In this document: positions 1 through 34,052 of the stretch, piece by piece
How positions within the stretch are numbered: the first letter of the stretch is position 1
Layout of the letters: each line of letters opens with the position of its first letter
NCBI GenBank assembly: GCA_030697165.1
Contig: JAUYQQ010000020.1
Coordinates: 1 to 34,052, forward strand
DNA: 34,052 bases
From: Acidobacteriota bacterium
Lineage (GTDB): Bacteria; Acidobacteriota; Vicinamibacteria; Vicinamibacterales; UBA2999
Reading direction: 5' to 3'
Position numbers and translations under genes: made by a program
Notes under the pieces: model-generated
The model's database searches: none
Told to the model about the DNA's origin: nothing
Seen by the model: only the letters and a program-made list of their open reading frames with translations

Positions 1-24
1 GCTGACAAAACACCGCTCGGTCAT
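1..24 (-). CDS. 5' end of a gene running off the left edge
   Basis: Only eight codons are inside the window, reading MTERCFVS on the minus strand. The start is supported by a GGAGG Shine-Dalgarno nine bases upstream, inside the last codons of the MoaD-like gene, and by the tight spacing of five bases after that gene's stop. The peptide resembles the start of BNR/WD40-type beta-propeller (exo-sialidase-like) proteins that often sit beside MoaD/ThiS genes, but eight residues cannot prove this. Confidence 0.5.
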
Positions 25-29
25 GACGG

Positions 30-299
30 CTAGCCTCCGGACAACGATTGCACGACATCGACCACGGCCGTGGCCGCGACCGGGTCGCTGAGCGACACGC
101 GGTCGTCAATCTGGCGGCCATCGATGAAGGCCGCCATATGCCTGCGCAGCTTGCCATCGTCATCAAGGACATAGCCGCGCGCCTGTTCGTTGGTGCTGAA
201 GTACGCGTCAAACACCTCGCGCAAGGTCGTGCCTTCGACATCGCGCGTCGGGCACTCGACGTGGCGCTGGATGTTGCGGGTGAACCGCACGGACGGCAT
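30..299 (-). CDS. MoaD/ThiS-family ubiquitin-like sulfur carrier
   Basis: This 89-residue protein has the size and ending of the MoaD/ThiS beta-grasp family. It closes on Leu-Ser-Gly-Gly, the di-glycine tail that is adenylated and thiocarboxylated in sulfur carriers, and its middle holds the DGRQIDD...LSDP pattern typical of the fold. Family members donate sulfur in molybdopterin, thiamine or other cofactor synthesis; no partner enzyme (MoaE, ThiG, ThiF) is visible, so the pathway is unknown. Its mRNA may be leaderless because TAATAT lies six bases before the ATG. It is followed by a second minus-strand gene after five bases, so the two are probably one operon. Confidence 0.8.
   Translation of the reverse strand: MPSVRFTRNIQRHVECPTRDVEGTTLREVFDAYFSTNEQARGYVLDDDGKLRRHMAAFIDGRQIDDRVSLSDPVAATAVVDVVQSLSGG
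33..38 (-). promoter_or_regulatory. Shine-Dalgarno formed by the Gly-Gly codons of the MoaD-like gene
   Basis: On the minus strand GGAGGC reads as the two terminal glycine codons of the sulfur carrier and is also a strong Shine-Dalgarno, placed nine bases before the ATG of the next gene at 24. It fixes the start of the partial gene and indicates translational coupling. Confidence 0.55.
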
Positions 300-305
300 G
301 GGGTG

Positions 306-311
306 ATATTA
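306..311 (-). promoter_or_regulatory. -10-like hexamer of the MoaD-like gene
   Basis: The minus strand reads TAATAT, then six bases (CACCCC), then the ATG at 299. Transcription would begin at or next to the start codon. A TTGAAC, supplied by the first unit of the neighbouring tandem repeat, lies 19 bases further upstream and could act as a loose -35. Confidence 0.45.
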
Positions 312-326
312 CAATGGGAAAAGCAC

Positions 327-446
327 GATGGTTCAATCACGATGGTTCAATCACGATGGTTCAATCACGATGGTTCAATCACGATGGTTCAATCACGATG
401 GTTCAATCACGATGGTTCAATCACGACGGTTCAATCACGACGGTTC
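327..446. repeat. 14-bp tandem array, forward orientation (8 full units and a partial)
   Basis: The unit GATGGTTCAATCAC is repeated without gaps from 327 to 438, with a partial ninth unit to 446. The first seven units are identical; the eighth and the partial carry GACGG instead of GATGG. There are no spacers, so it is not CRISPR. Short ORFs read through it, but they only reflect the repeat. It fills the gap between the divergent MoaD-like and exonuclease genes. Confidence 0.95.
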
Positions 447-464
447 GACGTAGAACCCCCGTGT

Positions 465-516
465 TTGAACTTCCGTGCTTGAACCTCCGTGCTTGAACCT
501 CCGTGCTTGAACCACC
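465..516. repeat. 14-bp tandem array, inverted relative to the one before it
   Basis: The unit TTGAACCTCCGTGC occurs three times (465, 479, 493; the first has one change), and a fourth partial copy ends against the ATG at 517. Its reverse complement, GCACGGAGGTTCAA, matches the rotated unit of the previous array, TCACGATGGTTCAA, at 11 of 14 positions. The two arrays are therefore one repeat family in opposite orientations and could fold into a long imperfect hairpin. Confidence 0.9.
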
Positions 517-1359
517 ATGATCATCCACCTCATTGACGGCACGTTCGAGCTCTTTCGCCACTTCTACGCCGTGCCGTCCGCGCACGATCGCAGTGGCATG
601 GAAGTGGGTGCCGTGCGCGGGGTGCTGGCCTCAATTCGCGGCATGGTCAATGGCGGTGCGACGCACGTCGGGGTCGCCACTGATCACGTGATCGAGTCGT
701 TTCGAAACGAACTCTACCCGGGCTACAAGACTGGCGAGGGCATTGAGCCGGCCCTGTGGGCGCAGTTTCCTTTGCTCGAAGAAACGCTGACCGCCTACGG
801 TGTCCGCGTCTGGCCCATGGTCGAGTTCGAGGCCGACGATGCGCTCGGCGCGGCGGCGGTGAAGGCGGCGAAGGATCCGCGCGTGACGCAGGTGCGCATC
901 TGCACGCCGGATAAGGACCTGGCCCAGTGCGTGCAGGGCACGCGCATTGTCCAGGAGGATCGACTGCGTCGCACCACTCGCGATGAGGCCGGCGTGATCG
1001 CCAAGTTCGGCGTGCCGCCCGCCTCCATCCCCGACTACCTGGCGCTCGTTGGCGACACCTCGGACGGCTATCCAGGCCTGCAAGGGTGGGGCGCCAAGTC
1101 GGCCGCGCTGGTGCTTGCGAAGTTCGGCCACATCGAGAACATTCCTGACGATGGCACGACGTGGGGCGTGAATGTGCGGGCCGGTTCGCTCGCCGCGACG
1201 CTGAAGCGAGATCGCGACAAGGCTCTGCTGTTCCGGCAGATCGCGACGATCCGGACCGACGTGCCCGTGTTCGAGACGGTGGACGAGTTGGAGTACCAAG
1301 GGCCGACGCCCGCGTTTGCGGCAGTCAAGGACCGGTTGGATTCAGCGAAGTCGGCGTAG
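517..1359 (+). CDS. 5'-3' exonuclease (FEN/PolI N-terminal type)
   Basis: This 280-residue protein is a free-standing 5' nuclease of the family that forms the N-terminal domain of DNA polymerase I and removes flaps and RNA primers. The metal-binding acidic set is in place: D7 (LIDG), D56 (ATDH), E105/D107/D108 (EADD), D132 and D134 (TPDKDL), D180 and D183 (GDTSDGYPG). The last motif opens the helix-three-turn-helix DNA-binding region (about 178-205). Basic residues around 63-71 (FRNELYPGYK) match the helical arch. No polymerase domain follows, so it is a stand-alone version. The ATG directly follows the repeat array and has no Shine-Dalgarno. Confidence 0.93.
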   Translation: MIIHLIDGTFELFRHFYAVPSAHDRSGMEVGAVRGVLASIRGMVNGGATHVGVATDHVIESFRNELYPGYKTGEGIEPALWAQFPLLEETLTAYGVRVWPMVEFEADDALGAAAVKAAKDPRVTQVRICTPDKDLAQCVQGTRIVQEDRLRRTTRDEAGVIAKFGVPPASIPDYLALVGDTSDGYPGLQGWGAKSAALVLAKFGHIENIPDDGTTWGVNVRAGSLAATLKRDRDKALLFRQIATIRTDVPVFETVDELEYQGPTPAFAAVKDRLDSAKSA

Positions 1360-1402
1360 CTATTGCCCGGGTCGGCAGCAATAGATAGTGCGATAGTGAC
1401 CT

Positions 1403-2911
1403 GTGGCCCTGTATCTCGGATTCGACGCCGGCGCACAAAGCCTGGGCGCGATCGTCATCGAGATCGATGGCGACAATCGACGGACGCTCTTTGAGCACTC
1501 GCTGAATTTCGATCGCGACTTTCCCGAGTACGGCACCACGGCCGGCATCGTGCGCGGCGACGGACCGCACGAGATGCTGGCCTCGCCGCTGATGTGGGCG
1601 GACGCGCTGGATCGCATGATGTCGATCCTGGCGAGCGACGCCGGCATCGACATCGGGGCCATTCGTGCCATCTCTGGTGCAGCCCAGCAGCACGGCAGCG
1701 TCTACCTCAATCGCCGCGCCCGCGAGGCCTGGCGCGCGCTCGCCCACGATCGGCCACTGGTGCCCCAACTGGCCGGGACCCTCGCCCGCGGGTTGTCGCC
1801 AGTGTGGATGGACGGGTCGCGAGCCTTCGCGCGCTTCGCCGGCCCGCAGATCCGCAAGTTTCGCCAGACCAATCCCGGCGGCTACGACGCCACCACGCGC
1901 ATCCACCTGGTCAGCTCGTTCATGGCCTCGCTGCTGATCGGCGCCGACGCACCGCTGGATCCGGGCGATGCGTCAGGCATGAACCTGATGGACATCCAGT
2001 CATCACGCTGGTCCGAGGCCGCGCTCGAGGCCACGGCGCCGGGGTTGGTCCTCAAGCTGCCAGAGATTCGCCCGTCGTGGACGATCGTCGGCACGCTGTC
2101 GAAGTACTGGCAGGATCGTTACGCGTTCCCTCCGGCCCAGGTCGTGGCCTGGTCGGGCGACAACCCCAGCAGCCTGGTCGGCACCGGCCTCACCGCCGAA
2201 GGCCACCTGGCCGTCTCGCTGGGCACGAGCGACAGCGTGTTCGGCTGTTCTCGCGAGCCGTGTCCCGGGGCCTCGCACGTCTTCGCGTCGCCGATGGGCG
2301 GGTATATGAACCTCGTGTGCTTTCGCAACGGCTCGCTGACGCGCGACTGGGTCAGGCGGACGCATCACCTGGACTGGAACGGCTTCTCGGCGGCGCTCGA
2401 TCGCACACCGGCCGGCAACGATGGCGCCGTGATGTTGCCGTGGCTGGAAGCAGAGATCACGCCGCCGGTGGGATTCTCTGGCGTGCGGCGGTTTGGGTAC
2501 GACGGCACCGATGCCGCTCGAGATGTACGAGCAGTTGTGGAAGGCCAGATGATGGCGATGGCGAACCACTCGGCGGTTATCGCCGGCGACCTCAGGAGGA
2601 TCGTTGCGACCGGCGGCGCGTCCGTGAACGACGCGGTGCGGCAAGTGATGGCCGACGTGTTCGGCGCACCGGTTGACCGGTTGACCAGTGAGAACTCGGC
2701 GTGCCTCGGGGCGGCGCTCCGCGCGCTCCATGCCGACCGCCTGGCCAACGGCGAGCCGCTATCGTGGCCGAGCGTTGTGACAGGGTTCACCGATCCGCGC
2801 CAGGAAGAGCGCGTGCTGCCCAGGCTGGAGGCGGTCGAAGTGTATCGCGACCTGCGCGTGCGCTACGCGGAGCTCGAGCGCCTCCACCAGGGCCGGGCGC
2901 CTATCGGCTAA
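1403..2911 (+). CDS. xylB: FGGY carbohydrate kinase, xylulokinase-like
   Basis: The 502-residue protein has the two actin-like domains of FGGY kinases, which phosphorylate sugars with ATP in the cytoplasm. Visible motifs are the N-terminal phosphate loop GFDAGAQS (6-13), SGAAQQHGSVY near 93, the likely catalytic base D253 in GDNPSS, GTSDSVFG, and the C-terminal adenosine motif ATGGASVND. The QQHGSVY motif points to the xylulokinase branch, but substrate cannot be settled from sequence. The start is GTG; GATAGT lies five bases before it, suggesting little or no leader. The 3' end overlaps the convergent aldose 1-epimerase gene by 11 bp, which fits a shared role in sugar use. Confidence 0.88.
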   Translation: MALYLGFDAGAQSLGAIVIEIDGDNRRTLFEHSLNFDRDFPEYGTTAGIVRGDGPHEMLASPLMWADALDRMMSILASDAGIDIGAIRAISGAAQQHGSVYLNRRAREAWRALAHDRPLVPQLAGTLARGLSPVWMDGSRAFARFAGPQIRKFRQTNPGGYDATTRIHLVSSFMASLLIGADAPLDPGDASGMNLMDIQSSRWSEAALEATAPGLVLKLPEIRPSWTIVGTLSKYWQDRYAFPPAQVVAWSGDNPSSLVGTGLTAEGHLAVSLGTSDSVFGCSREPCPGASHVFASPMGGYMNLVCFRNGSLTRDWVRRTHHLDWNGFSAALDRTPAGNDGAVMLPWLEAEITPPVGFSGVRRFGYDGTDAARDVRAVVEGQMMAMANHSAVIAGDLRRIVATGGASVNDAVRQVMADVFGAPVDRLTSENSACLGAALRALHADRLANGEPLSWPSVVTGFTDPRQEERVLPRLEAVEVYRDLRVRYAELERLHQGRAPIG

Positions 2912-3926
2912 CCCCGAAGGTAAACACGGTGCTGGTTTTGTACTCCTGGCCCGGCTGCAGCACCGTCGTTGGGAAGTTCGGCTGATTCGGCGAGTCAGGG
3001 TAGTGCTGCGTCTCGAGGCAGAAGCCGGCGCGGCGCTGGTAGACGTGGCCACCCTTACCCTTCAGCGTGCCGTCCAGGAAGTTGCCCGCGTAGAACTGGA
3101 TGCCCGGCTCGGTGGTGGTGATCTCGAGCGTGCGGCCCGACACCGGATCCGTCGCGATTGCCGCCAGCTGCAAACCCTCGCCGCGTCGGTTCAGCACCCA
3201 GTTGTGATCGTAGCCCTGGCCGTGCGTGAGCTGCGGATGCGGCTGCGCGATGCGCGCGCCAACGCTGGTGGGCTGGCGAAAGTCGAACGGCGTGCCCTCT
3301 ACGTCGGCGATCTCTCCTGTCGGGATCAGTGTGCCGTCCACCGGCGTGAAGCGGTCGGCACTGATCATCAACGTCTGGTTCAGGATGTCGCCCGAGCCGG
3401 CGCCGGCCAGGTTGAAGTAACTGTGCTGGGTCAGGTTGACCGGTGTCGCCTTGTCGGTGGTGGCGTGGTACTGGGCGACCAGCTGGTTGTGGTCGGTCAG
3501 CTCGTAGGTGACGCGCACCGTCAGGTTGCCCGGGTAGCCTTCTTCGCCGTCGGGACTGGTGCGCGTGAACGCCACGCCGTTCTTGCCGGCCAGTGGTGCG
3601 CCGGCCCAGACGTGCTTGTCGAATCCGCGGACACCGCCGTGCAGATGATTGGCGCCGTTGTTGGTGGCCAGCTTGTAGGTCTGGCCGTCGAGCGCGAAGC
3701 GGCCCTTGGCAATGCGGTTACCGTAGCGGCCGATGATCGCGCCGAAGTACGGGTGCTCCTTCAGGTAGCCGTCGATGCTGTCGAAGCCGAGCACGATGTC
3801 GGAGGTGACGCCGTTTCTGTCGGGGGTGGTGATCGACGTGATGATGCCGCCGTAGGTAATGGCCTGGACGGTCACGCCGTGGTCGTTCTTCAGCGTGAAG
3901 CACAGCGAAGATCCCCACGTCCTCAT
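2901..3926 (-). CDS. galM: Aldose 1-epimerase (galactose mutarotase)
   Basis: The 341-residue protein interconverts alpha and beta anomers of aldoses such as glucose and galactose. It shows the family signature throughout: NNGANHLHGG (His94, His96), the catalytic acid H168 in NLTQHSYFNL, D240 in GQGYDHNW, and the catalytic base E305 in CLETQHYPDSPNQPNFP. The N-terminus is shorter than usual: most members have about ten more residues (an FG..DG..V segment) before the first strand, and no upstream in-frame start was found. TAGGCT lies seven bases before the ATG. It converges on the xylulokinase-like gene with an 11-bp overlap. Confidence 0.93.
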   Translation of the reverse strand: MRTWGSSLCFTLKNDHGVTVQAITYGGIITSITTPDRNGVTSDIVLGFDSIDGYLKEHPYFGAIIGRYGNRIAKGRFALDGQTYKLATNNGANHLHGGVRGFDKHVWAGAPLAGKNGVAFTRTSPDGEEGYPGNLTVRVTYELTDHNQLVAQYHATTDKATPVNLTQHSYFNLAGAGSGDILNQTLMISADRFTPVDGTLIPTGEIADVEGTPFDFRQPTSVGARIAQPHPQLTHGQGYDHNWVLNRRGEGLQLAAIATDPVSGRTLEITTTEPGIQFYAGNFLDGTLKGKGGHVYQRRAGFCLETQHYPDSPNQPNFPTTVLQPGQEYKTSTVFTFGVSR

Positions 3927-3981
3927 AGGGGGCAGCCTACCACGCGTCGCAACCTACGATGGCGCGGTCATCGGCCCGCGC

Positions 3982-4416
3982 TCAGGCCGCGGCGGCCAGT
4001 GCTTCCTGCACTCGCGTGAACTCGCGCTCGAGCGCGGCCACTCGCGCGACATCCATCGCGCCGGACGGTGCATGTTCGAGTTCGGAGCTGAGCAAGCTCA
4101 TGTGGTTGGCGCCGATCGCGCCCGACATCCCCTTGAGGCTGTGCGCCGCCTCGCGCGCCGCGGTCTCGTTGCCGCCGGCCACCGCCCGGCGCAGCTTCGC
4201 GAAGCGATCGGTCGCGTCCTGAACGAACGCCAGGATCAGGTCGGCGACTGGATCGGGTCCACCTGGTTGCCGCCACTCGCGCACCATGTCGAGGACTGCC
4301 GGGTCCAGTGGCGGTGGTAATGCCGTGTCACTGGATGCTGCCGGCACCGCGACGGGCTGATCTGCTGTCATCGGCCGTTGCTCCGTTGTCATGAGGTTCA
4401 TCGCGTGCGCGGTCAT
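3982..4416 (-). CDS. Hpt-domain histidine phosphotransfer protein
   Basis: A 144-residue protein made almost entirely of one Hpt four-helix domain (about 40-140). The phosphorylated histidine is H92 in AAHSLKGMSGAIGA, the classic Hpt motif. Such proteins carry phosphate between receiver domains in multistep relays. The frame is open for 114 more codons upstream, but that stretch is proline/arginine-rich intergenic DNA; ATGs at 4416, 4401, 4392 and 4371 are all possible starts and the longest Hpt-compatible one is given. It is divergent from the PilB-receiver fusion, making that receiver a plausible partner. Confidence 0.85.
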   Translation of the reverse strand: MTAHAMNLMTTEQRPMTADQPVAVPAASSDTALPPPLDPAVLDMVREWRQPGGPDPVADLILAFVQDATDRFAKLRRAVAGGNETAAREAAHSLKGMSGAIGANHMSLLSSELEHAPSGAMDVARVAALEREFTRVQEALAAAA

Positions 4417-4712
4417 CGCCACGTCGTCTCGCCCGACCTGGCTTGTGCAAGCCATCTGCCACGGCCGGCGGGGAGCGCCGACGGGCTGATTCCCTCGGTA
4501 ACAGACGGACACGAGATGCCGGGCGAGAACGGCGTGACCTGTGCGGAACTGCGCGGCCAGGCGGGCGCACACCCCTCCGCACGGTCTCCGGCTCACCGGG
4601 CTACTGGGAATGCGGCCGGAAGACGGGCGAAATGGGGCGAAACACACGGGTACGATTACTGCACGGCTCACCGGCGGTGCGATGGGCGGGACAGCACCGA
4701 GGAGAGGGTTCA
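4417..4712. other. Divergent intergenic region between Hpt and PilB-receiver genes
   Basis: About 296 bp without a convincing gene. The plus side contains TACGAT near 4652, a possible -10 for the ATPase gene, about 60 bp before its ATG. Long ORFs cross it on both strands, but their composition does not look like protein and they end in the flanking genes' frames. No repeat family of the window was found here. Confidence 0.5.
4701..4707 (+). promoter_or_regulatory. Shine-Dalgarno fixing the PilB-receiver start
   Basis: GGAGAGG stands five bases before the ATG at 4713. The open frame extends back to 4443, but only this ATG has a ribosome site, and the sequence before it lacks family similarity. 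Confidence 0.75.
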
Positions 4713-7004
4713 ATGACAGGCACGGGAGGGACCACGGCAGGTTTTGGGGCCAAATCAACGCTCAGACCAGACGCGGCGTTTGCCGCCTTCTTGTCGGGCC
4801 TGATGGCGCCGCCCGACGTCGCCTCGGTCGTGCGGCACGCCGATCAATACGGCGTGCTGCTCGTGGAAGCCGTCGTCGCGCTCGGCTTCATGAACGAAGC
4901 CAAGGCCTACGCCGCCCATGCCGAGTGGATGGGACGTCCATTCGTGGATCTGCACGACACCCCGCCCAACCCGACGGCGGCCCGCCTGCTACCCGAGCGC
5001 GTTTCGAGAGCGCGGCAAATTCTCGCCATCGCCCATGACAACCGGACCATGACCTACGCGTCGTCGTCGCTGTTCAACGACGAAGTCGATCGCGACGTCG
5101 CCTTCGCGTCGGGCCGCCGGCCTCAGATGGTCGTCGTGGCGAAGTCGCAGCTGGCCGACTCGCTCAACCAGTCGTACCGAACCGCCAACGACATCGAGAA
5201 GTTGCTCGACCGCATCCAGTTGAAGGAGCCCGTCAAGCCGATTGACGTGGCGACCTCCGGCGATCAGGATTCGCCGGTCATCGACTTGTGTAATCGGATC
5301 ATTGCCGCTGCCATTGCCGCCGGCGCGAGCGATGTTCACATCGAGCCCTCGGCCAACGGCGCCCTCGTGCGCCACCGCGTCTGCGGGATCCTCGAGACGC
5401 TGTTGACGCTGCCGGCGAGCGCGGTTCGCGGCGTGACCAATCGCTTCAAGCTGATGGCCAAGACCGACATCGCCACCAAGATGAAGCCGCAGGATGGCGC
5501 GTTCCGGGTCGCGGTGGGCGCAGAGGTTGTGGACGTCCGGCTCTCGGCGTTGCCGACCATTCACGGCGAGAAGCTCGTGATGCGGGTCATCCAGGGCGGG
5601 TCGGCGGTGCTCGGCATCGACACCCTCGGTTACGACAACCAGGCCCAGCGCATGCTGATTGCGGCCCTGTCGAAGCCGGACGGCCTGGTGCTGTGCACCG
5701 GACCGACGGGCTGCGGCAAGACCACGGTGCTCTACGCCGCCTTGAAGTTCCTGCAGACCGGCCGGGTCAACATCGTGACGGTGGAGGATCCGGTCGAGCG
5801 CCAGGTCGAAGGCGTCACCCAGATCGCGGTCAACACGAAGTCCGGCACGTCGTTCGTGAACGTGCTGCGCAGCGTCATGCGCCAGGACCCCAATGTCATC
5901 ATGGTCGGCGAGATTCGCGACAATGAAGTGGCCGAGATCGTCGGCCAGGCCGCCTACACCGGGCACCTCGTGTTGAGCTCGCTGCATACCATCGATGCGG
6001 CATCGGCGATCACGCGGCTGATCAATCTTGGGCTGCAGCCGTTCAAGGTGGCCGAAAGCCTCAACGCGATCGTTTCGCAACGCCTGCTTCGCAAGCTCTG
6101 CCCGTCGTGCCGCGTCACTAACGACGAGGCCACCGCGCTTCGGCTCGGCGCGCAGCACGGTGTGCCCAGCATCGGCGCCTCGGTCGGCCGCGGGTGCGAT
6201 CGCTGCAAACAATCCGGCTACGCCGATCGCATCGCGGTCCCGGAGATCCTGGCGCCCGACGAGGCGCTGCGCACCGCCATCCGTAACGGTGCGGGCGCGG
6301 CCGAGATCAGGGGGGCCATGCGCACCTCCGGGAGCCCATCCATGCGCGAGACCGCGCTGGCCCTGGTGGCGCAAGGGGTGACGTCGATCGAAGAAGTCAA
6401 CCGCGTGCTGACCGATCACAGTGACGAGGTGTCCTCAACCGGGTCGGTCCCTGCGGTCGCACCGGCGCCGGCGGTCCCGGCGGCTGCGGTCGTCATGGCG
6501 GTGGTGTCGGCCGAACCGGCGCCGCCCGCCGAACTGGTGCTGCCCGACCTACGGCCGATCATGCCGGCGCCGGCCGCGCCCCCGGCGATCGCTGTCTTGG
6601 GACCGCGGCCCCTGCCGAGCCGCCGCGTCCTCGTGACCGACGACGACCGCATGATCAGGCTGCTGGTCCGCATGCTTCTCGAGAAAGAGGGCTTCAAGGT
6701 GCTTGAAGCCGAAAACGGCGCCGTTGGGATGGAAACCGCGCGCCGCGAGAAGCCCGACCTGATGCTGGTCGACCTGCAAATGCCCGACATGGACGGGTTC
6801 CAGGTGATCCAGATGATGCGCGCCGATCCGGCGCTGTCGTCGATTCCGCTGGTGGTCCTGACGTCCGAGTCCGGCTCCGGCGTCGAAACCAAGGTGCTCG
6901 AGATGGGCGCCGACGACTACCTGACGAAGCCGTTCGAGCCCGAAGTGATGATTTCGCGCGTTCGCGCCGCGTTCCGCCGCGCGCAGCGGATCGCCGCGGC
7001 TTAG
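4713..7004 (+). CDS. PilB/GspE-type secretion ATPase fused to a C-terminal receiver domain
   Basis: A 763-residue hexameric motor ATPase of the type IV pilus/type II secretion family with an added CheY-like domain. Order: N-terminal GspE_N-like region (to about 150); ATPase core with Walker A GPTGCGKTT (330-338), Asp box, Walker B IMVGEIRD (about 393-400) and His box SSLHT; a zinc site of two CxxC pairs (CPSC near 462, CDRC near 495); an Ala/Pro linker (about 575-635); and a receiver domain (about 637-760) with the acidic pair in VTDDDR, phospho-acceptor D687 in LVDLQMPDMDG, T in VVLTSE and K in LTKPF. All catalytic residues of both parts are present. The fusion suggests pilus extension or secretion gated by phosphorylation; the divergent Hpt gene could supply the phosphate. 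Confidence 0.9.
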   Translation: MTGTGGTTAGFGAKSTLRPDAAFAAFLSGLMAPPDVASVVRHADQYGVLLVEAVVALGFMNEAKAYAAHAEWMGRPFVDLHDTPPNPTAARLLPERVSRARQILAIAHDNRTMTYASSSLFNDEVDRDVAFASGRRPQMVVVAKSQLADSLNQSYRTANDIEKLLDRIQLKEPVKPIDVATSGDQDSPVIDLCNRIIAAAIAAGASDVHIEPSANGALVRHRVCGILETLLTLPASAVRGVTNRFKLMAKTDIATKMKPQDGAFRVAVGAEVVDVRLSALPTIHGEKLVMRVIQGGSAVLGIDTLGYDNQAQRMLIAALSKPDGLVLCTGPTGCGKTTVLYAALKFLQTGRVNIVTVEDPVERQVEGVTQIAVNTKSGTSFVNVLRSVMRQDPNVIMVGEIRDNEVAEIVGQAAYTGHLVLSSLHTIDAASAITRLINLGLQPFKVAESLNAIVSQRLLRKLCPSCRVTNDEATALRLGAQHGVPSIGASVGRGCDRCKQSGYADRIAVPEILAPDEALRTAIRNGAGAAEIRGAMRTSGSPSMRETALALVAQGVTSIEEVNRVLTDHSDEVSSTGSVPAVAPAPAVPAAAVVMAVVSAEPAPPAELVLPDLRPIMPAPAAPPAIAVLGPRPLPSRRVLVTDDDRMIRLLVRMLLEKEGFKVLEAENGAVGMETARREKPDLMLVDLQMPDMDGFQVIQMMRADPALSSIPLVVLTSESGSGVETKVLEMGADDYLTKPFEPEVMISRVRAAFRRAQRIAAA

Positions 7005-7014
7005 TTCCTCCTGG

Positions 7015-7038
7015 CGCCGAAGCCTTTGGCGAAGGCGG
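7015..7038. repeat. REP-like palindrome, family B copy 1
   Basis: The sequence runs CGCCGAAGCC then TTTGGCGAAGGCGG, an imperfect palindrome with a GCCTTTGGC centre. The reverse complement of the element at 23083-23108 gives CGCCGTAGCC then TTGGCGAAGGCGG, differing by one substitution and one indel. It begins 11 bp after the PilB-receiver stop. Confidence 0.7.
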
Positions 7039-7043
7039 CCCTC

Positions 7044-7075
7044 GGTCCCAGCGATTGCCGCTGGGACCTTTTTCT
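7044..7075 (+). terminator. Intrinsic terminator of the PilB-receiver gene
   Basis: A perfect 10-bp stem (GGTCCCAGCG with CGCTGGGACC), five-base loop ATTGC, then five T. It lies 40 bp after the stop codon and is the clearest rho-independent terminator in the window. Confidence 0.92.
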
Positions 7076-7083
7076 CAGAATCC

Positions 7084-7108
7084 GTAGGGGCGGGCCTCAG
7101 CCCGCTCC
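7084..7108. repeat. REP-like hairpin, family A (GTAGGGG plus stem-loop)
   Basis: GTAGGGG is followed by a stem GCGGGC / GCCCGC around loop CTCA, extended by GGG pairing with TCC. The arrangement GTAGGG plus a GC hairpin recurs inside addB at 14787-14810, suggesting a dispersed repeat family. Confidence 0.6.
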
Positions 7109-7161
7109 TCATCACCCTGCCACACAAAACCCCACCACAGCGGCGTCTATGGAATGACGCG

Positions 7162-7290
7162 ATGGCCGAGCGGCCCCTGAACGACCGGCGTTCGATCGTG
7201 GGCCGCCTCTACGACCAGCATGGCGCGTCACTCTACCGCTACGCCCTGCGGCGATGGCCGCGAAATACGGCGGCGACCAGGTGGAGATGA
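7162..7290 (+). pseudogene. Remnant of an ECF-type sigma factor N-terminus
   Basis: An ORF of 42 codons starts MAERPLNDRR and continues GRLYDQHGASLYRYAL, which matches the first helices of sigma-70 region 2. After ALRRW the similarity stops; the segment expected next (acidic helix, region 2.4, region 4) is missing and the frame closes. It reads as the broken start of an ECF sigma factor joined to unrelated DNA. Confidence 0.5.
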
Positions 7291-7700
7291 CGTCCGCTCC
7301 CGTGGGCCTGGGCGCGGCGCTTCGGCGCCAGGCGCGGCAACGGCGAGCGAACGTCTACCTGTTTTCCCTCATGGTTCGTCCGGACGATTTAGTCAACCAA
7401 CGCGCGTCGGTCGCGGCGCTTGCCGTCGAGCGCTACCGCCGCGATCACGCCGGCGCGCTTCCCGGCGCGCTGCAGGACCTCGTGCCGAAATACCTCGACG
7501 CGGTTCCCCAGGATCCGGTGACCGGACGGGCGTTGTTGTTCAAGAAAGACGTCGGCGTCTACACCATCGACAGTGTCGGCACCGACAAGCAGGACAACGG
7601 GGGCGATCTTGATTCCGAGTTGCTGCAGGTGATCAGGCAGGGCCACGGCCGACGAACTATCCGCGGTGCGGACCTCGGTGTCCGGGTGGTCCTCCGCTAG
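7254..7700 (+). pseudogene. C-terminal fragment of an uncharacterised protein
   Basis: The 148-codon frame has a recognisable conserved tail: ALAVERYRRDHAGALP, LVPKYLDAVPQDPVTG, VYTIDSVGTDKQDNGG, ending DLGVRVVLR. This layout (AVERYR..HG.LP..L..LVP.YL..VP.DP..G..L.Y) closes many uncharacterised Planctomycete and Acidobacteria membrane proteins. The amphipathic segment before it is short and the expected N-terminal membrane part is absent; the frame starts inside the sigma-factor remnant. I read it as a truncated gene, though expression as a short protein is possible. Confidence 0.5.
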
Positions 7701-7772
7701 TACTCAGAGAAGATCCGCTGGATCTCGTTGCGGTCAGTCGTCTTCGTCAGCGCCAGCATCAACAGGTTCCGT
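7697..7772 (-). pseudogene. Orphan 3' end of a second asparaginase gene
   Basis: Read on the minus strand this segment encodes LMLALTKTTDRNEIQRIFSEY and a stop. The intact asparaginase gene ends LMLALTRTTDRNEIQRMFSEY. The two DNA stretches (7697-7772 and 9845-9920) align without gaps at roughly 83 percent, and most differences are silent or conservative. Similarity ends at the stop codon of the nucleotidyltransferase gene (7773). It is either the displaced original 3' end or the tail of a deleted paralogue. Confidence 0.85.
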
Positions 7773-8585
7773 TTAGCCAAGAATCTGGTTGAGCGCCAGG
7801 TGGCACGTTGCCGCAACTCTGTCTGGTGTCAGCTTGCGGTCTTGCGGGATCCGCACAGCCTCGCGAAGGATATCCGTGACTGAAAGGAATGTCGTGTCGG
7901 CCGCGTCGGACACCCGCTTCGCTGTCTTGGCGCCCAGGGTTGGCGCAAGCGACTTCTTCCAGAGGGCGGCAAGAGCCGGAAGCGCTCCGCCGAACAGCTC
8001 GATGGTGTCGTGGATGTAGAGCACGTCTTGCGCCTGCTTCGCGAGGGGTCGATGTTTCTGGATTAGTAGCTTCTGCACGATGAACGCGGCGGGGTTCGCG
8101 ACCAGAACGTCAATGGGCCTCGGCAGCGGGACACCCTGGTCCGCACCTATCTTGATCGACCACGGCTGGATCAACAGCGGCTCGAGGTGCCGGAGTTTCT
8201 GAGCCGTGATGCCGCCCTTCGTCATGGTTACGTCGGGCTCACCGTTTCGCTTGGTCTCACTGCCCCGAAGCGGTGTCAGGAACTCCGCATAGAAGCCAGC
8301 CGCTTCGTCACCAAGGGTGTAGTGAGCCACCGGTGGTTTGTGTTCGCCTGAAAGCTCTTCGTTGAACCCAGAGGCCGCCAGGGCGGAACGGAGGTCGCCG
8401 TCGAGGGGTGCATCGGCTCCGAACGCCAGGTCGGTATCTAGAGTAAACAAGGGCGCGTAGTCGGGGATGCTGGCGAGAGGATGAAACCGATGAAGACGAT
8501 GGGCCCAGCCGCCAACCAGCACGAGCTGAGCCCGCCACGGCTCGATTGCCTGGAGCAGGCGACCGAATGACTCGAGGTCCGTCAC
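7773..8585 (-). CDS. AbiEii-like nucleotidyltransferase (candidate toxin)
   Basis: A 270-residue protein with the polymerase-beta-type nucleotidyltransferase signature: VLVGGWAHRL with GG at 25-26, then TLDTDLAF with D50 and D52, the metal-binding DxD pair. Conserved basic/helical segments follow (ITAQKLRHLEPLL, PAAFIVQKLLIQKHRP), as in AbiEii/DUF1814-type proteins, where the Lys helps position the nucleotide. AbiEii toxins of type IV toxin-antitoxin systems use this fold to act on nucleotides or tRNA. The GTG start overlaps the stop of the upstream nuclease-like gene (GTGA), so the two are translationally coupled. Whether it is a toxin, and on what substrate, is inference. Confidence 0.75.
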   Translation of the reverse strand: MTDLESFGRLLQAIEPWRAQLVLVGGWAHRLHRFHPLASIPDYAPLFTLDTDLAFGADAPLDGDLRSALAASGFNEELSGEHKPPVAHYTLGDEAAGFYAEFLTPLRGSETKRNGEPDVTMTKGGITAQKLRHLEPLLIQPWSIKIGADQGVPLPRPIDVLVANPAAFIVQKLLIQKHRPLAKQAQDVLYIHDTIELFGGALPALAALWKKSLAPTLGAKTAKRVSDAADTTFLSVTDILREAVRIPQDRKLTPDRVAATCHLALNQILG

Positions 8586-9730
8586 TTGCCCGCGCCCTCG
8601 ACGACCGGCCGCAGCACCTTGCGGTAGATCAGCTCGGCCTGCTCTTCTCCTCGAGAGGGATGCGCCGCCACGTCGAGCCATACCTGAAGCACGTCGCAGC
8701 ACGCGACATCCCGCTCATCCACCATTCCCCGGAACACCGACTTGGGAACAGACGCCTTTCGCACGATGACGTCCGGGCGCTCGCCCGGCACGACTGCTGC
8801 CAATCCGCTCCAGCTTCTCAGCTCGACGTCGGACAGTTTCGCCACGTAGACGTACGGCAGCACACCTTTGACGTGGCCAAGCTTCAGCGCGTCGGCTGCG
8901 GCAAACAGTGCGAGACAGCTCTCGTGACTCGAGACGAACTGGTGAAGCTGCGGCTCCACCGAACCGCGAATCAGAAACCGCATGGGCACTTCGCGGGGCA
9001 TGGCCCGCCGCGACTCTGCCTGCCAGCGCCGGAACAGCTCGGCCCGGCGAACCAGGTTCAGGTATGGCGAGGACTCATCGACAAATCCTGCCTCGCGAAG
9101 CTGTTCGTGAAATCGAAAGGCGCTCATGACCGAAACGTCGGCAGCCTTTGCCAGCTCAGAGACGTTGCGATACCGGCCTCGAGGCGCCGAGAGCAGGCGC
9201 TCGTCAATCTCTCGAGCCAACAACACTTTCAGCATCCATTGATTGAGATCCGAAAAGAGATTGGGCGCCCCGCCAGCCGATCGGCTTGGACTGACTCGGA
9301 CAATGTTCGGGTTGAGATTCATCTCCTCCAAACCTGCGCCGACAAAGAAGCGGAGACCGGCCTCGCTGACAATTCCAATAGCGACGTCATTGGCGTAGTT
9401 CTTCGCGAACAGTCCGATTTGGCTGACGAGCGACGGGGAGGCATCGCGGACGTGGACCACCGCCAGGGGATTCACCTTCAGCGCCGCGGCATAGGCGCGT
9501 GCTTGGAGAATGGCGTGGGAGAGAAGCGGGATGACCCGGTCGCCGCGCCCCTCAGAATGGGCTTTCACTTCAACGACGAAGGCTTGGCGGCCCCGCTTAA
9601 CCAGAAAGTCGGGTGCGTACGGACCAGCATCCAGGTGGCGTTGGACCTTCCAGCCATGAGCGCTAAATAGCTCTGCAACAAGGTCTTCGGCCTTGGGCTC
9701 GGCTCGCCACGGTGCGTCGATAGGCTGCAT
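8582..9730 (-). CDS. PD-(D/E)XK nuclease-like plus winged-helix protein (AbiEi-like partner)
   Basis: A 382-residue protein. The N-terminal third has the restriction-endonuclease fold pattern: E15 in the first helix, D41 in APDFLV, E54-x-K56 in FVVEVKA and Q76 in AILQARAYA. The middle (about 175-225) reads as a winged helix: RYRNVSELAKAADVS, then FRFHEQLREAGFV. The C-terminal part resembles the AbiEi-type antitoxin tail, with a nucleotide-sensing-like segment and repeated VVPGERPDVIVRK/VYVAKL strands. AbiEi antitoxins repress their own operon and neutralise AbiEii; three palindromes just upstream of this ATG fit autoregulation. The intact nuclease residues are unusual for a simple antitoxin and raise a defence role. 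Confidence 0.75.
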   Translation of the reverse strand: MQPIDAPWRAEPKAEDLVAELFSAHGWKVQRHLDAGPYAPDFLVKRGRQAFVVEVKAHSEGRGDRVIPLLSHAILQARAYAAALKVNPLAVVHVRDASPSLVSQIGLFAKNYANDVAIGIVSEAGLRFFVGAGLEEMNLNPNIVRVSPSRSAGGAPNLFSDLNQWMLKVLLAREIDERLLSAPRGRYRNVSELAKAADVSVMSAFRFHEQLREAGFVDESSPYLNLVRRAELFRRWQAESRRAMPREVPMRFLIRGSVEPQLHQFVSSHESCLALFAAADALKLGHVKGVLPYVYVAKLSDVELRSWSGLAAVVPGERPDVIVRKASVPKSVFRGMVDERDVACCDVLQVWLDVAAHPSRGEEQAELIYRKVLRPVVEGAGK

Positions 9731-9736
9731 AGGCGT

Positions 9737-9791
9737 ATTACCATGGCCATGGTAATTATTATGGCCATGTTTATTAACACGGCCATGTTAA
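9737..9791. promoter_or_regulatory. Three 18-bp-spaced palindromic operators upstream of the nuclease/nucleotidyltransferase operon
   Basis: GGCCATG occurs at 9745, 9763 and 9781, exactly 18 bp apart. The first site is a perfect palindrome (ATTACCATGG and its complement, 9737-9756), ending seven bases from the operon's ATG. The third (9774-9791, TTAACACGG/CCATGTTAA) pairs at eight of nine positions; the middle one is weaker. The block is strongly AT-rich compared with its surroundings. Likely operators for the winged-helix protein, overlapping the promoter. Confidence 0.75.
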
Positions 9792-9844
9792 CACCCCCGG
9801 CCGGGTTCGGCAAGCTCGGCTCCGAACCAAGTTGACGCAGCGTC

Positions 9845-10942
9845 CTAATACTCGCTGAACATCCGCTGAATCTCGTTGCGGTCGGTCGTCCTGGTCAGCG
9901 CCAGCATCAGCAGGATGCGCGCCTTGACCGGGACGTGATCCTCGCCGGCCACGCTGAACTGCCGGCGGCGGCGCTGCGCCTCGTTGACCTGCGCACCCGC
10001 CGGGAAGTCACCGCGCGGCGGCGCAATGCGGCCGCTGCCGGTGCGCGTGCTGGTCACCACGAACACGCCCTTCTCGGCCGCGTAGGCCAGGCCCTCGTTC
10101 TGGGTGCCGCTGGTCGCGCCGGCGCCGGCCACCGCGATCACGATGCCCTTGGCGCCGTTATCGACCGCCGCCTTGATCATGTCGCCGGACGCGCCCTGGT
10201 AGACCATGATGACGTCCACGCGCGGCAACTCGGTGACCTTCGACAGGTCGAACTCGACCCGCTCGTTGGTGCGCTGGGTGATCTGGTTGAAGAACACCAC
10301 CCGGTCGCGATCGACGACGCCCAGTTGGCCGTACTCGCGGCTGCGAAACGTTTGCAGCCGCAGCGCATCGGTCTTGGTGACGTTGCGTGCCGAATTGATC
10401 TCGTCGTTCAACACCACCAGCGCGCCCTTGTTGCGCGCGGCCGGGTCGGCCGCGACCCGCACGCCTTCGAGCAGGTTGGCCGCGCCCTCGTATCCAAGCG
10501 TGCTGGGGTTGCGCATGGAACCGACGACCACCACCGGCCGCGGGTCGCGGACGGTCAGGTGCAGGAAGAAGGCCGTCTCTTCCAGCGTGTCGGTGCCACT
10601 GGTGACGACGATGCCGGCGATGTCCTTGTCTTTCGCGTACAGGTCGTTGATGTGCTTGGCGAGATCCAGCCACTGCTTGAGCGTCAAGTTACTGCTGGCC
10701 ACGTTCGCGAACTGCTCGAACGTGAGACGGGCATACCGCTCGACGCCCGGCATCGACTTGGCCAGTTCCTCGGCCGTCAGCCGGCCGCCGTCGCGGTTCG
10801 AAATGGTGCCGCCGGTCGCCACGAAATGGACACGGGGCAGCGTGGTGGCCGCGGGTTGGGCGAAGAGCGGCGCCGCGCCAGGCCTCAGGCACACCAGCGC
10901 CATCGCCAACAGCAACGCCGGACGAAAGACGAGTCGGATCAT
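9845..10942 (-). CDS. ansB: Type II L-asparaginase, exported
   Basis: A 365-residue asparaginase, hydrolysing asparagine to aspartate and ammonia. A signal peptide (about 1-29: basic start, hydrophobic core LLLAMALVCL, cleavage near LFAQPA) sends it to the periplasm. Both threonine motifs are present: FVATGGTIS (T46) and VVTSGTDTLEETAFFL. The C-terminal half has VDVIMVYQGASGDM and GIVIAVAGAGATSG, as in the family. The start at 10942 is chosen over the longer frame because it begins the signal peptide. CATAAT lies six bases before the ATG. A small conserved-looking gene precedes it after seven bases. The last 24 codons have a diverged copy at 7697-7772. Confidence 0.93.
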   Translation of the reverse strand: MIRLVFRPALLLAMALVCLRPGAAPLFAQPAATTLPRVHFVATGGTISNRDGGRLTAEELAKSMPGVERYARLTFEQFANVASSNLTLKQWLDLAKHINDLYAKDKDIAGIVVTSGTDTLEETAFFLHLTVRDPRPVVVVGSMRNPSTLGYEGAANLLEGVRVAADPAARNKGALVVLNDEINSARNVTKTDALRLQTFRSREYGQLGVVDRDRVVFFNQITQRTNERVEFDLSKVTELPRVDVIMVYQGASGDMIKAAVDNGAKGIVIAVAGAGATSGTQNEGLAYAAEKGVFVVTSTRTGSGRIAPPRGDFPAGAQVNEAQRRRRQFSVAGEDHVPVKARILLMLALTRTTDRNEIQRMFSEY

Positions 10943-10948
10943 GGGTAG

Positions 10949-10954
10949 ATTATG
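10949..10954 (-). promoter_or_regulatory. -10-like hexamer of the asparaginase gene
   Basis: CATAAT on the minus strand, six bases before the asparaginase ATG and overlapping the TAA stop of the small gene upstream. The spacing would put the transcript start at the start codon. No clear -35 was found. Confidence 0.4.
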
Positions 10955-11165
10955 TATTGGCCGGGGCCGCGCCGGACACGAGAGACAGCCAATTGCCGAG
11001 CTCCCGGGCCGCGTCCTCCGCCGTCTTGCCATAAAACGGCATCATCGACGTCTGGATGCCCGGCCGCCGGACGATCTGCGCCCGCCAGCGCTCGGCCGCC
11101 ACCAGTGACACTTCAATCTGGTACGTGCGACCGGCGATCTGCTGTTCGAAAAGTTGATTGGGCAC
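10950..11165 (-). CDS. Small hypothetical protein upstream of asparaginase
   Basis: A 71-residue soluble protein starting GTG, with alternating strand-like segments (GRTYQIEVSLVAAERWRAQIVRRP) and a helix ending TAEDAARELGNWLSLV, a layout like small HicB-like or DUF-type alpha/beta folds. I do not recognise the family. TACAAT sits 13 bases before the GTG on the minus strand. It ends seven bases before the asparaginase gene on the same strand, so co-transcription is likely. Confidence 0.6.
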   Translation of the reverse strand: MPNQLFEQQIAGRTYQIEVSLVAAERWRAQIVRRPGIQTSMMPFYGKTAEDAARELGNWLSLVSGAAPANT

Positions 11166-11294
11166 GTGGGAGGTGACGATTGTATGTCGTTGGCGAAACG
11201 GATCAAGCGAAGCGGGGCGCGAAAGCGGCCGGCCGCAGTGTTTGGGTGCCTGGATCAGAGGGACATTCGCCCAGAGTTTATTTTCCGTGTCGCG

Positions 11295-11336
11295 TCATCC
11301 ACAGTTTTTCGACCGTTCGTCCACAGGATTTCCACA
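11295..11336 (+). other. Cluster of three DnaA-box-like sites
   Basis: TCATCCACA (11295), TCGTCCACA (11317) and ATTTCCACA (11328) resemble the DnaA box TTATCCACA with one or two changes each. All are on one strand, spaced 22 and 11 bp, that is, on the same helical face, between two divergent genes. Chance or another regulator is quite possible. Confidence 0.3.
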
Positions 11337-11358
11337 AGGCGATAAACTAGCCGCACTC

Positions 11359-12735
11359 GTGATCCTCCGCTGGACTCTGATTCTCGCCGCGTTTGCGATG
11401 CCGGCTGCCGTAGAGGCGCAGACGCCGGCCAGCCGCGTGTTGTTCCGGGTGTTTCTCTCGGATGGGCGTGTCCTGGCCAGCTACGGCGAGTGGGCGCGAG
11501 TTGACGATCGCGTGATTTTCTCGATTCCCACCCGGCTGAGCGGCGATCCGGTCGAGTTGCACCTGGTGAACATCGCGTCGGGCCGCGTCGATTGGCCGCG
11601 GACTGAGCTGTACGCAGAATCGGTGCGCGCCGTGGCCTACGCCGAAACCAGGGGTGAGGCTGATTTCGCCCGCTTCAGCAGCGAAATGGCCAAGACCCTC
11701 AACGAGGTGTCGCGGATTGCCGACCCGGGCGTGCGCCTGGCCACCGCCGAGCGCGCCCGGCAGTCGCTGGCCGAATGGCCCGCCTCGCACTACGGCTACC
11801 GCATCGGCGAAGTCCGCCAGTCGCTCGACGTGCTCGACGAGATCATCTCGCAGCTGCGCGTCGCCGTCGGCCAGACCCGTTTCGACCTGGCGCTCAGCGC
11901 GCCGCTGGCCGTGCCGCCGCCGCCACCCTTGCCGCCGCCGACCGACGCCGAGCTGGTGGAGCAGTTGGTGGCCGCCGCCTCGCTCGCCGAATCACCGGCC
12001 GAGCGAATCACGCTGCTGCAATCGGTGATGCGCCTGCTGGATCGCGCGGTCGGCCTGTTGCCCGACGCGTGGGCCCGGCGTGTCCGTGGCTCGGTCGGTG
12101 TGGACCTCGAGCACGAACGACAGGTTGAGCGCGCCTATACCGTGCTGCGGCAGCGCACCCTCGAAACCTCCGCCAGGCTGGCGCGGCAGGGCGATCGCCG
12201 CGAGTTCGAGAAGCTGCGCGAGCAGGTGATCGCCGAAGACCACCGGCTCGGTGGCGCACGGGCCGGCGAGATTTCCGCGTTGCTCGCGACTATCGATCTG
12301 CAGGCCAATGGCGCCACCGAAGCCCGCGAAACCCGCAAGGAATGGGAGAAGCGCGAGCAGACCTATCGCCGCTACCGCCGCTCGATGAACGGTTCCTTCA
12401 ACGTGTTCCGCGACGCGACCGTCAGCCTCCACCAGGTGCGGACACTGGCGGGCCCGCCGCTCCATACCCTCGAGGCGATCGCCAAGCGCCTGGCGTCGGC
12501 CGGCGTGAAGATTGGCAAGGTCACGCCGCCTGCCGACCTGGCCAACGGACACGCGCTGGTCCGCAGCGCCTGGGAACTGGCCGAGACGGCGCTGCGCCTG
12601 CGCCGCGAATCGGTATCGAGCAACAGCATCGACAGCGCGCAGCGCGCCTCGTCTGCGGCGGCCGGCGCGCTGATGCTGTATCAGCGCGCGCGCGCCGATC
12701 TCGCGGCGGCGATGGCGCCGCCGGCCGCCAAGTGA
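11359..12735 (+). CDS. Secreted helical protein of unknown function
   Basis: A 458-residue protein beginning at GTG with a signal peptide (LRWTLILAAFAMPAAVEAQ). After a short beta region (about 25-85) it is mainly helical with charged heptad-like stretches, a proline-rich linker (PPPPPLPPP near 195) and a further long helical part, so a periplasmic coiled-coil or TPR-like protein is plausible. I recognise no family. TAAACT lies ten bases before the GTG. Its stop overlaps the GTG of addB (GTGA), an odd coupling since AddB is cytoplasmic; the pairing may reflect only transcription. Confidence 0.75.
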   Translation: MILRWTLILAAFAMPAAVEAQTPASRVLFRVFLSDGRVLASYGEWARVDDRVIFSIPTRLSGDPVELHLVNIASGRVDWPRTELYAESVRAVAYAETRGEADFARFSSEMAKTLNEVSRIADPGVRLATAERARQSLAEWPASHYGYRIGEVRQSLDVLDEIISQLRVAVGQTRFDLALSAPLAVPPPPPLPPPTDAELVEQLVAAASLAESPAERITLLQSVMRLLDRAVGLLPDAWARRVRGSVGVDLEHERQVERAYTVLRQRTLETSARLARQGDRREFEKLREQVIAEDHRLGGARAGEISALLATIDLQANGATEARETRKEWEKREQTYRRYRRSMNGSFNVFRDATVSLHQVRTLAGPPLHTLEAIAKRLASAGVKIGKVTPPADLANGHALVRSAWELAETALRLRRESVSSNSIDSAQRASSAAAGALMLYQRARADLAAAMAPPAAK

Positions 12736-15700
12736 TCACCCCCCGCCGTACCCGGCTCCTGCGCGCGGCCGGCCTCGACGGCTTTCGCGCGCACCTCGCC
12801 GAGCTGGTGCGCGTCGCCCCGGGCGGCGCCGACAGCTTCCTGCTGGTGCCGACCGCGGCCGCGGGCGAGCAGCTGCGCCGCACCTTGCGCGCCCGGCTTG
12901 GTGACGCCGTTGCCATGCCGCCGATCGGCACCCGCGCCGAACTGTACGAGCGGCTCCTGGCGCGGCTGCGGCCCGATGCCCGCACGCTGTCGGGATTCGA
13001 ACGCGAAGCCCTGATCGCCGCCGCGGCGCGCGAGGCCGAGGACGCCGGCGTGCCGCCACCGTTTCATGTCCGGCCGGCGCTCGTCGCCGAGATGCTGGCC
13101 CTCTATGACTACCTGCGCCGGCTGCAACGTTCGGTCGATGACTTCGACCGCCTGCTGACCGGCGAGCTCGAGCCGGCCGCCGATTCCGACCAGGGCGCCG
13201 CGCAACTGCTCGAGCAGACGCGCTTCCTGACGGCCACGTTTCGCGGCTACGAATCGCGATTGCTCGACACCGGCCTTCTCGACGAACACGCCGCGCGCGC
13301 GTTGCTGATTGACACGCGGGCGGCGGCGCCGCTGCGGCACGTGGTGATCACCGTTGGCGATCGGCCGCTCGATCCGGACGGCCTGTGGCCGGCCGACGTG
13401 GTGATGCTCACGAGCTTGCCCGGCCTCGAGGCCATCGACGTGGTGGCGACCGACGCTACCCTCGAGGCGGGCTACCTCGATCGTCTTCGGCTCGCGTTCG
13501 TCGGCATCGAGGAAACCGAGTCGTCTTTGCTTGCCGCCCCGGCGCCAGCCATCGTCGTGCCCGCAGGCACCCCTCGATTCGCCCCTGGGGCTCGCTCAGG
13601 GCAAGCGGCAGGCGAGCTGCCTTTTGCCCTGGAGTATCGCGATCGCGAGGAAGAACTCGAAGGCGTGGCCCGGCGGCTGAAGGCCGACCGCCGATCGGGC
13701 CGTCACGTGGCTCTCGAGCAGACCGCCCTGGTGGTTGCGCGGCCGCTGCCGTATCTCTATCTCGCCCGCGATGTGTTCCAGGGCGCCGGCGTGCCGTTCG
13801 AGGCGCTCGATACGTTGCCGTTGGCGGCCGAACCGTACGCCGCCGCCGTCGATGTCGCCATGGAGTGCGTGGCCGCCGGCTTCACCCGCCGCGCCCTTGT
13901 CGCGCTGCTGCGCTCGCCGCACTTCCGCTTCGTCGCCGGCGATGCCGGCGACGCCGACGTCGGCCGCGATGCGATTGCCGCGCTCGACGTCACGCTCGCC
14001 GAACAGCGCTACCTGGGCGGCCTGGATCGTCTGGCCTCGCTGGCCGACTCGTGCCGCGGGACGGCGCAACCGGCCTTTGCCGCCGCGCTCGCCGCCGGCA
14101 CACTGTTGTCGCCTCTGGGCGAGTCGCACCCCATGGTCGAGCACGTGGACCGGTTGCGGGCGTTTCTCGATCGTCACGATCGTCCGCAGCCGGGCAACGA
14201 CCGTCGCGACCGCGTCCGCGCCGCGGTCACGCTGGCCCTGGCGGGACTGGGCGAGGCGTACCGGCGTCACGATCCCGGCGCCAGCGGCACCATCACCGAT
14301 CTCTCCGCCGCCGTTCGGCGCTGGCTCGGCGCCCAGACCTTTGCCCTCCGCACCGGCGAAGGCGGTCTCCAGATCCTCGATCGCCAGGCGGCCCGTTTTG
14401 CCGATGTTGACGATGTGCAGGTGATGGGGCTGGTGGAGGGGGAGTGGCCCGAGCGGCCGCGGCGCAACATCTTCTATCCGCAATCGCTGCTCGCGCAGTT
14501 GGAGCCGGCCCGCCCCGATCGCGTGGCGCTTCACCAGGAACGCGACCTGGTGCGGTTTGCGCGCGCGTCGTTCCACGACTTGCTGATGTCCGCGCGGCAC
14601 CGCGTCCGCGTCTCGACGTTCGCGCTCGAGTCTGACGCGGTGGTCGAGCCGTCAGCGTTTCTCGACGACTTGCCCACGCTGGGACTGTCGCGCGAGGTGT
14701 CAACGCTGGATCCAACCGTCCAGGTGTTTGCCTACGAAGCGCTGGCGGCCTTGAAGGAAGGCGTAGGGCCTGCCGTAGGGGCTACCGTAGGGCCGCACTT
14801 TAGTGCGGCCGTAACCAAATGGGCCCACGTCCGCGCCGGTGGCGCCGTGCGGGAACGTGCCCGCTTCGAGGGCGAGGCGGGGCCGTGGGTGTTGCCCCGC
14901 GTCAGCGTCAGCCGCCTCGAGCGGTATCTGAAGTGCCCGTTCCAGTTCTACGTGACCAACGTGCTGCAGGTAGACGAGGAGCCGGAGGACGAGAACACGC
15001 GCTCGCCGCTCGTCCGCGGCCGCTTCCTCCACGAGCTGTTCGAGACGTTCTTCCACGAGTGGCAAGCGCGCGGCCGCGGCCGCATTACCGCGGCCGACAT
15101 GGCCGAGGCGCGGGCGCTGTTCGTCGAGATCTGCGAGCCGGCGCTGGCGTCGCTGTCGCCGGCCGAGGCCGGCCTCGAACGGGCGCGGCTGTATGGGTCG
15201 GCGGTCGGTTCCGGCATCGCCGAGCGGGTGTTCGCCATGGAAGCCGAGCGCGGCACTGCGATCCGCGAACGGCTGATGGAGTTCGAGCTCGACGGCGAGT
15301 TTGCGTTCACGGGCGAAGACGGCGCCAGTCGCACGGTGCGGCTGCGCGCGAAGATCGATCGCGTGGACGTGCTGGCCGACGGCACCTTTCGCGTGATCGA
15401 CTACAAGACGAAGTACGTGCCCGACCGCCGCATCGCGTTGCAGCTGCCGATCTACAGCGCCGGCGTGCGCGCGCGGTTGTCGGCCGAACGCGGCGCCGGC
15501 CTCACCGCCAGCGAGGCCATGTACCTGTCGTTCGAAGGCCCACAGGCGGTGATGCCGCTCAAGGAAACCGGCAAGTCGTTCGACGAGCTGGTGACGGCCG
15601 CCGAGCACCGGCTGGTGCAGGCGCTCGACGACATTGCCGCCGGGCACTACCCGCCGCGGCCCGAGACCCGCAACCTCTGCGGCATGTGCGCCTTCGTGGC

Positions 15701-15755
15701 GGTGTGCCGCACGCCGGGCGGCCTGCCTGCCGAGCCGGGGGCCCACGATGAGTGA
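12732..15755 (+). CDS. addB: AddB-type exonuclease subunit with Fe-S nuclease domain
   Basis: A 1007-residue homologue of the AddB/RexB subunit of the RecBCD-like helicase-nuclease that resects double-strand breaks. The C-terminal PD-(D/E)XK nuclease is complete: D876 in AKIDRVD and D890-Y-K892 in VIDYKTK. The Fe-S staple is complete: C735 (YLKCPFQFY), then C983, C986 and C992 (CGMCAFVAVC), the same C-x2-C-x5-C spacing as AddB. The N-terminal helicase-like part has LLVPTAAAGEQLRR but no Walker A, so it would not hydrolyse ATP. The start is GTG overlapping the upstream stop. Two repeat-like insertions are read in frame (13571-13610 and 14763-14810). It overlaps addA by eight bases. Confidence 0.9.
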   Translation: MITPRRTRLLRAAGLDGFRAHLAELVRVAPGGADSFLLVPTAAAGEQLRRTLRARLGDAVAMPPIGTRAELYERLLARLRPDARTLSGFEREALIAAAAREAEDAGVPPPFHVRPALVAEMLALYDYLRRLQRSVDDFDRLLTGELEPAADSDQGAAQLLEQTRFLTATFRGYESRLLDTGLLDEHAARALLIDTRAAAPLRHVVITVGDRPLDPDGLWPADVVMLTSLPGLEAIDVVATDATLEAGYLDRLRLAFVGIEETESSLLAAPAPAIVVPAGTPRFAPGARSGQAAGELPFALEYRDREEELEGVARRLKADRRSGRHVALEQTALVVARPLPYLYLARDVFQGAGVPFEALDTLPLAAEPYAAAVDVAMECVAAGFTRRALVALLRSPHFRFVAGDAGDADVGRDAIAALDVTLAEQRYLGGLDRLASLADSCRGTAQPAFAAALAAGTLLSPLGESHPMVEHVDRLRAFLDRHDRPQPGNDRRDRVRAAVTLALAGLGEAYRRHDPGASGTITDLSAAVRRWLGAQTFALRTGEGGLQILDRQAARFADVDDVQVMGLVEGEWPERPRRNIFYPQSLLAQLEPARPDRVALHQERDLVRFARASFHDLLMSARHRVRVSTFALESDAVVEPSAFLDDLPTLGLSREVSTLDPTVQVFAYEALAALKEGVGPAVGATVGPHFSAAVTKWAHVRAGGAVRERARFEGEAGPWVLPRVSVSRLERYLKCPFQFYVTNVLQVDEEPEDENTRSPLVRGRFLHELFETFFHEWQARGRGRITAADMAEARALFVEICEPALASLSPAEAGLERARLYGSAVGSGIAERVFAMEAERGTAIRERLMEFELDGEFAFTGEDGASRTVRLRAKIDRVDVLADGTFRVIDYKTKYVPDRRIALQLPIYSAGVRARLSAERGAGLTASEAMYLSFEGPQAVMPLKETGKSFDELVTAAEHRLVQALDDIAAGHYPPRPETRNLCGMCAFVAVCRTPGGLPAEPGAHDE
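13571..13610. repeat. Possible repeat insertion read in frame within addB
   Basis: A palindrome-bearing stretch (GCCCCTGGGGC, then GCTCGCTCAGGGC) codes for a Gly/Ala/Arg-rich segment, FAPGARSGQAAGE, unlike the flanking AddB sequence. It looks like a dispersed palindromic element captured in the gene, but no second copy is in the window. Confidence 0.3.
14763..14810. repeat. 12-bp tandem repeat plus REP-like hairpin inside addB
   Basis: GTAGGG starts at 14763, 14775 and 14787, giving three 12-bp units, and the last runs into a perfect hairpin, GGCCGCACT-TT-AGTGCGGCC (14791-14810). The same GTAGGG-plus-hairpin form is found at 7084. The insert codes in frame for GVGPAVGATVGPHFSAAV, just before the first Fe-S cysteine. 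Confidence 0.75.
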
Positions 15756-18540
15756 TCAGCCCCGCCTGCAATTCGAGCCGGAGGAGACCGCCGACGATCG
15801 CGCGCGGCGGATGGCGGTCGATCCGGCGCGCAACGTCGCGCTCGAAGCCTCAGCCGGCACCGGCAAGACGCGCGTGCTCGTCGATCGCTACGTCCGCCTG
15901 CTCGAAGTCGGCGTTGCGCCGCGCAACATTCTCGCGATCACCTTCACGCGCAAGGCCGCGGCCGAAATGCGCCAGCGCGTCATGGCCACGCTGCGCGAAC
16001 GCCACCGGCTGGGCAGCCTGACCGGCGATCGCTGGCGCGAGATCCGCGATGCTTTCGGCGACATCTCCATCAGCACCATCGACGCGTTCTGCCTGTCGTT
16101 GCTCCACGAGTTTCCGCTGGAGGCCGGGGTCGATCCGGGTTTCGACCTCGCCGACGAAACCGAAACGCCGCGATTCGTCGAGTCGTCTTTGGATCGCGCG
16201 CTGGCGGTCGGACGCGGCGTCTCGCTCGGCGATCCGGACGTGGCGCTGCTGCTCACCGAATTGGGCGAGCCGCGGCTGCGCAAGGGACTCGCGGCGCTGC
16301 TCGATCGCCGGCTGGTCGCCTGGGACGCGCTCAATCGCTTCCTGCGCGGGCGCGATGTCACGGCCGAGGCGGCGTGCCTGCGGCTGCTCCAGACACTGCG
16401 TGCCGCGATTTCCTCGGTCGGCGGCGCCGCGGCGTTTCGCGCCTGCGGCCCGGCCGCGCCCGGCTTCGACCTGGTCGCGTACGACGTGGACCAGATCATG
16501 GCCGAGCCGCCACCATCGCCGGCGCGGCTGCGAGGCACGTTGGATCGAGTGGCCGACCTGGTGCTGACCAAGGACGGCGGACCGCGGAAGCGGCTGAAGC
16601 ACAAGAAGGCCGACTACCGCTCGGCGGCTGATTACGAACGCCACAAGGTGGTGGTGTTCGGCCTCGGCCCTCACGTGGAGCGCGCGTCGGCGGCGTTTCG
16701 CCATGACCTCAACATCGTGCTCGCCCGCGGCGTCAGGCGTCTGTTCGCGATTGCGCAGGACGAATACCGCCGCACCCTCGACAAGCACGGTGTGCTCGAT
16801 TTCCCCGATCTGCTGGAGCGCACCCTGAAGCTGCTTGGGCAGATGGAAGAGTTCTCGCGCAGCCGCTACCGGCTGGAATCGCGGTACGAGCACGTGCTCG
16901 TCGACGAGTTCCAGGACACGAGCCGCGCCCAGTGGCAGCTGGTCCGCGAATTGGTCCGCGCCTGGGCGGCCGGCGAGGGCATGGTGCACGGCCCCATCCC
17001 CCCCTCCATCTTCATCGTCGGCGACCGCAAGCAGTCGATCTACGGCTTTCGCGACGCCGAGGTCACGGTGCTCGACGCGGCCGGCCGCTTCATCGAGGCC
17101 CTGCGGCCCGAGACACCCTCGCGCGCGGCGATCACCCGCAGTTACCGATCGGTGCAGGAGCTGCTGGCGTTTGTGAACGACGTGTTTGCCGACGTGGAGA
17201 AGGCGCTGGATCGGCCGGATGCGTTCCGGTACGGCGAAGATGACGTGTTCCCGCTCGTGGACGAGGGCCCGCGCGGCGCGGATGCGGTGGGCGTGGTGGT
17301 TGCCGACACCGATGCGGCCCAGGCCGAGGCGGTGGCCGACGAGATTGCGCGGCTGTTGATTGCCGGCGTGACCGTGCGCGACCGCCAGACCGGCGTGCGG
17401 CGCGCGGTGCAGCCGGGCGACATCGGCCTGCTGTTTCGCACGCGCGAGGGCCACGCGCTGTTCGAGGCCGCGCTGGCGCGCGGCGGCGTGCCGTTCTACG
17501 TCTACAAGGGCCTGGGATTCTTCGACGCGGATGAGGTCAAGGACGTGCTGGCGCTCGTCGCGTACCTGGCCGAGCCGGGATCGAACCTGCGCGCGGCGGC
17601 GTTCTTGCGATCGCGGCTCGTGCGGCTGTCGGACGAGGCGTTGAAGCTACTGGCGCCGGGGCTGGCCGGCGCAGTGACGGCCGCCGAACCGCCGCCGGCA
17701 GCGGCCGAGCTGGCGCCCGACGATCGCGAACGGCTGCTGCTGGCGCGCGACAGCGTCGGCGCGTGGATCGCGATGGCCGACCAGCTGCCGCCGGCCGAGG
17801 TCGTGGACCGGGTGCTGGCCGAGGCGGCGTACGCGGTGGAGATTGGCGGCCCGGGCTTCGCGCAAGCGCGTGAGAACCTGAAGAAAGTACGGGGCCTGAT
17901 TCGCCGCATCCAGAACCGCGGGTACGCCACGCCTGGGCGACTGTCGGACTACTTCGCCGAACTGGCGGCCGGTGGCGACGAGTCAAACGCCATCATCGAT
18001 GCCGCCGATGCCGTGAACCTGATGACCGTGCACGCGGCCAAGGGGCTCGAGTTCCCGGTGGTGTTCGTCGTGAACATTGGACGTGGCAGCGGCGGCGGAC
18101 GAGACGACATTCGCGTGGTGGCGCCGGCGTTTGTCGATGATGAGAGGGAGGCGGGCGAGGCGTCGGTGAGCGTGAGCGATCACCAGAGCGACAGCGATCG
18201 CGACGCCGACGAGCGGGACCGGGAGGAAACCAAGCGCCTGCTTTATGTGGCGCTGACGCGGGCCCGGGATCGGCTGTATTTGTCGGGAACGGCGGTGGGC
18301 GGCCAGCTGGTCCTTCAGCGCGGCTCGCTGGGGCGGATCCTGCCGGCGTCCCTGATGACCGCTGCTACGACCGGGCTGGACCCTGAATTCGTGTGGCAGG
18401 GCCACTCGGCCGCGCACCGGATTCGGCGCGTCCCGGCGGCCGGTCCGGCGCCGCGCACCTGGCGGTTGCCGCGACTGGCGGACGAAAGACTGGCCGACCT
18501 CGAACCATTCGAGGCACGTAAAGACGTCCAAAGCCGCTAA
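15748..18540 (+). CDS. addA: AddA-like UvrD-family helicase without nuclease domain
   Basis: A 930-residue SF1 helicase, the motor partner of the AddB-type nuclease. Motifs: Walker A ASAGTGKT (K40), Ia TFTRKAAAEM, Walker B VDEFQDT (D386, E387), III/IV GDRKQSIYGFRDAE, V VNLMTVHAAKGLEFPVVF and VI LLYVALTRARDRLY. Canonical AddA (about 1200 residues) continues with a PD-(D/E)XK domain; here only about 70 residues follow motif VI, with no such motif, and the next gene starts 81 bp later with no nuclease-like remnant. The complex would therefore have one nuclease centre, on AddB. The ATG lies inside the end of addB (8-bp overlap), so the two are coupled. Confidence 0.9.
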   Translation: MSDQPRLQFEPEETADDRARRMAVDPARNVALEASAGTGKTRVLVDRYVRLLEVGVAPRNILAITFTRKAAAEMRQRVMATLRERHRLGSLTGDRWREIRDAFGDISISTIDAFCLSLLHEFPLEAGVDPGFDLADETETPRFVESSLDRALAVGRGVSLGDPDVALLLTELGEPRLRKGLAALLDRRLVAWDALNRFLRGRDVTAEAACLRLLQTLRAAISSVGGAAAFRACGPAAPGFDLVAYDVDQIMAEPPPSPARLRGTLDRVADLVLTKDGGPRKRLKHKKADYRSAADYERHKVVVFGLGPHVERASAAFRHDLNIVLARGVRRLFAIAQDEYRRTLDKHGVLDFPDLLERTLKLLGQMEEFSRSRYRLESRYEHVLVDEFQDTSRAQWQLVRELVRAWAAGEGMVHGPIPPSIFIVGDRKQSIYGFRDAEVTVLDAAGRFIEALRPETPSRAAITRSYRSVQELLAFVNDVFADVEKALDRPDAFRYGEDDVFPLVDEGPRGADAVGVVVADTDAAQAEAVADEIARLLIAGVTVRDRQTGVRRAVQPGDIGLLFRTREGHALFEAALARGGVPFYVYKGLGFFDADEVKDVLALVAYLAEPGSNLRAAAFLRSRLVRLSDEALKLLAPGLAGAVTAAEPPPAAAELAPDDRERLLLARDSVGAWIAMADQLPPAEVVDRVLAEAAYAVEIGGPGFAQARENLKKVRGLIRRIQNRGYATPGRLSDYFAELAAGGDESNAIIDAADAVNLMTVHAAKGLEFPVVFVVNIGRGSGGGRDDIRVVAPAFVDDEREAGEASVSVSDHQSDSDRDADERDREETKRLLYVALTRARDRLYLSGTAVGGQLVLQRGSLGRILPASLMTAATTGLDPEFVWQGHSAAHRIRRVPAAGPAPRTWRLPRLADERLADLEPFEARKDVQSR

Positions 18541-18566
18541 AGCGCGTTAGGGAGGCCCGATTTGCG

Positions 18567-18595
18567 TTGCGTAGGCCGAAGGCATCCCATACAAT
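18567..18595 (+). promoter_or_regulatory. Sigma-70-like promoter of the zinc-ribbon gene
   Basis: TTGCGT (18567-18572), a 17-bp spacer, then TACAAT (18590-18595). The ribosome site AAGGAG follows at 18607-18612, nine bases before the GTG. This is the most complete promoter-plus-ribosome-site arrangement in the window. Confidence 0.6.
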
Positions 18596-18621
18596 TTTGA
18601 AGGATCAAGGAGCGTATTTAC

Positions 18622-18843
18622 GTGCCACTGACGTGTTCGGCCTGCGGGAACACCCGCAAATTTCTCGTGAAAACGCTGCAGATGCACGTAGTGCAGCTCG
18701 ACGACACCCGCGTTGAAGTGTCGGAAGAAAGCAAGCCCGGCGTGATCGAAGTGCTGTGCGACGAGTGCGAAACCGCGCTCAACTTCGAGGAAGTCGAGGA
18801 CTCGATTCGCAAGGAAGTGCTCCTCACCCTCGGCGCCCGCTAG
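18622..18843 (+). CDS. Small zinc-ribbon protein, unknown function
   Basis: A 73-residue protein with two CxxC knuckles (CSAC at 5-8, CDEC near 47-50) separated by strand-like sequence, a typical zinc-ribbon layout. The start is GTG with AAGGAG nine bases upstream and a sigma-70-like promoter. It may bind nucleic acid or protein; no family is recognised. Its stop overlaps the stop of the convergent zinc-ribbon gene by three to four bases. Confidence 0.78.
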   Translation: MPLTCSACGNTRKFLVKTLQMHVVQLDDTRVEVSEESKPGVIEVLCDECETALNFEEVEDSIRKEVLLTLGAR

Positions 18844-19010
18844 GTGTCCGGCTGATCGCCGGCTTCCGCCTCTTCGAAATAGTCGCACTCCGGACAGACC
18901 CACTCGCGCACGGTGGCCTTCACATCCTGTGAAGTTCCCGGTACGCGAGTGATGGTGTCCCGCGTCACCAGGCGCATAAACTCGGCGCACATCGGACACT
19001 CCTTCGGCAT
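18840..19010 (-). CDS. Small zinc-ribbon protein, convergent with the previous one
   Basis: From the ATG at 19010 this is a 56-residue protein, MPKECPMCAEFMRLV..., with knuckles CPMC and CPEC (REWVCPECDYFEEAE) and an acidic tail. The pattern is that of small zinc-ribbon proteins of unknown role. The frame stays open to a TTG at 19046, adding 12 residues; neither start has a good ribosome site, and the ATG is preferred because the conserved-looking part begins there. Confidence 0.7.
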   Translation of the reverse strand: MPKECPMCAEFMRLVTRDTITRVPGTSQDVKATVREWVCPECDYFEEAEAGDQPDT

Positions 19011-19077
19011 GCGCGCATCGTAATCCGCGCCGCTTGTCCTTGACAACCTCAGGGCCCAACCCTATCGTGAGGCCAGG

Positions 19078-19533
19078 GTGTTTCGTCCACATCGATTCCA
19101 CGCGTCGCGCCTCGCGCTCGAAACGCTCGTGCCTCACGAGCGCGCGTACCGCCGCTCGTTGAGCGACGAAGTCGCGATCGACTTTCCGTCCTCGCGCGCA
19201 GCGGCCGAATTGTTCCGTCGCGATCACGGCGAGGCCGGCGCCGAGCGAGCCACCGCCGCGCACATCACGATTTCGCAGTGCCAGGCCGGCACCGGCGCGA
19301 TGGTGCCGCTCGAAGTGCGAGTGCCGCGCACCTGCGCCAGCTGCGGCGGCCGCGGCGAAGTGTGGAGCGAGCACTGTAGCGAGTGCGACGGCGAGGGCCA
19401 GGAACTGCACACGCAGCGGCTGACCGTGGCGGTACCGAGTGGCGTGCTCGACGGCGATCGCTTCAGCTTCAGCGTGTCACTCGCCCGGGGTCCGCGCACG
19501 CGCGTGGATGTGCGCGTCGCGGTCATGGCGTGA
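19078..19533 (+). CDS. J-less DnaJ-type zinc-finger protein
   Basis: A 151-residue protein whose middle has two zinc repeats of the DnaJ kind, CASCGGRGE and CSECDGEGQ, followed by LTVAVPSGVLDGDRFSF, the start of the DnaJ C-terminal substrate-binding domain. There is no J domain and only two of the four usual CxxCxGxG repeats. The N-terminal 60 residues (RLALETLVPHERAYRRSLSDEVAIDFP) are unassigned. It may be a small client-binding protein. The GTG start at 19078 is uncertain; GTG at 19067 is out of frame. It overlaps the next gene by GTGA. Confidence 0.7.
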   Translation: MFRPHRFHASRLALETLVPHERAYRRSLSDEVAIDFPSSRAAAELFRRDHGEAGAERATAAHITISQCQAGTGAMVPLEVRVPRTCASCGGRGEVWSEHCSECDGEGQELHTQRLTVAVPSGVLDGDRFSFSVSLARGPRTRVDVRVAVMA

Positions 19534-19913
19534 AGCGCCACGTCGATTTCCTCGCCACGCTGTATTTGACCTGGGGCGGCATCTTCACGCTGGTCGCGCT
19601 GGCCGGGTTCGCGTTGGCCGGCGGCGCGTTTGCGATCGCCCGCTCCGACGGCCCGGTGCGCTTCAGTTCAGAGATGGCGGCGAGCCTGACCGCCGTGACC
19701 ATTGGCTCGATCTCGCTGATCGCCCTGGTGTGGGGCGCGCTGCATCTCGTGGTCGGGCGGACCCTGCGCCGCTATCGCCCGTCGGCGCGGTTGATGGCAC
19801 TGGGACTCGCGGTGGGCAACCTGGTGCTGCTGCCGTTCGGCACCGCGCTCGGAGCGTATGCGTTCTGGGTGTTGCTAAACGAAGAGGGACGGCGGCTGTT
19901 CGAGGGTGCCTAG
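19530..19913 (+). CDS. Small multi-pass membrane protein
   Basis: A 127-residue protein starting GTG (GTGA overlap with the DnaJ-type gene). Hydrophobic segments at about 10-35, 50-72 and 88-115 predict three to four membrane helices, with a basic loop (RTLRRYRPSAR) before the last pair. No family is recognised beyond similarity in style to small DUF membrane proteins. The final codons fall in a 9-bp tandem repeat. Confidence 0.72.
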   Translation: MKRHVDFLATLYLTWGGIFTLVALAGFALAGGAFAIARSDGPVRFSSEMAASLTAVTIGSISLIALVWGALHLVVGRTLRRYRPSARLMALGLAVGNLVLLPFGTALGAYAFWVLLNEEGRRLFEGA

Positions 19914-19955
19914 GGTGCCTAGAGTGCCTAAGGTGCCTAGGGTGCCAAAGGTGCG
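19902..19955. repeat. 9-bp tandem array (TAGGGTGCC) across two gene ends
   Basis: Five units with minor changes (19902, 19911, 19920, 19929, 19938) and a degenerate sixth. The array holds the stop codon of the membrane-protein gene on the plus strand and the last codons and stop of yidD on the minus strand. Confidence 0.85.
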
Positions 19956-20251
19956 GGGTCTTTGGTGCCGGAGGGGGTCCAGGGACCGCAGCGGAAGACG
20001 CGTCTGATGGCCATCACGCCGCCGCGAGCAATCCCGTATCTCTTGATCACCGCTTCACCGTAATGGCTGCACGTCGGTTCGAAGCGGCAGTCGACGCCCA
20101 TGCGACTGTAGAGCGGCGACAGCGTGGCCTGGTAAAGGTGAATGCCGCCGACCGCGGCGTGGGTGGTCAGCTGTGAGGCCGGCGGGCGATTGAGGTCGAC
20201 CGCGATCGCGGTGACCGTCACCGCAATCGCGATCCAGAGTTTGCGCTTCAG
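19937..20251 (-). CDS. yidD: YidD, membrane protein insertion efficiency factor
   Basis: A 104-residue YidD homologue. After an N-terminal membrane helix (KRKLWIAIAVTVTAIAVDL) comes the family core: GGIHLYQATLSPLY, then CRFEPTCSHYGEAVIKRYG and RVFRCGPW, with the three conserved cysteines. YidD assists YidC-dependent insertion of inner-membrane proteins; it is usually next to rpmH/rnpA/yidC, which are not here. No ATG, GTG or TTG precedes the helix in frame; a CTG at 20251 overlaps the upstream TGA as CTGA, parallel to the ATGA/GTGA couplings elsewhere, and is proposed as the start. The C-terminus is encoded by a 9-bp tandem repeat. Confidence 0.88.
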   Translation of the reverse strand: MKRKLWIAIAVTVTAIAVDLNRPPASQLTTHAAVGGIHLYQATLSPLYSRMGVDCRFEPTCSHYGEAVIKRYGIARGGVMAIRRVFRCGPWTPSGTKDPAPLAP

Positions 20252-20595
20252 AACTTTTCCGCGAACTCGCTCAGGCCGGGGATGATTAACCGGCCGCCGT
20301 TCACGCCCTTGATCATGGCCATGATGTGGAGAGCCAGCTGGGCCAGCGCCAGCAGGGGGGTGATCAGCGCGAAGATGCAACCCATGGGTCCGAGGGCGAC
20401 GAGCACGAAGTTCAACACCACCCACACGACGAGCTCGGCCACCATCAGCACGATGCCGTGCTTGGCGTGCCACTGCACCTCCTTGTCGTCCTTCTCCGTG
20501 AGCAGCGGGACCAGTGCCAGCAGCCACAGGTACGACAACACGATCATGACATTGCGATTGCTCGACGGTGCGCTACCGGGCGACGTGTCGGCCAT
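20248..20595 (-). CDS. DUF4870-family membrane protein
   Basis: A 115-residue protein with a polar start, then three hydrophobic segments (VMIVLSYLWLLALVPLL, VLMVAELVVWVVLNFVLVAL, LITPLLALAQLALHIMAMI) and the family-type motif VQWHAKHG between the first two. DUF4870/Tic20-like proteins are small integral membrane proteins without settled function. AAGGAG lies seven bases before the ATG. It is translationally coupled to yidD, so both may serve membrane-protein biogenesis, which is inference. Confidence 0.88.
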   Translation of the reverse strand: MADTSPGSAPSSNRNVMIVLSYLWLLALVPLLTEKDDKEVQWHAKHGIVLMVAELVVWVVLNFVLVALGPMGCIFALITPLLALAQLALHIMAMIKGVNGGRLIIPGLSEFAEKF

Positions 20596-20677
20596 CTGAT
20601 ATCTCCTTCACCATGGGGGAAGCGCGGGAACTGGGCCGAGTTTATCAATTTCACCCGCATGGTAAGCTGAATTTCTT

Positions 20678-21766
20678 ATGACATCGGAATTGGTCCTGGC
20701 GGCGCTCAGGGGCGTCCACGACCCCGACCTGCAGACCGACATCGTGTCGCTCAAGTTCGTCAAGCACGTCGAGGTCGCCGACGGCCGCGCTGCCTTCACG
20801 ATCGAATTGTCGAGTCCCTCGGTGGCCGCCCGGGACCAAGTGCGCGAGCGCGCCCTGGCCGCGGTGGCCGCGGTGCCCGGCATCACCAGCCTCGACGTGA
20901 CCATGGCGTTTTCGGTGCGCTCGGCCTCGGCGCCCGAACACGGCAAGCCGCCCCTGCCCGGCGTCAAGAACGTGATCGCGGTCGGCGCCGGCAAGGGCGG
21001 CGTCGGCAAGACCACCGTGGCCGTCAACCTGGCCGTGTCGCTCTCGAAGCTCGGCGCCAAGGTCGGCATTCTCGACGGCGACATCTACGGGCCCAACGTC
21101 CCGATCATGTTCGGCCTGCAGGCGCAGCTGCAGATGGACGGCAAGATGATCCGGCCGGCCGAGAAGTACGGCATCCAGATCGTGTCAATGGGCTTCCTGG
21201 CCCAGGACGAAGCGCCGATGATCTGGCGCGGGCCGATGCTGCACAGCGCCATCCAGCAGTTCTGCCGGGACGTGGCGTGGAAGGAACTGGATTACCTGAT
21301 CGTGGACATGCCGCCCGGCACCGGCGACGTCGCGCTGTCGCTCAGCCAGACCGTGCCGGCGGCCGGCGCCATTGTCGTGACCACACCGCAGCAGGTGTCG
21401 CTCGCCGACAGCAAGCGTGCCGTGCGGATGTACCAGAAACTCAACATCCCCACGCTCGGCATGGTCGAGAACATGGCCTTCTACGAGTGCACCAGCTGCC
21501 ACCACGAGGCCGACATCTTCGGGCACGGCGGCGGCGAGCAAATGGCCCAGCAGCTCGAGGTGCCGTTCCTGGGCCGCCTGCCAATCTACCAGCCCATTCG
21601 CGTCGGCGGCGATCGCGGCATCCCGCTGGTGATTGCCGAGCCCGAGAGTGTCGCCGCCAAGGCGTTCACCGCGCTGGCCGAGGCGACCGTGATTCAGATC
21701 GCCGTGGCGGCGCAGAAGAACGCCGTGACGCACAAGGGCAAGATCCCACTCGTGCAGGTCAAGTGA
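20678..21766 (+). CDS. mrp: Mrp/ApbC (NBP35-family) Fe-S cluster carrier ATPase
   Basis: A 362-residue protein with an N-terminal MIP18/DUF59 domain (about 1-85, GVHDPDL..DIVSL) and a P-loop ATPase: deviant Walker A GKGGVGKTT, DGDIYGPNVP, and VDMPPGTGD. The cluster-binding CxxC is present as YECTSCHHE. It assembles and delivers Fe-S clusters in the cytosol, and clients in this window would include AddB. Length and motif order match the family fully. A TAAGCT stands nine bases before the ATG, with no obvious ribosome site. Confidence 0.95.
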   Translation: MTSELVLAALRGVHDPDLQTDIVSLKFVKHVEVADGRAAFTIELSSPSVAARDQVRERALAAVAAVPGITSLDVTMAFSVRSASAPEHGKPPLPGVKNVIAVGAGKGGVGKTTVAVNLAVSLSKLGAKVGILDGDIYGPNVPIMFGLQAQLQMDGKMIRPAEKYGIQIVSMGFLAQDEAPMIWRGPMLHSAIQQFCRDVAWKELDYLIVDMPPGTGDVALSLSQTVPAAGAIVVTTPQQVSLADSKRAVRMYQKLNIPTLGMVENMAFYECTSCHHEADIFGHGGGEQMAQQLEVPFLGRLPIYQPIRVGGDRGIPLVIAEPESVAAKAFTALAEATVIQIAVAAQKNAVTHKGKIPLVQVK

Positions 21767-21767
21767 A

Positions 21768-21900
21768 CTGACACTGCCGGGGACGGCACTCCTTGCCGGG
21801 GCGGCACCTCTTGACGGGGTTGCACTCCTTGACGGGGATCCCGTCAAGCGACAACGCCCCTTCAGATGGTGTCTCCCCGTCCAGTGTCGGCTCCCCGTCA
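21768..21900. repeat. 18-bp tandem array with an inverted counterpart between mrp and the MFS gene
   Basis: Three 18-bp units (21785 GGCACTCCTTGCCGGGGC, 21803, 21821) follow a partial unit at 21768. The right part (from about 21869) carries two related units in reverse orientation (CTCCCCGTCCAGTGTCGG, CTCCCCGTCAGG). At the turning point CTTGACGGG-GAT-CCCGTCAAG (21828-21848) forms a 9-bp hairpin. The block separates two convergent genes and could end transcription from both sides, though no T tract is present. Confidence 0.75.
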
Positions 21901-23067
21901 GGCTCGATTCAGCCTCGCCATAGCCCAGGCTCCAAGCAATGGTCCCGGGACGAGCAACAGCGACGCCCATTGCCAGCCCACGGCCTCCGCGAGGCGCGGG
22001 AGCAATTCGATCGTCACCATCGTCAACAGAAAGCCGACGCACGTCTGCATCGTCAGCGCGGTGCCGACGTGTTCCTTCGGCGCGTGTTCGCTCACGAGCG
22101 CCGAGAACTGCGCCGAGTCGGCGACCACGGCAAAGCCCCACACCATGACCAGCGCGTAGAGCCAGAACGGCGTGCCGCCGAAGGTGACGACGGTGAGGGC
22201 GGCGCAGGCGGCGCTGGCGAGCATGGCCCACATGGCGATGCGCGCCTTGCCGAAGCGATCGGCGAGGTAGCCGGCCACGCCGCAGCCGGCCGCGCCGCTG
22301 CCAATGGCGAGGAACGCGGCGACCGAGGCGGCCGCGCTCGCATTGGTCAGTCCCGACGCGGTGAAGCTCGCCGCCGCGAAGACCGCGATCCACGTCCACA
22401 TGGCGTAGAGCTCCCACATGTGGCCCAGGTAGCCGAACGTGGCCAACCGCGCGCCGCGGCTGGCGAGGATCTTCCGGATCGCATGCGGGTCGAATGGCGC
22501 GGTGGCGGCGACATACGGGCCGTCGCGCACGACCGCCAGCACGAGGACCCCGCCGATGGCGGCCAGCGCCGACGCCAGCAGCATGGGCTGTTGCCAGTTG
22601 CTGCCGAACAGCGCCGTCAGCAGATGAGGGACGGCCTTGCCCAGCGTGAGCGCGCCGATCAGCAGGCCGAGCGCAAAGCCGCGCCGCTCGCGAAACCAGC
22701 CGGCCGCGATCTTCATACCCGGCGGATAGACCAGCGCCAGCGACGCGCCCGTGAGAAAGCGGAGCGCAATCACCGACCAAGAGCCGGGTGCCACGATCAC
22801 GGCCGCGTTGGCGGCCGCGCCCGCGAGCGCCCCCGCGAACATCAGCGTGCGCGGGTTCAGGATGTCGGCCAGATTGCCGAGCGCGCTGGCGAGCGTGCCG
22901 GCCACGAAGCCCGCCTGCACAGCCATGGTCAGCCACGCGGCGTGACTGGATGGCATGTCGAACTCGCGGACCAGCAGGGGCGTCACCGCCGTCGCCGAAA
23001 ACCACAGCGTCATCCCGAGGAACTGGGCCAGGGAAACGACCCCGAGCATGGTCCACGGGGATGACAT
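21898..23067 (-). CDS. MFS transporter
   Basis: A 389-residue major facilitator protein with about twelve hydrophobic segments. The loop between helices 2 and 3 has GNLADILNPR, and the equivalent loop of the second half has GYLADRFGKAR, both versions of the family's GxLaDrxGrr signature. The WFRERRGFALGLLIGALTLGKAVP segment fits helices 4-5. Substrate is unknown. The ATG at 23067 is chosen because it opens the first helix; the frame upstream runs through the repeat region. It is divergent from the M16 peptidase gene. Confidence 0.9.
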   Translation of the reverse strand: MSSPWTMLGVVSLAQFLGMTLWFSATAVTPLLVREFDMPSSHAAWLTMAVQAGFVAGTLASALGNLADILNPRTLMFAGALAGAAANAAVIVAPGSWSVIALRFLTGASLALVYPPGMKIAAGWFRERRGFALGLLIGALTLGKAVPHLLTALFGSNWQQPMLLASALAAIGGVLVLAVVRDGPYVAATAPFDPHAIRKILASRGARLATFGYLGHMWELYAMWTWIAVFAAASFTASGLTNASAAASVAAFLAIGSGAAGCGVAGYLADRFGKARIAMWAMLASAACAALTVVTFGGTPFWLYALVMVWGFAVVADSAQFSALVSEHAPKEHVGTALTMQTCVGFLLTMVTIELLPRLAEAVGWQWASLLLVPGPLLGAWAMARLNRA

Positions 23068-23082
23068 AATCAGAACAAGTCT

Positions 23083-23108
23083 CCCGCCTTCGCCAAGGCT
23101 ACGGCGGG
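23083..23108. repeat. REP-like palindrome, family B copy 2
   Basis: CCCGCC and GGCGGG flank TTCGCCAAGGCTAC. It is the inverted near-copy of the element at 7015-7038, placed between the divergent MFS and M16 genes. Confidence 0.75.
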
Positions 23109-23113
23109 GCAAG

Positions 23114-23153
23114 CCCGACTCCCGACTCCCGACTCCCGACTCCCGACTCCCGG
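23114..23153. repeat. 7-bp tandem array (CCCGACT)
   Basis: Five perfect copies of CCCGACT and a partial sixth, ending ten bases before the ATG of the M16 peptidase gene. It occupies the place where that gene's ribosome site would be, and none is seen. Confidence 0.92.
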
Positions 23154-23163
23154 CCCGATCAAG

Positions 23164-24468
23164 ATGCAGATACCGTATACCAAACGCACCCTTTCGAACG
23201 GCCTCGACGTGATCGTGCATGAGGATCATCAGCTGCCAATGGTGGCGGTGAACTTGTGGTACCACGTCGGCTCCAAGAACGAACGCCCCGGCCGCACCGG
23301 CTTCGCGCACCTGTTCGAGCACCTGATGTTCGAGGGCTCGGCGCACCACGACCACGGCTACTTTCCGCCCATGCAGCGGGCCGGCGGACTGATCAACGGG
23401 TCAACGAGCACCGATCGCACCAACTACTGGGAGGTCGTGCCCACGGGATCCCTCGAACTCGCGTTATGGATGGAATCCGATCGCATGGGCTACCTGTTGC
23501 CCGCGCTGACCGAGGAGAAGTTCACCAACCAGCGCGAGGTGGTCCTGAACGAGCGCCGGCAGAACTACGAGAACCGGCCGTACGGCATGGCCGGCATCGC
23601 GCTGTCGTCGGCGATGTTCGCGCCCGACCATCCGTATCACTGGCCGACCATCGGCGCGCCCGAGGACTTACGGGCGGCGACGCTGCAGGATGTGCACGCG
23701 TTCTTCCAGGCGTTCTACCACCCGGCCAACGCCTCGCTGGCGCTGGCCGGCGACCTCGCAACCGAACAGGCTTTTGACCTGGCCGAGCGGTTCTTCGGCG
23801 ATTTGCCGGCCGGGCCGGTGCCAGCCCCGGTGCGCGCCGACGCCGCGCTGGCGGCGAGCGCCAGCCTCGTACTCGAGGACCGCGTGGAGCTGCCGCGCCT
23901 CTACCTGGCCTGGCACTCGCCGGCGATGTTCGCCGACGACGACGCGGGGCTCGACGTGGCGGCCGACGTACTGGCGCACGGCAAGACCTCGCGGTTGTAC
24001 AAGCTCCTGGTTTACGAACGCCGCGTGGCCACCGACGTGTCGGCGTACCAGCAGTCGCGGGAGATCGGCGGCATGTTCCAGGTGGCGTGTACCGCCGCCG
24101 CCGGCGTGTCGCTGGCCGAACTCGAGGCGGCCATTCGCACAGCGGTGACGCAGATTGCGACCGGCGGCCCGACGCCCGCCGAGATGGAACGCGCGCTGGC
24201 GCAGACCGAGGCGCAGTTCCTGTATCGCCTTCAGACCATTGGCGGCTTTGGCGGCAAGTCGGATCAGCTGAACGCGTACAACACCTATCTCGGCGATCCC
24301 GGCTACTTCGCTCGCGATCGGCAGCGCTACGAGACGATTACGGCCGACGAGGTTGCGGTCGCCGCGCGGCGCTGGCTGCAAGATGCGCCGTCGGTGGCCC
24401 TGAGCGTTGTCCCGCGAGGCCGCCGCGAGTTGGCGTTGCCTGGCGCGGTCGAGGTGCACGTCTCATGA
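23164..24468 (+). CDS. M16 (pitrilysin/MPP-like) zinc peptidase, active subunit
   Basis: A 434-residue M16 peptidase half. The inverted zinc motif is HLFEH (H49, E52, H53), and the third ligand is a glutamate in REVVLNE (E126 or E131). The second domain begins near 225. No signal peptide is seen at this start. M16 proteins cut peptides in a closed chamber made of two such units. The next gene encodes the partner without the zinc motif and overlaps by ATGA, so a heterodimer is likely, as in MPP and many bacterial pairs. Confidence 0.93.
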   Translation: MQIPYTKRTLSNGLDVIVHEDHQLPMVAVNLWYHVGSKNERPGRTGFAHLFEHLMFEGSAHHDHGYFPPMQRAGGLINGSTSTDRTNYWEVVPTGSLELALWMESDRMGYLLPALTEEKFTNQREVVLNERRQNYENRPYGMAGIALSSAMFAPDHPYHWPTIGAPEDLRAATLQDVHAFFQAFYHPANASLALAGDLATEQAFDLAERFFGDLPAGPVPAPVRADAALAASASLVLEDRVELPRLYLAWHSPAMFADDDAGLDVAADVLAHGKTSRLYKLLVYERRVATDVSAYQQSREIGGMFQVACTAAAGVSLAELEAAIRTAVTQIATGGPTPAEMERALAQTEAQFLYRLQTIGGFGGKSDQLNAYNTYLGDPGYFARDRQRYETITADEVAVAARRWLQDAPSVALSVVPRGRRELALPGAVEVHVS

Positions 24469-25844
24469 GCCCCGTCGATCGCAGCCGGTTACCGGTTCCC
24501 GGTCCGGACCGGCCCTTTCATTTTCCACGCATCGCCCGGCGCACGCTGGCCAACGGCCTTGAACTGCGCGCCGTGACGCACAGCTCGGTGCCCGTCACTG
24601 CGATTGTGCTGCTTGTGCCCGGCGGCTCCTCGGCGGATCCGGCCGACCGCCACGGTCTGGTCTCGATCACCTCCGGTCTCCTCGACGAAGGCAGTCGCGG
24701 CGAGTCGGCGCTCGAAGTGGCCGATCGCCTCGCCCGCATCGGCGGCGATCTCGATCTCGAAGTCGGCGCCGACGCGGTCGTGGTGTCGCTCACGACGCTG
24801 GATCGATTCAGCGAAACCGGCCTGTCGATGGTCCGCGAGATCGTCTCGGCGCCGAATCTGGCGGCCGACGACTTCAACCGCATTCGCAACCTGCGGCTCG
24901 AGCGCCTGCGCCAGATGAAGGACCACGCCGGCGCCATGGCCGAACGCGCGTTCGCGCGGGTCCTGTATGACAGCCATCCGTACGGCCACCTCGGTCTTGG
25001 CACCACCGCCTCGCTGACCGCGACCACCGTGGACGAGACGCGCCTGCTGCACGCCGCGTTGTTCGCGCCGGCCGGCTCGACGCTCGTGATCGTCGGCGAT
25101 CGTCCGGCCGAGGAACTGTTGGACCTGGCCGCCGCCGCCTTTGGCGAGTGGCGCGCCGCCGCCTCGACGATGACGGTCGATCGCGGCGCGGCGCTGGCGG
25201 CGCCGCCGGCCATGCCGCTCACGAGGCTCGGCGTCGTCTCGCGGCCCGGCGCGGCGCAGTCGGAGTTGCGCATCGGCCACGCCTGCGCGCCGCGGGCCAC
25301 GCCCGACTATCACGCGTTGTTGATGCTCAACACGATCCTGGGCGGGCAGTTCGTGAGCCGCATCAACCTCAATTTGCGCGAGGCGAAGGGCTACACCTAC
25401 GGCGTGCGCACCGGCTTCGACCTGCGGCGCGGCATCGGCCCGTTCGTCATGCAGACCAGCGTGGGCACCGACGTGACGGTGCCGGCGATCCGCGAGGCCC
25501 TGAACGAGATTCGCGACATCGCCGCGACCCGCCCGCCGACCGCCGACGAGCTGTCCATGGGGTTTGCCACGGTCAGCAAGGGCTACCCGCGCGGTTTTGA
25601 GACCGCCACCCAGGTGGCGCGGTCGGTGGCGCAACTGGCCCTGCATGGCCTGCCCGACACCTACTTCGAGGACTTCGTCCCACGCCTGGCGCAGGTGACG
25701 GCGGACGAGGTCAGCCGTGTTGCAGAAAAATACCTGGACCTGGCCAGAATGACGACGGTGATTGTCGGCGACTTGGATAAAATGTTGGGCTCACTGCCTG
25801 AACTCGGGCTCGGCCCGCACCAGGTCCTGACGCCCGAAGTCTGA
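24465..25844 (+). CDS. M16 peptidase-like protein, inactive partner subunit
   Basis: A 459-residue M16 fold protein. At the place of HxxEH it has HGLVSITSGLLDEGS, so it cannot bind catalytic zinc. The C-terminal domain keeps the conserved SRINLNLREAKGYTYGV segment, which carries the Arg/Tyr pair that binds substrate. It would complete the active site of the preceding peptidase. The ATG overlaps that gene's stop (ATGA). Confidence 0.92.
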   Translation: MSPVDRSRLPVPGPDRPFHFPRIARRTLANGLELRAVTHSSVPVTAIVLLVPGGSSADPADRHGLVSITSGLLDEGSRGESALEVADRLARIGGDLDLEVGADAVVVSLTTLDRFSETGLSMVREIVSAPNLAADDFNRIRNLRLERLRQMKDHAGAMAERAFARVLYDSHPYGHLGLGTTASLTATTVDETRLLHAALFAPAGSTLVIVGDRPAEELLDLAAAAFGEWRAAASTMTVDRGAALAAPPAMPLTRLGVVSRPGAAQSELRIGHACAPRATPDYHALLMLNTILGGQFVSRINLNLREAKGYTYGVRTGFDLRRGIGPFVMQTSVGTDVTVPAIREALNEIRDIAATRPPTADELSMGFATVSKGYPRGFETATQVARSVAQLALHGLPDTYFEDFVPRLAQVTADEVSRVAEKYLDLARMTTVIVGDLDKMLGSLPELGLGPHQVLTPEV

Positions 25845-25862
25845 AAGACGCGGAAGTCCAAG

Positions 25863-26885
25863 TTGAAGGCCATACGATTTCACGAACACGGGGGACCGGA
25901 CGTCCTCCGCTACGAAGACGTGCCGGAGCCGGTCGCCGGCCCCGGTGAAGTCGTCGTGCGCGTGCGGGCGTGCGCGCTCAATCATCTCGACCTGTGGCAG
26001 CGGCGCGGCATGGAGCGCGTCAGCATTCCGTTTCCCCACATCTCCGGCGCCGACGTGGCCGGCGAGGTGGCCAGCGCGCCCGGCGGCGAGTACGGCGTGG
26101 GCCGCCGCGTCATGCTGCAGCCGGGCCTCTCGTGCGGCCGCTGCGCGGCGTGCCTCGACGGCCGCGACAACGAGTGTCCGGCGTACGACGTGCTGGGTTA
26201 CCGCAGCGACGGCGGCTACGCCGAGTACGTGAAGGTGCCGGTCCAGAACCTGATCGCGATTCCCGATGCGGTGGGCTTCGTGGAAGCGGCAGCGTTTCCG
26301 CTGGCGTTCCTGACCGCGTGGCACATGCTGATCACCCGCGCCAGGTTGCGCGCCGGCGAGGACGTACTCGTCATCGGCGCCGGCAGCGGCGTCGGGCAGG
26401 CGGCCATCCAGATCGCGTGGCGGCACGGCGCGCGCGTGTTTGCGACCGCCGGGTCGGATGACAAGCTGGCCAAGGCGCGGCAGCTGGGCGCGTACGAGGT
26501 GGTGAACCACGCCACGCAGGATGTCCCGGCGGCGATCAAGGAGTTCACCGGCGGGCGCGGCGTTGACGTCGTGGTCGAACATGTCGGCACGGCGACCTGG
26601 GATCGCAGCCTGAAGAGCCTCGCCCGTGGCGGCCGGCTGGTGACGTGTGGCGCCACCACCGGCCACGACGCGCGAATCGACTTGCGGTTTCTGTTCGGGC
26701 GTCAGTTATCGCTGCTGGGGTCGTACATGGGCCGGAAGGGCGAACTGCTGCGGGCGGCGCAGTTCTTCTTTTCCGGCGAACTCCGGTCGGTGGTCGACCA
26801 GACCTATCCGTTGTCGGAGGCCGCCGAAGCCCAGCGCCGGCTCGAATCGCGCCAGCAGTTCGGCAAGATTGTCCTGATTGCCTGA
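25863..26885 (+). CDS. Medium-chain dehydrogenase/quinone oxidoreductase-like
   Basis: A 340-residue MDR-family NAD(P)H-dependent oxidoreductase. The structural zinc set is complete (C91, C94, C97, C105 in CGRCAACLDGRDNEC). The catalytic zinc site is changed: C37 is present, but the usual GHE is GAD (near 62-64), so it may lack catalytic zinc and act like quinone oxidoreductases. The Rossmann motif is GAGSGVGQAA. It starts at TTG, 18 bp after the M16 partner, so it may be in the same operon. Substrate unknown. Confidence 0.9.
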   Translation: MKAIRFHEHGGPDVLRYEDVPEPVAGPGEVVVRVRACALNHLDLWQRRGMERVSIPFPHISGADVAGEVASAPGGEYGVGRRVMLQPGLSCGRCAACLDGRDNECPAYDVLGYRSDGGYAEYVKVPVQNLIAIPDAVGFVEAAAFPLAFLTAWHMLITRARLRAGEDVLVIGAGSGVGQAAIQIAWRHGARVFATAGSDDKLAKARQLGAYEVVNHATQDVPAAIKEFTGGRGVDVVVEHVGTATWDRSLKSLARGGRLVTCGATTGHDARIDLRFLFGRQLSLLGSYMGRKGELLRAAQFFFSGELRSVVDQTYPLSEAAEAQRRLESRQQFGKIVLIA

Positions 26886-26992
26886 CCAGCCCCTAAAGGG
26901 TTGCCTCCACCGAACCGCTGCACTCGAAGAACCGGTGTGCCCGGGCTTACGTCCAACCCTTAGATTGCGGGGTGTATGATCCTCGCTTCGTC

Positions 26993-27223
26993 ATGGATAT
27001 CAAGATCCAGCGGAAGCCGTCAGGGCTTGGCGGCCGGCTGTTCAGCCTGGTCGGCATTGTCGGGCTGATGGCCACGATCATCGCGGGCGCCACGGTGTGG
27101 CTGCTGCTCACCGATCCGGTGACAGTGGCCGAATCGATGGATTCGGGCGAGGTCACGCCGCTCGTACAGTCGCTGGCCGGGTCGATCTACGACGCGCTGG
27201 TGCGGCTGATGCGGATGCTATAG
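26993..27223 (+). CDS. Small single-pass membrane protein
   Basis: A 76-residue protein: a basic start (MDIKIQRKPSGLGGR), one hydrophobic helix (about 17-40, LFSLVGIVGLMATIIAGATVWLLL), then an acidic stretch and an amphipathic helix ending LVRLMRML. I recognise no family. A GTG at 26972 would add seven residues, but TATGAT at 26975-26980 looks like a -10 and would put transcription start near the ATG chosen here. It converges on the hydrolase gene, with stops overlapping by six bases. Confidence 0.65.
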   Translation: MDIKIQRKPSGLGGRLFSLVGIVGLMATIIAGATVWLLLTDPVTVAESMDSGEVTPLVQSLAGSIYDALVRLMRML

Positions 27224-28312
27224 CTTCGTCGCGAGAAATTTCCCCAGATACCACGCATCCAGGAACTTGTACGGCGCGGCGCCGGTCGAGTAGTGCCCGC
27301 ATGGCAGCACGCTGACCTGGACCGGATAGCGGCGCCGCCGGAACTCGTCCACCAGCTTCAGCGACAGGTCCACCGGAAACGAGAGGTCGTACTTGGCGTA
27401 GATCAACAGCGTCTGGCGATCGTGCATGCGATCCAGGAACGACCACGGGCTGATCGGGCGCCACAGGTGGCGCAGCTGGTCGGCGTCGAGGTACCCTTCG
27501 AACCCTTCGCGCACGTGCTCGGTCGAGAGGCCCCGCCACACCACGTCGCTGAAGAACGGCGAGACGTGGTTGAGGGCCTGCGCCCTCACCAGCGGTTCAT
27601 GGCACGTCGTCAACAGCGACAGGCACGACCCGAGGCTGGTGCCGAGCAGGCCCAGGCGGTCGTAGCCCTGGTCGCGCAGCCACCAGAGCGCGAGCCGCAC
27701 GTCGCGCACCGCCTGCCGGCACACCTGCAGCGTGCGCACGACGTTCGAGCTCACGATGTAATCGGCGCGCTTCAATTCCGGCGGCATGCGGGCGTCGTGG
27801 TAGGGCAGGCTGATGCGCAACGACGCGATGCCGAGCTTCGCGAGGATCTTGCACAGCCCGACATGGCCGTTGGCGTCGGAGTTCCACTGCGCCAGCACCA
27901 CGACGGCCCGGCGAGGCGATCCGGGCCGGCGTTTGCGGATGGGAGCGGCGGGGAAGTACCGCGCTGTCACGGTGTTGTTGTGGTCGTGCGGCGTCGTGAA
28001 CCCGCTGGGATAGGTCAGCAGGCCTTCTTCGCCGCCGGCCCTCACGCTGGGCAGCGCCTGCGTAAAGGTGTAGCGCACCGGCTCCGGCGTGTAGAAGGCG
28101 TCGGTATTCTGCATGACGCGCTCGACCCACGCCGACACCCCGGCGTAGCCGGCGGGTTGCCCGCCGCCGGCCTCCGTCCTGTCCACCGTAGCGCCAGGCG
28201 CGAAGGCGGCGTCGATCCAGTCTTCGCCCCACTCGAACGGGCGGACCTGGCGTTCATGTTTGCTGACGTTGGCGAGTTGCTGCTCCCAACGGTGAAAGTA
28301 ACGTCGAATCAT
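27218..28312 (-). CDS. Alpha/beta hydrolase
   Basis: A 364-residue alpha/beta hydrolase. The nucleophile elbow is LLGTSLGSC (GxSxG), the acid is probably the Asp in YAKYDLSFPVD, and the base is the His in VLPCGHYSTG. No signal peptide is seen. The general layout resembles the Abhydrolase_18 group, whose substrates are unknown. It is the last gene of a four-gene minus-strand operon and overlaps the amidase stop by ATGA, so it may act on the same class of ester or amide substrate, which is inference. Confidence 0.88.
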   Translation of the reverse strand: MIRRYFHRWEQQLANVSKHERQVRPFEWGEDWIDAAFAPGATVDRTEAGGGQPAGYAGVSAWVERVMQNTDAFYTPEPVRYTFTQALPSVRAGGEEGLLTYPSGFTTPHDHNNTVTARYFPAAPIRKRRPGSPRRAVVVLAQWNSDANGHVGLCKILAKLGIASLRISLPYHDARMPPELKRADYIVSSNVVRTLQVCRQAVRDVRLALWWLRDQGYDRLGLLGTSLGSCLSLLTTCHEPLVRAQALNHVSPFFSDVVWRGLSTEHVREGFEGYLDADQLRHLWRPISPWSFLDRMHDRQTLLIYAKYDLSFPVDLSLKLVDEFRRRRYPVQVSVLPCGHYSTGAAPYKFLDAWYLGKFLATKL

Positions 28313-29676
28313 CCGGCGTGCGCGATTGCGCGCTCCACGGCCAGCGCGGCTCCCACCAGGGCCGCCGTCCCGCCCTTGTGACCCGCCAGTTGCAGGCCGA
28401 CCGGCAGCCCGCCGTGAGCCGTGCCGCTCAGCCCGCTGTGGGCTGTGCCACACGGCAGCGAGATCGCCGGGTGTCCCGACAGGTTGAACGGCTGGGTGCA
28501 GCGCAGCATCAACGTCCGCACCGCCTCGGGCCCGCCCTTGACCGGCATGGTCGCGGCACCGAGCGGCGGCGCCGGTATCGCCAGCGACGGCAGCACCAGC
28601 GCGTCCACGCCGTGCAGCGCGCGGTCGACTTCGTGCGCGATCACCGCCTTGCCGCGCACCGCGCGGACGTAGTCTTCGGCCAGCACGTAGCGCGCCATCT
28701 CGAGACGCAGCCGCACGTTGGGCGTGTAGTCCTGTGGCCGCGCCAGCAGCGTGCGGCCGTGAAACTCGGCGGCGTCGGCCAACACCAGGTGCACGTAAAC
28801 AGCCGCCATGTCGGTGGCGTGAGGAATGGCGACCTCGGTGACGGTCGCGCCCGCGCTGCGCAACGTCTCGATGGTGGCGGCCACGACGCGCTCCACGTCG
28901 GCGTCGAGCCGATCGAACAGGTAACCCGCCGGCACGCCGAACCGTAGTCCCTTGAGCGGCGCCGCCGCGGGCATGGCCGCGGTTTGCCGCGCGGCCGGCA
29001 CCATCGCGTTGTACTGGAACCATGCATCAGCCACGCACGCCGCGAGCGGACCGACATGATCGAGCTGGCGGCTGAGCGGCACCACGCCCGACGCCGAGAC
29101 CTCTCCCCATTCCGGCTTGAGCCCGACAATGCCGCAGGCGGCGGCGGGAATGCGGATGGAACCGCCCGTATCAGTGCCGACGGTGCCGAGCGACATGCCG
29201 GTCGCGATGGCGATGGCCGAGCCGCCGCTCGATCCACCCGGCGAGCGGGACGGGTCGACCGGGTTGCGGGCCAGGCCGAAACCGGAATCTTCGGTGGTCG
29301 TGCCGAAGGCAAACTCGTGGAGGTTGGTCTTGCCGACAAAGACGGCGCCGGCCGCGCGCAGCCGCGCGGTGACGACGGCGTCGCTGCCGGCGACGTGGTC
29401 GGCGCGCACGAGCGAACCGGCGCTGGTGCGCACGCCCTTCATGTCGATCAGATCCTTGAGCGACAGCGGAATGCCGTGGAGCGGCCCGCGGTAGCGGCCG
29501 CCGGCAATCTCCTGGTCGGCCTTGCGCGCAGCGGCGAGCGCGGCGGTGGCGGTCACGGTGATGAAGGCGTTCAGCTTCGGGTTGAGCGCCTCGATTTGCG
29601 ACAGGCACTCCTCGGTCAGCTTCTCGGACTTGACCTCACCCTTGGCCAGCCGCGGCGCGACTTCGGCGATCGTCAT
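28309..29676 (-). CDS. Amidase signature enzyme (GatA/AtzE-like)
   Basis: A 455-residue amidase. The Ser-cis-Ser-Lys triad is present: K74 in PLSLKDL, S149 in SPGGSSGGSA and S173 in GTDTGGSIR. It hydrolyses amides, and the family includes GatA and AtzE, but without gatB or a biuret/atz neighbourhood the substrate is open. Near the C-terminus, in ISLPCGTAHSGLSGTAHGGLPVG, eight codons appear duplicated (GTAHSGLS and GTAHGGLP), where relatives have a single copy. It overlaps the small upstream gene and the downstream hydrolase, each by ATGA. Confidence 0.92.
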   Translation of the reverse strand: MTIAEVAPRLAKGEVKSEKLTEECLSQIEALNPKLNAFITVTATAALAAARKADQEIAGGRYRGPLHGIPLSLKDLIDMKGVRTSAGSLVRADHVAGSDAVVTARLRAAGAVFVGKTNLHEFAFGTTTEDSGFGLARNPVDPSRSPGGSSGGSAIAIATGMSLGTVGTDTGGSIRIPAAACGIVGLKPEWGEVSASGVVPLSRQLDHVGPLAACVADAWFQYNAMVPAARQTAAMPAAAPLKGLRFGVPAGYLFDRLDADVERVVAATIETLRSAGATVTEVAIPHATDMAAVYVHLVLADAAEFHGRTLLARPQDYTPNVRLRLEMARYVLAEDYVRAVRGKAVIAHEVDRALHGVDALVLPSLAIPAPPLGAATMPVKGGPEAVRTLMLRCTQPFNLSGHPAISLPCGTAHSGLSGTAHGGLPVGLQLAGHKGGTAALVGAALAVERAIAHAG

Positions 29677-29852
29677 TTCACCTCCGCGTCGTCGATGTCC
29701 ACAGGAGTAGCCTTGTCCGCGTCGTCATTCCAGTCGGCCGCGCGCAGGCGTTCGGTTGCCTGGGCCAGTCCTTCGAGCGGGGCGATCAAGTCGGGCAGGT
29801 CGCGCGTGACCGCGTCGGCCTTTGCCCATTCCAGCCATTCACCAACAGTCAT
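29673..29852 (-). CDS. 59-residue protein coupled to the amidase
   Basis: A short gene that both neighbours overlap by four bases: its ATG overlaps the methyltransferase stop and its TGA overlaps the amidase ATG. The protein starts MTVGEWLEWAKADA, then a leucine-rich helical part (LIAPLEGLAQATERLRAADW) and an acidic tail. Small helical proteins directly ahead of amidases (GatC for GatA, AtzG for AtzE) act as structural partners, so this may be an analogous subunit. The sequence similarity I can see to GatC is only general. Confidence 0.75.
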   Translation of the reverse strand: MTVGEWLEWAKADAVTRDLPDLIAPLEGLAQATERLRAADWNDDADKATPVDIDDAEVK

Positions 29853-30346
29853 GATGCTCGTTTCACCGATATCGCCACGCCGCCACCGACGGGAAGAAAG
29901 GAAGTGCGCAGGCGGGGGTCGGCCGCCAGGCGGTGGCTGAACGCCACCACGGGATCGGAATCGCCGTTCCCGCCAATGTTATCAGTCACCAGCACGCCGT
30001 TGGGACGAAGCAGTGCGACCAGCCGCTCGTGCCTGGCTTGGTTCACCGCCGGGGCGGCGCCCTGGACGATCAGGTCGAACGGACCGGCAATCTTGTGCAG
30101 GAAGCGCGCGGCCTCGCCAACCATCACGCTGACGCGGTCGGCATAGCCCGCGGCGGCCAGCTCGCTGCGCGCGTGTCCGGCCAACACCGCGTCGGCTTCC
30201 ATGCTGATCATCATCCCATCCGGCGGCAGCATTGCCGCAAGCGACAGGGTGAACTGGCCGTCGCCGATGCCGATCTCGAGGATACGACGGGCGCCGCAGT
30301 CGCGTGCCAGCGTTTGCAGCAGAGCCGCAGTGTCGGCGGACGTCAC
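29849..30346 (-). CDS. Class I SAM-dependent methyltransferase
   Basis: A 165-residue protein with the SAM-binding motif ILEIGIGDGQFTLSLA (motif I), an acidic end of strand 2 (SMEAD), and GPFDLIVQGA then LLRPNGVLVTDNI, the order of O-methyltransferases such as the YrrM/caffeoyl-CoA type (motif DNI). Short length means a minimal Rossmann fold. The GTG at 30346 is preferred; the frame remains open to 30400. CAAAAT lies six bases before the GTG. First gene of the minus operon and divergent from the TonB-receptor remnant. Confidence 0.85.
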   Translation of the reverse strand: MTSADTAALLQTLARDCGARRILEIGIGDGQFTLSLAAMLPPDGMMISMEADAVLAGHARSELAAAGYADRVSVMVGEAARFLHKIAGPFDLIVQGAAPAVNQARHERLVALLRPNGVLVTDNIGGNGDSDPVVAFSHRLAADPRLRTSFLPVGGGVAISVKRAS

Positions 30347-30394
30347 CCAGGGATTTTGACACGGTCCAGCTCGTGCCGGCCCAGTCTGCACCCA

Positions 30395-30423
30395 TTGCAC
30401 ATGCGTCGGCGTCCACCTACACT
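30395..30423 (+). promoter_or_regulatory. Promoter of the TonB-receptor/YfiR/kinase locus
   Basis: TTGCAC (30395-30400), 17-bp spacer, TACACT (30418-30423), then six bases (CGAACT) and the ATG at 30430. Spacing predicts a leaderless mRNA. Confidence 0.55.
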
Positions 30424-30429
30424 CGAACT

Positions 30430-31053
30430 ATGGCTCGGAGCTGTTGGAGCCGGCGTCGTCTGCGCCAGTTCACCTTGGCCGCCCTGCTGAGCCTCGCGAT
30501 TCCCGTGGCGGGTTTCGCGCAGGCGGGTGCCCCCGATCTCACCCAACTGTCGATCGAAGACCTGATGCGGATCGAGGTCACCTCGGTCGCGCGCAAAGAG
30601 CAGCGCGCGGCCGATGTTGCGTCCGCCGTCTATGTGATCACGGCGGACGACATCCGCCGCTCCGGGCAGACTGCGGCGCAGGAGCCGGTCTCCAGAACCC
30701 CTTCCGAGGCGGTGGGCGGTCACCTGCTCGGCCGGCTCACCGGTACGCAGGGCAACGGTGGGGCGTGGCAGATCCAGGGATTCATCGACCTCGCGAACCG
30801 CGACGAACCGGTGGCCGAGTTCAGCCGGCAGACCTACGATCTCGACACGCAGTATCAAGTGACGCTCGGCCGCCGGCACGACCTGGTGGCCGGCCTTGGC
30901 TATCGGCTGGCTCACGAGCACTTCACCGGAAACAGCGGCTTCTCCCTCGACCCGGCGGTGAGCACCGGCTGGCTGTTGACCGGCTTCGTGCAGGACGAGG
31001 TGGACTTCCTCGACGACCGGCTGTCCGTGACCCTGGGCGGAGCGCGGCCGTGA
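30430..31053 (+). pseudogene. TonB-dependent receptor, internally deleted and truncated
   Basis: The 207-codon frame starts with a signal peptide (FTLAALLSLAIPVAGFAQA) and the usual receptor N-terminus, LTQLSIEDLMRIEVTSVARKEQ...AVYVITADDIRRSGQT (to residue 81). Instead of the rest of the plug domain it jumps to mid-barrel sequence (LLGRLTGT..., TYDLDTQYQVTLGRRHDLVAGLGYR, FVQDEVDFLDDRLSVTLG) and stops four codons later. Receptors of this type have about 650-700 residues, so most of the plug, the first strands and the whole second half of the barrel are missing. It cannot be a working receptor. Position ahead of YfiR and a hybrid kinase matches a common locus type. Confidence 0.82.
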
Positions 31054-31060
31054 GGCTGCG

Positions 31061-31642
31061 ATGGACATTCCGGTGAGGCGGCTCCGACGTTTTGGTCCGG
31101 GCTGGTGCACGGCCGCCGTGGTCGCGGCGGCTGCGCTCAGTGCGCCGGCCGTCGGCGCCGGCCAGGCCCCCCAACGCGAAACGGACGTCGTCCTGAAAGC
31201 GGCTTTCCTCTATAATTTCGCCAGATTCGCGCAGTGGCCGGCGCTGCGCGACGGCCAGGCGATCGCGGTGTGCATCGTCGGTGACGACGGCCTGGCCGCC
31301 GCGTTCGACAAGACAGCGCAAGGAAAGAACATTGGTGGCCACGTCGTCGCGACAATACAGCCCGCCGACGCCAGAACGTGGAGCACGTGCCACGTATTGT
31401 TCATCGCTGACAGCGCGGCGCGCCGCGCGACGAAAGAGTTGTCGTTGATTCGGGCGGCGCCGGTGCTGACCGTGAGCGACGAGCCAGGGTTTGCGCGCCG
31501 GAGCGGTCTCGTCGAGCTGTACGTCGAGGACGGCCGGATGCGTTTTGCCATCAACGTGGATGCGCTCGGGCGCTCGGGCCTGCAGCTCAGTTCCCGCCTG
31601 CTTGGCCTTGCCAAAGTCGTCAGGGATCGCGACCTTGAGTAG
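31061..31642 (+). CDS. YfiR/DUF4154 family periplasmic protein
   Basis: A 193-residue exported protein: signal peptide about 1-35 ([20 protein letters not shown]), then the family start [15 protein letters not shown], the middle CIVGDDGLA and GHVV..., the CHVLFIADS strand, and the ending [14 protein letters not shown]. YfiR proteins sense conditions in the periplasm and repress partner signalling enzymes in the inner membrane; here the partner is probably the kinase whose start lies inside this gene's end (8-bp overlap). Confidence 0.92.
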
Positions 31643-34052
31643 CCTCAGCGCCTGGTTTCGCCGCCAGTCGGTCGGCCGCAAGCTGACCGTTGCGGCCTTG
31701 ATCACCAGCGTCGTGTCGCTCACCGCCGCGGGCGCGGCGCTGGTGACGTACGACTACCTGGCCATGCGGCAGCGCCTGGTCCGCGACGTCACCATGACGG
31801 CCGACATCATCGGCGCGAACAGCATCGCGGCCCTGACGTTCGACGACCCCGTCGCGGCGGCCGAGACCTTGCGCGCGACCGCGGTCAACGCCAACATCAC
31901 CGGCGCGCGGTTGTTCGCCCGCGACGGCAGCGTGCTGGCCACGTATTCGCGGCCTGGTGCTGTGCCGCTCATCCATCCGAGCGGCGCCGATGCCGGTGCG
32001 GCTCCGGCGTTCCGTTTCGGGTCCGGCGGCCTGCTCGTCGTGCGGCCAATCGCGTTCGACGGCGCCGTGATCGGTCACATCGAAGTGGCCTCCGACACCG
32101 GCGAGGTCTGGACCCGACTCAGCCAGTTTGCGGCGATCGCTGCCGCCACGTTTCTGGGAGCCTTGGGCATTGCGTTCGCCCTGTCACGGGCGACGGCACG
32201 GCTGGTCTTTGCGCCGATCGACCGCCTGCTCGCGGTGACCCGGACCGTTCGTGCCGGCGCTCGCTACGACGTCCGCGCCAGCGGTGGTGACGACGACGAA
32301 CTGGGCGAGCTGATCGATCAGTTCAACGCGATGCTGGCTGACATCCAGCGGCGCGATCAACAGTTGCTGGCTCAGCAGGACACGCTCGAACACACCGTTG
32401 AAGCCCGCACCGCTGAACTGCAGACCAGCAACCTTGATCTGATCGCGGCCCGTGACCGCGCCATGGATGCCAGCCGGGCGAAGAGCGAGTTTCTCGCCAA
32501 CATGAGCCACGAGATCCGGACGCCGATGAACGGCATTATCGGCATGACCGATTTGGTGCTCGACAGCGAGCTTACCGCCGAGCAGCGCGACAACCTGGCG
32601 ACGGCGCGGTCGTCGGCCGACGCCCTGCTGCTGATCCTCAACGATATTCTCGACTTCTCGAAGATCGAGTCGCGCCAGCTGACCCTCGAGGCGCTGCCGT
32701 TCGCGCCGCGGTCGTTGATCGCCGACGCGCTCAAGCCGCTGGCGCTGCGCGCCCACCAGAAGGGGCTTGAACTGATTTGCGACGTCGATCCGGGCGTGCC
32801 TGAAGGGGTCGTCGGCGACCCGGCGCGGATTCAGCAGGTGCTGACCAACCTCGTCAGCAATGCGTTGAAGTTCACTGCGCAGGGCCACGTGCTGGTCGCC
32901 CTTCGCAACGACGCGACCCAGTCCGGGCGCGCAACGCTGCATTTCAGCGTGGCCGACACCGGCATCGGCATTCCCGCGGCGATGCACGCCACCATCTTCG
33001 AGGCCTTTCGCCAGGCCGACGGATCGACCACGCGCCGGTTCGGCGGCACCGGTCTGGGGCTGACGATCTCGTCGACGCTGGTGAAATTGATGGGCGGACA
33101 AATCTGGGTCGAAAGCGAAGAGGGCGCCGGCAGCACCTTCCACTTCACGATCGCGCTCGAAGTCGGCACCGTGCCGGCCGAGGCGCCGACGATCACGTTA
33201 CCGCATCTCGAAGTGCTGATCGTCGACGACAATGAGGTCAACCGGCGCATGCTGGGGGAGCAGGTCAGGCGTTGGGGCATGACGGCGACGGTTGTCGCCA
33301 ACGGATCGGACGGACTCGCGGCGCTAACCGCCGCCGCGAAGACGAGCCGTCCGTTTGGTTTGGTCTTGCTCGACGCGCAGATGCCGGGCATGGATGGCTT
33401 CGGCGTCGCCGCCGAGGTTGATAAACACCCCGAGCTGGCCGGTGCCACGATCATGATGCTCAGTTCGTCCGGCGATGCCACCGACCAGGCGCGCTGTGCC
33501 GCCCTGGGTATTGCGGCATGCCTGACCAAGCCGGTGTACGCCGCGGACCTGTTGCTGGCCATCGAGCGGGCGGTCGGCACGGTGTCCCTAGCCGCAGCGA
33601 GCCAGCCGGCATCGATCGCGGGTGGCTTCGCCACGGGCGCCACGGGCCCGCGCGCACGCGTCCTGCTGGTCGAAGACAACGTCGTCAACCAGCGCGTCGC
33701 GGCTGGACTACTGACGCGGCGCGGCCATCACGTCACGGTGGCCCAGAATGGGCGCGAAGCCCTGGAACGGCTCGAGCGCGAGGCGTTCGACCTGGTCCTG
33801 ATGGACTTGCAGATGCCGGTGCTGGGCGGCCTGGATGCCACCATCGCCCTGCGCCTGCGCGAGCGGGAGACCGGCGCCCACGTGCGCGTGGTCGCCATGA
33901 CCGCGCACGCGATGAGCGGCGACCGGGAACGGTGCTTGGCCGCGGGCATGGATGGCTACCTGTCGAAACCCATCGACCCGGCGGCCTTGTTCGCGGTCGT
34001 GGAGCAGGCGGGGCTGAGCGTCGTCGCGCCGCCGCCGCCGGCCGCCGCCGGC
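31635..34052 (+). CDS. Hybrid sensor histidine kinase with two receivers (runs off right edge)
   Basis: At least 806 residues, frame open to the window end. Order: TM1 (about 15-38), a periplasmic CHASE8-type sensor (about 40-150), TM2 (about 158-180), HAMP (about 180-235), coiled coil, HisKA with H292 in [15 protein letters not shown], HATPase_c with N, G1 (DTGIGIP) and G2 (GGTGLGL) boxes, receiver 1 with D580 ([11 protein letters not shown]), receiver 2 with D724 ([11 protein letters not shown]). It may continue into an Hpt domain. The start is TTG at 31635, inside yfiR; no ATG or GTG gives TM1 a normal basic lead ([10 protein letters not shown]). It transmits the YfiR/receptor signal, probably through an Hpt step. 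Confidence 0.9.

Follow-up and report, generated by a model that had tools for sequence, protein, structure and literature searches.

The question raised by this locus is whether three palindromic sites lying ahead of a two-gene operon form an operator for the operon's own winged-helix protein, as the initial annotation had proposed, or whether another reading fits them better. The window referred to throughout is the whole stretch of DNA that was analysed, 34,052 nucleotides in length. We hold it very probable that the array is the dedicated operator of an AbiE/MenAT-like, toxin-antitoxin-like two-gene operon and that the first protein of this operon binds it for autorepression. It may be noted that the array, its pitch and its overlap with promoter signals are seen at the level of sequence, and that binding, repression, toxicity and cooperativity are what we infer.

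The array in the window and the operon that follows it

9808..9813, minus strand: putative -35 box TTGCCG, a 4/6 match to TTGACA at offset -31..-26 from the first-site centre
9785..9790, minus strand: putative -10 box TAACAT, the left arm of site 1, with a 17-bp spacer to the -35 box
9776..9780, minus strand: predicted transcription start region, ~7 bp past the -10 box, placed by promoter geometry
9775..9790: site 1 on the promoter side, read on the minus strand as TAACATGGCCGTGTTA, a near-perfect dyad found at the same position in homologues
9757..9772: site 2 in the middle, read on the minus strand as AAACATGGCCATAATA, an imperfect dyad
9739..9754: site 3, TACCATGGCCATGGTA, which adjoins the ATG and is the core of the perfect 20-bp palindrome 9737-9756
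8582..9730, minus strand: 382-aa protein with a PD-(D/E)XK-like domain (~11-140), a winged helix (~160-230) and an AbiEi/MenT-like C-terminal domain (~256-377)
7773..8585, minus strand: 270-aa nucleotidyltransferase of PF12281 (NTP_transf_8), which overlaps the end of the first gene; a 309-aa ORF is its upstream-extended form

On reading the sequence, GGCCATG starts at 9745, 9763 and 9781, and the repeat finder returned three 20-nt copies from 9736, 9754 and 9772 with spacings of 18 and 18, which bears out the triple repeat at exact 18-bp spacing that had been reported. The site next to the ATG had been called a perfect 20-bp palindrome, and 9737-9756 is indeed a 10+10 palindrome whose arms are 100% complementary by the repeat finder. 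The sites had also been graded by quality. By reading, the outer site (halves TTAACACGG and CCATGTTAA) has a mismatch in 1 of 9 pairs and the middle site (halves ATTATTATGG and CCATGTTTAT) in 3 of 10, so that a near-perfect outer site and a degraded middle one stand; by consensus score, however, the outer site reaches 20 while the middle site ties with the ATG-side site at 18. The AT-rich island in GC-rich DNA is likewise present, with 36% GC at 9736-9791 as opposed to 68% in the whole window, the lowest value of any 56-mer in it. When both strands of the window were searched, GGCCAT-N12-GGCCAT-N12-GGCCAT occurred a single time, and in the whole 5.39-Mb genome ATGGCCAT-N10-ATGGCC found this array alone, once per strand. 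The array sits in a 114-bp gap between the minus-strand operon and another minus-strand gene (9845-11032), which from its translation we take to be L-asparaginase-like. As the operon is read leftward, the 382-aa gene being on the minus strand, the site at 9781 is the one on the promoter side. Elsewhere in the window, on the forward strand, an 853-aa ORF (4443-7004) was read by eye as one polypeptide with a GspE/PilB-type ATPase ahead of a response-regulator receiver domain, and two long ORFs (12342-18540) as an AddB/AddA-like helicase-nuclease pair.

The 382-aa protein would serve as autorepressor and antitoxin. Its model (67 sequences) has a mean pLDDT of 90.7 and a pTM of 0.66. Residues ~11-140 align with PD-(D/E)XK proteins (2inb, Z 9.7, 3.3 A over 116 residues); Foldseek matched this N-terminal domain to Hjc with an E of about 0.002, and a weak Mrr_cat match (0.0042) lies below the cut-off. 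Residues 256-377 align with MenT1 8an4 (Z 7.3, 2.8 A, 118 residues) and with AbiEi 6y8q (Z 5.9, 3.8 A, 106 residues), both at Z < 8, where a match may reflect a common arrangement. The winged helix is weakly assigned, from secondary structure and from weak family hits among 67 relatives (HTH_Crp_2 in 19, MarR in 12, IclR in 8); it was hardly covered in the VIA structure comparison, and profiles run against solved structures gave marginal hits only. At the family cut-off the window protein has no match to PF09952 (AbiEi_2). Profile A1 for this protein was built from the window and 66 of 75 references, leaving out L026, L041, L047, L052, L070, L071, L078, L085 and L086. One copy each of the first and the second gene was found in the genome of the window. 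Protein 1 matched one viral contig and four plasmid records, and none of the phage records. Of the 398 phylum genomes around G404, G404 alone gave a match. On one plasmid (L107, NZ_CP090643.1) the operon has an IS66 transposase in its vicinity and a RES family NAD+ phosphorylase as its neighbour; its first gene is annotated as an RpiR family transcriptional regulator, an assignment that finds no support in the domains detected here. A seemingly broken copy of the first gene, with a split match and one internal TGA, was seen at G313 C1:345719-346214 (L118 and L128).

The genes overlap at 8582-8585, giving a bicistronic operon with the winged-helix gene first. The 270-aa protein, probably the toxin, matches PF12281 with 99.3 bits against a cut-off of 26.3. 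The same family was found in all 43 scanned relatives, with PF08843 (DUF1814) not among the matches; across 43 sequences G25, G26, T48 and D52 are invariant and D50 is kept in at least 90%. The model of protein 2 (pLDDT 94.0, pTM 0.91) aligns with MenT3 6j7q (Z 12.9, 4.0 A, 214 residues), MenT1 8an5 (Z 12.4) and MenT4 6y56 (Z 11.1). Profile A2 holds the window and 42 of 58 references. A partner nucleotidyltransferase was detectable in 74 of 81 related loci, a set made of the 71 array loci without the window and ten further ones. It was not detected at L022, L030, L035, L038, L059 (a contig end), L076 and L077; of these, L022, L030, L035, L038 and L077 have the first gene and the operator with no detectable nucleotidyltransferase downstream, and at L022 a long ORF, presumably SIR2-like, takes the partner's place. 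With a defence-island setting in view, flanking ORFs (100 of 103, from 39 loci) were compared with PADLOC and Pfam, it being noted that they were picked by length and that many may not be genes. Among the matches listed, which covered 25 of 95 and 25 of 77 families, there were a few defence proteins, namely a type III restriction enzyme, PglX and PD-T4-6, amid mixed genes.

Conservation of the array, its pitch and its promoter

Relatives of the first protein with 33-57% identity were collected at 80 loci in one scan of genome contigs, giving 81 loci with the window; they come from Pseudomonadota, Acidobacteriota, Gemmatimonadota and other phyla. L084-L088 and L091 were dropped (L084, L085 and L086 repeat L026, L023 and L077, respectively), while one 76-row locus set still includes L085, L086 and L026; L113 is identical to L036, and L116 is the locus of L090. 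The chain finder placed an array upstream in 72 of the 81 loci, with three sites in 55, two in 11 and four in 6 after 18-bp extension; two of these loci, L039 and L068, have GCGC or GCCC cores. The initial annotation had suggested aligning homologous operons for a shared GGCC-centred palindrome, and the absence upstream of close homologues that would count against an operator did not occur. Four further loci have 18-bp arrays outside the finder's result (L074, L076, L078 and L080), three of them of other sequence; L074 has a GCGC array at 18 bp and L078 also has an 18-bp array. No array was found at L009 (a short broken frame), L069 (start unclear) and L082 (a partial match), and L041 (masked) and L054 (47 nt upstream), though counted in the 81, could not show one.

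The spacing is nearly invariant. When successive sites with a score of at least 16 were taken with no spacing filter, 121 of 128 intervals were exactly 18 and none was 17 or 19, the other seven being 16 (2), 35 (1), 36 (2), 43 (1) and 93 (1). At a looser score of 14, with neighbours at 17-19 allowed, there was one interval of 17 bp (L038) and one of 19 bp (L070). Two sites 18 apart were present in 0 of 4050 Markov-resampled upstream regions (50 for each of the 81 loci), and the in-gene control of the 81 gave no site pair, which places the array beyond chance. It may be noted that the scoring rule was fixed after the sequences were inspected, and that the loci are related, some of them nearly identical, so that counts of loci and intervals are not independent trials.

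The core tetramer is GGCC in 170 of 211 sites and GCGC in 9, and L030, L035 and L038 have one site of each kind. Two logos of 61 arrays apiece, one anchored at the first site and one at the last, both lose conservation just outside the end sites. This sharp drop makes the GGCC-centred dyad, with half-sites TAnCATGG and CCATGnTA, the unit on sequence grounds, and not the AATT-centred dyad that lies between sites. The layout is thus one of 16-bp palindromes set 2 bp apart, which gives the 18-bp pitch, with 2-4 sites in the relatives. Units of one locus agree at 11.9 of 16 positions, as against 11.7 for units at the same position and 11.5 for units at different positions of other loci. With so small a gain in likeness within a locus, the array looks old, with its pitch kept by selection, and recent tandem duplication as the cause of the constant pitch was rejected on these values. 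The graded quality of the sites, from which ordered binding had been suggested, fails as a conserved trait: among the 55 arrays with three sites, the lowest quality (ties shared) fell to the third site in 27.2, to the first in 16.7 and to the middle in only 11.2, and mean palindromic identities were near equal (6.02, 5.84 and 5.80 of 8).

The array also has a fixed relation to promoter signals. In the 61 arrays of at least three sites, a TTGAC signal lies at -31 to -27 from the first-site centre, 17 bp ahead of a TA[A/T]CAT logo which, at -8..-3, is the left arm of the first site. Over the 72 arrays the TTGACA-like signal peaks at -31, where the mean match is 2.60, against 1.41 (SD 0.22) over the offsets tried; at least four positions match in 24 of the 72 loci, and the -35 signal is weak in the other 48. 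A -35-like signal 17 bp before the left arm of site 1 suggests that this arm serves as the -10 box, and site 1 thus likely coincides with it. By the same geometry, transcription in the window should start near 9778, and its leader of ~48 nt would include sites 2 and 3. The likely -10 box within site 1 and the nucleotidyltransferase nature of the partner gene are points that go beyond the initial annotation.

Changes in operator sequence were compared with the winged helix of the protein. At position 202, in the recognition helix, 76 of 80 aligned proteins (the identical pair L036/L113 included, L026 left out) have M, and R206 is kept in 79. The exceptions at 202 are P in L076, L078 and L080 and S in L090, and all four are members whose cores are other than GGCC or GCGC and are still 18 bp apart. 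Of these, L076 and L080 have ATCCTG repeats 18 apart (at 894 and 912, and at 2711 and 2729); L078 has CATGATCATG at 2868, 2904 and 2922, the first two being separated by an imperfect unit; and L090/L116 has CTCTGAACAGAG with a second dyad 18 on. L107, by reading, has M202 yet mixed cores. When dyad distances were scanned with no motif assumed, 9 of 14 family rows had their best value at 18, with L090 and L116 being one locus; 27 was best in L108 and L131, where 18 was second or tied second, and 19 was best in L090, where 18 came third. The scanned stretch excluded the arrays of L076 and L080, whose spacing comes from a separate look, and the broken copy L118 was not counted. One pitch is seen across GGCC, GCGC, CATGATCATG, ATCCTG-type and CTCTGAACAGAG operators, and it persists down to ~26% identity (L090). 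The difference between GCGC and GGCC cores did not map to any one residue. Shifts in operator sequence thus appear to go with recognition-helix changes as a correlation, one that phylogeny confounds.

Other readings of the array

An RNA role is improbable in our estimate. Transcription from ~9778 would put sites 2 and 3 in the leader, where hairpins formed by them might regulate how the operon is translated, and over all arrays the GGCC dyads have 111 G-T mismatches against 66 A-C ones. Yet on dividing the 55 three-site arrays by site, the G-T excess holds for sites 1 (30 vs 12) and 3 (35 vs 10) and is reversed in site 2 (22 vs 31), and site 1 lies half upstream of the predicted start, so the excess does not follow transcription. 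The left arm of site 1 is also the likely -10 box, the distance from the last site to the mechanically chosen start codon varies from 2 to 45 with a median of 18 (69 loci), and the rigid 18-bp pitch has no obvious reason in RNA. The hairpin reading was rejected since the mismatch types, uneven as their counts are, show no consistent sign.

Palindromic AT-rich operators are common targets of regulators, and a global regulator unrelated to the operon might bind the array in place of the operon's own protein. What speaks against this is how rarely the array is met elsewhere. The array model R1 (54 positions, built from 54 arrays) matched 45 of 46 genome handles at E <= 0.01, where the pairs G388/G433, G028/G409 and G167/G412 are one genome each. 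Its best match was the operon's own promoter in all 39 locus-derived handles and, by coordinates, at the operon in six more (G000, G167, G028, G362, G388 and G185); no match was obtained in G153, whose homologue is the distant L090 with its different operator. R1 partly recovers its own training arrays, and the informative part is how little else it found. Among the candidates scored in the 46 handles there were 3 weak places elsewhere: G000 C22:314615 (E 3.3e-4), G399 C52:214089 (E 0.0039) and G396 C67:15042 (E 0.0042). Here R1 scored 125 first-look candidates per genome (23 in the scan of 247 phylum genomes), and weaker arrays may be missed. In that scan 4 of the 247 genomes match at E <= 0.001, all of them with the gene beside the best match. 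A strict two-site pattern, which does not match the window itself, occurred in 13 of 45 handles (12 genomes, G388 being G433) and in 2 of 396 phylum genomes, by coordinates always at the operon; a control with the pattern reversed gave one match in the 396. Arrays moreover recur with the gene across several phyla, and operator changes accompany changes in the gene's own recognition helix. We consider a global regulator very unlikely. As a separate observation, the weak place in G000 (C22:314615-314655, which is L141 3115-3155) is a second palindromic promoter, GGCCATGATATATATCAATGATATATACTATGGCC, unrelated to the first and lying in the same genome ahead of a small gene that we take to be AbrB/VapB-like.

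The nuclease-like domain could also have the array as its target, or as a site of self-recognition, in a function of a restriction or maintenance type, with the overlap with the promoter being secondary. The N-terminal fold is PD-(D/E)XK-like, and D41, E54 and K56 are all kept in the window protein and in 56 of the 80 proteins. Against this, the D-[E/D/Q]-K triad is absent in 19 of the 80, of which 13 have counted arrays and the remaining 6 (L076, L080, L107, L108, L109 and L131) have dyads 18 bp apart, so that catalysis is not required for having the operator. R62 is kept in 80 of 80 as opposed to 62 for E54, and the array lies at the promoter with a fixed geometry to the -35 signal. The chance of this reading is in our view just as slight as that of a global regulator.

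A small upstream peptide encoded by an 18-bp repeat of six codons (ATG GCC ATG TTA ATT AAC) hardly deserves credence and was rejected, for although 18 is divisible by 3 and 58 of 72 arrays leave the ATG-GCC frame open, third codon positions hold the most information (~1.53 bits, against 1.00 at first and 1.06 at second positions), the reverse of coding, conservation is dyad-symmetric and there is no fixed frame with the gene (29, 25 and 15 of 69).

Proposed regulation and comparison with known systems

That the operon's winged-helix protein has its own multi-site operator here is supported, as far as sequence can tell, by the arrays of the 72 loci, their overlap with the promoter and their place at this operon. 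In the mechanism that we propose, the winged helix of the first protein would bind each palindrome as a two-fold subunit pair, and neighbouring pairs would touch, thereby fixing the pitch. With site 1 occupied the -10 box would be blocked, and the block would be carried on over the transcription start by sites 2 and 3, so that the operon represses itself and is derepressed when the level of the first protein falls. The MenT-like nucleotidyltransferase would be the toxin and the C-terminal domain of the first protein the antitoxin part, as in AbiE/MenAT. Cooperativity is plausible given the rigid spacing, exactly 18 in nearly all intervals. Its sign cannot be assumed, as PMC7319586 describes negative cooperativity for autorepression by Rv2827c; binding in pairs at each dyad is likewise an assumption, as AbiEi is described there as binding its 23-bp repeats as monomers.

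A further reading is that of a molecular ruler, in which the protein assembles side by side at a fixed 18-bp pitch, the nuclease-like domain is mainly an assembly surface, and specificity evolves within a constant geometry. We offer this tentatively, as a possibility somewhat short of an even chance. If true, the three pairs would be spread around the helix, 18 bp being ~1.7 turns, and the family would be a natural series of specificity evolving inside a constant nucleoprotein geometry. In any case a precise, testable operator is now attached to a toxin-antitoxin-like family that spans several phyla. With a constant 18-bp pitch and sequence changes linked to the helix, protein-DNA specificity and cooperative assembly become directly testable, and the array model offers a means of locating such operons and of separating them from AbiEi_2-type ones. 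Placed in a tree of 79 rows, the window protein groups with 35 Pseudomonadota rows and one row from a viral contig in a 37-row set (100/99) that is separate from the remaining Acidobacteriota-labelled rows; if the genome of the window is Acidobacteriota, horizontal transfer of the operon is likely.

The gene order, with the winged-helix gene first and a nucleotidyltransferase-fold gene second, is that of AbiEi-AbiEii (type IV, Streptococcus agalactiae) and of MenA4-MenT4 (Rv2827c-Rv2826c). The C-terminal domain of protein 1 aligns with AbiEi and the partner with MenT3, MenT1 and MenT4, in both cases as models. MenT toxins undergo antitoxin-induced auto-phosphorylation, according to PMC11375011. 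AbiEi and Rv2827c autorepress via inverted repeats (PMC7319586), and here too, by sequence, inverted repeats overlap the predicted promoter as in AbiE and MenA4-MenT4. The repeats themselves differ. As given in PMC7319586, the AbiEi operator has two 23-bp inverted repeats 3 bp apart, to which AbiEi binds as monomers, and Rv2827c has four repeats with 4- and 13-bp gaps, whereas in the window three 16-bp sites, each palindromic in itself, follow one another at an 18-bp pitch. Also unlike AbiE/MenAT, the winged helix lies mid-protein, behind the nuclease-like domain, and the partner belongs to PF12281 and not to DUF1814, only its fold being MenT-like.

Also related are the AbiEi_2 / COG4861 (PF09952) proteins, which profile A1 finds in the same phylum. 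Weak matches to PF09952 occur among relatives of the window protein (L078 at 0.0028, below the cut-off, and 1 of 67 at 0.0047), and a Q-x-[WY]-LD...RG motif is shared. The AbiEi_2 loci L121 (also seen as L091) and L125 have, by eye, a nucleotidyltransferase-like gene downstream. Unlike the family of the window, none of 11 AbiEi_2-type loci had its best dyad distance at 18. Of these loci, L117, L121, L123, L125 and L129 pass PF09952 and the other six were assigned by profile hit or alignment. An upstream 16-bp palindrome, such as TTCACCGTACGGTGAA or TTCAACCGATGTTGAA, is present in L120, L121, L122, L123, L126, L127 and L129. The same gene pair as in the window, with arrays upstream by reading, was seen on Burkholderia and Paraburkholderia plasmids as GSU2403 family nucleotidyltransferase fold proteins next to genes annotated as RpiR family regulator or hypothetical, a comparison made by NCBI product names only. 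In the best-ranked titles and abstract openings of the literature searched, GSU2403 appeared only with IHF in Geobacter, and no description of this operator or family was found. Autoregulation by an antitoxin, as proposed here, is of a known kind, and what is new is an 18-bp pitch that survives changes of operator sequence and was not seen in AbiEi_2-type relatives.
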